DNA of 52,745 nt from Alphaproteobacteria bacterium (GTDB lineage: Bacteria; Pseudomonadota; Alphaproteobacteria; UBA828), in NCBI GenBank assembly GCA_022826665.1, contig JAJDUK010000085.1, positions 1 through 52,745 of the forward strand, given 5' to 3'. Of this stretch, positions 1-52,745 are shown in pieces (the stretch's first letter is position 1; every line of letters begins with the position of its first letter). The notes below the pieces were generated by a model, which made no database searches, had not been told where the DNA came from, and saw only the letters and a program-made list of their open reading frames with translations. Position numbers and translations under genes: made by a program.

Positions 1-1
1 G

Positions 2-961
2 GCCGCGAACCCCGACATCAACATCATCAATGACGACAACGCCGCCGAAGGGCTGGCCAAGGTTCGGGCACAGGTGGAGTCGAACAACGTCACTTGGGAC
101 ATCGTCGACATGGTCGCAGCCGATGCGATTACCGCGTGCGATGAGGGGTTGATCATGGAAATCGATCCCGACACGTGGCTGGCTCCCGCGCCGGACGGGA
201 CCCCTGCGTCGGAGGATTTCTTCGCCGGCACGCTGTCGCCGGGTGGCACCAACTGCTTCATCCCGCAGATCGTCTACTCCACGACCTTCGGCTATCGCAC
301 CGATGTCTTCGAGGGTGATCAGCCGTCCTCGATCGCGGACGTGTTCGACCTGGAGAAGTTCCCCGGCAAGCGCTCGCTGGAGAGGCGGCCCATCAACAAT
401 CTCGAATGGGCGCTGCTCGCCGATGGCGTGGCACCTGCGGATGTCTACGGCATGCTCAGCACGTCCGAGGGCGTGAGCCGTGCCTTGGCAAAGCTCGATA
501 CCATCAAGGATCAGGTGGTCTGGTGGACCAAGGGAGCCCAGCCGCCGCAGCTGCTGGCGGACGGCGAGGTCGTCATTGCCTCGGCGTACAACGGCCGCCT
601 CTTCTCGGCCATCGCCGAGAAGAACCAGCCCATCGCCATGATGTGGGATCGGCAGATTTTCGATCTCGACGGCTGGGTCGTGCCGGTTGGCGTCAAGGAT
701 CTCGATGCGGTGAAGGCGTATCTCCACTTTGCCACCGACACGCAGCGCCTGGCGGACCAGGCGAAGTTCATTTCCTACGGTCCGGCCCGCTACTCGTCGG
801 CGCCGCTCGTGGGCAACCATGCCGATCTCGGCATCGACATGAAGCCCCATATGCCGACCGATCCCAATAACGCCGCGACTATTTTCGACTTCGACTACGT
901 CTGGTGGGCTGATCACCGGGCAGAACTCGACGAGGTGTTCAACACCTGGCTCGCGAAGTAG
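2..961 (+). CDS. ABC transporter substrate-binding protein, spermidine/putrescine type (5' partial)
   Basis: Periplasmic binding protein of a PotD/PotF-like importer. The reading frame is open from base 2, so the start codon and signal peptide lie upstream of the window; the first in-frame GTG (74) is inside the mature protein. Typical family features are the early stretch NIINDDNAAEGLAKVRAQVE, the ligand-cleft region around TNCFIPQIVYSTTFGYRTDV, and the C-terminal YVWWADHRAELDEVFNTWL. Two permease genes follow in the same direction, which fits an operon whose ATPase gene lies outside the window. The ligand cannot be read from the sequence; polyamines or related small cations are the family norm, but opine or amino-acid substrates also occur. 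Confidence 0.88.
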   Translation, partial: AANPDINIINDDNAAEGLAKVRAQVESNNVTWDIVDMVAADAITACDEGLIMEIDPDTWLAPAPDGTPASEDFFAGTLSPGGTNCFIPQIVYSTTFGYRTDVFEGDQPSSIADVFDLEKFPGKRSLERRPINNLEWALLADGVAPADVYGMLSTSEGVSRALAKLDTIKDQVVWWTKGAQPPQLLADGEVVIASAYNGRLFSAIAEKNQPIAMMWDRQIFDLDGWVVPVGVKDLDAVKAYLHFATDTQRLADQAKFISYGPARYSSAPLVGNHADLGIDMKPHMPTDPNNAATIFDFDYVWWADHRAELDEVFNTWLAK

Positions 962-973
962 CAGAGCTTAGGA

Positions 974-1003
974 GGGGCGGGGCGCATCGTTGCGTCCTGC
1001 CCC
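974..1003 (+). terminator. GC-rich hairpin between binding protein and permease genes
   Basis: A 13-bp stem (974-986 with 991-1003, two G-U pairs) closes a 4-base loop directly after the stop codon at 961. It is followed by a short CCTTTACTT tract rather than a clean T run. In binding-protein importer operons such hairpins often give partial termination or protect the upstream message, so that binding protein exceeds permease. Full termination is unlikely because the permeases have no obvious promoter of their own. Confidence 0.5.
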
Positions 1004-1044
1004 CTTTACTTCAAGGCACCTGAGCGAGACGTAGGCCAGCGCGC

Positions 1045-2307
1045 ATGTCGACGGTCGCCGATAACACCCTGCGAACCGCCGATGGCGTGCCATTGAAGAC
1101 GAGCCTGCGGCGGGCGACGGCTCGCAGGCGCATTCGCACATTCCTGTTGGTCGTCCCTATTCTGGCGTTCTTGATGATTACATTCGTTTTTCCCGTCATC
1201 GACATGTTGTTTAGAAGCGTCGACAACCAAATCGTTTCATCCGTTCTTCCCCGTACAACGTTAGCTATTCAAAGCTGGGATCCAGGGAGCGAGGAGTTGC
1301 CGCCGGAATTCGTGTACGAAGCACTGGTGCTGGATATTCAGGAGTCATTCAAGGATAAGACGTTAGGCCGTGCCGGACGGCGCTTGAATTACGAAAAGTC
1401 CGGAGTGATGAGCTTGTTCCGGAAATCGGGACGACGAGCCAAACGCATCACCGAGACCCCCTTCAAGGACCAAGTTATCGCAATTGACCAACGCTGGGCA
1501 GACCTTGCAACTTGGCAGCTGATTTATCAAGAATCGAGCAGCGTAACCGAAAGCTACTTCTTGTCGGCTGTTGACCTTCGGGTTGACTACAAGGGCGAAA
1601 TTTCCTGGAAGGCGGAAGAACGACGAATATACTTGTTTTTATTTTATCGTACATTATGGATGAGTGCGCTCATCACGATATTCTGCTTGCTACTCGGTTA
1701 TCCGATTGCCTTCCTCCTGGCGACGTTACCGCCACGCCATAGCAATCTCTTGTTGATTCTCGTCTTGTTGCCTTTCTGGACCTCTCTGTTGGTCAGGACG
1801 ACCGCGTGGATCGCGCTGCTGCAGTCCGAGGGCGTGTTGAACGACCTGATGGTCTTCCTGGGCATTATTTCCGAAGACGGTCGTTTGCAGATGATTCACA
1901 ACAAGATCGGTACGTTCGTGGCGATGACGCATATTCTTTTGCCCTTCATGATTCTGCCCCTCTATTCCGTCATGAAAACGATTCCCTCTTCGTATATGCG
2001 GGCCGCACGCTCGCTCGGCGCATCGCCGTTCACTGGCTTTGTCAAGGTTTATATGCCCAATACCGTGCCGGGAATCGGCGCAGGCTGCATTCTGGTCTTC
2101 ATTCTTTCAATCGGCTATTACATCACGCCGGCGCTGGTTGGAGGGCGAACTGGAACGTTCATATCGAACATCATCGCCCTTCATATCAGCGAGACTCTGA
2201 ACTGGGGCTTGGCCGCAGCTCTAGGCGTGATTCTGTTGGCGCTCGTCCTGCTGCTTTACTTCCTCTATGACAGGATCGTGGGCGTCGCCAACATGAAGCT
2301 CGGATAG
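1045..2307 (+). CDS. ABC transporter permease, PotB-like, with large periplasmic insert
   Basis: First membrane subunit of the polyamine-type importer. One membrane segment lies near residues 33-55, and the standard permease core starts near residue 197 with several further segments. The cytoplasmic EAA-type loop that docks the ATPase is visible around RAARSLGASPFTGF. At 420 aa it is far longer than a usual PotB-type subunit (about 285-310 aa). The extra length is a hydrophilic block of roughly 140 residues between the first and second membrane segments. The DNA of this block is clearly less GC-rich than its neighbours (about 47% in 1201-1260 and 35% in 1621-1680 by hand count). The next permease starts 5 bases after the stop codon. 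Confidence 0.9.
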   Translation: MSTVADNTLRTADGVPLKTSLRRATARRRIRTFLLVVPILAFLMITFVFPVIDMLFRSVDNQIVSSVLPRTTLAIQSWDPGSEELPPEFVYEALVLDIQESFKDKTLGRAGRRLNYEKSGVMSLFRKSGRRAKRITETPFKDQVIAIDQRWADLATWQLIYQESSSVTESYFLSAVDLRVDYKGEISWKAEERRIYLFLFYRTLWMSALITIFCLLLGYPIAFLLATLPPRHSNLLLILVLLPFWTSLLVRTTAWIALLQSEGVLNDLMVFLGIISEDGRLQMIHNKIGTFVAMTHILLPFMILPLYSVMKTIPSSYMRAARSLGASPFTGFVKVYMPNTVPGIGAGCILVFILSIGYYITPALVGGRTGTFISNIIALHISETLNWGLAAALGVILLALVLLLYFLYDRIVGVANMKLG

Positions 2308-2312
2308 CGCAC

Positions 2313-3161
2313 ATGCCGCCGCCGCTGCACGCAACGCACTCGGAACGCGCTTGGTACTATACGTTCCGGACGCTGTGCGTGCTGATTTTCATTTTCTTGG
2401 TCGGCCCGATTTTCGTCATCATTCCGTTGAGCTTCAACGAGCTTCCTTATTTTACTTTCACGCCCGAAATGCTTGCCTTCGATCCGGCAGGCTACAGTAC
2501 GAAGTGGTACCAAGAGTTTTTTACCGAGGATTCATGGCAAAGAGCGGTGCAAAATAGCTTCCTCATCGCGGTATTTGCCACGCTCATTTCGACATTCCTC
2601 GGCACCTTGGCGGCGCTCGGGCTCAGCAGGCCCGAAATGCCCTTCAGAAAAACCATCATGGCGCTGTTGATATCGCCGATGATCGTGCCGCTTATAATTT
2701 CGGCCGCGGGCATGTATTTCTTTTATGCGCGGATCGGACTCGCCTCGACGCATGTCGGTGTCATCCTCGCTCATGCCGCATTGGGCATCCCGTTCGTCAT
2801 CATCACGGTGACGGCGACCCTGGTGGGCTTCGACCACTCGCTCACCCGCGCAGCCGCGAGCCTGGGGTCGAGCCCGACCCGGACCTTCTTCGTCGTGATC
2901 GTGCCGCTCATCCTGCCCGGGGTCATATCGGGCGCGCTGCTGGCGTTCATCACCTCTTTCGACGAAGTCGTGGTGGTGCTGTTCGTGGGCTCGGTGGAAC
3001 AGCGAACGATTCCCTGGAAGATGTTCTCAGGGATCCGAGAGGAAATCAGACCCACCATTCTGGCAGTCGCGACGCTCTTGGTGGTCGTGTCGATCATTTT
3101 GTTGACGATGGTGGAGCTATTGCGGCGGCGGAGCGAGCGGCTGCGCGGGATTCGCTCGTAA
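2313..3161 (+). CDS. ABC transporter permease, PotC-like
   Basis: Second membrane subunit of the same importer, 282 aa, a normal length for PotC. About six hydrophobic segments are visible, the first at residues 22-42. The EAA-type ATPase-contact loop is RAAASLGSSPTRTFF, followed by the typical VPLILPGVISGALLAF. It lies 5 bases behind the PotB-like gene, so translation is probably coupled. No ATPase gene follows: the next gene encodes an unrelated radical SAM protein with its own probable promoter, so the ATPase must be upstream of the window or elsewhere. Confidence 0.92.
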   Translation: MPPPLHATHSERAWYYTFRTLCVLIFIFLVGPIFVIIPLSFNELPYFTFTPEMLAFDPAGYSTKWYQEFFTEDSWQRAVQNSFLIAVFATLISTFLGTLAALGLSRPEMPFRKTIMALLISPMIVPLIISAAGMYFFYARIGLASTHVGVILAHAALGIPFVIITVTATLVGFDHSLTRAAASLGSSPTRTFFVVIVPLILPGVISGALLAFITSFDEVVVVLFVGSVEQRTIPWKMFSGIREEIRPTILAVATLLVVVSIILLTMVELLRRRSERLRGIRS

Positions 3162-3191
3162 CGCCACATAGCGGCGCGTCTGCGAATGTTC

Positions 3192-3220
3192 TTGTAACGT
3201 TCTTCTGCGCCACCTATGCT
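3192..3220 (+). promoter_or_regulatory. Probable sigma-70-type promoter of the radical SAM gene
   Basis: TTGTAA (3192-3197) and TATGCT (3215-3220) are separated by 17 bases. Transcription would start at about 3226-3228, which coincides with the ATG at 3227. A leaderless message is therefore likely, and the GTG at 3221 would be upstream of the transcript. Confidence 0.5.
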
Positions 3221-3226
3221 GTGGCG

Positions 3227-4291
3227 ATGAGGGACGTGCGCAAAGGGCGGGGGGCGGCGAGCAACCGGAGCGGGCGCTACGAGCGGCACGAACGGGAGGC
3301 GTTCGACGACGGTTGGGACACCATCAACGAGGAGCCGCGGCCCCTTCGCACTGAGGTGCGGCCCGATGCCAGCCGCACGGTGATCACCCGCAACAACTCC
3401 CCCGATCTCGGCTTCGACCGGTCCATCAACGTCTATCGCGGCTGCGAGCATGGCTGCGTCTATTGCTACGCACGCCCCACCCACGCCTTTCTCGGCCTCT
3501 CGCCCGGCCAGGACTTCGAGAGCCGCATCTTCGCCAAGCATGACGCGCCCGCCCAGCTGGAACGTGAGCTGGCCAGACCGGGCTATCGGTGCCGCATGAT
3601 CGCGATGGGCACCAACACCGATCCCTACCAGCCGACCGAGCGGCGTCTCGCTCTTACGCGGGGTGTGCTCGAGGTGCTGGACCGGTACGAGCATCCCGTC
3701 GGGATCGTCACCAAGTCGGCGCTGGTCACGCGCGATGCGGACATCCTCTCCCGTTTGGCGCGGCGGCGCCTCGCCACGGTCGCGCTCTCGGTCGCGACGC
3801 TCGACCGCGACCTCGCCCGCACCATGGAGCCGCGCGCATCGACGCCCACGAAGCGGTTGGGGGCAATGCGCACGCTCAGCGTTGCCGGGGTGCCGGTGGG
3901 CGTGATGGTGGCGCCCATTGTCCCCGGCCTCACCGATCACGAGATGGAATCGATCCTCGAAGCTGCCGCTGAGGCAGGCGCCGGACGCGCGGGCTATGTC
4001 CTTCTGCGGTTGCCGCTGGAAGTGCGGGAGCTTTTCCTGGAATGGCTTTCGGTTCACGCGCCCAACAAGGCCAAACGGGTGGTCTCCCTGTTGCAAGGGA
4101 TGCGCGCGGGCCAGCTCAACGACCCCAACTTCGGCTCCCGCATGACCGGCGCCGGTCCCTACGCCGACCTTATCGCTTCGCGCTTCGCCGCGGCGACGAA
4201 GCGCCTCGGACTGGCGCGGCGCGGGCCCGACCTCGACACCGGGCGCTTCCGCCCGCCCTGCTGCGACCCGGCGCAACTCGCGCTGTTCTGA
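3227..4291 (+). CDS. PA0069 family radical SAM protein (spore photoproduct lyase-like)
   Basis: Radical S-adenosylmethionine enzyme of the family related to SplB. The iron-sulfur cluster motif reads RGCEHGCVYCYARPTHAF, with cysteines at residues 73, 77 and 80. It is preceded by the family-typical TVITRNNSPDLGFDRSINVY. Length (354 aa) fits the family. Members are widespread in proteobacteria, but I know of no settled reaction, so none is assigned. The ATG at 3227 is preferred over GTG 3221 because a promoter appears to place the transcript start at 3227. Transcription continues toward rnhB, which begins 38 bases downstream. Confidence 0.88.
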   Translation: MRDVRKGRGAASNRSGRYERHEREAFDDGWDTINEEPRPLRTEVRPDASRTVITRNNSPDLGFDRSINVYRGCEHGCVYCYARPTHAFLGLSPGQDFESRIFAKHDAPAQLERELARPGYRCRMIAMGTNTDPYQPTERRLALTRGVLEVLDRYEHPVGIVTKSALVTRDADILSRLARRRLATVALSVATLDRDLARTMEPRASTPTKRLGAMRTLSVAGVPVGVMVAPIVPGLTDHEMESILEAAAEAGAGRAGYVLLRLPLEVRELFLEWLSVHAPNKAKRVVSLLQGMRAGQLNDPNFGSRMTGAGPYADLIASRFAAATKRLGLARRGPDLDTGRFRPPCCDPAQLALF

Positions 4292-4329
4292 GCCGCCGGC
4301 GCGCCCGCCAGGCGTGCTAGAACGGCTTC

Positions 4330-4968
4330 ATGGCAGTGAGGCGCAAACAGCAGGAGCAGCCCGATCTTTCGCTGGAACGCGCAGCCGGCGGACGCGTGGC
4401 CGGCGTCGACGAGGCCGGCCGCGGCCCGTGGGCCGGGCCGGTGGTCGCGGCGGCAGTCGTGTTCGGCGGGGGCGGCCCACCGCCGCGGCTTCGCGTTGCA
4501 ATCACCGATTCCAAGCTTCTCAAGGCGGAGCAGCGCGCCGCGCTCCAGCCGGCGATTCTGGCTAGTGCCGATACCGCTGTGGGAATTGCCAGCGTCGCCG
4601 AGATTGACAGCATGAACATCCTGCAGGCCACGTTGCTCGCCATGCGCCGGGCTGTCGCCCGCCTCGTCGATGCCCCCAATCTGGCGCTGGTCGATGGCAA
4701 CCGTGCGCCCCGCCTGCCCTGCCCGGTGCGAACGGTGGTGGGCGGTGACCGCAAGAGCCTTTCGATCGCCGCGGCCTCCATCGTCGCCAAGGTGACGAGA
4801 GACCGGCTGATGGCGCGGCTTGCGGCGGACTATCCGGGCTACGGCTGGGAGCGGAACGCCGGCTACGGCACGGCAGAGCACCAGACAGCGCTCGCGCGGC
4901 TTGGGCCTTGCGCGCAGCATCGGCGCTCCTTTCGTCCGATCCGCGAACTCCTGGAAGCCGAACCGTGA
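4330..4968 (+). CDS. rnhB: Ribonuclease HII
   Basis: Cuts the RNA strand of RNA-DNA hybrids and starts removal of misincorporated ribonucleotides. The N-terminal catalytic motif [19 protein letters not shown] carries the conserved Asp-Glu pair. The third acidic residue is in [10 protein letters not shown], and the KVTRDRLM and [11 protein letters not shown] segments are also typical. Length is 212 aa, normal for the family. The stop overlaps the GTG start of the next gene, so the two are translationally coupled. Upstream TG-C-TAGAAC (4315-4323) resembles an extended -10 element close to the ATG, but no good -35 is present. Confidence 0.97.
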
Positions 4969-5507
4969 GCAGCCGCGTGTCCGGCGACGACCTCGTCGTC
5001 TGTCCGCCGGGTGGCCTTCGCTGGCGCGGGCGCCTGTTTGCCTGCGCCATCGGCTGGGGCGGGGTTCGCTCAAACAAGCGCGAGGGCGACGGCGCGACAC
5101 CCGCCGGCCGTTTTCCCCTCCGCCGGGTCTTCTATCGACCCGACCGCATGGCGCCGCCGCGCACGGCGCTCCCCATCACGCCGCTTAGCCCGCGGGACGG
5201 CTGGTGCGACGACCCCGGCCATCCGCTCTACAACCGGCCGCTGCGCCTGCCGCACGAGGCCCGCCATGAGGAGTTCTGGCGAGCGGATCATGTGTACGAC
5301 CTGATCGTCATCCTCGGCCACAACGATGCGCCCGTGGTTCCGCGGCTCGGCAGTGCGGTATTCCTGCACGTCGCCCAGCCGGACTACGCGCCCACCGCAG
5401 GCTGCGTCGCCGTGGCAGCGGGCGACTTGCTGACGATCCTGGCCGGCGTGGGCAAACGCACGTGTCTCCGCGTGCCGCCTGTCGTGGCGCTTCCCGTCCG
5501 GGGCTGA
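4965..5507 (+). CDS. L,D-transpeptidase family protein (YkuD domain)
   Basis: Probable peptidoglycan-modifying enzyme with a cysteine-type L,D-transpeptidase fold. The catalytic region reads [20 protein letters not shown]: the histidine and the cysteine in TAGC match the family HxxGC-type motif. A second conserved region is [17 protein letters not shown]. The GTG at 4965 overlaps the rnhB stop codon (GTGA) and is chosen over earlier in-frame starts, which would lie inside rnhB. The protein (180 aa) has no visible signal peptide and no peptidoglycan-binding domain, so it may be a minimal catalytic unit. This is the short form common in alphaproteobacteria. Confidence 0.87.
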
Positions 5508-5685
5508 CCCTATCGGCACTCCTGACCATGGTACGGGTTACGGCCCGCGGCGAGCGCCCACTCCCGTTCAGGATGCTGCGGCCAGAGTCGTGCCTCCGCC
5601 AGTTGCAGAAAGCCGTCCCTGGTTTTCGGCGGCATTGGATTCCAGTAGGGTGCCAAGCAATCCGAAAAGGAGGAGGTCGTATCCC

Positions 5686-6696
5686 ATGAGAAAATTTGCT
5701 CTCGCAATTCTGGCCGCCGCCACCCTGGCTGTGGCAGGGCCTGTTAGCGCCCAGGAAGACATGCCATTCGCGCTTGACTGGAAGTTCGAAGGTCCCTCTG
5801 GGCCGTATTTCGCGGCCATCGACAATGGCCATTTTGAAGCCGCCGGCCTCAACGTCGAGATTTCCGCCGGCCAGGGCTCACTGGATGCCATTCCCAAGGT
5901 CGCCACCGGTGCCTTCCCGGTCGGCTTCGCGGACATCAATTCTCTGGTCAAGTTCCTGGACCAGAATCCCGGTGCACCGGTCATCGCGGTCATGATGATC
6001 TATGACAAGCCGCCGTTCGCCGTCGTCGGCCGCAAGAGCCTCGGCGTCAGCGTACCGAAGGATCTCGAGGGACGGGTGCTTGGAGCACCTCCGCCGGATG
6101 GTGCCTGGGCCCAATTCCCGGCCTTTGCCACCGCCAACGACCTCGTTATGGGCAAAATCACCGTCGAGCCAGTCGGCTTCCCGACCCGCGAGCCGATGCT
6201 TGCAGAAGGCAACGTGGATGCCGTTACCGGCTATTCCTTCTCGTCCTTCCTGAACCTCGTGCGCCTCGGCGTCCCGGAGGACGACATTTCGACCATCCTG
6301 ATGGCGGATTACGGTCTCGCGCTCTACGGGAACGCGATCATCGTGAACACCGACTATGCGGCCGCCAACGCCGACAACGTCACGGGGTTCATCACTGCGA
6401 TCGCGAAGGGGTGGAAGGATGCCATCGCCGATCCGGCGAAGGCCATTGAGTCGCTGGTGAAGCGGAACCCCGCCGCCGATGCGGCGCTTGAGACACGTCG
6501 GCTTCAGCTTTCCATCGACGCCAACGTGCTCACGGACTACGCCAGCGCCAACGGAATCGGCGGCATCGATGCTGCGCGCATGGAGAAGGCGCTGATGCAG
6601 ATCGCGGAGACGTACGAGTTCCAGAACGAGCCGGACGCTTCGCTCTATTTCACGGATGCCTATCTGCCCGCGGCTGAAATGAGAATGCTCCAGTAG
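5686..6696 (+). CDS. ABC transporter substrate-binding protein, NMT1/THI5/SsuA-like
   Basis: Binding protein of an importer for a small organic, probably nitrogen- or sulfur-containing, compound. The ATG at 5686 follows a very strong ribosome binding site (AAAAGGAGGAGGT, 5665-5677). It opens a signal peptide of about 21 residues ending in PVSAQ. The mature start MPFALDWKFEGPSGPYFAAI and the region SLDAIPKVATGAFPVGFADI are typical of the NMT1 family, whose known ligands include pyrimidine precursors, sulfonates, nitriles and taurine. ATPase and permease genes follow at once, giving a complete importer. The ligand is not readable; the downstream amidohydrolase and urease-like genes suggest a nitrogen-containing substrate. 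Confidence 0.92.
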   Translation: MRKFALAILAAATLAVAGPVSAQEDMPFALDWKFEGPSGPYFAAIDNGHFEAAGLNVEISAGQGSLDAIPKVATGAFPVGFADINSLVKFLDQNPGAPVIAVMMIYDKPPFAVVGRKSLGVSVPKDLEGRVLGAPPPDGAWAQFPAFATANDLVMGKITVEPVGFPTREPMLAEGNVDAVTGYSFSSFLNLVRLGVPEDDISTILMADYGLALYGNAIIVNTDYAAANADNVTGFITAIAKGWKDAIADPAKAIESLVKRNPAADAALETRRLQLSIDANVLTDYASANGIGGIDAARMEKALMQIAETYEFQNEPDASLYFTDAYLPAAEMRMLQ

Positions 6697-6746
6697 CCTG
6701 ACCGCGGCAGAGTTTTCTACATACGCCGGCCGGGGAGTCGGTTTCG

Positions 6747-7616
6747 GTGGATAAAACCTCTCCGGCCGGCGGCCAAACGCAGGGGTCAGAGGAAGCTCGG
6801 CCTGTCAGCGGGCAGCCTCCCACCGATGCCCTGATCGACATAAGAGACGTCAAGCTTACCTATGAGACCAAGGACGGAAGGCTGCCCGTCCTCGACGGCG
6901 TCGACATGCAGGTTCCCGAGGGAGGCTTCGTGGCCGTGGTCGGCCCGTCCGGTTGCGGCAAGTCAACACTCACGCGCCTGATCGCAGGTTTGCTGGAGCC
7001 GAATGCGGGCGAAGTCTGGCTACACGGGGAGCGGGTCACGGGCCCGAAGTCCTCGGTCGGCATGGCGTTCCAGAACCCTGTCCTGCTTGAGTGGCGTTCC
7101 GTGCTGCGCAACGTGACGCTGCCACTCGAGCTCGTGGCCCCGCGCATGCCCAAGCGGGAGAAAGAGGCGCGCGCGCTGGAGCTTCTGACCCTCGTCGGCC
7201 TCGAGGGATTTGAGCGCAAGCGGCCGAGTGAGCTTTCGGGCGGCATGCGCCAGCGCGCCTCGCTGTGCCGTTCAATCGTGCACAAGCCGGAAGTTCTGAT
7301 CCTCGATGAGCCGTTTGGGGCGCTGGATGCGTTCACGCGCGAAGACCTCTGGCAGACGATGCAGAAGGTGAAGTCGGAGGAGCCGTTCACCGGCGTCATG
7401 ATCACGCACGATCTACGGGAATCGATCTTTCTGGCGGATCAGGTAATCGTGCTTTCCGGCCGTCCAGCGTTCACGCAATACACGATGGATGTCCCGTGGA
7501 AGGGCGAACGGGATCTCGGCCTCCTCTACACGCCGGAGGGGACAGAAATGCTGGGAGAACTTCGGGACCAGATACAGATCGCGCAGGGCAGAGCCCCACG
7601 GGAGGAGGGCGAATGA
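6747..7616 (+). CDS. ABC transporter ATP-binding protein, SsuB/TauB-like
   Basis: Energising subunit of the NMT1-type importer. Walker A is GPSGCGKST, the Q loop lies in AFQNPVLLEWRS, the signature is LSGGMRQRASL, and Walker B is LILDEPFGALDA, followed by a switch histidine in MITHDLRES. Length is 289 aa. The GTG start at 6747 has a GGGGAG ribosome binding site near 6732. The stop overlaps the permease start as ATGA (7613-7616), a sign of translational coupling. The first 25 residues before the ABC domain are low-complexity and polar. Confidence 0.95.
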   Translation: MDKTSPAGGQTQGSEEARPVSGQPPTDALIDIRDVKLTYETKDGRLPVLDGVDMQVPEGGFVAVVGPSGCGKSTLTRLIAGLLEPNAGEVWLHGERVTGPKSSVGMAFQNPVLLEWRSVLRNVTLPLELVAPRMPKREKEARALELLTLVGLEGFERKRPSELSGGMRQRASLCRSIVHKPEVLILDEPFGALDAFTREDLWQTMQKVKSEEPFTGVMITHDLRESIFLADQVIVLSGRPAFTQYTMDVPWKGERDLGLLYTPEGTEMLGELRDQIQIAQGRAPREEGE

Positions 7617-8371
7617 ACTGGCGCCTTTTTGCGCCGGTTATCGCGATCATCGTGTTCGCCCTGCTCTGGGAGGCGGTGGTTTGGGTGAACGACTGGCCAA
7701 ACTACAAGATGGCCTCACCCTCGGATCTTGGACCCGCCTTCTGGAAGTTCCGCTGGTTATTCCTTGAGTACGGATGGGACACGCTGTGGCGAACCGTGGC
7801 GGGGCTCCTTCTGTCCGTGGCCGTCGGCGTGCTTCTCGGCATGATCATGGGGCTGAACCGGACCATGCGGGATGCGCTCTACCCGCTGCTCGTTGGCTTC
7901 AACGCCATACCCAAGGCGACCGTCGTCCCCATCATCGCGCTGCTGTTCGTCGGCGCGCACGACATGAACACGATCCTGATCGCGTTCCTGATTTCCTTCT
8001 TTCCCATCGCCGTTTCCGTCTCGATCGGGCTTTCCACTCTCGAGCCGGAATACCGTGACATCCTCGCCGCGCTCGGCGCGTCCCGATTCACGATCTTCTG
8101 GAAGATTGCGCTTCCCAAGACGCTCCCGGAATTCTTCGGGGCCCTCAAGGTTGCGGTCACGCTTGCCTTCATCGGCACGAACCTGATGGAGATCGTGGAA
8201 CCGCATGGACGCGGCCTCGGCCATCTATTCGACAGCGGCAAGATAAGCGCGGACTATCCCCTGATGTTTGCCGTGCTCATTGCGCTCGCGGCCCTTGGCA
8301 TTCTGCTCTTCTACGTTGTCGTGGTGCTGGAGCGCATATTCGCTGGCTGGGCCGAGCGCTCGCCGACGTGA
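7613..8371 (+). CDS. ABC transporter permease, SsuC/TauC-like
   Basis: Membrane subunit of the importer. The ATG at 7613 overlaps the ATPase stop codon and opens directly into a membrane segment (LFAPVIAIIVFALLWEAVVW). An earlier in-frame start inside the ATPase gene is rejected. About six membrane segments are visible, and the EAA-type loop reads ILAALGASRFTIFWKIALP. Length is 252 aa, normal for the SsuC group. The next gene (an aminotransferase-fold enzyme) starts 57 bases downstream and may be cotranscribed. Confidence 0.94.
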   Translation: MNWRLFAPVIAIIVFALLWEAVVWVNDWPNYKMASPSDLGPAFWKFRWLFLEYGWDTLWRTVAGLLLSVAVGVLLGMIMGLNRTMRDALYPLLVGFNAIPKATVVPIIALLFVGAHDMNTILIAFLISFFPIAVSVSIGLSTLEPEYRDILAALGASRFTIFWKIALPKTLPEFFGALKVAVTLAFIGTNLMEIVEPHGRGLGHLFDSGKISADYPLMFAVLIALAALGILLFYVVVVLERIFAGWAERSPT

Positions 8372-8428
8372 CCCTGACGAGACATGCGGGCTAGGATCGT
8401 GCCCGACGATTCCGCAAGGGAGGCAACG

Positions 8429-9733
8429 GTGGACATCGCGGCGCTGCGCGCGGCCGGCGCGCGTCATCTGATCCAGGGCGAGCTGCTCTCGGACGTGGTT
8501 CCGGCGGCGGACGGGCCGGTCTTCGTCCGCGCCGACGGAGCGGAGATCTTCGATTCCGAGGGCCAGGCTTATCTCGACTTCAACTCGGGCCAGATGTGCT
8601 CGGCGATCGGTCACAACAACCCGCGCGTGACCCAGGCGGTGCGGGAGGGTCTGGGCACGCTGACCCACGCGAGCTCGGTCTATTTCAACGAGCCGCAGCT
8701 GCGGCTTGCCGCCCGGCTTGCAGAGACCTTCGACGCGCCGCTCAGCCGCTCGCTCTTCATCCAGTCGGGTGCCGATTCCAATGAGGCGGCGCTGCTCTTC
8801 GCCCGGCGTGCGACCGGGCGCAGCGGCATCGGCGCGCTGCACCTGGCCTTCCATGGCTACACCGACGTCACCCGCGCCATCAGCTTCGCCGCAACCACCG
8901 CCGGCAACGGCCCCTCCATCCCGGACGTGCATGCGATCCCCGCGCCCTACGCCTACCGCTCGCCGGTGGGCGCCGACGGCGACGAGTGGTGGGCGCCGCT
9001 GCTCGCCATCGCCTTCGACCTGCTCGACCGCGAGTGCCCGAACAATCTGGCGGCGGTCATCGCCGAGCCACTGATCAGCGCGGGCGGGGTGATCGAGATG
9101 CCGCCGGGCTACCTCAAGGCGTTGAAGGCGGGGCTGGAGGCGCGGGGTGCGCTGCTGATCCTGGACGAGGCGCAGACCGGGCTCGGAAAGCTCGGCACCC
9201 TCTACGCCTACCAGCAGCACGGCGTGGTGCCGGACATCATGACGCTCTCCAAACACTTCGGCGGCGGCCTGCCGATCAGCGCCATGGTGACAACGGACGT
9301 GATCGCCGAGCGCGCGCTTGCGGGCGGGCTCACCTTCGGCCATTCGCATTCCTCCGATCCCATCGCCTGCACAGCGGGCTTGGCCAGCCTTGACGAAATC
9401 CTGATCGAGGACCTGCCTGCCAAGGCTCGCGCGGTCGGCACTTACTGGCAGGCGCGCATGGAAAGCCTGCAGCAGCGCTTCCCCATGATCGGAGACGTGC
9501 GCGGCAAGGGCTGCCTGCAGGGCGTGGAGCTGGTGCGCGACCGCGCCACCAAGGAACCCGCGAGCGAAGAGGCAAGGGAAATCTTCCGCGAAAGCTTGGG
9601 CGAGGGGCTGCTGTTCTCGGTGCGCGGCCAGCATCGCAACGTGCTCCGCTTCGTGCCGCCCTTCTGCACCAGCGAGACGCAGATCGACCGCGCCGCCCTG
9701 ATCCTGGAGCGCGCGCTCGCGCGCCACGGCTGA
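8429..9733 (+). CDS. Class III aminotransferase-fold PLP enzyme, 2,2-dialkylglycine decarboxylase-like
   Basis: The PLP lysine is K275 in TLSKHFGGG, the Asp that contacts the pyridine nitrogen is D246 in LILDEAQTG, and the cofactor phosphate region includes SGADSNEAAL. The segment FNSGQM keeps the glutamine (Q55) that in dialkylglycine decarboxylase guides decarboxylation. Long colinear stretches such as NLAAVIAEPLISAGGVIE also match that enzyme as I remember it. The GTG at 8429 is chosen because AAGGGAGG sits at 8416-8423; it gives 434 aa, close to the 433 aa of the known enzyme. An ATG at 8384 is possible. The exact substrate is uncertain, and many such genes are labelled only as aspartate aminotransferase family. 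Confidence 0.88.
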   Translation: MDIAALRAAGARHLIQGELLSDVVPAADGPVFVRADGAEIFDSEGQAYLDFNSGQMCSAIGHNNPRVTQAVREGLGTLTHASSVYFNEPQLRLAARLAETFDAPLSRSLFIQSGADSNEAALLFARRATGRSGIGALHLAFHGYTDVTRAISFAATTAGNGPSIPDVHAIPAPYAYRSPVGADGDEWWAPLLAIAFDLLDRECPNNLAAVIAEPLISAGGVIEMPPGYLKALKAGLEARGALLILDEAQTGLGKLGTLYAYQQHGVVPDIMTLSKHFGGGLPISAMVTTDVIAERALAGGLTFGHSHSSDPIACTAGLASLDEILIEDLPAKARAVGTYWQARMESLQQRFPMIGDVRGKGCLQGVELVRDRATKEPASEEAREIFRESLGEGLLFSVRGQHRNVLRFVPPFCTSETQIDRAALILERALARHG

Positions 9734-9787
9734 GTCAGCGATGGTGTTGATTCGCGGCTTGGCCCTATTGGCCGGCAGGGCTCGCAC

Positions 9788-10990
9788 ATGACCCGGCCCA
9801 CCGCAGGCGTACTCGCGCTCGTTCTCTGCGCGGCCCTGGTGCTGACCATCAGCAACGGGCTCCGCAGCAGTTTCGGCCTCTTCCTTACGCCGATGAGCCT
9901 CGACATCAGCATTTCCCGCGAGACCTTTGCGCTGGCCATCGCGATCCAGGGTCTCGTATGGGGGATCAGCCAGCCCTTCTTCGGCGCGCTCGCCGATCGC
10001 CACGGGGCGGTGCGAGTCATCTTGCTCGGGACCGTGATCTACGTCGCAGGCCTGCTGTGGATGGCCTGGGCCGACGGCGCGCTCGGGCTGCACCTGAGCC
10101 AGGGCGTGCTCGTCGCCCTCGGCATCAGCGCCACCGGGTTCGCGGTGGTGCTTGGCCCGGTGGGGCGCGCCGTGCCGCCGGAGCGGCGCAGCATGGCGCT
10201 CGGCGTCGCGGCGGCCGGCGGCTCCTTCGGCCAGTTCGCGTTGGCGCCGGTCGGCGGCGCCTTGATCGACGGCGTCGGCTGGTCCATGGCGCTTATCGCT
10301 TACTGCGGCATCGCGGCGATGATGTTGCCGTGTCTCGTGGGCATGCGCGGCAGCCACAGGCCGCCCGAGGGCAGCGCTCAGACGCTGAGCGAAGCGCTCG
10401 CCGAGGCCCGCGCCCACAGCGGCTTCTGGCTGCTCTGCGGCGGCTTCTTCGTCTGCGGCTTCCACGTCTACTTCATCGCGACCCACCTGCCGCCCTTCAT
10501 CACCGACGCGGGGCTTGCGCCGATGGTGGGAGCAACGGCGATCGCCGTGATCGGGCTCGGTAACATTGTCGGCACCTTCGCCGCCGGCTGGCTCGGCGAC
10601 CGGCACCGCAAGAAGTACGTGCTCTCGCTTTTCTACCTTGGCCGCGCGGCGGTCCTCGGAATCTTCCTCGTGGCGCCGGTAACCGAGGCGAGCGTTCTCG
10701 TGTTCTCCGCGCTGATGGGCCTGCTCTGGCTTGGCACCGTGCCGCTCACCAGCGGCCTTGTCGCCCAAATATTCGGGCCGCGTTACCTCGGCGCGCTCTT
10801 CGGCATCGTGTTCTTCAGCCACCAGCTCGGCTCCTTCCTCGGCGCCTGGCTCGGCGGCTACGTGTACGACACGACCGGCTCCTACGACGCGGTGTGGATG
10901 GCTGCGGTGGCGTTGGGCGTGGCGGCGGCGGTGCTGCACTGGCCGATCCGCGACCGGCCGCTCGTGCGGCACGAGGTCGGTGCGGCGTAG
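9788..10990 (+). CDS. MFS transporter
   Basis: Secondary carrier of the major facilitator superfamily, 400 aa, with about twelve hydrophobic segments in two halves. The loop after the second segment reads GALADRHGAVR and its counterpart in the second half GWLGDRHRKKYV; both are the typical MFS A-type motifs. It resembles the monocarboxylate-carrier-like group of bacterial MFS proteins, but the substrate cannot be inferred from sequence. It lies 54 bases after the PLP enzyme gene and may move a substrate or product of that enzyme. Confidence 0.88.
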   Translation: MTRPTAGVLALVLCAALVLTISNGLRSSFGLFLTPMSLDISISRETFALAIAIQGLVWGISQPFFGALADRHGAVRVILLGTVIYVAGLLWMAWADGALGLHLSQGVLVALGISATGFAVVLGPVGRAVPPERRSMALGVAAAGGSFGQFALAPVGGALIDGVGWSMALIAYCGIAAMMLPCLVGMRGSHRPPEGSAQTLSEALAEARAHSGFWLLCGGFFVCGFHVYFIATHLPPFITDAGLAPMVGATAIAVIGLGNIVGTFAAGWLGDRHRKKYVLSLFYLGRAAVLGIFLVAPVTEASVLVFSALMGLLWLGTVPLTSGLVAQIFGPRYLGALFGIVFFSHQLGSFLGAWLGGYVYDTTGSYDAVWMAAVALGVAAAVLHWPIRDRPLVRHEVGAA

Positions 10991-11020
10991 CCTGGACTGG
11001 AGCGAATAACGATAAGTTGC

Positions 11021-11050
11021 TTGGCGCGTCAGGCGCTGCGGGTTTACGCT
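11021..11050 (+). promoter_or_regulatory. Possible promoter of the TPR gene
   Basis: TTGGCG (11021-11026) and TACGCT (11045-11050) are 18 bases apart. The -10 ends 5 bases before the ATG at 11056, so the message would be leaderless or nearly so. No ribosome binding site is visible before the ATG, which fits. Confidence 0.35.
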
Positions 11051-11055
11051 GGCGC

Positions 11056-11634
11056 ATGGTGCCCTGGAGACGCTGCCTGCGATGCCTGCCTGCGCTGGCA
11101 CTCGCGTTGCTGCTGGCGCTCGGCGCTACGGGGACTGCCTTGGCGGATCAGAACGCCCCAGCGCTGGACGGCCTCTTCCGCGACCTCAAGGCCGCACAGA
11201 GCCCGCAGCTGGTCCGCCAGATTGAGGCGCAGATCTGGGCGCGCTGGTTCGACACCGGCTCCGAAAAGATGGACCGCATGCTTCGTGCCGGTGATATCGC
11301 GCTCTCCACGGGTCAGTACAACCGGTCGTACGCAATCCTTAACGGAGTCATCGAACTCCGGCCCGACCTTTCCGAAGGCTGGAACCGCCGCGCGACGCTG
11401 CGCTACCTGATGGGCGACTACGAGGGCTCGATCGCCGACATCGCTGAGACTCTCAAGCGCGAGCCGCGCCACTTCGGCGCGCTCTCCGGTTTGGGTCTTT
11501 GCCAGCTCAGGCTCGGCAACGAGGAGGAGGCGCTCGACGCGTTCGAGCAGGCGCTGATCCACAATCCCCACATGCAGGGCGTGAAGCGAAATGTGAAGGA
11601 GCTTCGCGACCGACTCGGCCGCCACGCGATCTGA
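11056..11634 (+). CDS. Exported tetratricopeptide repeat protein
   Basis: A 192-aa protein with a signal peptide (WRRCLRCLPALALALLLAL, cleavage probably after GTALA). It is followed by two or three TPR-like helix pairs, visible at NRSYAILNGVIELRPDLSEG, SIADIAETLKREPRHFGAL and EALDAFEQALIHNPH. Such small periplasmic TPR proteins usually act as scaffolds; no specific partner can be named. The ATG at 11056 is chosen because the hydrophobic signal begins right after it; a longer frame from 10894 runs through the end of the MFS gene. The gene converges with the minus-strand amidohydrolase, leaving 20 bases between the stop codons. Confidence 0.82.
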   Translation: MVPWRRCLRCLPALALALLLALGATGTALADQNAPALDGLFRDLKAAQSPQLVRQIEAQIWARWFDTGSEKMDRMLRAGDIALSTGQYNRSYAILNGVIELRPDLSEGWNRRATLRYLMGDYEGSIADIAETLKREPRHFGALSGLGLCQLRLGNEEEALDAFEQALIHNPHMQGVKRNVKELRDRLGRHAI

Positions 11635-11654
11635 ACGCGCTGCGCGGGCACCGC

Positions 11655-13100
11655 TTAGCGCCGCAATGCCCGGCCTGGCCGCTCGCCGGTGGTCTGGCCC
11701 ACCTCGCGCACGATGGTGCCGTTCACCATGACGATGTCGATACCGGCGGCGGGTCGGGTCGGCGCCTCGAAGGTCGCCTCATCGGCGATGGTCTCCGCGT
11801 CAAACATCACGAGATCGGCAAACGCGCCGGCGCGCACCTCGCCGCGATCGGTGAGGCCGAACTGGGCGGCGGTGAGCCCGGTCATGCGGCGCACCGCATC
11901 CTCCAGAGCGAGCAGGCCGAGCTCGCGTGCGTAGTGGCCGAGCACGCGCGGGAAGGTGCCCCAGAGCCTGGGGTGCGGGTGGCGGTCGTGGGGCAGGCCG
12001 TCGGAGCCGATCATGCTGTGCTCGTAGGCGATGATGCGGCGCACGTCGGCTTCGTCCATCATGAAGTAGATACCGCCCGCCGGTTGCAGCTTCGGCACGG
12101 CGGCCACCGGATCGAGGCCGAGCGCGGCGGCCACCTCTTCGAGGTCCTGGCCCGCATACTCCGGATGCGGCTCGGACCAGGTGACGATTACGCGCTCCGC
12201 TTTCTCCACCATGTCCGCCAGCAGCACCGTGGAGCCTGCGGTGTAGGGGTAGACGTCGAGGCCGACCGCCTGGGTCTCGCGGGTCTTCTCGATCATCGCG
12301 AGCGTGTCGCGGCTCCGCCCGAAATTCTGCCGCCCGGCGCACTTGTGGTGGGAGATGACGACGCCGGCGCCGGCGCGGCGGCCGATCTCGAAGGCCTCCT
12401 CCATCGCCTCCTCGACGCCGTCGTGCTCGTTGCGCATGTGGGTGACGTAGAGCCCTCCGGCGGCGCCCGCGACCTCCGCCACCGCCGCGACCTCGTCGGT
12501 GGTCGCCGCCTTGTTGGGGCCGTAGATGAGCCCGGTGCTGAAACCCAGGGCCCCGGCCTCCATCCCTTCGGCCAGCCGTTCCCGCATGGCGTCGATCTCG
12601 CCGGCCGTCGCCGGGCGGTCCACATCGTCCATGGTGTCGAGGCGGAGCGCCGAATGGCCGACCAGCAGGCCGGCATTGGCGGCCGGCGGCGCCTCGTCCA
12701 GCGCCGCCACGTAGTCAGCGAAGCGCGGGTAGCGGAAGTCGGCGGGCGGGCCGAGCAGGTCGAGCGGCGGCGGTACAGGTCGGCCGGGTGTAAGGGGTGC
12801 AAGGCTCACCCCGCAATTGCCCGCGATCACCGTGGTGACGCCCTGGCTGGTCTTGGGCGTCACGTCCGGGTCCACCAGCAGCAGGTTGTCGTCGTGGGTG
12901 TGGGCGTCGATGAAGCCCGGCGAGACAATGCGCCCGGTCGCATCGATAGTGCGTGCGGCCTTTGCGCCTGCCAGATCCCCCACGGCAGCGATGCGGTTGC
13001 CCGCGACGGCGACATCGGCGCGCACGCGCGGCGCGCCCGTGCCGTCGATCACCATACCGCCCGTGAAGAGGACGTCGTACTGCTGCCTCGCCGCCGCCAT
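11655..13100 (-). CDS. D-aminoacylase / N-acyl-D-amino-acid deacylase family amidohydrolase
   Basis: Metal-dependent amidohydrolase with a TIM barrel. The metal-binding motif is FIDAHTHDD (H67, H69), and the D-aminoacylase-type cysteine is in AGNCGVS (C96). Further ligands appear in YVTHMRNEHD, ISHHKC and SMIGSDGLPHD. Length (481 aa) fits the family. Known members remove the acyl group from N-acyl-D-amino acids, but the family also includes enzymes on N-carbamoyl or related amides, so the substrate is open. It is the only minus-strand gene in this nitrogen-metabolism region, facing the TPR gene and diverging from ureF. Confidence 0.9.
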   Translation of the reverse strand: MAAARQQYDVLFTGGMVIDGTGAPRVRADVAVAGNRIAAVGDLAGAKAARTIDATGRIVSPGFIDAHTHDDNLLLVDPDVTPKTSQGVTTVIAGNCGVSLAPLTPGRPVPPPLDLLGPPADFRYPRFADYVAALDEAPPAANAGLLVGHSALRLDTMDDVDRPATAGEIDAMRERLAEGMEAGALGFSTGLIYGPNKAATTDEVAAVAEVAGAAGGLYVTHMRNEHDGVEEAMEEAFEIGRRAGAGVVISHHKCAGRQNFGRSRDTLAMIEKTRETQAVGLDVYPYTAGSTVLLADMVEKAERVIVTWSEPHPEYAGQDLEEVAAALGLDPVAAVPKLQPAGGIYFMMDEADVRRIIAYEHSMIGSDGLPHDRHPHPRLWGTFPRVLGHYARELGLLALEDAVRRMTGLTAAQFGLTDRGEVRAGAFADLVMFDAETIADEATFEAPTRPAAGIDIVMVNGTIVREVGQTTGERPGRALRR

Positions 13101-13202
13101 CGCCGCCTCCCGCTCCCGCCTGCGTTTGCCGGTGGGACCATGACGGCGGCGCCCGCCCGTGACAACAGGCTTTGGTCTCTGTGGGAGCGGCTAGTATGGT
13201 GC

Positions 13203-13373
13203 CGCTCGATGAAGGAAGAACTGAGCCCAATCCCCAGCGATGTTGACGAAAGAGAACCCGCTCCCACCAAGGGGCTGGGGACGGCGCTGCATGCGCTCTT
13301 CAGACCTCTTGGAGGCGTAGAGCTCGAGATTCCGCCGCGTGAGCCCATGCGCGAGCCGCCTCGGTTCGACTGA
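13203..13373 (+). pseudogene. Probable C-terminal remnant of a FitA/VapB-like antitoxin
   Basis: The frame reads RSMKEELSP, which matches the helix of FitA-type ribbon-helix-helix antitoxins (RSMEEE-like). It continues with GLGTALHALFRPLGGVELEI and ends PPREPMREPPRFD, the usual tail of such antitoxins. The N-terminal strand and first helix are missing, and no PIN toxin follows: ureF begins 8 bases after the stop codon. A 54-residue open frame from ATG 13209 remains, so expression of a fragment is possible but no function is assumed. The family match is from memory of the tail motif. Confidence 0.4.
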
Positions 13374-13380
13374 TGCGTGC

Positions 13381-14085
13381 ATGAGCGGCGACAGCACGGA
13401 CACGAAGGACGGCGCGGGGGCCGATCTCGCGGCGCTGCAGTTCGGCGACAGCTTCTTCCCGAGCGGCGCGGTGTCGTTCTCGCTCGGGCTGGAGACGCTC
13501 CATGCCGACGGGATCGTGACGGACGCGGCTTCGCTCGAAGAGTTCCTTACCGACCAGGTGATGGAGCGCTGGGCCACGGCCGAGCGCGCCTTCCTCGCCG
13601 CCGCCCACCAAGCCTCCCCAGACTGGCCGGCGGTCGCCGAGATCGACGCCCTGCAGGAGGCGATGACGCTACCGCGTGAGCTGCGCGAGGGCTCGCGCAA
13701 GGGGGGCGCCGCGCTGCTCGGCGTCCACGCGCGCATGGAGACACCGGGCGCGGCGGCTTATCGTGTGCGGCTCCGCGCCGGTGAGGCGCACGGCCATCTC
13801 GCAGTCGTGCAAGGCGTAGTGCTCAAGGGCGCCGTCCTCGCCCTCGCCCGTGCCGAGGCGGTGAGTCTGCACGGGTACTGCGCGACGATCCTGGGTGCCG
13901 CGCTCAGGCTCGGCTTGATCGGCCACCTCGACGGGCAGATCATGCTGCGCGAGCTCAGGCCCCGGATGGCGGCGCTCCTGGCGCAGCCGGCACCCGGCCT
14001 CGACGAAGCGCGCTCCTACGCGCCGCTCGCCGATGTCGCCGCCGCCCGCCACGAGGAAGCGGCGGTCCGACTCTTCAGCAACTGA
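13381..14085 (+). CDS. ureF: Urease accessory protein UreF
   Basis: UreF works with UreD and UreG to deliver nickel and CO2 to the urease active site. The N-terminal family signature is visible at LQFGDSFFPSGAVSFSLGLE, followed by an all-helical protein with RELREGSRKGGAALL and GYCATILGAALRLGLI. The ATG at 13381 gives 234 aa, a normal UreF length; an upstream in-frame ATG at 13339 would overlap the antitoxin remnant. It precedes the structural genes by 15 bases, which is an unusual order. No ureD, ureE or ureG is present in the window, so maturation must depend on genes elsewhere. Confidence 0.88.
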   Translation: MSGDSTDTKDGAGADLAALQFGDSFFPSGAVSFSLGLETLHADGIVTDAASLEEFLTDQVMERWATAERAFLAAAHQASPDWPAVAEIDALQEAMTLPRELREGSRKGGAALLGVHARMETPGAAAYRVRLRAGEAHGHLAVVQGVVLKGAVLALARAEAVSLHGYCATILGAALRLGLIGHLDGQIMLRELRPRMAALLAQPAPGLDEARSYAPLADVAAARHEEAAVRLFSN

Positions 14086-14100
14086 TCAGGGTGGCCCACG

Positions 14101-14796
14101 ATGCTGTTGACACCGACCGAGATGGAGCGGCTGACGATCTACACCGCCGCCGAGCTCGCGCGAAAGCGCCGAGCGCGCGGGCTCGCCCTCAACCACCCCG
14201 AGGCCGTGGCGCTGATCAGCGACGAGATTTTGGAAGGCGCCCGCGACGGGCGCTCGGTGGCCGAGCTGATCGAGCACGGCGCGACCATCCTCACCACCGA
14301 CGATGTCATGCCTGGCGTCGCCGAGATGATGCCGGTGCTGCAGGTGGAGGGCACCTTCCCGGACGGCACCAAGCTGGTCACGGTCCACGAGCCCATCCGC
14401 CCTGGCAAGAAGGCGCGGGACGAGAGCGTGCGGCCGGGCGAGATAATTCCGGCGGAGGGCGAGATCGAGATCAACGCAGGCCGGCCGACCGCCACGGTCG
14501 CCGTCACCAACACCGGCGACCGGCCGGTGCAGATCGGTAGCCACTACCACTTCTTCGAGGTGAACCGGCATCTCGACTTCGACCGCGCAGCTGCCTTCGG
14601 CATGCGCCTCGACATCCCGGCCGGCACGGCGGTGCGTTTCGCGCCGGGCGAGACGAAGGAGGTGACGCTGGTCGAATTCGGCGGCAGCGGCGAGATGGTG
14701 GGGCTCAACGATCTCACCCAGGGCTCGCGGCGCTCCGAGAGCGTCAAGCAGGAGGCGCTGGCCCGTGCCCGCGCCCGCGGCTTCAAGGGGGCTTGA
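14101..14796 (+). CDS. ureAB: Urease gamma/beta fusion subunit
   Basis: One 231-aa chain joins the gamma subunit (about residues 1-100, starting [20 protein letters not shown]) and the beta subunit (from about residue 113). The beta part has the characteristic [12 protein letters not shown] and [12 protein letters not shown]. Such fusions are known from Helicobacter and from some proteobacteria. The beta C-terminus lacks the usual GFRG-type ending and reads [17 protein letters not shown] instead, which marks a divergent branch. The ureC gene starts 3 bases after the stop codon, with an AAGGGGGC ribosome binding site inside the end of this gene. Confidence 0.95.
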
Positions 14797-14799
14797 GCG

Positions 14800-16512
14800 A
14801 TGGCACGGATGAGCAGGGCGGAGTACGCGGCGCTCTACGGGCCCACGACCGGCGACTGCGTGCGGCTCGGCGACAGCGAGCTCTTGGCTGAGATCGAGCA
14901 CGACCACGGCGTGCCAGGCGAGGAGTGCCTGCACGGCGGTGGCAAGACGCTGCGGGACGGTATCGGCCTCGTCGCAGGGCTCGACAGCGCGGCAGGCTCG
15001 CTCGACATGCTGGTCTCCAACGCCGTCGTCATCGATCCAGTCCTGGGTATCGTCAAGGGCGATATCGGGATCAAGGAGGGCCTGATCGCCGGCGTCGGCA
15101 AGGCCGGCAATCCGGCGGTGATGGACGGGGTGGACACCAACCTGCTTTGCGGCGCCGCGACCACGGTCCGCGATGCGGAAGGGCTGATCGCGACGCCCGG
15201 CGGCATCGACGTCCACGTCCACTTTGACAGCGCGCAGCTTTGCGAGCACGCGATCTCGAGCGGGGTCACGACGATGCTGGGCGGCTCGCTCGGGCCGATC
15301 ACCGTCGGCATCGACTGCGGCGGCGCCTGGAACGTCGGCAAGATGCTGCAGGCGGCCGAGTCCTGGCCGCTCAATTTCGGCTTCCTCGGGCGCGGCAACT
15401 CGGCCAAGCCGCTCTCGCTGGTCGACCAGATCGCCGGCGGTTGCATGGGGCTCAAGATCCACGAGGACTGGGGCGCCATGCCGGCGGCGATCGATACCTG
15501 CCTCGACGTCGCCGACGAGATGGACTTCCAGGTCCAGCTCCACACCGACACGCTCAACGAGAGCGGCTTTCTGGAGGAAACGCTGGCCGCGATCAGAGGC
15601 CGCACGATCCACATGTACCACGCCGAAGGGGCTGGCGGCGGGCACGCGCCCGACATCATCCGCATTACCGGCGAGCCCAACTGCCTGCCGTCGTCGACCA
15701 ACCCCACCAACCCCTACACGCGGAACACCTTCGACGAACACCTCGACATGATCATGGTCTGCCACCACCTGAACCCGGCGGTGCCCGAGGACGTGGCCTT
15801 CGCCGAGAGCAGGATTCGCGCCCAGACCATCGCCGCCGAGGACGTGCTGCACGATATCGGCGCGATCTCGATGCTGGGCTCCGACAGCCAGGGGATGGGA
15901 CGGATCAACGAGGTCATCTGCCGCACCTGGCAGCTTGCGTCCAAGATGCGGCGCCAGCGCGGGCGGCTTGCGTCGGAGCAGACCGCCAAGGGCGACAACG
16001 AGCGGATCAAGCGCTACATCGCGAAGTACACCATCAACGCGGCCCGCACTTTCGGCATCGACCGCCACATCGGCTCGCTGGAGGCCGGCAAGCTCGCCGA
16101 CGTGGTGCTCTGGCGCCCTGCCTTCTTCGGCATCAAGCCGGAGCTGGTGATCAAGGGGGGCTTCATCGTGTGGTCCGCGATGGGCGACAGCGCCGCCTCG
16201 CTGATGACCTGCGAGCCGTTGCTGATGCGCCCGCAATGGGGCGCCTTCGGCCGGGCCAAGGAGGCGCTAAGCCTGAGCTTCGTTTCGCAGGCGGCGATGG
16301 AGGCCGACGTTGCCGGCAGCCTCGGGCTGGAGAGCCGCACCGTGCCTGTGCAGGGCACGCGTAAGCTCGCCAAGGGCCACATGCTGCACAACGGCGCCTG
16401 CCCCGAGGTCAGCGTGGATCCCGAGACCTTCGAAGTGCGCGTCGACGGCGAGCTCGCGACCTGCGAGCCGGCCGACGAGCTGCCGCTCGCCCAGCGCTAC
16501 ATGCTGCGCTAG
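14800..16512 (+). CDS. ureC: Urease alpha subunit, divergent form
   Basis: Catalytic subunit of a nickel urease-type enzyme, 570 aa. All nickel ligands and catalytic residues known from Klebsiella urease can be found: H139 and H141 (GGIDVHVHF), the carbamylated lysine K219 and H221 (GLKIHEDWG), H248 ([12 protein letters not shown]), H274 ([14 protein letters not shown]), the flap C321-H322 (MVCHHLNP), R338 and D362. Two substrate-side features differ. The loop after the first histidines reads [13 protein letters not shown], three residues shorter than the usual TGP...TCTPGPW loop, and the usual DSQAMGR is DSQGMGR. It may be a true urease or act on a related amide. It lies in one unit with ureF, ureAB and the following amidohydrolase. 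Confidence 0.92.
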
Positions 16513-16554
16513 AGCGCGCCGCGAGGGAGCCGGGGCACGCGCAGGAGCCGGGAT

Positions 16555-17781
16555 ATGGAGCAAATCCTGCGCGGCGCGCTCGTCGCCGGCGGCGACGGCA
16601 CCCGCCGCGATATTGGCATCGCGGACGGGCGCATCGCCGAGATTGCGCCCACGATCGAGACCGACGCGCCGGTGCTCGACCTGGGTGGCCGCCTGGTGGC
16701 GCCTGGCTTCATCGAGACTCACATCCATCTCGACAAGGCCTGCATTCTCGACCGCTGCCGCGCGGAGCGGGGCGACCTCGCCGAAGCCATTGACGAGGTG
16801 GCGCGGGTCAAGCGGGGGTTCACGGCCGACGACGTGAACGCCCGCGCGCGACGCGTGCTCGATGCCTGCGTCGTCCAGGGCACCACCCACATGCGCACCC
16901 ACCTGGAGGTCGACCCCGGCATCGGGATGCGGGGCTTCGACGGCGTGCTGCCGCTGATCGAGGCCTACCGCTGGGCGATCGACCTGGAGATCTGCGTCTT
17001 TCCGCAGGAGGGGCTGCTCAACAATCCGGGCACCGACGAGCTGATGGTGGAGGCGCTGGAACGCGGCGCCCGCGTGGTGGGCGCTGCGCCCTATACCGAC
17101 AGCGACCCCGCCGGCCAGATCGACCGCGTGTTCGCGCTCGCACGGGAGTTCGATGTCGATATCGACATGCACCTCGATTTCGGCGAAAGCGCGGAAGCGC
17201 TCGACCTCGACCAGGTCTGCCGACTGACCGAGCGCTTCGGCTACGGCGGGCGGGTCACGGTCGGCCACGTCACCAAGCTCTCGGCCGCAAGCCCCGAGCA
17301 CTTGGCGAGGGTGGCGGACCGCATGGCCGAGGCCGGCGTCGCCTGCACCGTGCTGCCCGCGACCGACCTCTTCCTCATGGGCAGGGGCGATGAGGCCAAC
17401 GTGCGGCGCGGGGTCACACCCGCCCACCGGCTGCTCGGCCGCGGCGTCAACTGCTCGCTCTCGTCCAACAACGTGCTCAACCCGTTCACGCCTTTCGGCG
17501 ATTGCTCGTTGGTGCGCATGGCGAACCTCTACGCCAATATCTGCCACGTGGGCGCACGGTCGGAGATGTTGGACTGCTTCGACATGATCACGCGGCGCTC
17601 GGCCCGCATTCTCGGTCTTGACGATTACGGCATCGCGGTCGGCAAGGCGGCCGACCTCGTGGTGCTGGACGCGACCGATCCGGCAGACGCGGTGGCAGCG
17701 ATTGCGCCGCCGCTTTACGGCTTCAAACGCGGGCGCATGACCTTCCGGCGCCCGCCGGCGGAACTCCTCGGGCCGTCGTAG
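16555..17781 (+). CDS. Amidohydrolase family protein, cytosine deaminase-like
   Basis: TIM-barrel hydrolase of the CodA/AtzC type, 408 aa. The metal motif is IETHIHLDKA (H56, H58); H206 lies in DIDMHLDFGES and H238 in VGHVTKLS. The position of the catalytic Asp of E. coli cytosine deaminase (HDDV) reads SSNNVLNPFTPFG, so asparagines (N305, N306) replace both acids. The Glu of CodA (HCDE) is also absent. This suggests a related clade with another substrate or a shifted metal ligand, not a classical cytosine deaminase. A CAGGAG ribosome binding site precedes the ATG, and the gene follows ureC by 42 bases, so it may join the urease operon. Confidence 0.88.
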   Translation: MEQILRGALVAGGDGTRRDIGIADGRIAEIAPTIETDAPVLDLGGRLVAPGFIETHIHLDKACILDRCRAERGDLAEAIDEVARVKRGFTADDVNARARRVLDACVVQGTTHMRTHLEVDPGIGMRGFDGVLPLIEAYRWAIDLEICVFPQEGLLNNPGTDELMVEALERGARVVGAAPYTDSDPAGQIDRVFALAREFDVDIDMHLDFGESAEALDLDQVCRLTERFGYGGRVTVGHVTKLSAASPEHLARVADRMAEAGVACTVLPATDLFLMGRGDEANVRRGVTPAHRLLGRGVNCSLSSNNVLNPFTPFGDCSLVRMANLYANICHVGARSEMLDCFDMITRRSARILGLDDYGIAVGKAADLVVLDATDPADAVAAIAPPLYGFKRGRMTFRRPPAELLGPS

Positions 17782-17870
17782 CGCCGCCACTGGCCCGACG
17801 CGGCAGCAGCGAAGATTCGGGCAGCACGAGCGCTTCGATCAATGAGCGGGCCGATTTGCGGCCGCGCCGG

Positions 17871-17902
17871 TATAATGCAGTGTCCCCCGGTGCCGCCGGG
17901 GG
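17871..17902 (+). promoter_or_regulatory. -10 element followed by a 5' leader hairpin
   Basis: A perfect TATAAT lies at 17871-17876 with no convincing -35. Transcription would begin near 17883. The leader then forms a 7-bp stem of pure G-C pairs (17884-17890 with 17896-17902, loop 5 bases). The following gene starts at 17937. Confidence 0.4.
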
Positions 17903-17936
17903 CCTCTCGCGCTCATGGTGGAAGAAGGAATCTCCG

Positions 17937-18989
17937 GTGAGGCGCTGGGGTTACATCACACTCATCGTCGGCATTGCGCTGGTCATCGGCCTGGTGTGCT
18001 TCCAGGGCGCCGGGGACGTGGCGGCCACTGTCGCCGCGGTGAGCTGGGGTATCGTCGTGGTGGTCCTGGTGCGTCTCGTGCCGATCATGCTGGACGGCTA
18101 TGTCTGGCGGCTGCTCTTCCTGGAAGGCTATCGGCCGCCGGTGCTGACGGCGCTCTGGGCACGCTGGATCGGCGAGGCTGTCAACACGCTGGTGCCGGCG
18201 TTCCAGGTGGGGGGCGCCGTGGTGCGCTCGCGGCTCTTGGTCATGCGCGGTGTGCCTGGCCGGATCGCGGGTGCAAGCGTCGTCGTCGACCTCACCCTCA
18301 GCACGATCACCCTGCTGTTCTTTACCCTGGTCGGCATCGGCCTGCTGATGGCCCACCACGGCGAAAGCGATATCGCGCGCGCCATCGGCTACTGCGTTGC
18401 GGGCGGGTTCGTGGTCGTCGTCCTGCTCTGCGTCGTCCAGCAACGCGGATTCTTCGGCTGGATCATCCGCCTGGCGGCGCGGTTCGCCAGGGGCAAGGCG
18501 TGGGACAACGCCGTCGGCGGCGCCGAGGCGCTCGACGAGGCGATCCTGGATCTCTACCGACACCGCTGGCTGTTGGCCGGGAACGCGGCCGGTCAGCTCA
18601 CAGCCTGGATGCTCGGCGCCGCTGAGGTCTACGCTGCGCTCTACTTCATGGGCTACGAGGTCAGCATCGCCGATGCGTTGCTGATCGAGAGCCTGATCCT
18701 GGCGACGCGCACCGCGGCCTTCTTCGTGCCGGGCGCCCTCGGCGTGCAGGAGGGTGTGCTGGTGTTGCTCGGCGGCATGATCGGCCTCGGGCCCGAGGTG
18801 GCGCTGGCGCTTTCGCTGGTCAAGCGGGTGCGCGAGCTGGTGATCGGCGTCCCCGGCCTCCTTGCCTGGCAGGTGGCCGAGGGCAAGAACCTTCTCAGTC
18901 GCAGCGCCCGGCGCGCGGCGGCAGCGTGCGCGCCGGAGCCGCCGGCCCCCGCTGCCTCCTCCGCCAGCCGCTCGCGGGAAGCTCTCTGA
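17937..18989 (+). CDS. HpnL-like / lysylphosphatidylglycerol synthase transmembrane-type protein
   Basis: Polytopic inner-membrane protein (350 aa) with about eight hydrophobic segments. It belongs to the flippase-like family that includes the hopanoid-associated HpnL and the membrane domain of MprF. Typical stretches are NTLVPAFQVGGAVVRSRLL and FFVPGALGVQEGVLVLLGGM. The GTG at 17937 is chosen because it follows an AGAAGGAAT ribosome binding site and directly precedes the first membrane segment; an earlier ATG (17856) would lie upstream of the probable transcript start. No hopanoid genes lie nearby, so the lipid partner is unknown. The C-terminus is an Ala/Pro/Ser-rich tail. Confidence 0.8.
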   Translation: MRRWGYITLIVGIALVIGLVCFQGAGDVAATVAAVSWGIVVVVLVRLVPIMLDGYVWRLLFLEGYRPPVLTALWARWIGEAVNTLVPAFQVGGAVVRSRLLVMRGVPGRIAGASVVVDLTLSTITLLFFTLVGIGLLMAHHGESDIARAIGYCVAGGFVVVVLLCVVQQRGFFGWIIRLAARFARGKAWDNAVGGAEALDEAILDLYRHRWLLAGNAAGQLTAWMLGAAEVYAALYFMGYEVSIADALLIESLILATRTAAFFVPGALGVQEGVLVLLGGMIGLGPEVALALSLVKRVRELVIGVPGLLAWQVAEGKNLLSRSARRAAAACAPEPPAPAASSASRSREAL

Positions 18990-19064
18990 GCGCTCCGCAA
19001 CCGCGCAGGCCGGGCGCCATCCACCCACCTTCACAAGCAACGACGTGTATCCGGAGACCGAACC

Positions 19065-20051
19065 ATGGGCACGATGATCGACGGCGAATGGCACAAGGGG
19101 GACAACAGGACCGAGAGTGACGGGCGCTTCGTGCGAGCTACGACTTCCTTCCGCAACGCCGTCACCGCCGACGGCTCCTCGGGCTTTAAGGCCGAGCCGG
19201 GGCGCTACCACCTCTACGTCTCGCACGCTTGCCCCTGGGCGCACCGCACGATGATCGTGCGCGCGCTGTGCGGGCTCGAAGATGCGATCTCGGTCTCGGT
19301 GGTAGACCCCTACATGGGTGAGGAGGGCTGGCACTTCAGCAAAGGCCCCGGCTGCATCCCCGACAGCGTCAACGGCACCCGGTTTCTGCGGGAGGTCTAC
19401 AAGCTGGCGCGGGACGACTACACGGGGCGGGTCTCGGTGCCCGTGCTCTGGGACAAGCGGGAGCGAACCATCGTCAACAACGAATCCGCCGAAATCATTC
19501 GGATGCTCAACACGGCGTTCAATGGCTGGGGCGACGGCGAGCCGGACTTGTACCCAGCGGCGCTCAGGGACGAGATCGATGCGGTCAACGAGCCGATCTA
19601 CGAGCACGTCAACAATGGCGTCTACAAGACCGGCTTTTCCCGGTCGCAGGCGGCCTACGAGGATGCCTTCGATGCGCTCTTTGCGACCCTGGACGACCTG
19701 GAGGAGAGGCTAGGCACACAGCGCTACCTGGCTGGCGCGGGCATCACCGAGGCCGACTGGCGGCTCTTCCCCACCCTGGTGCGCTTCGACGCCGTCTATG
19801 TGGGGCACTTCAAGTGCAACAAGCGCCGGATCGAAGACTATCCCAACCTGAGCAACTACCTGCGGGAGCTTTACCAATATCCGGGGGTCGCGGACACGGT
19901 GAACATGGCGCATATCAAGGGCCACTATTACGGGAGCCACGTCAGTGTGAATCCCTCCCGCATCGTGCCCAAGGGGCCGGTGCTCGATTTCACGCGCCCT
20001 CACGATCGGGACCGCCTTCCCGGCGCGACGGTGCGAGCGAGTGCGCATTAG
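19065..20051 (+). CDS. yqjG: Glutathionyl-hydroquinone reductase (Xi-class glutathione transferase)
   Basis: Reduces glutathionyl-hydroquinones using glutathione and is found in the cytoplasm. The Xi-class signature is SHACPWAHRT with catalytic C56, preceded by a long N-terminal extension containing RFVRATTSFRN, as in E. coli YqjG and Sphingobium PcpF. The C-terminal half holds TEADWRLFPTLVRFDAVYVG and HIKGHYYGSH, both conserved in this class. Length is 328 aa, normal for the class. It stands alone between an HpnL-like gene and hspQ and is followed at once by a hairpin (20053-20077). Confidence 0.93.
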   Translation: MGTMIDGEWHKGDNRTESDGRFVRATTSFRNAVTADGSSGFKAEPGRYHLYVSHACPWAHRTMIVRALCGLEDAISVSVVDPYMGEEGWHFSKGPGCIPDSVNGTRFLREVYKLARDDYTGRVSVPVLWDKRERTIVNNESAEIIRMLNTAFNGWGDGEPDLYPAALRDEIDAVNEPIYEHVNNGVYKTGFSRSQAAYEDAFDALFATLDDLEERLGTQRYLAGAGITEADWRLFPTLVRFDAVYVGHFKCNKRRIEDYPNLSNYLRELYQYPGVADTVNMAHIKGHYYGSHVSVNPSRIVPKGPVLDFTRPHDRDRLPGATVRASAH

Positions 20052-20052
20052 A

Positions 20053-20077
20053 GCGTGTCCGTCTTTGACGGATACGC
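20053..20077 (+). terminator. Hairpin after the glutathionyl-hydroquinone reductase gene
   Basis: An 11-bp stem (20053-20063 with 20067-20077, one G-U pair) with a TTT loop begins 2 bases after the stop codon at 20051. There is no T run behind it, so it may mark the 3' end of the message rather than act as a full intrinsic terminator. Confidence 0.4.
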
Positions 20078-20191
20078 GACAGGCCGCGACCGCGGCCCGC
20101 CGCGTCAGCGGCGCCCTCGCGGAGGCTCCGGCCGTCGTGCCCATAGGCGCGCGGAATCGCGCGACGGCCGGCTGCCGTGAGCGACAAATCG

Positions 20192-20226
20192 CGAGAGCGT
20201 TTCCGTATGAAATGCAAACGCTCTCG
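20192..20226. repeat. Perfect 11-bp inverted repeat (REP-like palindrome)
   Basis: CGAGAGCGTTT (20192-20202) is repeated inverted at 20216-20226 with a 13-base spacer. It lies in the intergenic stretch 20052-20333 between the glutathione-dependent reductase and hspQ. The pattern resembles the short palindromic elements scattered in alphaproteobacterial intergenic DNA. The hairpin at 20053 shares the GAGCG start but not the rest. Confidence 0.45.
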
Positions 20227-20242
20227 TCGGGCGCGGGGTCGA

Positions 20243-20272
20243 TTGTCCGCGGCGGCCGGCACGCACTATAGT
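20243..20272 (+). promoter_or_regulatory. Probable hspQ promoter
   Basis: TTGTCC (20243-20248) and TATAGT (20267-20272) are 18 bases apart. Transcription would start near 20279, giving a leader of about 55 bases with a GGAGGAGA ribosome binding site before the ATG at 20334. Confidence 0.5.
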
Positions 20273-20333
20273 TGCGCCCGGCGGAGTCGGGCAGCGCGCT
20301 ACGGGCGGGAGCCGCAGGCGGAGGAGACCAGCC

Positions 20334-20651
20334 ATGACGGTCAGCGCCGCGAAGTTCGAGGTCGGCCAGGTCGTCCACCACCTGAAATTCGGCTATCGCG
20401 GCGTGGTCTTCGACGTCGATCCGTGCTTCCAGGGTACCGAGGAATGGTACGAGCAGGTCGCGCGCTCGCGCCCGCCCAAGGACAAGCCTTGGTATCACGT
20501 GCTGGTTCACGATGCGGCGCACACCACCTACGTTGCCGAGCGCCATCTGGAGACCGACCCGGAGGGCGGGCCCATCCAGCACCGGCTGCTGGCCCAGCTC
20601 TTCGGTGGTTTCGAGAACGGCCGCTACCGTACCGTTCGAGCTATCAATTGA
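20334..20651 (+). CDS. hspQ: Heat shock protein HspQ
   Basis: Small protein of the HspQ/YccV family (105 aa), known in enterobacteria as a factor that modulates Lon protease and affects DnaA levels. The family core is visible from KFEVGQVVHHLKFGYRGVVF through DVDPCFQGTEEWYEQVA, PWYHVLVHDAAHTTYVAERH and the end LFGGFENGRY. A strong ribosome binding site (GGAGGAGA) precedes the ATG, and a promoter is visible upstream. The gene is monocistronic as far as can be seen; an operator-like region separates it from panB. Confidence 0.94.
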   Translation: MTVSAAKFEVGQVVHHLKFGYRGVVFDVDPCFQGTEEWYEQVARSRPPKDKPWYHVLVHDAAHTTYVAERHLETDPEGGPIQHRLLAQLFGGFENGRYRTVRAIN

Positions 20652-20667
20652 GACCCAGGCAGGATTA

Positions 20668-20737
20668 TGCTGCGTTGCAGCAAGATATTCACTTTAGCGT
20701 TGAGTTTGTTACAATCAGTTGTTGTTGCGGCGCAGCA
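20668..20737 (+). promoter_or_regulatory. Two TGC-type palindromes flanking a possible panB promoter
   Basis: TGCTGCGTTGCAGCA (20668-20682) is a perfect palindrome around a 3-base centre, and TGTTGCGGCGCAGCA (20723-20737) is a close second copy. The first contains CTGC-N3-GCAG, the binding pattern reported for the polyhydroxybutyrate regulator PhaR of Paracoccus. Between them the DNA is AT-rich and holds TTCACT (20688-20693) and TACAAT (20710-20715), 16 bases apart, as a possible promoter. Ten bases at 20665-20674 and 20731-20740 are also exact inverted copies, so the two sites could form a loop. Confidence 0.45.
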
Positions 20738-20792
20738 TAACGCGCCGGGGCGGCCGTAGGTCGCCCGCAGGCCTCACCAAGGAGGCAGCGAC

Positions 20793-21632
20793 ATGGCCAA
20801 CCAAAGCCCAGTCCGGCGGCTCACCGTCCGCGATATCGCCCGCGCCAAGGGGGGCGAGCCGATCGTGAGCCTCACCGCCTACACGGCGCCTGTTGCCCGC
20901 ATTGTTGACGAAGCCTGCGACTTCATCCTCGTGGGCGATTCGCTCGGCATGGTGCTCTACGGGATGGATTCCACGGTCGGCGTCACGGTCGAGATGATGA
21001 TCGCCCACGGCCGTGCGGTGGTTCGCGCCACCCGACGGGCCTGCATCGTCGTGGACCTGCCCTTCGGCTCCTACGAGCAATCGCCTGCCCAGGCTTTCGG
21101 CACGGCCTCGCGCATAATGGCGGAGACCGGCTGCGCGGCGGTCAAGCTCGAAGGCGGGGAGGAGATGGCGGAGACGATCGATTTCCTCACGGCACGTGGC
21201 GTGCCGGTGCTGGGGCATATCGGGCTGATGCCGCAATCGGTGAATGCAGCCGGCTTCCAGGTTCAGGGCAGGACCGAGGAGAGCGCACGGCGCATCCTGG
21301 CCGATGCGCGGGCGGTCGAAGCCGCAGGCGCCTTCGGCGTCGTGATCGAGAACACGGTTGAGCTGGTCTCGCGCACGCTGACGCAGGAGCTCGCGGTGCC
21401 CACCATCGGAATCGGCGCATCGCCGGCCTGCGACGGCCAGATACTCGTTACAGAGGACATCGTGGGCCTCGCCGGCGCGTTTACACCCCGCTTCGTCAAG
21501 CGCTACGCAGAACTCGGTGACGGGCTTGCCGGTGCCGTGCGGGACTATGCCGCCGACGTGCGCGCCCGGCGCTTCCCCGGGCCTGAGCACACGGCCAACC
21601 TGACGGTGCCCAAGGCGAAATCCGAGGCCTGA
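20793..21632 (+). CDS. panB: 3-methyl-2-oxobutanoate hydroxymethyltransferase (ketopantoate hydroxymethyltransferase)
   Basis: First committed step of pantothenate and coenzyme A synthesis: transfers a hydroxymethyl group from methylenetetrahydrofolate to 2-oxoisovalerate. Conserved segments are [31 protein letters not shown] with the magnesium-binding Asp, [17 protein letters not shown] and [19 protein letters not shown]. Length (279 aa) is normal. AAGGAGG lies 7 bases before the ATG. In many bacteria panB and panC are adjacent; here they are separated by a lipoprotein gene and a toxin-antitoxin pair. Confidence 0.97.
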
Positions 21633-21806
21633 GGACGGCAAGAGGCTCGAAGCGAGGGCCGGCTTCGCCACATTCCGAACACAAAGATTTGACAAGACCG
21701 GCGCTTATGCACAGATCATGCTGCATGGGCTCGAGCGTTTGGCTGGAGTCGGCGCTCCGGCCGTTGCGCACCCAGCTTCGGCGGTAGGGACGTGAGGAGA
21801 CGATCC

Positions 21807-22277
21807 ATGCACAGGTTCAAGTTCGCGATGCTCGGGTTGGCGGCGCTGGCGCTCGCCGCCTGCACCGAAACCACCGGCCAGAAGCAAAGCCTGGGCACGC
21901 TGCTCGGCGCGGTGGCGGGTGGAGTCGCCGGCTCGCAGGTCGGCGATGGCCGCGGCAAGCTGGTCGCCACCGGCGTCGGTGCGCTCCTCGGTGCCATGAT
22001 CGGCAGCGAGATCGGCGAGTCGCTCGACCGCGCCGATCAGCTGGCGATGGAGCATTCAGCGCAACAGACGTTGGAGACGGCGCCCGTAGGCACGACGAGC
22101 ACGTGGCATAACCCGGACAGCGGCAACATGGGTACATTTACGCCGACCCAGACATACCAGCAGAACGACGGGACCTACTGCCGTGAGTTCACCCAGACCG
22201 TGACGATCGGCAACCGCACGGAGGAAGCCTACGGCACCGCCTGCCGCCAGCCCGACGGTAGCTGGCAGATCATCTAG
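21807..22277 (+). CDS. Glycine-zipper outer-membrane lipoprotein (17 kDa surface antigen-like)
   Basis: A 156-aa lipoprotein. The signal [19 protein letters not shown] ends in a lipobox with cysteine 19. Next comes a glycine-zipper stretch ([19 protein letters not shown], then [16 protein letters not shown]) that can pack two helices in a membrane, and a C-terminal domain with [20 protein letters not shown]. This is the layout of the rickettsial 17 kDa antigen family, common in alphaproteobacteria; its precise role is not settled. The ATG at 21807 is chosen over GTG 21792 because GAGGAGA (21794-21800) then serves as ribosome binding site. Confidence 0.88.
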
Positions 22278-22347
22278 CGCCGGGCCACACGCCTCGGGGC
22301 CGTGCGTTCCGGTCGAATGGTCGATCGGAGTGCTCCAGCTTGAAGTT

Positions 22348-22376
22348 TTGCGGCGGGAAGACGCCGGTCTTATGAT
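22348..22376 (+). promoter_or_regulatory. Promoter of the toxin-antitoxin pair, apparently leaderless
   Basis: TTGCGG (22348-22353) and TATGAT (22371-22376) are exactly 17 bases apart. The expected start of transcription falls at about 22383, the first base of the antitoxin ATG. No ribosome binding site is visible before that ATG. Confidence 0.5.
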
Positions 22377-22382
22377 GATTCC

Positions 22383-22634
22383 ATGAGAGAAATAGCCGCG
22401 AGAGAAGCCAAGAATCGATTCGGCAATCTGCTGGATGCGGCGCAGAGTGCACCTGTGCGGGTGACGCGGAAGGGCAGAGCCGACGGTGTGGTGATGTCAG
22501 TGCAACAGTACGAGAAACTGCGCGGCGCCGCCTGGGAGCGCCTGACAGCGACGGCCGACGCGCTGGGAGAGGAAGCCTCCAAGAATGGTCTAACGGAGGC
22601 TCGGCTCGAAGCGCTGCTGGCGGATGAAAGTTGA
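22383..22634 (+). CDS. Phd/YefM family antitoxin
   Basis: Antitoxin of a type II pair, 83 aa. The N-terminal DNA-binding fold is typical of Phd/YefM: MREIAAREAKNRFGNLLDAA then PVRVTRKGRADGVVMSVQQY. The C-terminal part (from about residue 50) is helical and should wrap the toxin. Antitoxins of this family repress their own promoter, and the -10 element here directly abuts the start codon. The gene overlaps the PIN toxin by 11 bases. Confidence 0.9.
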   Translation: MREIAAREAKNRFGNLLDAAQSAPVRVTRKGRADGVVMSVQQYEKLRGAAWERLTATADALGEEASKNGLTEARLEALLADES

Positions 22635-23046
22635 ACGGGTCGTTCTGGACACGAACATCCTGATCAGCGCCGCGCTTCGACCGAATGGGCCGCCGCGTGC
22701 GGTCCTGGAAGCAGTCCGCTCCGAAAATGGAGTTCTGCTGTTTTCCGATGAGACGTTCAGCGAACTGCGAAGCAGTATCCTGCGTCCCAAGTTCGATCGC
22801 TATGTTGGGCGAGAGGGCCGTGAAGTCTATCTGGCCCAGCTCCACGCCGTCGCCGAGTGGGTATCGATAACGGGTGCTGCGCTGGGCTGCCGCGACCCGG
22901 ATGACGACAAGCTTCTGGAAACGGCGCTGCTCGGAGAAGCCGATTGCTTGATCACGGGGGACGGGGACCTTCTGGCAATGTCTCCGTTTCGCCGAATGCC
23001 GATTCTATCGCCGTCGGCCTTCGCCTCTCTCCGGGAAGGCCGATAA
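22624..23046 (+). CDS. PIN-domain toxin of a type II toxin-antitoxin pair (COG1569-like)
   Basis: Putative RNA-cleaving toxin, 140 aa. The PIN acidic residues are visible: D9 in VLDTNILISA, a conserved Glu in ETFSELRSSIL, the cluster CRDPDDDKLLETAL, and the final Asp in LITGDGDLL. The start overlaps the antitoxin gene by 11 bases, the classical arrangement that couples their translation. The pair sits between a lipoprotein gene and panC and splits the usual panB-panC neighbourhood. Confidence 0.9.
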   Translation: MKVERVVLDTNILISAALRPNGPPRAVLEAVRSENGVLLFSDETFSELRSSILRPKFDRYVGREGREVYLAQLHAVAEWVSITGAALGCRDPDDDKLLETALLGEADCLITGDGDLLAMSPFRRMPILSPSAFASLREGR

Positions 23047-23065
23047 AGGGAGTTGGAGGCGGCGG

Positions 23066-23920
23066 TTGGCGCCTGCAGTCCTGGATAGCGTCACCAGCCT
23101 GCGCGAGTCCGTCGCCGAGTGGCGCAGCGACGGCCTGACGGTTGCCCTTGTCCCCACCATGGGGGCGCTGCACGAGGGCCACATGGCGCTGGTCCGGGCC
23201 GCGCGTGCGCATGGCGGGCGCACGGTGGTCAGCCTCTTCGTCAACCCGACCCAATTCGCTCCCGACGAGGACTTCGCTCTCTACCCGCGTCAGCAGGCGG
23301 ATGACCTCGCCAAGCTGGCCGAGGCGGGGGTCGAAGCGGCGTTCATGCCGCCCACCGATGTGATCTACCCGCCCGGCTTCGCCACCTCGGTGCGGGTGGA
23401 AGGCGTCACCGCCGGGCTGGAAGGCGCCTCCCGGCCCCACTTCTTCGACGGCGTCGCGACGGTCGTCACCAAGCTCCTGCTCCAGTGCCTGCCCGATGTC
23501 GCCCTCTTCGGTGAGAAGGACTATCAACAGCTCGTTACGGTGCGCCGCCTGGTCGCCGACCTCGACATCCCCTGCCGGATCGAGGCTGTCCCGACCGTGC
23601 GCGCGACGGACGGTCTCGCGCTCTCTTCGCGCAACGCCTATCTCTCGGCGGAGGAACGCCGGGTCGCACCAAAAATCTTCGAGGTGTTGAGCTGGATGGC
23701 GGCGGCATTGGGCGAGGGCACGGCGTCGGCCGATAGCATCGCCCAGGGCACGACCGCGCTCAGAGACGCAGGCTTCGCCCGTATCGACTATCTCGCGGTC
23801 TGCGATGCAGAAACGCTCGAGCCGGTCGCGCGGGTGGACAGGCCTGCCAGGGTGCTCGCCGCCGTCTGGCTGGGCGAGACGCGATTGATCGATAATGTGC
23901 CGGTGAGCCCCGCCGGCTGA
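23066..23920 (+). CDS. panC: Pantoate--beta-alanine ligase (pantothenate synthetase)
   Basis: Joins pantoate and beta-alanine with ATP, the last step of pantothenate synthesis. Signatures are LVPTMGALHEGHMALV (the HIGH-type ATP site), VVSLFVNPTQFAPDEDFALYPR, LFGEKDYQQL and LSSRNAYLS. Length is 284 aa. The start is a TTG at 23066 behind a GGAGG-containing tract; no ATG or GTG is available between it and the conserved domain. It lies 19 bases after the PIN toxin, so it may be read from the toxin-antitoxin promoter. Confidence 0.96.
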   Translation: MAPAVLDSVTSLRESVAEWRSDGLTVALVPTMGALHEGHMALVRAARAHGGRTVVSLFVNPTQFAPDEDFALYPRQQADDLAKLAEAGVEAAFMPPTDVIYPPGFATSVRVEGVTAGLEGASRPHFFDGVATVVTKLLLQCLPDVALFGEKDYQQLVTVRRLVADLDIPCRIEAVPTVRATDGLALSSRNAYLSAEERRVAPKIFEVLSWMAAALGEGTASADSIAQGTTALRDAGFARIDYLAVCDAETLEPVARVDRPARVLAAVWLGETRLIDNVPVSPAG

Positions 23921-23939
23921 CGGAGCCCTCTACGGGGGA

Positions 23940-24104
23940 TCAGTGAGAGTCTCGCGCTCCGCCGTCGATCTCGCCGGGGCCGTCATCCGTACCCTCGCGC
24001 CGGCGCGCATCGAAGAGCAGCGTCTTCGCCGACCAGAAGATCCCGATCGACAGGATGAGGGTGGCGAGCGCGACCAGCAGTGGCAGTCCGAGGTCCCAGG
24101 GCAT
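23940..24104 (-). CDS. Small single-pass membrane protein, unknown function
   Basis: A 54-codon frame on the minus strand from ATG at 24104. It starts MPWDLGLPLLVALATLILSI and continues GIFWSAKTLLF, one clear membrane helix at about residues 6-28. The tail is hydrophilic: DARRREGTDDGPGEIDGG. The pattern of a short N-terminus, one helix and a charged tail is what a real small membrane protein shows, and the alternative frames here give no protein-like product. No strong ribosome binding site is seen. It converges with panC and is divergent from the tRNA gene. Confidence 0.45.
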   Translation of the reverse strand: MPWDLGLPLLVALATLILSIGIFWSAKTLLFDARRREGTDDGPGEIDGGARDSH

Positions 24105-24184
24105 GGGTTGCAAGGCCTTCGATCAGCGATCCTGCAGCGCTGAATAGCCAAGCGCCCCGGCCGCGTCAAGGCAGGGACATCCGC

Positions 24185-24214
24185 TTGACAGGCGAGCCAG
24201 TGCCGCCGCATGAT
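24185..24214 (+). promoter_or_regulatory. Probable tRNA-Ala promoter
   Basis: TTGACA (24185-24190), a consensus -35, and CATGAT (24209-24214) are 18 bases apart. Transcription would begin near 24221, about 30 bases before the tRNA. Confidence 0.55.
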
Positions 24215-24251
24215 CCGGCCCCCTTCGGCCGGGGCGACCGGCCGCCGCAAT

Positions 24252-24327
<76 letters not shown>

Positions 24328-24608
24328 TCCCTCTCTTTCATGCATTCCCAAGGCGTCCCGAAACACCCTGAAAAATCTCCACGCGGACTATCGATTGAAG
24401 GTATCGTTTCAGCAAACGCCCCTTATACGCCAAACCTGTCGCCGACGCTGGCACCAGTCTCCTCGCTCGCGAATGCTCGCCTGGCCTTCGGCACGTTCCA
24501 CTCTGTTGCCCACGGCGTCGAACGGATACCCCGCCGTGGAGGTGGGCCCAAATGGATGCTTCATCATCCATCGCCTCTCGGGCTTGTTGCGGGCTCCTGG
24601 TCTCTGGT

Positions 24609-25865
24609 TCAAGCGGGGCGGTCACGTTGCTCCACCTCGATCCACAAACTCTCGACGCCGCGCAGAACGATACCGTCCCTGTACCGGGGCTCGGCAGCCA
24701 GGCGGATCGACGCGAAGCGATCGAGCAGACCCCGGAAGGCGACGCGCGCCTCCAAGAGCGCCAGCGATGCGCCGAGGCAGTAGTGTATGCCGCGTCCGAA
24801 GGACAAATGGCTCTTCTCCGTGCGACTGATATCGAGGGCATCGGGGTTCGCGAACGCGGCCGGGTCCCGGTTCGCCGCGCCGAGCAGGGCGATCACCTTC
24901 TGGCCCTCGCGCAGGCGCTTGCCATCGATCTCCAGGTCCTCGCGGACAACGCGTCCGTCGAGCTGGACGGGGCTGTCGTAGCGCAGCAGCTCGTCGACGG
25001 CCGGCTCCAGCAGATCGGGTGCGTCCCGCAGGCACTGCAATTGATCGGGATGGCGGAGCAGGGCCAGCATGCCGTTGCCGATCAGGTTGCGCGTCGTCTC
25101 GTTGCCGGCCACCAGGATCAACAGCATGGTGGACAGAAGCTCTTCGCGGGAGAGCTTTTCGCCCTCCTCCTCAGCCGCCAGCAGAGCGCTGACGATATCG
25201 TCCCGGGGCTCGCGCTGCCGCGCCTCCACGATGGTCTCGAAGTAGGCGAACAGCTCCTCGGTCGCACGCCGCACGCCCTCGACCTGCACAGGGGTGAGGA
25301 TCGGCTCGACGATGAGCGCGATGTCGTTGGACCAACCTTCGAAGCGGTCCATGTCTTCTGCCGGCACCCCCAGCATCTCGGCGATCACGGTCACCGGCAG
25401 CGGGTAGCCCAGGGCGGCGATCAGGTCGAAGCGGTCTTGGCCGGCGACCGCGTCCAGAAGACGGTCGGCGATCTCCTGCACCCGTCCGTGCCAGCGCGAC
25501 ACCGAGCGCGGCGTGAACGCCCGAGAGACCAGAGCGCGCAGCCGCGTGTGGTCTGGCGGGTCGATGTCCAGCATGGTGGTCAGCCCGACATCGTGGAAGC
25601 GGCGATCCTCGGCGGAGAAGCGCTTGTGATCGCGTAGCACGGCGTCGGCGTGCTCGTAGCGGGTCAGGACCCAGGCATCGACCAGTCTCATGCGGTGGAT
25701 CGGATCCCTGTCCCTCAGCCGGCGATAGACCACGTAGGGGTCTCTCGCAACCTCGTCGGAGAGGGGATTGTAGGCGACCCCAGACTCGAGCCGCTCGTAG
25801 GCGAGGAGCACCTGCATGGCGACCGGCTTGACGAGACTGGCGACAGCTCCCAGTGCATTGATCAT
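24609..25865 (-). CDS. Cytochrome P450
   Basis: Heme monooxygenase, 418 aa, soluble bacterial type without a membrane anchor. The heme-thiolate motif is FGRGIHYCLGASLALLEAR. The I-helix oxygen-activation motif is VAGNETTRN and the K-helix ExxR reads DELLR. Other family segments are TMLDIDPPDHTRLRALVSRA and AANRDPAAFANPD. The ATG at 25865 gives a normal P450 N-terminus; the open frame continues upstream to 26078 but reads as non-protein. No ferredoxin or ferredoxin reductase gene is adjacent, so the redox partner is unknown, as is the substrate. The 281 bases between the tRNA and this gene show nothing recognisable. Confidence 0.95.
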   Translation of the reverse strand: MINALGAVASLVKPVAMQVLLAYERLESGVAYNPLSDEVARDPYVVYRRLRDRDPIHRMRLVDAWVLTRYEHADAVLRDHKRFSAEDRRFHDVGLTTMLDIDPPDHTRLRALVSRAFTPRSVSRWHGRVQEIADRLLDAVAGQDRFDLIAALGYPLPVTVIAEMLGVPAEDMDRFEGWSNDIALIVEPILTPVQVEGVRRATEELFAYFETIVEARQREPRDDIVSALLAAEEEGEKLSREELLSTMLLILVAGNETTRNLIGNGMLALLRHPDQLQCLRDAPDLLEPAVDELLRYDSPVQLDGRVVREDLEIDGKRLREGQKVIALLGAANRDPAAFANPDALDISRTEKSHLSFGRGIHYCLGASLALLEARVAFRGLLDRFASIRLAAEPRYRDGIVLRGVESLWIEVEQRDRPA

Positions 25866-25951
25866 CGACCATTCCCTCACCAGGTGACGACCGCTCACCC
25901 ATACTAACCCAGGGCCGACTCGACGCAGGCCGAGCTCACCATCCTTGCGCG

Positions 25952-28649
<2,698 letters not shown>

Positions 28650-29535
28650 GGCTCCATCTCTCCTGCCAGGTTCACGTTGTGCTGCCAGCGCGACCTCCAC
28701 GCTGTCCACTCGGGCGAGTCGTTAAGATGGTAGAACTCTACTCAATGGAGAATGATTTTACGTGCCAATACTCACGATAATGGTGCTCCTTTTGTAAACA
28801 GCGCATGGGCTTCGTCGCCTCGCTGCGGAGTCCGCGGCATGGGCTCAGGAATTGCGATCTGGAGTCCAATCTGCGCGACGGCTGGATCTCCAAGGGCGAC
28901 GGCGTTCAAGTGGCCGCGTCAGGCTTTGATCGTCCCCGGCGGCTGTGCTCACGACTCAATTCCGATTCCGACGTGACAGGCTTAGCGTATAATTTATGAG
29001 AAGGATACTAGTTTTTCCAATATAATACGCATAATTTATTTCTATTGCCGTAAGAGTCTCAGAATGAGTTTTGTGTTTCCAGATGACCTTGGCCTTGGCG
29101 GTGACGGGCACCGACATGGTCACGGTGCGCCACACCAAGCCGGACAGCATTCGGTTGTAGGACGCGGCCAACAACGGGGCGAAGACCTCCGGCGACCAGC
29201 AGGCGCAAATGACATGCGCGAAGTGCTCCCGAGGCTCGGCACCCGGTCCATCGCCATTCCCCGATTTTCGCGCGCGAGGGGGGCGATTTCGATCCCTCGG
29301 CCCCGGCCCGTTGGGTCGGCAATGTGACGGCATCGCTGGAGATCCGGGCCGGGTGCCGTCGCGCACTGCGTGCCGGAAGGGCACCCCCGTTCGGGGACGA
29401 CACTCCGGTCAAGCTGCTTGTGCTCAGGACCGGGTCGCACGCGGTCCGAAGCCTTCTCGTTATACATGGATCGCGCGCACGGCACGGTGGCCAGGAGGCC
29501 GCCCGTCCTGGCTCCGGTGAAGGGGAGAAGACGCG
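28650..29535. other. Long intergenic region with an AT-rich patch
   Basis: Nearly 900 bases with no gene I can support. The stretch 28984-29060 is strikingly AT-rich (runs such as TATAATTTATGAG and AATATAATACGCATAATTT) against a GC-rich background, and could hold promoters in both directions or be a scar of past insertion. On the minus strand at about 29060-29225 one frame reads partly protein-like (VICACWSPEVFAPLLAASYN), but I could not place it in a family and it has no clear start. The ribosome binding site of the next gene (AAGGGGAG, near 29519) is at the right edge. Confidence 0.4.
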
Positions 29536-30375
29536 ATGAGGACAGGACTCACGATCGCGGTGCTGGCGGGCGCGGTCGCACTCGCGGCCTGTACCCGCAC
29601 GCTCGATCCTCCGACGGCAGAGGAACAGGCGCGGGAGACGCACGGCGCGATCGTGAGCGGCGCGAACACGCTGCTCATGGGCGATCGGCTCGGCTATTTC
29701 GCGACGGACGACGCGGTGGAGCGGACGAACACGACCTGTCGGGGCGACACCTGCGCGGCTGGATTCATATCTCTGAGAGGCGTGAGAAGCTTCGGCGTCG
29801 AGGAGTCGGAGCTGACGCTGCTTCGGGAGCGCCGCGGCGTGTCCCTGGTTCGCCAGGAAAGATCGGGGACCGACCGCGGCTACGAGGCCTATGGCGGCTG
29901 GCTCGAGCACAGCCTCTTCGGTACTCGGCTGACGCGTTTCACTGAGGAGGCCGGCCCCAGCCGGGGGGCGTCGATCGTCTCCAGTTATTCGCTCGGCTTT
30001 TCGACCGGGGAGAACCCCAGCGCCGAGGGCTCGGCCCGCTGGGAAGGCCTGATGCTCGGCCGCGACCTGCGCGCATCCGCCGGCCGCGGCCAGGTGATCC
30101 GGGGAGACGCCGACGTGACGGTCGAATTCGGAGCGGCCGCGATCACGGCGGATGTCGCGTTCACCGACATCGTCAACATCGAAACCGGCGCTGCGCAGAA
30201 CGACATGGCCTGGCGCGGCATGGCGGTGGAGGACGGCGGCTTCGCCGGGCGGTATGCCCCCGGCGACACCGTCTCGGGTCGGTTCTACGGCCCCAGTGAG
30301 GAGGAGGTCGGCGGCGTGTTCGAGCGCGACGGCATCGCAGGCGCGTTCGGCGGGCGGCGGACGTCCGCGCCATGA
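29536..30375 (+). CDS. TbpB-like lipoprotein 1 (transferrin-binding protein beta-barrel domain)
   Basis: A 279-aa exported lipoprotein. The signal ends in the lipobox LAAC (C19). The C-terminal part ends SGRFYGPSEEEVGGVFERDG and IAGAFGGRR, the closing strands of the small barrel known from the transferrin-binding protein B family and other Slam-dependent surface lipoproteins. Inside are the repeated strands RWEGLMLGRDLRAS and DADVTVEFG. An AAGGGGAG ribosome binding site precedes the ATG. It is the first of three tandem paralogs. No TonB-dependent receptor or Slam gene is nearby, so a role in metal or protein binding is only inferred. Confidence 0.78.
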   Translation: MRTGLTIAVLAGAVALAACTRTLDPPTAEEQARETHGAIVSGANTLLMGDRLGYFATDDAVERTNTTCRGDTCAAGFISLRGVRSFGVEESELTLLRERRGVSLVRQERSGTDRGYEAYGGWLEHSLFGTRLTRFTEEAGPSRGASIVSSYSLGFSTGENPSAEGSARWEGLMLGRDLRASAGRGQVIRGDADVTVEFGAAAITADVAFTDIVNIETGAAQNDMAWRGMAVEDGGFAGRYAPGDTVSGRFYGPSEEEVGGVFERDGIAGAFGGRRTSAP

Positions 30376-30440
30376 TCCGTCGCGTGCCGGTTTTGTCCCT
30401 GCTGTCCCTGCCGGCGCCGGAAGAACCCGGGGAGGGTCGA

Positions 30441-31292
30441 ATGAGAAGAGGATATCCGAGCGCGTTGGCGGCGTCTGCGGTCGCGCTGGCACTGGCGGCC
30501 TGTACCGGCTCCTCCGAGCCGCCACAGCCGACGGCGGACGAGCTGGCGCGGGCCTCCTATGCAAGGATCGCGAGCGGCGCCAATACGTTCCTGATGGGCG
30601 ATCATCTCGGCTATTTCGGAACCGACGACACGGTCGAGCGGGTGGGCGTCAGGTGCCTGGACGATACCTGTGCGGCTGCGTTCACGCGGTTCTTCCGGTC
30701 GAGCGAAGCAACCGTTGGTATCGCAGAGCTAAACTTGCTCGGTGAGCGCCGCGGCGCAAGCCTGGTCGTGGAGGAAGCATCGACCGATAACGTGGACGCC
30801 CATGTGTACGGCGGCTGGCTCGACCACAGCCTGTTCGCCACGGAATCCGCCTTTCTCAAGAGCGACCGCTTCCCGGACCAGGGCGCGACGGTGGCATTGA
30901 GCTATTCGTTCGGCTTTTCGAGCGGTGAGAACCCGAGTGCCGCCGAGGGCTCGGCCCGCTGGGAAGGCCTGATGCTCGGCCGCGACATGCGCGCCTCGCC
31001 CAGCCGCGGCCAGGTGGTCCGGGGCGATGCCGACGTGACGGTGGAATTCGGTGGGACGGGCATGGCCGCCGATGTTGAATTCACCGATATCGCCAATACC
31101 GAGACCGGCGAACGGCGGGACGACATGACCTGGCGCGGCATGGCGGTTGAGGAGGGCGGCTTCGCCCGGCGCAACGCCCTCGACGATACCATCTCGGGCC
31201 GGTTCTACGGCCCCAACGAGGAGGAGGTCGGCGGAATTTTCGAACGCGACGGCATCGCCGGGGCGTTCGGCGGCAGGCGCGCTGCCGACTGA
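30441..31292 (+). CDS. TbpB-like lipoprotein 2
   Basis: Close paralog of the preceding gene (283 aa), with lipobox LAAC and the barrel end SGRFYGPNEEEVGGIFERDG plus IAGAFGGRR. A 46-base block is identical in both genes (30021-30066 and 30941-30986), which shows a fairly recent tandem duplication. The ATG at 30441 is chosen because GGAGGG lies just upstream and the signal peptide begins there; the frame is open from 30372. The central part (about residues 60-110) is more diverged than the barrel. The third paralog follows after 39 bases. Confidence 0.78.
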   Translation: MRRGYPSALAASAVALALAACTGSSEPPQPTADELARASYARIASGANTFLMGDHLGYFGTDDTVERVGVRCLDDTCAAAFTRFFRSSEATVGIAELNLLGERRGASLVVEEASTDNVDAHVYGGWLDHSLFATESAFLKSDRFPDQGATVALSYSFGFSSGENPSAAEGSARWEGLMLGRDMRASPSRGQVVRGDADVTVEFGGTGMAADVEFTDIANTETGERRDDMTWRGMAVEEGGFARRNALDDTISGRFYGPNEEEVGGIFERDGIAGAFGGRRAAD

Positions 31293-31331
31293 CTACTGCC
31301 CGCCCTCCGGCGGCAACAGGAGGAGACCGAC

Positions 31332-32219
31332 ATGAGATCATTTTCTGCCTGCGGCCTGGCGATGGCCGCCGTCCTCTCGCTCGCGGCTTGCGGCGGCGAT
31401 TCCGCGCCCGAACGGGCGCTCACCACCGCCGAGATTCGGGAGCTGACCGGCCTGTCGGCGCCGGTCGAGACGGCGGAGGTGCAGCAGGAACGCAGCCTGG
31501 ACGTCTTCGCCCGCGCCGATTCCCTGATCCTGTCCACGATGCACGGGGAGACCGGCAACGCCGAGATTCCGACCTTCCGTCTCCTGACGCAGTGCAGCGG
31601 AACGCAGTGCACCGTGACCGAGCCCCTGAGCGGCGCCGTCGATACCATCGAGCTTGCCAATACGCCTCTCAGGCAGGGCGCCGCCACCGCCATCGGCTCG
31701 AAGCACGGCATCACCCTGTTGTGGGAGTCCTCGACGCATACGGGAGCGGACCTTGCCAGTCTCGGCGCATGGCTGGAGCACGGTTCGTTCGCGATCCTGA
31801 ACGAGCGCCAGACGAGCGAAGAGGGCACGGTGGATGTCTGGTACGGGATCGCCGTGGGCGAGCTCACGGGAACCCCTCCGGCCGGGAGCGCAACCTGGCT
31901 CGGCATTATGGTGGGAACGCCCGTCGACGGGGACGCGCACGGCGAGCGGCTCGTGGGGACGGCGGCGCTGAACTACGACATGGCCGTCGGCGGCCTCGAT
32001 GCGGCGTTCAGCGGTATCAAGAACATCGACCGCGGGACGGCGCACGACGTTGAGACGGTGATCTTCTCCAACCTCGTGGTCGGTCCGGACGGGACCTTCG
32101 CGACCGGCGAGTCCGGCACGCGCATCCAGGGCGGCTTCTACGGCACCGGACACGCCGAGGTGGCGGGCATATTCGAACAATCCGACATCGTCGGCACCTT
32201 CGGCGCGACGCAGCAGTAG
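31332..32219 (+). CDS. TbpB-like lipoprotein 3, diverged paralog
   Basis: A 295-aa lipoprotein with signal MRSFSACGLAMAAVLSLAAC and the same general layout. The closing motif is GGFYGTGHAEVAGIFEQSDI then VGTFGA. Strand pairs such as TWLGIMVGT and ALNYDMAVGGLDAAFSGI correspond to the barrel strands of the two preceding proteins, but overall identity is low. It has two cysteines in CSGTQC where the others have CRGDTC or CLDDTC, so a short disulfide loop is conserved in all three. AGGAGGAGA precedes the ATG. Confidence 0.72.
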   Translation: MRSFSACGLAMAAVLSLAACGGDSAPERALTTAEIRELTGLSAPVETAEVQQERSLDVFARADSLILSTMHGETGNAEIPTFRLLTQCSGTQCTVTEPLSGAVDTIELANTPLRQGAATAIGSKHGITLLWESSTHTGADLASLGAWLEHGSFAILNERQTSEEGTVDVWYGIAVGELTGTPPAGSATWLGIMVGTPVDGDAHGERLVGTAALNYDMAVGGLDAAFSGIKNIDRGTAHDVETVIFSNLVVGPDGTFATGESGTRIQGGFYGTGHAEVAGIFEQSDIVGTFGATQQ

Positions 32220-32293
32220 GCGCCCGGTCCAGGGAGGCCGGCGAGGCTGTCCGGAGCGAACCGGCAGACGACCAATCGAGCGAGAACAGGAAA

Positions 32294-32716
32294 ATGAGCG
32301 CGACCTTTACACTCAATTTGGAAGCGCCGCTGGACGAAATCGAGTGCATTCACACGGCGGTCGACATCCTGGCGGCGGCCGATGGCTGGGAGCCCGATTT
32401 CATGTTTCAGATCAGGCTCGCGCTGGAGGAGGTCGGCACCAACATCGTGCAGTACGGATACGACGAAGCAGGGAAGAAGGACATCCGCATTACACTCACC
32501 TCCAAAGGCCAATCCCTCACTATGGGAATTGTCGACGACGGCAAGCCCTTCGATCCGTTCTCCGATGCACCGCCGCCCGATCTCGACTCCTCAGTCGCGG
32601 ACCGCCCCATAGGTGGCCTCGGCATCCATCTCGTGCGGAGGCTGATGGACGAAGCGCACTATCGGCGCGAGGACGGCAGGAACAGGGTGGTCTTGATCAA
32701 GCGGAGGAAGCCTTGA
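32294..32716 (+). CDS. RsbW-like anti-sigma factor / serine kinase (HATPase fold)
   Basis: Small ATP-binding protein (140 aa) of the RsbW/SpoIIAB type. The N box is RLALEEVGTNIVQYGY, with the Glu and Asn that bind magnesium-ATP. The G1 box is VDDGKPFDP and the G2 box GGLGIHLVRRLMDE. Such proteins bind a sigma factor or another target and phosphorylate a STAS antagonist; a PP2C phosphatase reverses this. A receiver-PP2C phosphatase is encoded 2.7 kb downstream (35397), but no STAS protein or sigma factor is in the window. It could also be the kinase of a different partner switch. Confidence 0.88.
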   Translation: MSATFTLNLEAPLDEIECIHTAVDILAAADGWEPDFMFQIRLALEEVGTNIVQYGYDEAGKKDIRITLTSKGQSLTMGIVDDGKPFDPFSDAPPPDLDSSVADRPIGGLGIHLVRRLMDEAHYRREDGRNRVVLIKRRKP

Positions 32717-33026
32717 CGCGCCGGGGCAGCCGTTCCCATGCCGCGATCACCGTGCTGACGTCATTGTCCGATCCCAGGGCCCCACTCCACAACAGCAGCC
32801 ATGCGACGATAATGTCTCGCGTCCCGCTCGGAAGGCGGCGCGGTGCAGAAATTTGTGGTCGCTCTGAGAGGAGAAAACATCCAGCATAGGCTTGCGTTAC
32901 TCGGCGATTCGGATCATCCCACGAAGATCGGTTACGACCGCTTTTGCGGCAATTCAGCGCTGCCGATCTTCCCTGGCAAGGTCGCTCCTATCGGCTTCTG
33001 TTCATCGTCGATACAAGGACGAGCAA
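32717..33026. other. Intergenic leader before aapJ-like gene with inverted repeat
   Basis: No gene seen. GAAGATCGG (32923-32931) and CCGATCTTC (32963-32971) form a 9-bp inverted repeat. A smaller CCGC-TTTT-GCGG hairpin lies between the arms, so the region could fold into a branched structure before the aapJ-like gene. Whether it is transcribed is unknown. Confidence 0.35.
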
Positions 33027-34055
33027 ATGAAGCTCAACGCAATCGTCGGCATCCTGACTACCCTCTGTGTATCGATCACCGTCCTTGCGGCGGACGGTTA
33101 CGCAAGCACTCTCGATCACGTAAGGGCGGCGGGCACGCTCAGATGCGGCATCAATCCGGGCCTGCCGGGCTTCTCTCATACCGACGATACGGGCAGATGG
33201 TCCGGCTTCGAGGCGGCCTATTGCCGGGCGCTGGCGGCGGCCGTGCTGGGCGATCCAGACAAGGTTTCCTTCGTCACTCTGACCGGCAAGACGCGCTTCC
33301 CGGCATTGGCCTCCGGCGAAGTCGACATCCTGTCGCGTAACACGACCTGGACCTTCTCGCGCGATGTCGACCTGGGCTTCACCTTCGTCGGCATCAACTA
33401 CTATGACGGCCAGGGCTTCCTCGGCCACCGGGAGCTCGGCGTGGAGAGCGCCACCGAGCTGGACGGCGCCTCGATCTGCATCCAGACGGGCACGACCACC
33501 GAGCTCAACCTGGCCGACTTCTTCCGCGTCAACGGTATCACCTACGAGCCGGTGCCGCTCGAGACGAACGCCGAAGCCCGTGCGGCGTACAAGGCGGAGC
33601 GCTGCGACGTCTACACGACGGACGTTTCCGGCCTGGCGGCGACAAAATCGACCTTCGACGACCCGGACGCGCACATGATCTACCCGGAGATCATCTCGAA
33701 GGAGCCGTTGGGACCGCTGGTGCGCCACGGTGACGACCAGTGGGCGGACATCGGGCGCTGGGTGCTCAACGCGCTGATCACTGCCGAGGAGCTTGGCGTA
33801 ACCCAGACCAACGTCATGGAGCTGGCGAAGGGAACGGATCACCCGGAGATCAACCGGATGCTGGGATCGGAAGGCTCTCTGGGTGAGATGCTGGGCCTCG
33901 ACTCGCAATGGGCCGTGCGTGCGATTGCGGCGGAAGGCAACTACGCCGAGATCTTCGAGAAAAACCTCGGCGCCGGCAGCCCGCTCGACTTGCCGCGCGG
34001 CCTCAGCGCGCTTTATTCGGAAGGCGGCGCCCTCTATTCGCCGCCGTTCCGCTGA
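33027..34055 (+). CDS. aapJ: General L-amino-acid ABC transporter substrate-binding protein, AapJ-like
   Basis: Periplasmic binding protein, 342 aa, very close to the 341 aa of rhizobial AapJ. The signal peptide begins MKLNAIVGILTTLCVSITVL. The mature part has STLDHVRAAGTLRCGINPGL, GFEAAYCRALAAAVLGDPDK, LSRNTTWTFSRDVDLGF and the end LPRGLSALYSEGGALYSPPF, all hallmarks of AapJ. The ATG at 33027 follows AAGGAC and starts the signal. The genes for AapQ, AapM and AapP are not adjacent, so it stands apart from its transporter. It may be an extra copy used for sensing, given the signalling genes downstream. Confidence 0.92.
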   Translation: MKLNAIVGILTTLCVSITVLAADGYASTLDHVRAAGTLRCGINPGLPGFSHTDDTGRWSGFEAAYCRALAAAVLGDPDKVSFVTLTGKTRFPALASGEVDILSRNTTWTFSRDVDLGFTFVGINYYDGQGFLGHRELGVESATELDGASICIQTGTTTELNLADFFRVNGITYEPVPLETNAEARAAYKAERCDVYTTDVSGLAATKSTFDDPDAHMIYPEIISKEPLGPLVRHGDDQWADIGRWVLNALITAEELGVTQTNVMELAKGTDHPEINRMLGSEGSLGEMLGLDSQWAVRAIAAEGNYAEIFEKNLGAGSPLDLPRGLSALYSEGGALYSPPFR

Positions 34056-34138
34056 AGTGTCGGAGAGCCGCCGCCGGCCGCCGTGCCGGCAAACCGCCGT
34101 ATGTGGATAGGCGCCCCGGCTCGGTTACGCCGCTACCG

Positions 34139-34267
34139 ATGACTGGTGGCACGACCATAGGCGCCAAGCCGGGCCTCCCTTACAATGAAGATGTGCTTGA
34201 AGATTTGCTGACGCTGGCGCTAGGAGACGCAATTTTCCTCTACACTGACGGCGCGACAACTGGATGA
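34139..34267 (+). pseudogene. Remnant of a SpoIIE/RsbU-type PP2C phosphatase
   Basis: A 42-residue open frame reads GGTTIGAKPGLPYNEDV and then LTLALGDAIFLYTDGATTG. It closely matches the stretch before and including the FYTDGVTEA motif of SpoIIE phosphatases; the intact copy at 35397 reads VAPGEAVVFYTDGVTEA in the same place. Nothing of the phosphatase lies on either side, so this is a broken duplicate or scar. The rest of 34056-34525 holds no recognisable gene. Confidence 0.55.
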
Positions 34268-34525
34268 GGCTTGAAGGTCACCCCCACCCCGGTCGCCACT
34301 GCATTTGGCAGCGAGCAACGAGGTTGCTAGGCCGATGCCGCGGTGGCGGGCGGGACGTGGCGCCGCAGTGGGCGACTGACTGCGTTGGGCCTTCTCAAAG
34401 TCTTTCGTCGCGCTCGGACCGCGGTGGAATCGAAATCCGAGAAAGGGTAACAACCGCACAATTCCCACCATTTGGCGGCGACCCATTGCTTCTGCCCGTC
34501 GTCAACATCTGAGTAGGACGGCACG

Positions 34526-35182
34526 ATGCTGACATTCGTTGAAGAGACCTGTCTCTTGCTTCTGGATGAGAAAGGCAGCGAATTCCTGCCCATACACCCC
34601 AACATCGTGGAGTGCGCCCTGGCCGGCGCCGTGCTTGTAGATCTGGCGTTCACCTATCGGATCGACACCGATCCTAAGACGCTGACCGTCATGGACCGTA
34701 CGCCGATCGGCGAGGCCATGCTCGACCGTATCCTGGCCAAGATTGGCGAACAGGGGGAAACTTCCGATACTGGCACTTGGATAAAGACGTTGTCCGCCGA
34801 CGAGTCGGCAGCCATTCAACAACAGGCACTCGACCGACTCGTGGAGCGAGGCATTCTGGAGCAGCAGGATAAGAGGTCTCTCTTGGGTTTCCGCAGACGC
34901 CGTTATCTCACCGTCAATGGCGAGGCGGCGCGCGAGATCAAGGACCGCATAAAGACACTCATTCTCTCGGATGACATACCCGATCCCCGGGATACCGCGC
35001 TGCTCTCTCTGCTGGATGCCTGCGGCATTCTGCCCGACATTTACCCCGGAGGCGAGTTCAAGAGCGCCGGCGCGCGAATAAGACAGCTCCGCAACATGGA
35101 CCTTGTTGGCCGCGACGTGTTCAACGCCGTTGCCGACATCGAACGCGCAATCGTCACAACGCGTGCACACGGAGCCTACTGA
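34526..35182 (+). CDS. GPP34 family protein (GOLPH3-like)
   Basis: A 218-aa protein of the GPP34 family, the bacterial relatives of the Golgi phosphoinositide-binding protein GOLPH3. The N-terminal signature is FVEETCLLLLDEKGSEF then VECALAGAVLVDLAFTYRI. The C-terminal part, RDTALLSLLDACGILPDI, follows the family pattern of helices. In eukaryotes the fold binds membrane lipids; the bacterial role is not established. Base composition is a little lower in GC than the flanking operons. It lies between the SpoIIE remnant and the receiver-PP2C gene and is separated from the latter by 214 bases. Confidence 0.85.
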   Translation: MLTFVEETCLLLLDEKGSEFLPIHPNIVECALAGAVLVDLAFTYRIDTDPKTLTVMDRTPIGEAMLDRILAKIGEQGETSDTGTWIKTLSADESAAIQQQALDRLVERGILEQQDKRSLLGFRRRRYLTVNGEAAREIKDRIKTLILSDDIPDPRDTALLSLLDACGILPDIYPGGEFKSAGARIRQLRNMDLVGRDVFNAVADIERAIVTTRAHGAY

Positions 35183-35396
35183 GGTCTGTCGAAGACTTGC
35201 CGAAGGAAGCAAGGGATCGTTCACAAGTGTGATGGTGCTAATCGTCCGGCCGTAAATGAAGTTTGGGATCAAACCTAATTGTCAAACGATCGCGCCAAGA
35301 TGAGTCAAGAACATCGCTACACGAGCGCCTCTCTAAGGCGTATGAAGAGCACTACACCACAGGCGTTTTCACGAATCGCAAAAAACGAGTTGAGCA

Positions 35397-36599
35397 ATGA
35401 CACAAGAGCCAAGCGCTGAGACACTAGAGATGCGTTCGACTCCCTACAAGATTCTCGTCGTAGACGACGAACCTGACTTGGAACGTCTCGTTCTGCAACA
35501 GATGCGCCGGGAGATTCGCCGCCAGCAGTATGAGTTCGTCTTCGCTCACAATGGTATCGAAGCTCTTGAGCGGCTCAGCCAGGATCAGAACATCGATTTG
35601 GTGGTCTCGGACATCAACATGCCCAAGATGGACGGTCTTGCGCTCCTTGAAAATATTGCTGAAGTCAATGCGGACGTGCGTTCCGTGATCGTGTCAGCTT
35701 ACGGCGATATGAAGAACATTCGTACTGCGATGAACCGGGGCGCTTTCGACTTCGTGACCAAGCCTATCGACTTTGCAGACTTGAAGGTCACGATCGAACG
35801 AACATTGCGCAACCTGATTTCGTGGAGAGAGGCAACAGAATCGCGCGAAAAACTTCTAGCAATACAGAACGAACTCGATGTAGCCAGCAAAATGCAACAG
35901 TCGATTCTTCCGACCGTCTTTCCCGCAGATTCTCGGTATCAGGTGTTCGGTAGTATGTCGCCCGCTCGGGAAGTAGGCGGGGATTTTTTTGACATTATGA
36001 AATTGGAAGAGGGACGTATCGGTATTGCGGTCGCGGATGTCTCCGGCAAGGGCGTTCCCGCTGCCCTTTTCATGATGTCTTGCCGTACTCTTCTCAAAGG
36101 CGCAGCCATCGGCACCGCTCGCCCTGGCGCGGTGCTGAAGGAGGTCAACCAAGTTCTTCAAGACGATAACGAAGCGATGATGTTCGTCACGCTCTTCTAC
36201 GCAATTTTCGATCCGGAAAGCGGGGAAATGGTGTATGCAAACGGGGGCCACAATCCGCCAATCATTGTTCAAGCCGATGGAAGCTCCAGCGAGATTCCCG
36301 TAACGAGTGGGATCGCGCTCGGGGTGATGGCCGACGTTGACTTTGCGGAAGACACGCTACAGGTCGCGCCAGGCGAAGCAGTCGTATTCTACACCGATGG
36401 CGTTACGGAAGCCGAGAATGCCAAGGCAGAGTTGTTCGATATGGAGCGGCTGCGGCTGGTCTTCAACGGAGTGCCCCCGAAAGACGCGAAAGAAGCCAAC
36501 AAGGCGGTTTTCGAGGCCGTGAGCGCATTTGCAGGCGACACGCCGCAATCCGACGACATCACTTGCATAACGCTCTATCGCGACGAGCCATGCGGATAA
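35397..36599 (+). CDS. Response regulator with receiver and SpoIIE/RsbU-type PP2C phosphatase domain
   Basis: A 400-aa signal-transduction protein. The receiver domain (residues 17-135) has the acidic pair D23-D24 in VVDDEPD, phospho-acceptor D72 in VVSDINMPKMDG, S100 and K122 in TKPID. A coiled linker (to about 165) leads to the PP2C domain, with metal-binding Asp residues in VGGDFFDI, VADVSGKGVPAALF and the final QSDDITCITL. The fold dephosphorylates STAS-type antagonists, releasing an anti-sigma or other switch protein; an RsbW-like ATPase is encoded at 32294. The likely upstream kinase is the histidine kinase at 37933. The start codon of the next gene may overlap its end. Confidence 0.95.
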   Translation: MTQEPSAETLEMRSTPYKILVVDDEPDLERLVLQQMRREIRRQQYEFVFAHNGIEALERLSQDQNIDLVVSDINMPKMDGLALLENIAEVNADVRSVIVSAYGDMKNIRTAMNRGAFDFVTKPIDFADLKVTIERTLRNLISWREATESREKLLAIQNELDVASKMQQSILPTVFPADSRYQVFGSMSPAREVGGDFFDIMKLEEGRIGIAVADVSGKGVPAALFMMSCRTLLKGAAIGTARPGAVLKEVNQVLQDDNEAMMFVTLFYAIFDPESGEMVYANGGHNPPIIVQADGSSSEIPVTSGIALGVMADVDFAEDTLQVAPGEAVVFYTDGVTEAENAKAELFDMERLRLVFNGVPPKDAKEANKAVFEAVSAFAGDTPQSDDITCITLYRDEPCG

Positions 36600-36673
36600 G
36601 TGTTAGGCTCTTTTCCCGCTTCGACGCGGGTGAGCGACAAGCGGCGGAGCTTCGACACATTCCCGTCTCGTTT

Positions 36674-37936
36674 ATGCGAGGTGGCCCCGTCGCGCCCGCA
36701 GAGCGAGCGCTAGAGCGTCCAACCTGCAACGATACAACAGGGAAGCGGAAGAAGCGGGCAAGTGGTTTGTGCCTGGCCCTCCTCATGGCCGTCTGGTTCA
36801 CACTTCCGGGTGCCGCGGCGGTGCAGGCGGAAGAGCCCGGGGTGACCGACCAGCATATCCTCTTCGGACAATCGGCGGCTTTCAGCGGTCCCGCGCAGGA
36901 CCTGGGTAAGAACCTGCGGCTCGGTATCCAGGCGGCGTTCGAGGAAGCGAACCGGCGCGGCGGCGTGCACGGGCGCACGCTGGCGCTTCGGTCTCTCGAC
37001 GACGCGTACGAGCCGGAGGCCGCGATCGTCAATACGCGCCGGCTGGTCGTGGAGGATGGTGTCTTCGCCCTGATCGGCGCCGTCGGCACACCGACCTCTC
37101 GCTCCGCTGCCCCTATCGCTGCCGATATGGGCGTTCCCTATCTCGCGCCATTCACCGGTGCCGAGTTTCTGCGCGATGCCAAGTGGCGGAACGTGATCAA
37201 TCTGCGCGCGTCCTACTACCAGGAGACCGAGGCAATGGTCTCCCGCCTTATCGGAGATTTGGGAATCGACGGGGTCGGGGTGATCTATCAGGACGATTCC
37301 TTCGGGCAGGCCGGCTATCGCGGGGTGCGCCGGGCGCTCGAGCGGCGCGAGCTGGAGCCGGTGGTGATCGGGGTCTATCCGCGCAACACGACCGCGGTGA
37401 AAACGGCACTGCTCGACGTGCAGCGTTTGGATCCCGAAGCCGTCATCCTGATCGGGGCCTATGAGCCGGTCGCCGCGCTGATCGCCTGGGCGCGGCACAT
37501 CGGCTTCGATCCGGTCTTTCTGACCATTTCTTTCGTGGGCAGCAACGCTCTGGCAAGAGAGCTTGGCACCGCAGGGACCGGCGTCTTCGTGACCCAGGTG
37601 GTGCCCTTTCCTGACGGCGACGAGCCTGCGGTCACTGTTGCGTATCGCCAGGCGCTGGCGGCCAATTCACCAGAAGCCTCACCGGGTTTCGTCTCCTTCG
37701 AGGGTTACCTGGCGGGCCGCCTCGCGATCGAGGGTCTCGAGCGCTGTGGACGTGAGATCGACCGGTCCTGCCTATTGGACAGTTTACGCCGCGCCGAAGT
37801 CATCGACCTCGATGGCTTCGGGCTTCGCTATGGCGAAGGTGACAATCAGGGGTCGGACGCCGTCTTCGTTACCGTGATCGGTGGGGACGGCCGCTACCAT
37901 CCCATCGACACACTTCGGCTCGCCGTGCAGCCATGA
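36674..37936 (+). CDS. Type I periplasmic binding protein (LivJ-like), kinase-associated
   Basis: Leu/Ile/Val-type binding protein of about 420 aa. The mature domain starts GVTDQHILFGQSAAFSGPAQ and continues with LGIQAAFEEANRRGGVHGRT and FALIGAVGTPTSR. Its stop overlaps the histidine kinase start as ATGA (37933-37936), so both are made together; no permease is present. I infer that it presents a ligand to the kinase, as TorT does for TorS. The start is uncertain: ATGs at 36563 and 36590 overlap the phosphatase gene. 36674 is chosen because the signal hydrophobic core (LCLALLMAVWFTLPGAAA) lies about 30 residues later. Confidence 0.88.
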   Translation: MRGGPVAPAERALERPTCNDTTGKRKKRASGLCLALLMAVWFTLPGAAAVQAEEPGVTDQHILFGQSAAFSGPAQDLGKNLRLGIQAAFEEANRRGGVHGRTLALRSLDDAYEPEAAIVNTRRLVVEDGVFALIGAVGTPTSRSAAPIAADMGVPYLAPFTGAEFLRDAKWRNVINLRASYYQETEAMVSRLIGDLGIDGVGVIYQDDSFGQAGYRGVRRALERRELEPVVIGVYPRNTTAVKTALLDVQRLDPEAVILIGAYEPVAALIAWARHIGFDPVFLTISFVGSNALARELGTAGTGVFVTQVVPFPDGDEPAVTVAYRQALAANSPEASPGFVSFEGYLAGRLAIEGLERCGREIDRSCLLDSLRRAEVIDLDGFGLRYGEGDNQGSDAVFVTVIGGDGRYHPIDTLRLAVQP

Positions 37937-40188
37937 CCACGTTGGCAAGACGGCTGCTTGACAGTCGCTTTCGACTCTCGACCCAGCTCTATCTGGGTAT
38001 CGGGGGCGCCGTCGCGCTCACCGTCGTCGCCAGTCTGGTCGGTCTGGTCTCCTTCGATCATGTGGGCGACGTCCAGCGCCGCGTCAACGAGGGCAGCGTG
38101 CCAGAGATGGTGACGGCCTTCGGCGTGGCGCAGCAAAGCGGTGCTCTCGTCGCCGCCGGGCCGAGGCTGACCGCCGCAGCGACGCCGGAAGAACTCGCCC
38201 ACACCGTCGCGGATATCTCACATGACCGGCAAGCCTTCGAAGCCCAGGTGGCTGCGCTGCCGGATCAGGGAGCGGAGGAGCCGCGCTTCGAGCGCATTCG
38301 CGCCCAAGGCAATGCCGTGCTCGCGAATGTCGGCGCCATCGAAGAGTCGGTGGCTGAAGGCTTCCTGCTCGCCGAGCGCAGCGAGGCGTTGCGCGCCGAA
38401 ATCGCAGCCCTGCAAAGGGAGCTTGCCGCAGCATTAATTCCGGCCATCGACGACCAGCTCTTCTACACGATGACGGGCTATCGGGAACTCGGCGAGGCGC
38501 CGGCGCCCCGCGCGGTGCACATGTCGGAGGAGGAGTTCAACCGCTACCGCCACATGGCGGGATTGCAGGCAAATGCCACGATTGCGATCCAGCTTCTGGC
38601 GAGCGCGTTCGACCTCTCAGACGTCGCCCTGCTGGAACCGCTGCGGGAGCGCTTCGAGGCCTCCGCCGGCAAGATCGAGCGCGGCTTGTCAGCCCTGGGC
38701 GCCACGCCCCTCCATGCCAGGATTGCACCCGCCTTGTCCCGTCTCGTCGACCTGGGTCTGGGCCAGGATCAAGGCTTCGATCTGCGGGCTCACGAACTTT
38801 CTCTCGATGAGCGTCAGACGGCGTTGCTCGCGTCCAACAACAATCTTGCTGTCGAACTCGCCGCCGAGGCAGAGGGGTTGGTCAGCGCGGCGCGTGAGAG
38901 CGTCCAAAACGCGGCTCAGGCGTCCTCGTCGGCGATCAGTACCGGCGGCAATCTCCTGCTTGCGATCAGCGTGACCAGCATCGTCGGGGCGGTGCTGATC
39001 TCATGGCTGTTTGTCGGCCGCGTGCTGATGCGGCGTCTCGGGCGGCTTTCGGATCGGATGCGCCGGATGGCCGAGGGCGATATCGAAGCGGAAGTGGTGG
39101 TCGACGGACGAGGCGAGGTCGCGGACATGGCCGCGGCGTTGGAGGTCTTTCGCCGTCACGCGCTCGAAGTCCAACGGCTTAACTTGGTCGAGAAGCTGGC
39201 AGAGGAGCTCAAGGGCAAGAACGAGCAGCTCGAGGACGCACTCGCGAACCTTCAGCGAGCACAAGACCAGATCGTCATGCAGGAGAAGCTTGCGGCGCTC
39301 GGCGAGCTCACTGCCGGCGTGGCGCACGAAATCCGGAACCCGCTGAACTTCGTCAAGAACTTTTCAGACGTAACAGAGCAGCTGCTGGAAGAACTCCTGG
39401 AAGAGCTGCAAACGGTTCTCCCTGAGCCGGTCGACGGGAAGGAGGACGAGAGCAGTGCGCTGATCCGAGAGATCAGCGCCGACATCACCGAAAACCTCAG
39501 ACTGATTCGGGAGCACGGCGAGCGCGCAAATCAGATCGTACAGCACATGCTCAGCATGGGGCGTGATTCGGGCGGCCGGCAACCGACGGACATCAATGCC
39601 TTGCTCGACGAGCATGTGCGGCTTGCCTACCACAGCGCCCGGGCAAGCGATGACAGCTTTCAACTCGACATCGTCCAGGACTTCGATCCGGCGGTGGGGT
39701 CGCTCGACGTCGTCACTCAGGACGTGGGCCGCGTCTTCCTCAATCTGGTCGGCAATGCCTGCCAGGCGACTGCCGAGAGGCGGCGCGCCGAGGAAGCCGC
39801 GGACGCAGCGGATCCCGGTCCGGATGGCTCAGAGGGGGACGCTTACGAGCCGACGCTCACCTTGGTCAGCCGGCGATCCGAAGAAGGGGTCGAAATCCGG
39901 ATCAGAGACAACGGGAGCGGGATCCCACCCGACATCATCGACGACATCTTCAACCCCTTCTTCACGACCAAGCCGCCGGACCAGGGCACCGGCCTGGGCC
40001 TCGCGCTCTCAAGCGATATCGTCCGCCAGCACGGCGGCGAAATCAGAGTGGAGTCCGAAGTCGGCGTGTTCACCGAAATGATCGTCACGCTGGCCGCGCA
40101 ACCGCCTCAGCAGACCGAGGACGACGCGACCGAGGACGAGGCGGAGTTAGAGGACGAGCACCCCAAGGAGTCGCCCTTGCCATCGTGA
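37933..40188 (+). CDS. Sensor histidine kinase with large helical periplasmic domain (TorS-like)
   Basis: A 751-aa membrane kinase. TM1 is at about residues 20-42 and TM2 near 338-360, enclosing a periplasmic domain of about 295 residues. This domain is rich in Ala and Glu and reads as all-helical, as in TorS and related kinases that bind a type I binding protein. A HAMP segment (DRMRRMAEGDIEAEV) and a coiled coil follow. H465 lies in VAHEIRNPLNF, the N box is VFLNLVGNACQAT, and the G boxes are IRDNGSGIPP and TGLGLALSS. There is no attached receiver, so the partner is probably the receiver-PP2C protein at 35397. The tail is acidic. Confidence 0.94.
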   Translation: MTTLARRLLDSRFRLSTQLYLGIGGAVALTVVASLVGLVSFDHVGDVQRRVNEGSVPEMVTAFGVAQQSGALVAAGPRLTAAATPEELAHTVADISHDRQAFEAQVAALPDQGAEEPRFERIRAQGNAVLANVGAIEESVAEGFLLAERSEALRAEIAALQRELAAALIPAIDDQLFYTMTGYRELGEAPAPRAVHMSEEEFNRYRHMAGLQANATIAIQLLASAFDLSDVALLEPLRERFEASAGKIERGLSALGATPLHARIAPALSRLVDLGLGQDQGFDLRAHELSLDERQTALLASNNNLAVELAAEAEGLVSAARESVQNAAQASSSAISTGGNLLLAISVTSIVGAVLISWLFVGRVLMRRLGRLSDRMRRMAEGDIEAEVVVDGRGEVADMAAALEVFRRHALEVQRLNLVEKLAEELKGKNEQLEDALANLQRAQDQIVMQEKLAALGELTAGVAHEIRNPLNFVKNFSDVTEQLLEELLEELQTVLPEPVDGKEDESSALIREISADITENLRLIREHGERANQIVQHMLSMGRDSGGRQPTDINALLDEHVRLAYHSARASDDSFQLDIVQDFDPAVGSLDVVTQDVGRVFLNLVGNACQATAERRRAEEAADAADPGPDGSEGDAYEPTLTLVSRRSEEGVEIRIRDNGSGIPPDIIDDIFNPFFTTKPPDQGTGLGLALSSDIVRQHGGEIRVESEVGVFTEMIVTLAAQPPQQTEDDATEDEAELEDEHPKESPLPS

Positions 40189-40215
40189 AGCGAGGCGGGA
40201 AGCCACTCTTCGGGC

Positions 40216-41517
40216 ATGCCGCATAGGCGAGGAGAGATGGGCATACCTCGAATGAGGTCGTCGACGAGGAGAAGCGTCCTTCGGTACGGCCTTGCCGGTT
40301 GCCTGTTGGGTTTTGGCTGGCGTCCATCCGGCGCGGCGGCATCATCGGGCGTGACCGACAGCGAGATCGTGCTGGGCACGTCCGCCGCGTTCTCCGGTCC
40401 TTCCCGCGGTCTCGGCATTGAGCTCTTCCGCGGGGCCAGTGCCTATTTCGAGCACGTCAACCGCAACGGTGGCGTCAGGGGCCGAAGAATCGTTCTCAGG
40501 ACCTATGACGACGGCTATCAGCCCGACCCGTCGGTTCAGAACACGATGACCCTGATGCTGGAAGACGAGGTCTTCGCCCTGTTCGGCTATGTCGGGACGC
40601 CGACGGTCACGCGCGTCCTTCCCATGCTCAAGAAGTTTCAGGAGAGACAGGTCTATCTCTTCTTCCCGTTCACCGGCGCCCAGCCGCAGCGGGAGCCGCC
40701 ATACGGCCCCTTCGCCTTCAATTTGCGCGCCTCCTACCGGCAAGAGACGGCCGGCTTGGTTCAGAACTTCGTCGGGATCGGCCGCAAGCGCATCGCAGTC
40801 TTCTATCAGGCTGACGCTTACGGCCGCAGTGGTTGGGCGGGCGTGCGCCGTGCCTTGAGACCGTTCGGCGAGCGGATCGTCGGCGAGGCAACCTACGGGC
40901 GGGGCTCCAAATTCACGGGCATCATGCGCGATCAGGTGGAGATCCTGAAGGCATCGCGCCCGGATGCGGTCATTTGCATCGGCGCTTACGCCGCCTGCGC
41001 CGCGTTTCTCCGCGACGCGGTAGACCTTGGGTTACGCGTGCCCATCGCCAACGTGTCCTTCGTCGGCAGCGAGAACCTTCTCAATCTCATCACGCAAAGG
41101 CGTGACGATGGCGAGCGCTACACTGAGCTGCTGGTCAACTCGCAGGTCGTTCCCAGTTATCACGATGTGGGGATTCCTGCTGTCCAGCAGTACCAGGAAT
41201 TGATGGCGCGATACGATCCTCAGCCGCCGCAGGAATTGCTGAGAGAGGATTACACGCCCTTCTCGCACAGCTTCGTCAGTCTGGAGGGCTTCCTCAACGC
41301 CAAGTTGATGGTCGAGATCCTGGATCGCCTTGGCGACAAGCCGGATAGAAGTGCGCTGGAGGGGGCCGTCTTCAGCATAAGGGATTTCGATTTGGGAATC
41401 GGCGAGCTGGTGTCGTTCGGGCCGGAGCGCCGCCAGGGTTTGCAGAAGGTCTACTACACCGTTGTGGACGAGGGCCGCTTCGTTCCCCTGGACAGTTGGG
41501 AAAACAGGTTCGGCTGA
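40216..41517 (+). CDS. Second LivJ-like periplasmic binding protein
   Basis: Paralog of the binding protein at 36674 (433 aa). It has the same start of the mature domain (GVTDSEIVLGTSAAFSGPSR) and the shared VNRNGGVRGRRIVLRTYDDG and FALFGYVGTPTVTR. The N-terminus carries RSSTRRSVLRYGLAGCLLGF, a signal that resembles a Tat leader with paired arginines (RRS). The start may be 40216, 40237 or 40252; a GGAGAG tract lies at 40231. It sits between the histidine kinase and a membrane sensor, again with no permease, so two ligand-binding inputs flank the kinase. Confidence 0.88.
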   Translation: MPHRRGEMGIPRMRSSTRRSVLRYGLAGCLLGFGWRPSGAAASSGVTDSEIVLGTSAAFSGPSRGLGIELFRGASAYFEHVNRNGGVRGRRIVLRTYDDGYQPDPSVQNTMTLMLEDEVFALFGYVGTPTVTRVLPMLKKFQERQVYLFFPFTGAQPQREPPYGPFAFNLRASYRQETAGLVQNFVGIGRKRIAVFYQADAYGRSGWAGVRRALRPFGERIVGEATYGRGSKFTGIMRDQVEILKASRPDAVICIGAYAACAAFLRDAVDLGLRVPIANVSFVGSENLLNLITQRRDDGERYTELLVNSQVVPSYHDVGIPAVQQYQELMARYDPQPPQELLREDYTPFSHSFVSLEGFLNAKLMVEILDRLGDKPDRSALEGAVFSIRDFDLGIGELVSFGPERRQGLQKVYYTVVDEGRFVPLDSWENRFG

Positions 41518-41518
41518 C

Positions 41519-42265
41519 ATGAAAATCCAGAAACTCTTCCGAAAGACTCTGTTCGGCGTATTTTTCCTGTTCGGCGTAATCGGCGTATCGACATCGGTTC
41601 TCTGCATTTACACGGTCGATACGCACCTGTCCGAAGAATATGAATCGAACAGCAAGGATATCGCCAAGACAATCGCCGATGCCAGTGTCGACATCCTGTT
41701 GAACAGGAATCTGACGGCTCTGCAGTCCCTCATCGACCAGTTCGTCGAGATTCAGGGAATCAGCTACATCTACATCACGAGCGAGACAGGGGAGTTTCTG
41801 GCGCACACCTTCGTTCCGGGCATTCCGGAGGAGATCAGGACCGGTGACACGACCAGCATGGTGACGGTGGAACGAAGCCTGCCGGGCATGGGCGATTTCG
41901 TCGAAGTCGCGAGTCCGATCCTGGCGGGCGTTGCCGGCGCGGTCCACATCGGCAGCGACACCGGGCTGATCGCGTTGAAGGTGCAAAGAGCGATCGGCCA
42001 GCAGATCTATCTCATCTCCATCATCTTCGTAGTCGGCATTCTCGCCGCGATCTGGCTCGTCGGCCAGGCAGCCAGACCGGTCGACGGCGTTCTCGCCTTT
42101 GCGGTGAAGCTCGCACAGGAGCGGGAGGCCGACGGCAGAGGAAACGAGAAGCTGCTCGCGCGCAATGACGAGGCAGGAGAGCTTGCGCGCCTCTTCCTCC
42201 ACTTCTCGCAGGTGATGGATAGAGACAAGGCGGACGGGCTCTCGCAGCCGGGCGGGAAGGAATAG
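41519..42265 (+). CDS. Membrane sensor with CACHE-like periplasmic domain and no output domain
   Basis: A 248-aa inner-membrane protein. TM1 is at residues 10-32 (LFGVFFLFGVIGVSTSVLCI) and TM2 at 163-183. Between them a 130-residue periplasmic domain has a PAS/CACHE-like strand pattern (ISYIYITSETGEFLAHTFVP). After TM2 a HAMP-like or helical stretch (ARPVDGVLAFAVKLAQERE) runs to the end without kinase, cyclase or methyl-accepting domain. It overlaps neither neighbour but starts 1 base after the second binding protein, so it is in the same unit. It may form part of the kinase complex or be a truncated receptor. The family is not certain. Confidence 0.72.
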   Translation: MKIQKLFRKTLFGVFFLFGVIGVSTSVLCIYTVDTHLSEEYESNSKDIAKTIADASVDILLNRNLTALQSLIDQFVEIQGISYIYITSETGEFLAHTFVPGIPEEIRTGDTTSMVTVERSLPGMGDFVEVASPILAGVAGAVHIGSDTGLIALKVQRAIGQQIYLISIIFVVGILAAIWLVGQAARPVDGVLAFAVKLAQEREADGRGNEKLLARNDEAGELARLFLHFSQVMDRDKADGLSQPGGKE

Positions 42266-42272
42266 CCTTCCG

Positions 42273-43592
42273 GTGGCTCATTCTCGCGCGGCGGCAATTC
42301 TCTATTGCACCGTCCTGCAGGTTTGCTTCGGGACCGTCTATGCGTGGAGTTTCTTTCAAACGCTTCTCGTGAGGCAGCTCGGCTGGTCGTTCACCGACAC
42401 GGCGCTCGCCTTCAGTATCACGATCTTTTCTCTCGGCATGTCTGCTGCGGGTGCAGGCATGATTCTGCCCAAGGTGGGGCCGCGACGACTGGCGCTTGCC
42501 GGCAGCGTGATGTTCTCAGGCGGGTACATGATTGCCGGCCTCGCCCTGCAGCTCGACAGTCTCGCGCTCTTCTATCTCGGTTACGGCGTGATCGGCGGCG
42601 CCGGGATCGGGCTCGGCTACGTCACGCCCGTCGCCACGGTGGCGAAGTGGTTCCCGGACAAGAAGGGACTGGCGACGGGCATCGTCGTCATGGGCTTTGG
42701 GATCGGCGCGGTGGTTCTCAGTAAAGGACTGGCGCCCTTGCTGGTGGTTGAGACGGAAGGAGATCTTCCGCTTCTGTTCATCTGGCTCGGCGTGGTGTTC
42801 GCCGCGGTGTTGATCCCGTGCAGTCTGGCGCTGCGGGATCCGCCCGCGGAGCTCGCGAGTCGTCTAGATGATGCCACCGCTTCCAGCAGCGTACAGGACG
42901 AGCCGGACTCGACCGCGCGCTGCCTGTATTCGGGCGAATTCGCCGTCATGTGGCTCGTGTTCTTCTTCAACATCGCCGCCGGCATCGCCGTCATCAGCTT
43001 TCAGTCACCGTTGCTTCAGGACGTGTGGGGACTTGCCGACCCGTCGGTGGAGCCGGAAACCCTCGCGGAATATGGCGCGACGCTGATTGCCGCCAGTTCG
43101 CTCTGCAACGGATTCGGCCGGCTCTTCTGGGGATTGCTGTCCGATCGCATCGGCCGCATCCGCGTGTTCAGAATCCTGCTGGCCAGCCAGATGATCGTCT
43201 TCGGCATTCTGATGACCGAGCGCGATCCGTGGATATTCTCGGCTCTCGTCTGCTACATCATGCTTTGCTTTGGCGGGGGCTTCGCGACGATGCCCTCTTT
43301 CGTTCTCGACGTCTTCGGCGCGAAAAAGATGTCCGCGGTCTATGGCGTCATGTTGACGGCCTGGGCGGCGGCCGGCGTCTGCGGCCCCCTCTATATCGGC
43401 TATCTCAAGGACCAGTACCCCGACCGCGCCATCATCTACTGCTTCCTGATCGGCGTTCTGATCCTCGGGCTCGGCTACGTGTTCTCCTACCTGTTGAACG
43501 ACAAACGCATCCGACTTCAACGTCCGAGCGTGGAAAGCACGCTGCGCGAGCACGGAATTGCGATACCGCGTCGCAGGCTGCGACCGTGGTGA
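42273..43592 (+). CDS. MFS transporter of the OFA (oxalate/formate antiporter) family
   Basis: Twelve-helix carrier, 439 aa. The N-terminal signature VCFGTVYAWSFFQTLLVRQL matches the OFA family as in OxlT. Later come GYGVIGGAGIGLGYVTPVAT with WFPDKKGLATGIVVMGFGIG, and the second-half motif GLLSDRIGRIRVF. The start is GTG at 42273, 7 bases after the sensor gene. OFA carriers exchange carboxylates such as oxalate and formate, which hints that the binding proteins upstream may detect an organic acid; that link is an inference. The following 155 bases up to the convergent aminopeptidase show nothing distinct. Confidence 0.9.
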   Translation: MAHSRAAAILYCTVLQVCFGTVYAWSFFQTLLVRQLGWSFTDTALAFSITIFSLGMSAAGAGMILPKVGPRRLALAGSVMFSGGYMIAGLALQLDSLALFYLGYGVIGGAGIGLGYVTPVATVAKWFPDKKGLATGIVVMGFGIGAVVLSKGLAPLLVVETEGDLPLLFIWLGVVFAAVLIPCSLALRDPPAELASRLDDATASSSVQDEPDSTARCLYSGEFAVMWLVFFFNIAAGIAVISFQSPLLQDVWGLADPSVEPETLAEYGATLIAASSLCNGFGRLFWGLLSDRIGRIRVFRILLASQMIVFGILMTERDPWIFSALVCYIMLCFGGGFATMPSFVLDVFGAKKMSAVYGVMLTAWAAAGVCGPLYIGYLKDQYPDRAIIYCFLIGVLILGLGYVFSYLLNDKRIRLQRPSVESTLREHGIAIPRRRLRPW

Positions 43593-43747
43593 GAAATGCG
43601 GGTTAAGGCGCGAGGAATGGCGCACAAACGACGGAACGGCGCCGCCGGTGGGGCTGACACGGGTCTCGAGTCTTGGCGCCGCTCGAAGATCACAGACAGG
43701 ACGCCGCCACCTGGATCGTCGCGAGGGTGCGGGCGGTGGAGGCAGGC

Positions 43748-45778
43748 TTAGGCGGCGGTTATGGGCGCCGTCGCGGCGTGGAGCCAGTCGAGAGCGTCCG
43801 CGCGGTCCGCCAGTAGGGGTGCGAGGGTCTCCGCTACGCGCGCGTGGTAGGCGTCGAGCCAGGCGTGCTCGTCCGCCGTCAGCATGGCAGGCTCGATGAG
43901 GGCGCGGTCGATGGGAGCGAGCGTCAGCGTCTCGAAGCCGAGGAAGGCCCCGTCGGCGTCGTCGGCCTCCGTCACCGTCACCAGGTTCTCGATGCGGATG
44001 CCGTAGGCGCCGGTCTTGTAGTAGCCGGGCTCGTTGGAGACCACCATGCCGGGTGCGAGCGCCGCGCCCGAGCCCATGCGAGAGATGCGCTGCGGGCCCT
44101 CGTGCACGTTGAGGTAGTGGCCCACGCCGTGGCCGGTGCTGTGGTCGTAGTCGAGGCGCGCCTGCCACAGGAACTGGCGCGCGAGCGTGTCGAGCTGCGC
44201 ACCGGTGGTGCCGCGCGGGAAGCGTGCCGTCGCCAGCGCGATATGGCCGCGCAGCACGCGGGTGAAGCGGTCCCGGTGCTCGGGCTCAGGCCGGCCGATC
44301 GCGACCGTGCGGGTCACGTCCGTGGTGCCGTCCAGGTACTGCCCGCCCGAATCCACGAGGTAGAGGGTGCCCGGCTCCAGCGTGCGGTTGCTCTCCGTCG
44401 TCACCCGGTAGTGGACGATGGCGCCGTTCGGGCCGGAGCCCGAGATGGTATCGAAGCTCGGCCCCCGGTAGTGCTCGCCGCCGGCGCGCATCGCCGTCAG
44501 GCGCGCGACCGCGTCGAGTTCGGTGATCGAGCCAGGTGGCGCGGCCGCGAGCCAGGCCAGGAAGCGGGTGAGCGCCGCGCCATCCCGCCGATGGGCCGCG
44601 CGGATACCATCGAGCTCGACCGCGTTCTTGCAGGCCTTGGGCAATGCGCAGGGATCGGCGCCGCGAATCACCTCGGCACCTCCCTCCGTCAGCCGATCGA
44701 CCATCCAGACCGGCGTCACCGCCTCGTCAATCAGCACCGCCTTGTCCGCGTCGGCGAGCGCGTCGAGCGCGTTCGCCATGGTTTCCGGCGCCTGCACGTG
44801 CACGGCATTGCCGAGATGGGCCGGAACCTCGGGGAGGAGCTTGCGGCGGTCCACGAACCAATCCACGCCGCCGTCGCCGTGCACGATCGCGAAGGAGTGG
44901 GGGAGGGGGCTGTTGGCGACATCGGCGCCGCGCACGTTGAGCAGCCAGGCGATGGAATCGGGCGCGCTCAGGACCGCGGCGGCCGCGCCCTTCTCGGCCA
45001 GTCGGGCGGCGACGGTCTCGCGCTTCTCGCTCGCCTCGGCGCCCGCAAAGCGCGCCGGGTGGGGGGCGATGGGGCCGAGTGGGGCCGGCGGCTGGTCCGC
45101 CCACAGCGCGTCGATGGGATTGTCCTCGCACGGGACCAGGCGGGCACCGGCGGCGCGGCAGGGCGCAGCGAGCCGGTCTCTTTGGCTCGCGCCGTGAAGC
45201 CGGGGGTCGTAGCCGAGCGCGGCACCTTCCGCGAGATGCTCTTTGAGCCATTCGTCGGGCGGCTCCTCGGTGATGTGACGGTGCTCGTAGAGGCTCCCGT
45301 CCACCTGTGCCGCCGCCTGCAGGGTATAGCGCCCGTCGACGAAGAGCGCAGCCTGCTCGGCCAGCACGATCGCCATGCCGGCGGAGCCCGTGAAGCCGGT
45401 GAGCCACGCCAGCCGCTGCGAGCGGCGCGCCACATACTCGCCCTGATGCTCGTCGCTGAGCGGCACCACGAAGCCGTCGAGGCCACGCCTGGCAAGCTCG
45501 GCCCTGAGCGCCGCAAGCCGGGCCTCCTGCTGTGGAGTGCCGATCCCGTCCGGCGCCTCGGCGCAGAAGCGCCGCAGTGCGTCGAGCCGTTCGGCCAGCG
45601 CAGCGTCTGCCTCGGCAGCGGGGTGGATCAGGCGGAGCCAGTCTCGATTCTGCACCGCCGCCGCGGCGACACCCTGCACCAACGCTTCGACCTCATGGAT
45701 TGGCGTGTCGATACCGGCCTCGGCGAGCGCCTGCGCCAGCGCGCTTCGCCGGTCGGTTGTCGCGTTGTCTTCTGGCAT
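43748..45778 (-). CDS. Xaa-Pro aminopeptidase (aminopeptidase P family, long form)
   Basis: Cytoplasmic metallopeptidase that removes an N-terminal residue before proline. The protein is 676 aa with the three-domain layout of the long, eukaryote-like form. Metal ligands of the pita-bread fold are all present: two Asp in LVDSGGQYLDGTTDVTRTVA, His in STGHGVGHYLNVHEGP, and Glu in NEPGYYKTGAYGIRIENLV plus the later LAPIDRALIEP region. The N-terminal creatinase-like domain is visible at LARRGLDGFVVPLSDEHQGE. It is followed by the PrmA-like gene in the same orientation upstream (24 bases between stop and start), so the two may be cotranscribed. Confidence 0.95.
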   Translation of the reverse strand: MPEDNATTDRRSALAQALAEAGIDTPIHEVEALVQGVAAAAVQNRDWLRLIHPAAEADAALAERLDALRRFCAEAPDGIGTPQQEARLAALRAELARRGLDGFVVPLSDEHQGEYVARRSQRLAWLTGFTGSAGMAIVLAEQAALFVDGRYTLQAAAQVDGSLYEHRHITEEPPDEWLKEHLAEGAALGYDPRLHGASQRDRLAAPCRAAGARLVPCEDNPIDALWADQPPAPLGPIAPHPARFAGAEASEKRETVAARLAEKGAAAAVLSAPDSIAWLLNVRGADVANSPLPHSFAIVHGDGGVDWFVDRRKLLPEVPAHLGNAVHVQAPETMANALDALADADKAVLIDEAVTPVWMVDRLTEGGAEVIRGADPCALPKACKNAVELDGIRAAHRRDGAALTRFLAWLAAAPPGSITELDAVARLTAMRAGGEHYRGPSFDTISGSGPNGAIVHYRVTTESNRTLEPGTLYLVDSGGQYLDGTTDVTRTVAIGRPEPEHRDRFTRVLRGHIALATARFPRGTTGAQLDTLARQFLWQARLDYDHSTGHGVGHYLNVHEGPQRISRMGSGAALAPGMVVSNEPGYYKTGAYGIRIENLVTVTEADDADGAFLGFETLTLAPIDRALIEPAMLTADEHAWLDAYHARVAETLAPLLADRADALDWLHAATAPITAA

Positions 45779-45802
45779 GGAGCGTTTCTGCCAGTGCGCT
45801 GC

Positions 45803-46708
45803 TCACCGCGTCAATATCAGCGTGACCCAGGCGCCGAGCCGGATACGCCGCCGGAGCCGGAGCCCGGCCGCGCGGAAGGCCGCGAGCACCAGCCGCTCCT
45901 CGCCGGCGAGGAGGCCGGAGAGCACAGCAGCGCCGCTCGGCCGCAGGTGCCGGGCGAAGGCCGGCGCCATCCCGGCGATGGGCTTCGCCCTGATGTTGGC
46001 GACGATCAGGTCCGCCCCGCCGAGTCGCCGTACGGTGTCCGCACGGAAGCCCTCGCCCTGTACCGCCGTTACCCGGCGGGAGAGCCCGTTCCGCCGCACC
46101 GTTTCCCGCGCCGTGGCAACCGCTACGGGGTCGCTGTCGAGGGCGAGCACCCGCGCCGGCCAGAGCCGGGCCGCCGCCACCGCAAGGATGCCGGAGCCCG
46201 TGCCGATATCGAACGCTCGGGTCACGAGTCGGCGTCTGGCCAGCCAGTCGAGCGCGAGCAGGCAGCCTTGGGTCGATTCGTGGCGGCCGGAGCCGAAGGC
46301 GGGGCCGGCATCGACGCAGATGACGAAGCGTCGGCGGGGCGGGGACCGGTACGCGCCCACGATCGTCAAACGCCCCACCGAGACGGGTGGAAAGGAGGCG
46401 AGGGACTGAGCTTTCCAATCGGCGGGGCCCACCGGCTCGACCGACGTTTCGTCGGGCGCGACGCCCGCCGCGCTCAGCAGCGTGCACAACCGATTTGGCC
46501 TTGGGTCATCTCCTGTCGTGGCGGCGCCGAACAGGGTCACGCGCAGTAGGTCCACCGGGGCTTCCTCTATCGGGTGTATTGCCTTGATCGTCTCGGCCAC
46601 CACGGCATCTGCGTTCTCTTCGAGCGCCGGCTCCAGTGCCTCAAAAGCGGCCCGGTCGAGCGTCACCTGGAGCCGCCAGCCTTGGGTCTCGGGGCGATTT
46701 CCGCTCAC
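45803..46708 (-). CDS. prmA: Ribosomal protein L11 methyltransferase
   Basis: SAM-dependent methyltransferase that trimethylates ribosomal protein L11. The SAM motif is FDIGTGSGILAVAAARL, preceded by the family segment PAFGSGRHESTQGCLLALDW. The catalytic-region motif LIVANIRAKPIAGMAP corresponds to NIL...P in PrmA. The GTG at 46708 (301 aa) is preferred; a TTG at 46756 extends the frame but overlaps the region used by the divergent hydrolase gene. Where E. coli PrmA has GTGTHPTT, this protein has GSGRHEST, a variant common in alphaproteobacteria. Confidence 0.9.
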   Translation of the reverse strand: MSGNRPETQGWRLQVTLDRAAFEALEPALEENADAVVAETIKAIHPIEEAPVDLLRVTLFGAATTGDDPRPNRLCTLLSAAGVAPDETSVEPVGPADWKAQSLASFPPVSVGRLTIVGAYRSPPRRRFVICVDAGPAFGSGRHESTQGCLLALDWLARRRLVTRAFDIGTGSGILAVAAARLWPARVLALDSDPVAVATARETVRRNGLSRRVTAVQGEGFRADTVRRLGGADLIVANIRAKPIAGMAPAFARHLRPSGAAVLSGLLAGEERLVLAAFRAAGLRLRRRIRLGAWVTLILTR

Positions 46709-46776
46709 GGCCGCCCCCAGCGTGGTCCAATTCCGGCTAAGATGGGGCCCCCGCAACGCACGGTTGGAGGCCCGCG

Positions 46777-47481
46777 ATGCCTGAGATGCCGGATTGGCAA
46801 CGGTTCTTGAGCGCGGATGACAGGGAGACCATCGAGCGCGGCCGTTGGGCCAAGCGCGTCGGCTTCGGTGTGCGCCCGGCCGTCCTCCTCATCGACGTGC
46901 AGAACTACATGGTGGGGGAGGAGGGCAACCACGACCTCGCCGCCTATCCCTACAGCTGCGCCACGGGCTGGCCCGCCGTCTGGCAGACCAAGCGCATCGT
47001 CGGCGCGGCCCGCGCCGCCGGCGCCCCGGTGATCTACACCCGCTTCGCCATCGACCGTACCGTCGGCGATGCCGGGCTTTTCGACGCCAAGATCGGCGCG
47101 GAGGCGGGCGAGAACGTCTACTTCGAGGGTACTCACGGCGGCGAAATCGTGGCCGCAGTGGCGCCCGAGCCCAGCGATCTGGTCTTCACCAAGAAGAAGC
47201 CGAGCTCCTTCCACGGCACACCCCTCCTGCCCTATCTGATCGACCGCGCCATCGATACGCTGATCGTTACCGGCGGCGCCACCTGCAACTGCGTCCGGGC
47301 CACGGTCTTCGACGCGTTTTCTTACAATTACCGCACCATCGTACCGTCGGACGCGGTCTTCGACCGCCTGCCGATCAGCCACGCGATCAACCTGTTCGAC
47401 ATGAACCGCTGCTCGGCCGACGTGACCGACACCGAGGCCGTGCTGGACTATTTCGCCGAGCAGGCCCAGCGCGCGGCTTAA
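46777..47481 (+). CDS. Isochorismatase-family cysteine hydrolase, N-carbamoylsarcosine amidase-like
   Basis: A 234-aa hydrolase with the cysteine triad of the family: D40 in VLLIDVQNYM, a lysine in FTKKKPSSF (residues 139-141), and the nucleophile C172 in TGGATCNCVRAT. Related enzymes cleave isochorismate, nicotinamide, biuret, ureidoacrylate or N-carbamoylsarcosine; the insertion and long N-terminus resemble the carbamoylsarcosine-amidase group. A TTGGAGGC ribosome binding site precedes the ATG. It is transcribed divergently from prmA and is followed by the SRP RNA gene. The substrate is not determined. Confidence 0.88.
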   Translation: MPEMPDWQRFLSADDRETIERGRWAKRVGFGVRPAVLLIDVQNYMVGEEGNHDLAAYPYSCATGWPAVWQTKRIVGAARAAGAPVIYTRFAIDRTVGDAGLFDAKIGAEAGENVYFEGTHGGEIVAAVAPEPSDLVFTKKKPSSFHGTPLLPYLIDRAIDTLIVTGGATCNCVRATVFDAFSYNYRTIVPSDAVFDRLPISHAINLFDMNRCSADVTDTEAVLDYFAEQAQRAA

Positions 47482-47507
47482 AGGTCGCCGGTGGCACCTG
47501 CTATAGT
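47478..47507 (+). promoter_or_regulatory. Probable SRP RNA promoter
   Basis: TTAAAG (47478-47483, overlapping the end of the hydrolase gene) and TATAGT (47502-47507) are 18 bases apart. Transcription would begin near 47513, which matches the 5' base of the SRP RNA stem. Confidence 0.5.
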
Positions 47508-47510
47508 GCG

Positions 47511-47612
47511 GGCGGGAGATCGGCGGCGGACGGCTAACTCGCCAACCCGGTCAGGTCCGGAAGGAAGCAGCCGTAACGAGCTTCAAGCCGGGTCGTCTGC
47601 CGGTCTCCTGCC
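47511..47612 (+). ncRNA. ffs: Signal recognition particle RNA, small bacterial type (4.5S)
   Basis: The RNA partner of Ffh that targets membrane proteins to the translocon. The universally conserved core GTCAGGTCCGGAAGGAAGCA lies at 47550-47569, with its GGAA tetraloop and the asymmetric AGCAGCC side. The ends pair in a 14-bp stem (47511-47524 with 47599-47612, two G-U pairs). Length of about 102 bases fits the small form. Its position just before dnaX is conserved in many alphaproteobacteria and other bacteria. Confidence 0.95.
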
Positions 47613-47666
47613 GCCAACCCCACGCGCTGCCCCCGCGAAACGCGGACCGAAGGACGCCATGCACCG

Positions 47667-49394
47667 ATGAGCGAGGACGCCGCCGCCTATCGCGTGCTCG
47701 CGCGCAAGTACAGGCCGGCGAGCTTCGCCGGGCTGATCGGCCAGGAGGCCCTGGTACGCACGCTCAGCAACGCCATCGCGATGGACCGCCTGGCCCACGC
47801 CTACCTGCTGACGGGCGTGCGCGGGGTGGGCAAGACCTCGACCGCCCGGATCATCGCGCGCGCCCTCAACTGCATCGGCGAGGATGGCACCGGCGGCCCG
47901 ACGCCCGAGCCGTGCGGCAAGTGCGATCACTGCATCTCCATAGCCGAGGACTGCCACGTCGATGTGATCGAGATGGACGCGGCCTCGCGCACCGGCATCG
48001 ACGACGTGCGCGAGCTGATCGAGAGCGTGCGCTACCGCCCGGTCTCGGCGCGCTACAAGGTCTACATCATCGACGAAGTGCACATGCTCTCGAAGCAGGC
48101 TTTCAACGCCCTGCTCAAGACGCTCGAAGAGCCGCCGCCCCACGTCAAATTCGTGTTCGCGACGACCGAAGTGCGGCGTCTGCCGGTGACGGTGCTCTCG
48201 CGCTGCCAGCGCTTCGACCTGCGCCGTGTCGATATGGAGCTGCTGATCGAGCACTTCTCCGTCATCGCCACCAAAGAGGGGGCGGAAGTGGAGCCGGCAG
48301 CGCTCGCGCTTATCGCTAGGGCCGCCGACGGCTCGGTGCGGGACGGGCTTTCCGTTCTCGACCAAGCCATGGCGCACGAGGGCACGCGCATCACCGAAGA
48401 GGCGGTGCGGGCCATGCTTGGCCTCGCCGACCGCACCCGGCTCTTCGACCTGTTCGACATGCTGATGAAGGGCGCGATCAAGGACGCGCTGGACTGTTTT
48501 GCCGAGCTACACGACGCCGGCGCGGAGCCGCAGACCCTGTTGCAGGACCTGCTGGAGCTCTGCCACTGGCTGACGCGGCTGAAGCACGTGCCTGCGGCGG
48601 TGGAGGATCCCGCGGTGCCAGAGGCCGAGCGCACGCGCGGGCGCGCCATGGCCGAAGCGCTGGCGGTGCCGTCGCTCACCCAGACCTGGCAGATGCTGCT
48701 GAAGGGGCTGGAAGAGGCCAACCGAGCGGCGCGGCCTGCGCTTGCGGCCGAGATGACCCTAGTGCGGATCGCCTATGCCGCCGATCTGCCGAGTCCGGCC
48801 GATGCGCTCCGCGCCATCGGCACCGGCGGCAACGGGGCGCAGCCGAAAGACACACCCGCAGCATCGTCCGCCCCAGCTCCTGCGCCCGCATCAGGCGGTG
48901 CTGCAAGCGCCGGTGCAGCGGCTGAGCCGGCTGTAGTGCCCGAATCGACGCCCGAGCCGGCGCCCCAACCAGCACCGGTGGCCGTGTCCGCCCCGCAAAC
49001 GCAGCCGACATCTCTGCGCGAGATCGCCGCGCTCGCAGAGGGCCGGCGGGAGCCGATCCTGAGCGCGTGGCTCAGGACCGAGGTACGCCCCATCCGGGTC
49101 GCCGCAGGCGCGGTCGAGATCAACTGCGGACGTTCGCCTGACGGCAAGATGCTCGCCCTACTTCAGGAGCGGCTCGAGGAATGGACCGGCGAGCGCTGGA
49201 TGATCGCGCTGAGCGAAGAGGGGGGCGAGCCCACCCTCGACGAGCAGGATCGGGCCAAGCAGGAAGCGGCCGACCAGGCGGCGATGGACCATCCCCTGGT
49301 GCGGCAGGTCCTCGACGCCTTCCCCGGCGCGCGTGTGCGCAAGGTGCACCGGCCGGCGCCGGATAGCGGAAACGACGGAGATGCCACCCCATGA
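47667..49394 (+). CDS. dnaX: DNA polymerase III subunits gamma/tau
   Basis: Clamp-loader ATPase of the replisome, 575 aa. Walker A is GVRGVGKTSTAR. The zinc module is ALNCIGEDG...CGKCDHC, Walker B reads YIIDEVHMLSK, and sensor 1 lies in VFATTEVRRLPVTVLSRCQR. An Ala/Pro-rich linker (about residues 395-455) leads to a C-terminal tau domain that contacts the polymerase. Whether a short gamma form is made by frameshift is not evident; I see no A-rich slippery site. The stop overlaps the ybaB start as ATGA. Confidence 0.97.
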   Translation: MSEDAAAYRVLARKYRPASFAGLIGQEALVRTLSNAIAMDRLAHAYLLTGVRGVGKTSTARIIARALNCIGEDGTGGPTPEPCGKCDHCISIAEDCHVDVIEMDAASRTGIDDVRELIESVRYRPVSARYKVYIIDEVHMLSKQAFNALLKTLEEPPPHVKFVFATTEVRRLPVTVLSRCQRFDLRRVDMELLIEHFSVIATKEGAEVEPAALALIARAADGSVRDGLSVLDQAMAHEGTRITEEAVRAMLGLADRTRLFDLFDMLMKGAIKDALDCFAELHDAGAEPQTLLQDLLELCHWLTRLKHVPAAVEDPAVPEAERTRGRAMAEALAVPSLTQTWQMLLKGLEEANRAARPALAAEMTLVRIAYAADLPSPADALRAIGTGGNGAQPKDTPAASSAPAPAPASGGAASAGAAAEPAVVPESTPEPAPQPAPVAVSAPQTQPTSLREIAALAEGRREPILSAWLRTEVRPIRVAAGAVEINCGRSPDGKMLALLQERLEEWTGERWMIALSEEGGEPTLDEQDRAKQEAADQAAMDHPLVRQVLDAFPGARVRKVHRPAPDSGNDGDATP

Positions 49395-49714
49395 AGAACA
49401 TCGGCAAGATGCTGAAGCAGGCGCAGGAAATGCAGACCAGGATGGCCGAGCTGCAGGAAAGCCTCGGTGCGCTCGAGGTCGAGGGCACGGCAGGCGGCGG
49501 CCTGGTGCGGGTAACGCTCACGGGCAAGGGAGAGATGCGCCGCCTCTCCATCGACCCGGCACTGGTGAGCAGTGACGAGGTGGAGGTGCTGGAAGACCTG
49601 ATCGTCGCCGCCTTCAACGACGGCAAGGCCAAGGTGGAGCAGCTCGTTCAGGAACGCATGGCCGAGGTCACCGGCGGACTCAAGCTGCCGCCGGGCCTCG
49701 ATCTCGGCATGTGA
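49391..49714 (+). CDS. ybaB: YbaB/EbfC family nucleoid-associated protein
   Basis: Small DNA-binding protein, 107 aa. It begins [20 protein letters not shown], followed by [20 protein letters not shown] and the helix [20 protein letters not shown], all typical of the family, whose members bind DNA as tweezer-shaped dimers. It overlaps dnaX by 4 bases and is followed by recR, an arrangement found in most bacteria. Confidence 0.96.
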
Positions 49715-49751
49715 GGGCGCGCCGCGACCATCCCCTCACTGGCGACGGGCG

Positions 49752-50348
49752 ATGACGAGCCCTGCGATCGAGCGACTGGTCGGGCATCTCGGCAAGCTCC
49801 CCGGTCTCGGGCCGCGCTCGGCTCGCCGCGCTGCGCTGCATTTGCTGGAGCGGCGCGAATCCCACCTGGAGCCGCTCTTGAGTGCGCTGCGCACGGCGGC
49901 GGAGAGCGTCCGTCCCTGCACCACCTGCGGCAATCTCGATGCGCAAGACCCGTGCGCCATCTGCGCCGATCCGGAGCGCGATCGCACGGCCATCTGCGTC
50001 GTCGAGCAGATCGCGGATCTGTGGGCGTTGGAGCGCACGCTGATGTTCCGCGGCCGCTATCACGTGCTGGGCGGGCTCTTGTCGGCCCTCGACGGCATCG
50101 GGCCGGAAGATCTCGCCATCGCCGGCCTCGTTGCCCGCGCCGGTGCGCCAGAGGTGAGCGAAATCATCCTCGCCACCAGCGCCACGGTGGATGGGCAGAC
50201 CACGGCTCACTATCTGACCGATCGGCTCGCCGAGAGCGGCGTCGCGATCTCCCGCCTCGCCCACGGCCTGCCGGTGGGCGGCGAGCTCGACTATCTCGAC
50301 GACGGCACCCTCGGCACCGCGCTCAAGGCACGCCAGCGCCTTCTCTGA
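49752..50348 (+). CDS. recR: Recombination mediator protein RecR
   Basis: RecR helps load RecA onto single-stranded DNA in the RecFOR pathway. The helix-hairpin-helix part is [17 protein letters not shown]. The zinc finger has cysteines in [16 protein letters not shown], and the Toprim domain follows with [14 protein letters not shown] and [16 protein letters not shown]. Length is 198 aa, normal. It is the third gene of the dnaX-ybaB-recR unit, with 37 bases to ybaB. Confidence 0.97.
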
Positions 50349-50444
50349 ATCGGCGCGAATACGCGCTGGATTGTGCGGCCCACGCCTTCTATGGTCGCGC
50401 CCCGGCCGCTGGCGTGGTGGCCCACGAGAGCGGTGGAGAGGGCC

Positions 50445-51374
50445 ATGGCAGACGAGGCGAAGAGCGCGGGCCGGCTGGAACGCGTGCTGCGCGCGGGCGA
50501 GTTCGCCATCACGGCAGAGATGGGGCCGCCGGACTCAGTTGATCCGGCCGACGTTCTGGCCCACGCCGGTTGCCTCAAGGGGCTCGCCGATGCCGTCAAC
50601 GTGCTCGACGGAGCCGGCGCCCGCGCGCATCTCTCGCCGCTCGCGACTGCTGCGATTCTGGTCCGTGAAGGCATCGAGCCGGTGCTTCAGTTCACCATGC
50701 GCGACCGCAATCGCCTCGCACTGCAGGCCGACGTGCTGGGGGCGGCGGCGCTCGGTGTGCATAGCCTGCTCTGCCTCACCGGCGATTCGGTCGACGCCGG
50801 CGATCAGCCTGAGACGAAGCCGGTCTTCGACCTCAAGTCCAACGAGTTCATGGCGTTGGTCCGCACCATGCGGGACGAGGCCGTGCTGCCGGGCGGGCGT
50901 AGTCTCGCCTCCGTGCCTCGGTTGCTGATCGGCGGCGCCGATGCGCCCCGCGAGCCCAAGGCGGGTGAGGCGCCCACCAGCCTTCAGGCCAAGATCGAGG
51001 CGGGTGCGGATTTTTTCCAGACCCAGTTCTGCTTCGATATGGCGATGCTGAAGCGCTACCTCGCCTGGCTCGGGGACTTCGGCATTCCCGCGCGCACGTC
51101 GATCATCGTCGGCATCGGGCCCATACGGTCGGCGCGTTCGGCCCGCTGGATGAACGAGAATCTGTTCGGCGTGCACATCCCGGATGCGGTCATCGCCCGG
51201 CTCGATGGCGCCAAGGACCCGCAGGCCGAGGGCATCCGCATCTGCGTCGAGTTGATCGAGGAGTTGCGGGGAATCAAGGGCGTCGCCGGCGCACACCTGA
51301 TGGCGCCGCGCGGCGAGCAGGCGATTGCCGCGGTTATCGCTGAAACGGGCCTTCGCCGCTCCGCCAGCGCCTGA
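50445..51374 (+). CDS. Methylenetetrahydrofolate reductase-like protein
   Basis: A 309-aa TIM-barrel flavoprotein related to MetF. Family segments are FAITAEMGPPDSVDPADVLA, VLQFTMRDRNRLALQADVLG, SLLCLTGDSVDAGD and GADFFQTQFCFDMAMLKRYL. The ATG at 50445 follows GGAGAGGG and gives a normal start; the frame is open upstream from 50373. In alphaproteobacteria such shorter proteins often act with a zinc-finger partner or a methyltransferase; none is adjacent here, so the exact role (methyl supply for methionine or C1 catabolism) is not fixed. It follows recR but with 96 bases between. Confidence 0.88.
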   Translation: MADEAKSAGRLERVLRAGEFAITAEMGPPDSVDPADVLAHAGCLKGLADAVNVLDGAGARAHLSPLATAAILVREGIEPVLQFTMRDRNRLALQADVLGAAALGVHSLLCLTGDSVDAGDQPETKPVFDLKSNEFMALVRTMRDEAVLPGGRSLASVPRLLIGGADAPREPKAGEAPTSLQAKIEAGADFFQTQFCFDMAMLKRYLAWLGDFGIPARTSIIVGIGPIRSARSARWMNENLFGVHIPDAVIARLDGAKDPQAEGIRICVELIEELRGIKGVAGAHLMAPRGEQAIAAVIAETGLRRSASA

Positions 51375-51404
51375 ATGCGTCCTCAACGGTGCGCTTACGT
51401 TTCC

Positions 51405-52250
51405 CTAGAACAGTTGCCGGACGCCGATCTCGAGGAAGTGGATACGGAGGTTGGTGTCGGAGCCCACCGTTGCCACGTCGTTTGCGCCGCTGAACGACAA
51501 GCCGTCAACCATTTGCAGCCGATAGCCGATCTGGAGCGTGGCCGTATCCGATAGCGCGTAGCCCACTCCCGCTCCGATCTGATACGCGAGCGCGGTATCG
51601 CTGCCAGAGAGTTCGGGCACTTCGGGGATGGGTGGTTCAAATCCCGGTGGTGCTCCTTCCTGCTGGGCCAGCGCGGTCGCAACTGCCTGCGCCACCGCGC
51701 CGGTTTCGTAGCTCAGGCCGCCCCGGTCGACCCGAATCAAGCCGAGCCCGCCGCCGATGTAAGGGGTCCAGTTGTCCCCGGTGTCGAAGTCGTACCAGAC
51801 GTTCACTAGCGCACCGAACTGGTCGGCAGAGCCCGACACGGGGATGGCCAGTTCGTCCTGCAGGGTGAAGGAGCGTGCCGGCACGGTAATACTGCTGTGG
51901 GTCAGCTTGCTGACCTTGGCTCTGGCGAAGAAGATCTCGCCCTCGACGCGGAGATTGGAATCCAGGTGATGGCCGAGGACGGCGCCGAGCTTGAACCCCG
52001 TGTCATGCTCCGTCCTGACCGTCGCGCTGTAGCTCACTTCGTGCTGAACCAGGCCCTGCGGCCCCATCTGCGTCTGCTGGAAGGAACCGGTGGAGACCGA
52101 ATCCGTGTCGTCGATGAACATGAGGGGCATGTTCGCCCCGACATACCACTCCCCTTCCTGCGCCTTCGCAACTGACGCCCCGCCGAGTGCGAGGCCCGCG
52201 GCCGTCGCCACTCCAACAATCCAGCGCGATCCGAAGCTGTTTCCAGACAT
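51405..52250 (-). CDS. Outer-membrane beta-barrel protein
   Basis: A 281-aa porin-like protein. The signal peptide (SRWIVGVATAAGLALGGASV, cleavage near AKAQ) is followed by GEWYVGANMPLMFIDDTDS and an eight-strand barrel pattern of alternating hydrophobic residues. Examples are GAVLGHHLDSNLRVEGEIFF, NVWYDFDTGDNWTPYIGGGL and IGYRLQMVDGLSF. It ends LRIHFLEIGVRQLF with a terminal phenylalanine, the usual sorting signal for outer-membrane insertion. Family members include OmpA-like and Opa-like surface proteins; no ligand is evident. A GGGGAGAA ribosome binding site precedes the ATG. Confidence 0.86.
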   Translation of the reverse strand: MSGNSFGSRWIVGVATAAGLALGGASVAKAQEGEWYVGANMPLMFIDDTDSVSTGSFQQTQMGPQGLVQHEVSYSATVRTEHDTGFKLGAVLGHHLDSNLRVEGEIFFARAKVSKLTHSSITVPARSFTLQDELAIPVSGSADQFGALVNVWYDFDTGDNWTPYIGGGLGLIRVDRGGLSYETGAVAQAVATALAQQEGAPPGFEPPIPEVPELSGSDTALAYQIGAGVGYALSDTATLQIGYRLQMVDGLSFSGANDVATVGSDTNLRIHFLEIGVRQLF

Positions 52251-52408
52251 TTTCCGGTTCTCCCCGACTACGCCTCATCCGCCCATCTAGTCTAGGCTAT
52301 TGTGAGACGAAACGTGGCGCAAACGTCTGCGGCAGCCACGACACCCGCGCGTTTTGAACGCGTCGAGATACGCGTCCACCGTAAGCAGCGCTCAGCCAGC
52401 CTCTTTGC

Positions 52409-52745
52409 TCATCGGCCGGCATCCCGCTCGCGCGTATCCTCGTAACCGGAGGGCAAGTAGCCGAAGCGCTTCATTTGGGTGTGGTGACGCTCTACCACGC
52501 GGCGGACCTGCGCGTCGTCCAGTACCTCTTGCCAGCCGCCAACCTTGCCGGAACGGAAGAAGCGCTCCTGCGACGGAGTGCGCTCGATAAAGCCGGTGCG
52601 GTCCTCCTGCGCGCGCAGTGAGCGGAAGGACGAGTGCCGCATCGCCCGCTCCAGGCGCTCGCGCGGCGGCTTGAGGCCGAGGAAGGCCGAAATGGCGCGG
52701 AAGGTCGGGCCGGGCCGGCGACTCATGTCTTCGTAGCGCACGACG
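52409..52745 (-). CDS. Sulfotransferase-domain protein (5' partial, start outside the window)
   Basis: C-terminal 112 residues of a PAPS-dependent sulfotransferase. The segment VVRYEDM is the family 3' motif, followed by ISAFLGLKPPRERLERAMRH, SSFRSLRAQ and the end of the domain GKVGGWQEVLDDAQ with MKRFGYLPSG. The frame is open to the right edge, so the catalytic N-terminal half with the PAPS loop lies outside. The 158 bases between its stop and the barrel gene hold no further gene. Confidence 0.85.
   Translation of the reverse strand, partial: VVRYEDMSRRPGPTFRAISAFLGLKPPRERLERAMRHSSFRSLRAQEDRTGFIERTPSQERFFRSGKVGGWQEVLDDAQVRRVVERHHTQMKRFGYLPSGYEDTRERDAGR

Follow-up and report, generated by a model that had tools for sequence, protein, structure and literature searches.

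Three lipoprotein genes, here called P1, P2 and P3, follow one another in a stretch of 52,745 nucleotides of alphaproteobacterial DNA (the window; contig JAJDUK010000085.1 of assembly GCA_022826665.1). Their positions are listed in Table 1. The tandem arrangement reported in a preliminary description is borne out: all three genes are on the plus strand and each encodes a LAAC lipobox, as seen in the translations of P1, P2 and P3. Gaps of 65 bases (P1–P2) and 39 bases (P2–P3) separate the genes, and a purine-rich stretch stands ahead of each start. In the case of P2, the start at 30441 is likelier than one at 30372, since a GGGGAGG stretch resembling a ribosome site precedes the former and none precedes the latter.

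Table 1. Genes, motifs and conserved segments of the lipoprotein locus (window positions)
Feature	Start	End	Strand	Remarks
P1, predicted single-lobe TbpB-like lipoprotein, 279 aa	29536	30375	+	LAAC lipobox, Cys codon 29590-29592; PF01298 29.8 bits
P2, predicted single-lobe TbpB-like lipoprotein, 283 aa, old paralogue of P1	30441	31292	+	Cys codon 30501-30503; PF01298 26.9 bits; model pTM 0.86
P3, TbpB-like lipoprotein of 295 aa, the diverged one of the three	31332	32219	+	Cys codon 31389-31391; PF01298 27.6 bits; model pTM 0.90
CxxxxC of P1, CRGDTC, N-terminal part	29737	29754	+	
CxxxxC of P2, CLDDTC	30654	30671	+	
CxxxxC of P3, CSGTQC	31593	31610	+	
PF01298 match of P1, C-terminal barrel	30085	30360	+	
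PF01298 match of P2, end of barrel	31161	31280	+	
PF01298 match of P3, C-terminal barrel	31944	32213	+	
46-base block, first copy, in conserved barrel segment	30021	30066	+	Identical to 30941-30986
46-base block, second copy	30941	30986	+	
P1-P2 cassette, outermost limits of the stretch aligning with L074-L078	29485	31293	+	Flanks do not align

The CxxxxC motif is conserved, as had been noted. The cysteine pair occurs in P1, P2, P3 and their relatives; it is nearly invariant in a 36-row alignment (A2), three rows of which end short of that region, and invariant in a 33-row alignment (A3). The barrel ending attributed to all three proteins is common to P1 and P2 (EVGG, GAFG), while P3 departs from it in two places (FYG....EVAG.FE....VGTFG). 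The 46-base identity between the first two genes is exact, and the third gene is indeed diverged, P3 sharing 28% identity with P1 compared with 62% between P1 and P2.

Fold of the lipoproteins

The resemblance to TbpB was examined through Pfam, a profile search of solved chains and fold comparison. All three proteins pass the cut-off of PF01298 (TbpB_B_D, 26 bits), and a profile of A2 (36 sequences) run against solved chains finds LbpB/TbpB with a best E-value of 6.7e-7. Across the genome, PF01298 gives nine matches at E ≤ 1, five of them over the cut-off, including P1–P3; the ninth (contig C87, E 0.046) is weak and was set aside. The TbpB-like barrel, on whose presence the preliminary description had staked its claim, appears together with a handle in the AlphaFold2 models of P2 and P3 (pLDDT 84 and 91, respectively). 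P1 is represented by its 62% identity to P2. Both models align over the handle and the eight-strand barrel fold with the TbpB C-lobe, fHbp and hemophilin. What does not carry over from TbpB proper is the number of lobes: one handle and one barrel are found within the 263-276 residues of the P2 and P3 models, and P1–P3 are accordingly predicted to be single-lobe handle-plus-barrel proteins.

In the VIA comparison, the P2 model matches hemophilin (7rea) with a Z of 15.2 (195 aligned, 3.7 Å), fHbp with up to 14.8, the TbpB C-lobe (5kkx) with 13.5 and HpuA (5ee4) with 12.4. The P3 model matches fHbp (14.8), NHBA (14.5), the TbpB C-lobe (14.3) and hemophilin (14.0). Foldseek rankings of the two models are led by the same families. 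Matches no more than one Z unit apart were counted as tied, and since this applies to the top matches, the fold picks out no single ligand class; judging from the models, haem may be a ligand.

TbpB has two lobes and acts with TbpA; P1–P3 share a homologous barrel with it but have one lobe and no TbpA-type partner. fHbp, a surface lipoprotein of one lobe, works without a receptor partner, and P1–P3 resemble it in their predicted single lobe and in the Z of up to 14.8 reached by both models, at 8-17% identity in the structural alignments.

Old paralogues and apparent gene-sized cassettes

The shared 46-base block had been taken as a sign that P1 and P2 arose by a recent duplication. This interpretation is not sustained: P1 and P2 are separate lineages that form an orthologous pair in six genomes, the tandem recurring in five other records (L074-L078). 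Amino acid identity is 73% between P1 orthologues, 72% between P2 orthologues and 62% between the paralogues within one genome. Recent duplication, or gene conversion homogenising the two genes, was rejected on the grounds that the P1/P2 split is found in both the handle tree (support 1.000) and the barrel tree (0.919), and that P1–P2 identity is 62% within and 61% between genomes. The region of the block is constrained, its ten copies in the five other records matching 40-43 of the 46 bases.

The handle has changed faster than the barrel. Mean dN amounts to 0.24 (P1) and 0.23 (P2) in the handle against 0.12 and 0.14 in the barrel, a ratio of 1.7-2.0, and median dN/dS to 0.48 and 0.37 in the handle and 0.27 and 0.24 in the barrel (15 pairs each in both comparisons). 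A middle stretch of about 30 columns evolves at rates like those of the handle. No part has a median dN/dS of 1 or more, so nothing points to a strong arms race.

DNA similarity to the other P1–P2 tandems begins 12-51 bases upstream of P1 and breaks off no more than about 12 bases from the P2 stop, and that of P3 is confined to positions 31269-32241. In a comparison of positions 26000-42000 with 16 loci (E 1e-10), the flanks align in none, save for one match at 34496-34818. Because similarity stops near the gene edges, the genes are read as movable gene-sized cassettes inserted at changing places. Transfer of cassettes between orders is likely, although this judgement relies on how metagenome bins are titled, and some of those bins (Bryobacterales, Acidobacteria, Chloroflexi) may be mis-binned.

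P3 belongs to a separate branch, with kin in records titled Silicimonas and Boseongicola (Paracoccaceae). It is conceivable, though doubtful, that P3 was acquired separately for a purpose other than that of P1–P2 and that two insertions brought the tandem about by chance. Its closest kin show 79 and 75% aa identity in two records titled Alphaproteobacteria bacterium, and 70 and 69% in two Silicimonas (Paracoccaceae) records, while identity falls to 58 and 59% with the P3-type copies of L076 and L078. Moreover, the P3-type gene is on another contig than the pair in genomes G002 and G007, genome G006 has a P3-type gene and no close match to the pair, and DNA similarity ends near the edges of each unit. 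Against a separate acquisition stand the closely spaced consecutive genes of the window and the location of the P3-type genes of L076 and L078, which are near the P1–P2 pair there too.

Slam, TonB-dependent receptors and the probable role of P1–P3

The lipoproteins had been presented as lacking both Slam and a receptor. As to Slam, this is true of the window, where none was found, and not of the genome: the recommended genome search yielded two PF04575 genes on contig C56 (E 4.2e-25 and 5.2e-21). Their barrels score 74.6 and 87.9 bits (cut-off 22) over positions 1-288 of the 288-position profile, and TPR models match the N-termini of both proteins below those models' own cut-offs. A likely exporter is thus encoded in the same genome, which corrects the premise that these lipoproteins are orphans. 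Its distance from P1–P3 is not odd, since the meningococcal TbpB and LbpB genes are likewise not near slam1, according to Hooda et al. 2017 (PMC5449769). Each Slam of C56 adjoins a large lipoprotein of its own (697 and 824 aa), one with thrombospondin-type-3-like repeats (below the Pfam cut-off). These neighbours are putative cargo by virtue of lipobox, place and GAFG ending only. Neither matches Pfam TbpB_B_D, nor the family profile at E 0.05, so that the C56 Slams are at most putative carriers of the present barrel type.

The family and Slam tend to occur together. Among 95 relatives, the family is found in 9, Slam in 12 and both in 8. The exception is G002, a 67% complete genome with six family matches and no detected Slam. 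The 13 other-genus members of the same taxonomic family (G008-G020) have neither the lipoprotein family nor Slam (0/13 each). In 337 genomes of the class, the figures are 13, 35 and 12, respectively (Fisher p 2.8e-12, kinship ignored), and the sole family-positive, Slam-less genome (G086) is called on a 49-residue frame with an internal stop (E 2.8e-4). Family match numbers in this draw are lower bounds, seven candidates being the most scored in any genome, and some matches are short or contain a stop. With the own genus excluded from the class draw, 10 of 11 family-bearing genomes have Slam (p 2.2e-10, kinship ignored). The 13 family-bearing genomes span nine taxonomic families, each of which includes a genome with family and Slam; these co-occurrence figures are inflated by kinship. 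Genomes were also reached through 24 named loci: Slam is present in 18 of the 21 searched and was not detected in G356, G357 and G361, at least three of the 21 being repeats of others (G356 of G002, G365 of G006 and G358 of G007). Direct adjacency to Slam is seen for relatives in G036 and G060. At E ≤ 1e-5, the family profile matches 6 of 36 Slam loci (L108, L058, L049, L137, L060 and L131), some of the 36 covering one and the same Slam. Open reading frames outside the window come from a custom script rather than a published gene finder, and their starts are approximate.

The other missing partner, a receptor, is absent from the window and nearly so from the genome: the search revealed one TonB-dependent receptor, on contig C38, with weak matches to vitamin B12 and siderophore receptors, and no TbpA-type receptor beside P1–P3. 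Since the sole receptor of the genome lies elsewhere, P1–P3 are not regarded as co-receptors of a TonB-dependent transporter. The seven genus-mates have one or two receptors each. Among the 12 genomes that combine family and Slam, no more than one receptor is present in 8, and 5 have none over the cut-off (G036, with one sub-threshold match, G055, G196, G291 and G307). The rest have 13 (G096), 9 (G305), 43 (G187) and 51 (G263), and the family matches in the receptor-rich G187 and G263 are weak (E 2.6e-6 and 4.0e-6). At least seven family matches occur in each of G196 and G291. The existence of such genomes, with family and Slam and no receptor over the cut-off, implies that the family does not consist throughout of TonB co-receptors. 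A TonB-dependent receptor as the true partner was also rejected for want of an association with the family, receptors being present in 7 of 9 family-bearing genomes and 50 of 86 others among the 95 relatives (p 0.22). Across the 12 genomes, the number of family matches, itself a lower bound, is uncorrelated with receptor number (rho -0.29, p 0.36).

Taken together, the lipobox, the handle-plus-barrel fold predicted for P2 and P3, the presence of Slam in the genome, the co-occurrence of family and Slam and the faster change of the handle make it probable that P1–P3 are single-lobe surface binding proteins displayed by Slam, and not TbpA-type co-receptors. They would be exported by Sec, lipidated at the cysteine of the LAAC lipobox and sorted to the outer membrane. 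As cargo of the Slam (type 11 secretion) route, they would then be flipped to the surface by one of the two C56 Slams, which would recognise the C-terminal barrel. The N-terminal handle, which changes faster and is probably fixed in place by a disulphide between the CxxxxC cysteines, may bind a large outside molecule, most likely one from an animal host. Against Slam display, P1–P3 score below the slam_lipo cut-off given below and are not beside Slam, the C56 Slams have their own neighbours, neither of which matches the barrel by profile, and Slam was not detected in three of the 21 genomes reached through named loci.

A role as hemophilin-like haemophores or as co-receptors passing haem or iron to a TonB-dependent receptor is unlikely, even though hemophilin ranks first among the structures matched by the P2 model (tied with fHbp) and the genome does possess one such receptor. 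In addition, P1 scores 20.7 bits with Pfam HphA_C, short of the cut-off of 31, and no such match is listed for P2 or P3. In L075 and L077, a binding-protein-dependent ABC importer comes after the P1–P2 pair on the opposite strand (Pfam on three L075 proteins); its binding protein presumably resembles the Fe(III) type. Against such a role, the receptor is encoded on a different contig and bears only a weak resemblance to B12 and siderophore receptors, and five genomes combine family and Slam with no receptor over the cut-off. P1–P3 share with hemophilin/HphA a single lobe of handle and barrel; unlike it, they are predicted to be lipidated and have no adjoining receptor, and alignment A2 of the family shows a single nearly invariant His, compared with the two His through which HphA binds haem (PMC8560813). 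Iron regulation found no support in the window either: the Fur box was not matched, and the four Irr-box matches do not amount to an excess over the 2.1 expected. Equally, a periplasmic location, with P1–P3 tethered to the outer membrane on its inner side and playing no part in surface binding, would fit the lack of linkage to Slam, the scores below the slam_lipo cut-off given below and the family matches of G002, in which no Slam was detected, but is improbable in view of the fold and sequence kinship to known Slam cargo, the joint occurrence of family and Slam (and joint absence from G008-G020) and the incompleteness of G002.

Several published systems resemble P1–P3. Hooda et al. 2017 (PMC5449769) give the architecture of Slam cargo as handle plus barrel, and P1–P3 resemble these T11SS lipoproteins in their lipobox, predicted handle and C-terminal eight-strand barrel, in having Slam in the genome and, as for meningococcal TbpB and LbpB, in the possible distance of their genes from it. 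They differ in being too distant in sequence for the cut-off of NCBIfam NF041636 (slam_lipo, 'Slam-dependent surface lipoprotein'; 39.1, 35.8 and 27.2 bits for P1, P2 and P3, cut-off 80). They also lack a nearby receptor gene, unlike the Slam clusters of that study, where TonB-dependent receptors accompany 120 of 185 clusters with lipoproteins. Among the literature found, the closest counterparts in print are the cargo lipoproteins that Grossman et al. 2025 (PMC12282271) report from alphaproteobacterial groups; that paper also describes TbpB as two-lobed. There, the marine cluster 3 T11SS of Rhodobacteraceae/Roseobacteraceae has predicted cargo lipoproteins of 282-375 aa; the C-terminal barrel is shared, and TonB-dependent receptors are rare in cluster 3 loci. 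Cluster 3 cargo is nevertheless encoded in a conserved locus with a Slam-type gene, whereas P1–P3 and their relatives are in tandem, unlinked and at varying places. The words 'Alphaproteobacteria' and 'sponge' are absent from its main text.

Host and neighbouring genes

The names of related records, such as RHO and IRC, suggest that those records come from sponges, and the bacterium carrying P1–P3 may be a marine-sponge symbiont. PMC8163846 sampled Rhopaloeides and Ircinia; the suggestion rests on RHO/IRC-type names set beside that source and does not extend to the bins jk18, p16, SB and CO. Within the literature covered, which leaves out most subscription papers, no paper was found tying sponges to DUF560 or sponge symbionts to transferrin-binding protein, and a search on TbpB and sponge gave none on such lipoproteins, going by titles and the beginnings of abstracts.

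Work on TbpB-like cargo has centred on vertebrate pathogens, in which much of this cargo supplies a TonB-dependent receptor with iron or haem. P1–P3 are a known kind of protein; the unusual features are how many members of the family occur without receptors and how they have spread in the manner of cassettes. A tentative and rather speculative extension is that a Slam-displayed single-lobe family has been cut loose from nutrient uptake and is multiplying in symbionts with few or no TonB-dependent receptors, that its cassettes pass between orders of sponge-associated alphaproteobacteria and that, through binding of sponge molecules, the variable handles contribute to deciding who lives in the host. 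G196, G291 and G307 (at least five to seven family matches each, with Slam and no receptor over the cut-off) represent a natural test of the fold without an uptake role. If the hosts are sponges, as record titles suggest, the family would offer a tangible candidate for how symbionts and host recognise each other in a symbiosis that ranks among the oldest known of animals.

P1–P3 directly precede a set of signalling genes, as the preliminary description stated, the next gene starting at 32294, 74 bases after P3. The implied link is not upheld, since this direct neighbour is not conserved: none of 14 other loci (two of which are repeats) has a homologue of the gene at 32294. A functional tie to the signalling locus therefore found no support, no such homologue standing beside the family in the loci that were gene-called. 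Two cases tell against non-conservation. In L074, a sensor-like gene lies 1.2 kb from a relative and matches the signalling proteins of the window over short stretches, and in L100 a response regulator directly adjoins a relative of P3. In this one genome, co-transcription with the gene at 32294 may occur; the promoter scan gave 1 site versus 0.6 expected and the terminator scan 3 versus 1.8 expected.

Family copies and a possible occurrence outside Proteobacteria

The family of P1, P2 and P3, the three tandem TbpB-like lipoproteins of the window, also has members in other genomes. In one genome (G006), a single reading frame for a lipoprotein-like protein of ~1058 aa contains three separate family matches. 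In two other loci (L078 and L088), extra P3-type copies that look broken adjoin intact P3-type genes, a pattern to be expected if the family is both multiplying and decaying.

A 757-aa relative with a C-terminal barrel is encoded in L079, which belongs to a chromosome-level assembly titled uncultured Bryobacterales (G360; OX638379.1); the same genome has a match to the Slam family PF04575 (E 7.9e-7) away from this relative. Because T11SS has been described from Proteobacteria, the sequences of a record bearing this title may represent an extension of the system beyond that group.

Neighbors of the lipoproteins and their relatives

Genes of signaling type, with short matches to the signaling proteins of the window, lie close to lipoprotein relatives in L074 and L100. 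P3 is followed, at a distance of 2.3 kb, by a gene for a GPP34 (GOLPH3-like) protein. In G005, a gene matching the window's GPP34 and P450 proteins is separated from a relative by ~650 bases, and in L084, a stretch of DNA with 79% likeness to the GPP34 region of the window is found ~9.5 kb from the P3 relative.

Slam neighbors and the TonB-dependent receptor

Both Slams of the window's own genome are located on contig C56, each adjoining a large lipoprotein. The numerous aspartate-rich repeats of the 824-aa lipoprotein resemble thrombospondin type 3 repeats with a score (17.8 bits) under the cut-off of 25, and its signal sequence is nearly identical to that of the 697-aa neighbor of the other Slam. 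A gene adjoining the sole TonB-dependent receptor of this genome looks, from its sequence, like a sphingomyelinase-type endonuclease/phosphatase.

Coordinates of the features discussed
Locus	Positions	Genome, contig	Feature
Window	34526-35182		GPP34 gene
L012	8823-11297	G000, C56	824-aa lipoprotein adjoining a Slam
L074	5296-7596		Sensor-like gene
L078	6461-6850		Extra P3-type copy
L084	6-328		Match to window GPP34 region
L088	13957-14604		Extra P3-type copy
L100	5471-6160		Response regulator
L103	1777-3774	G005	Gene matching window GPP34 and P450 proteins
L108	16482-19658	G006, C4	Lipoprotein-like protein
L109	6281-9861	G000, C38	TonB-dependent receptor and adjoining gene
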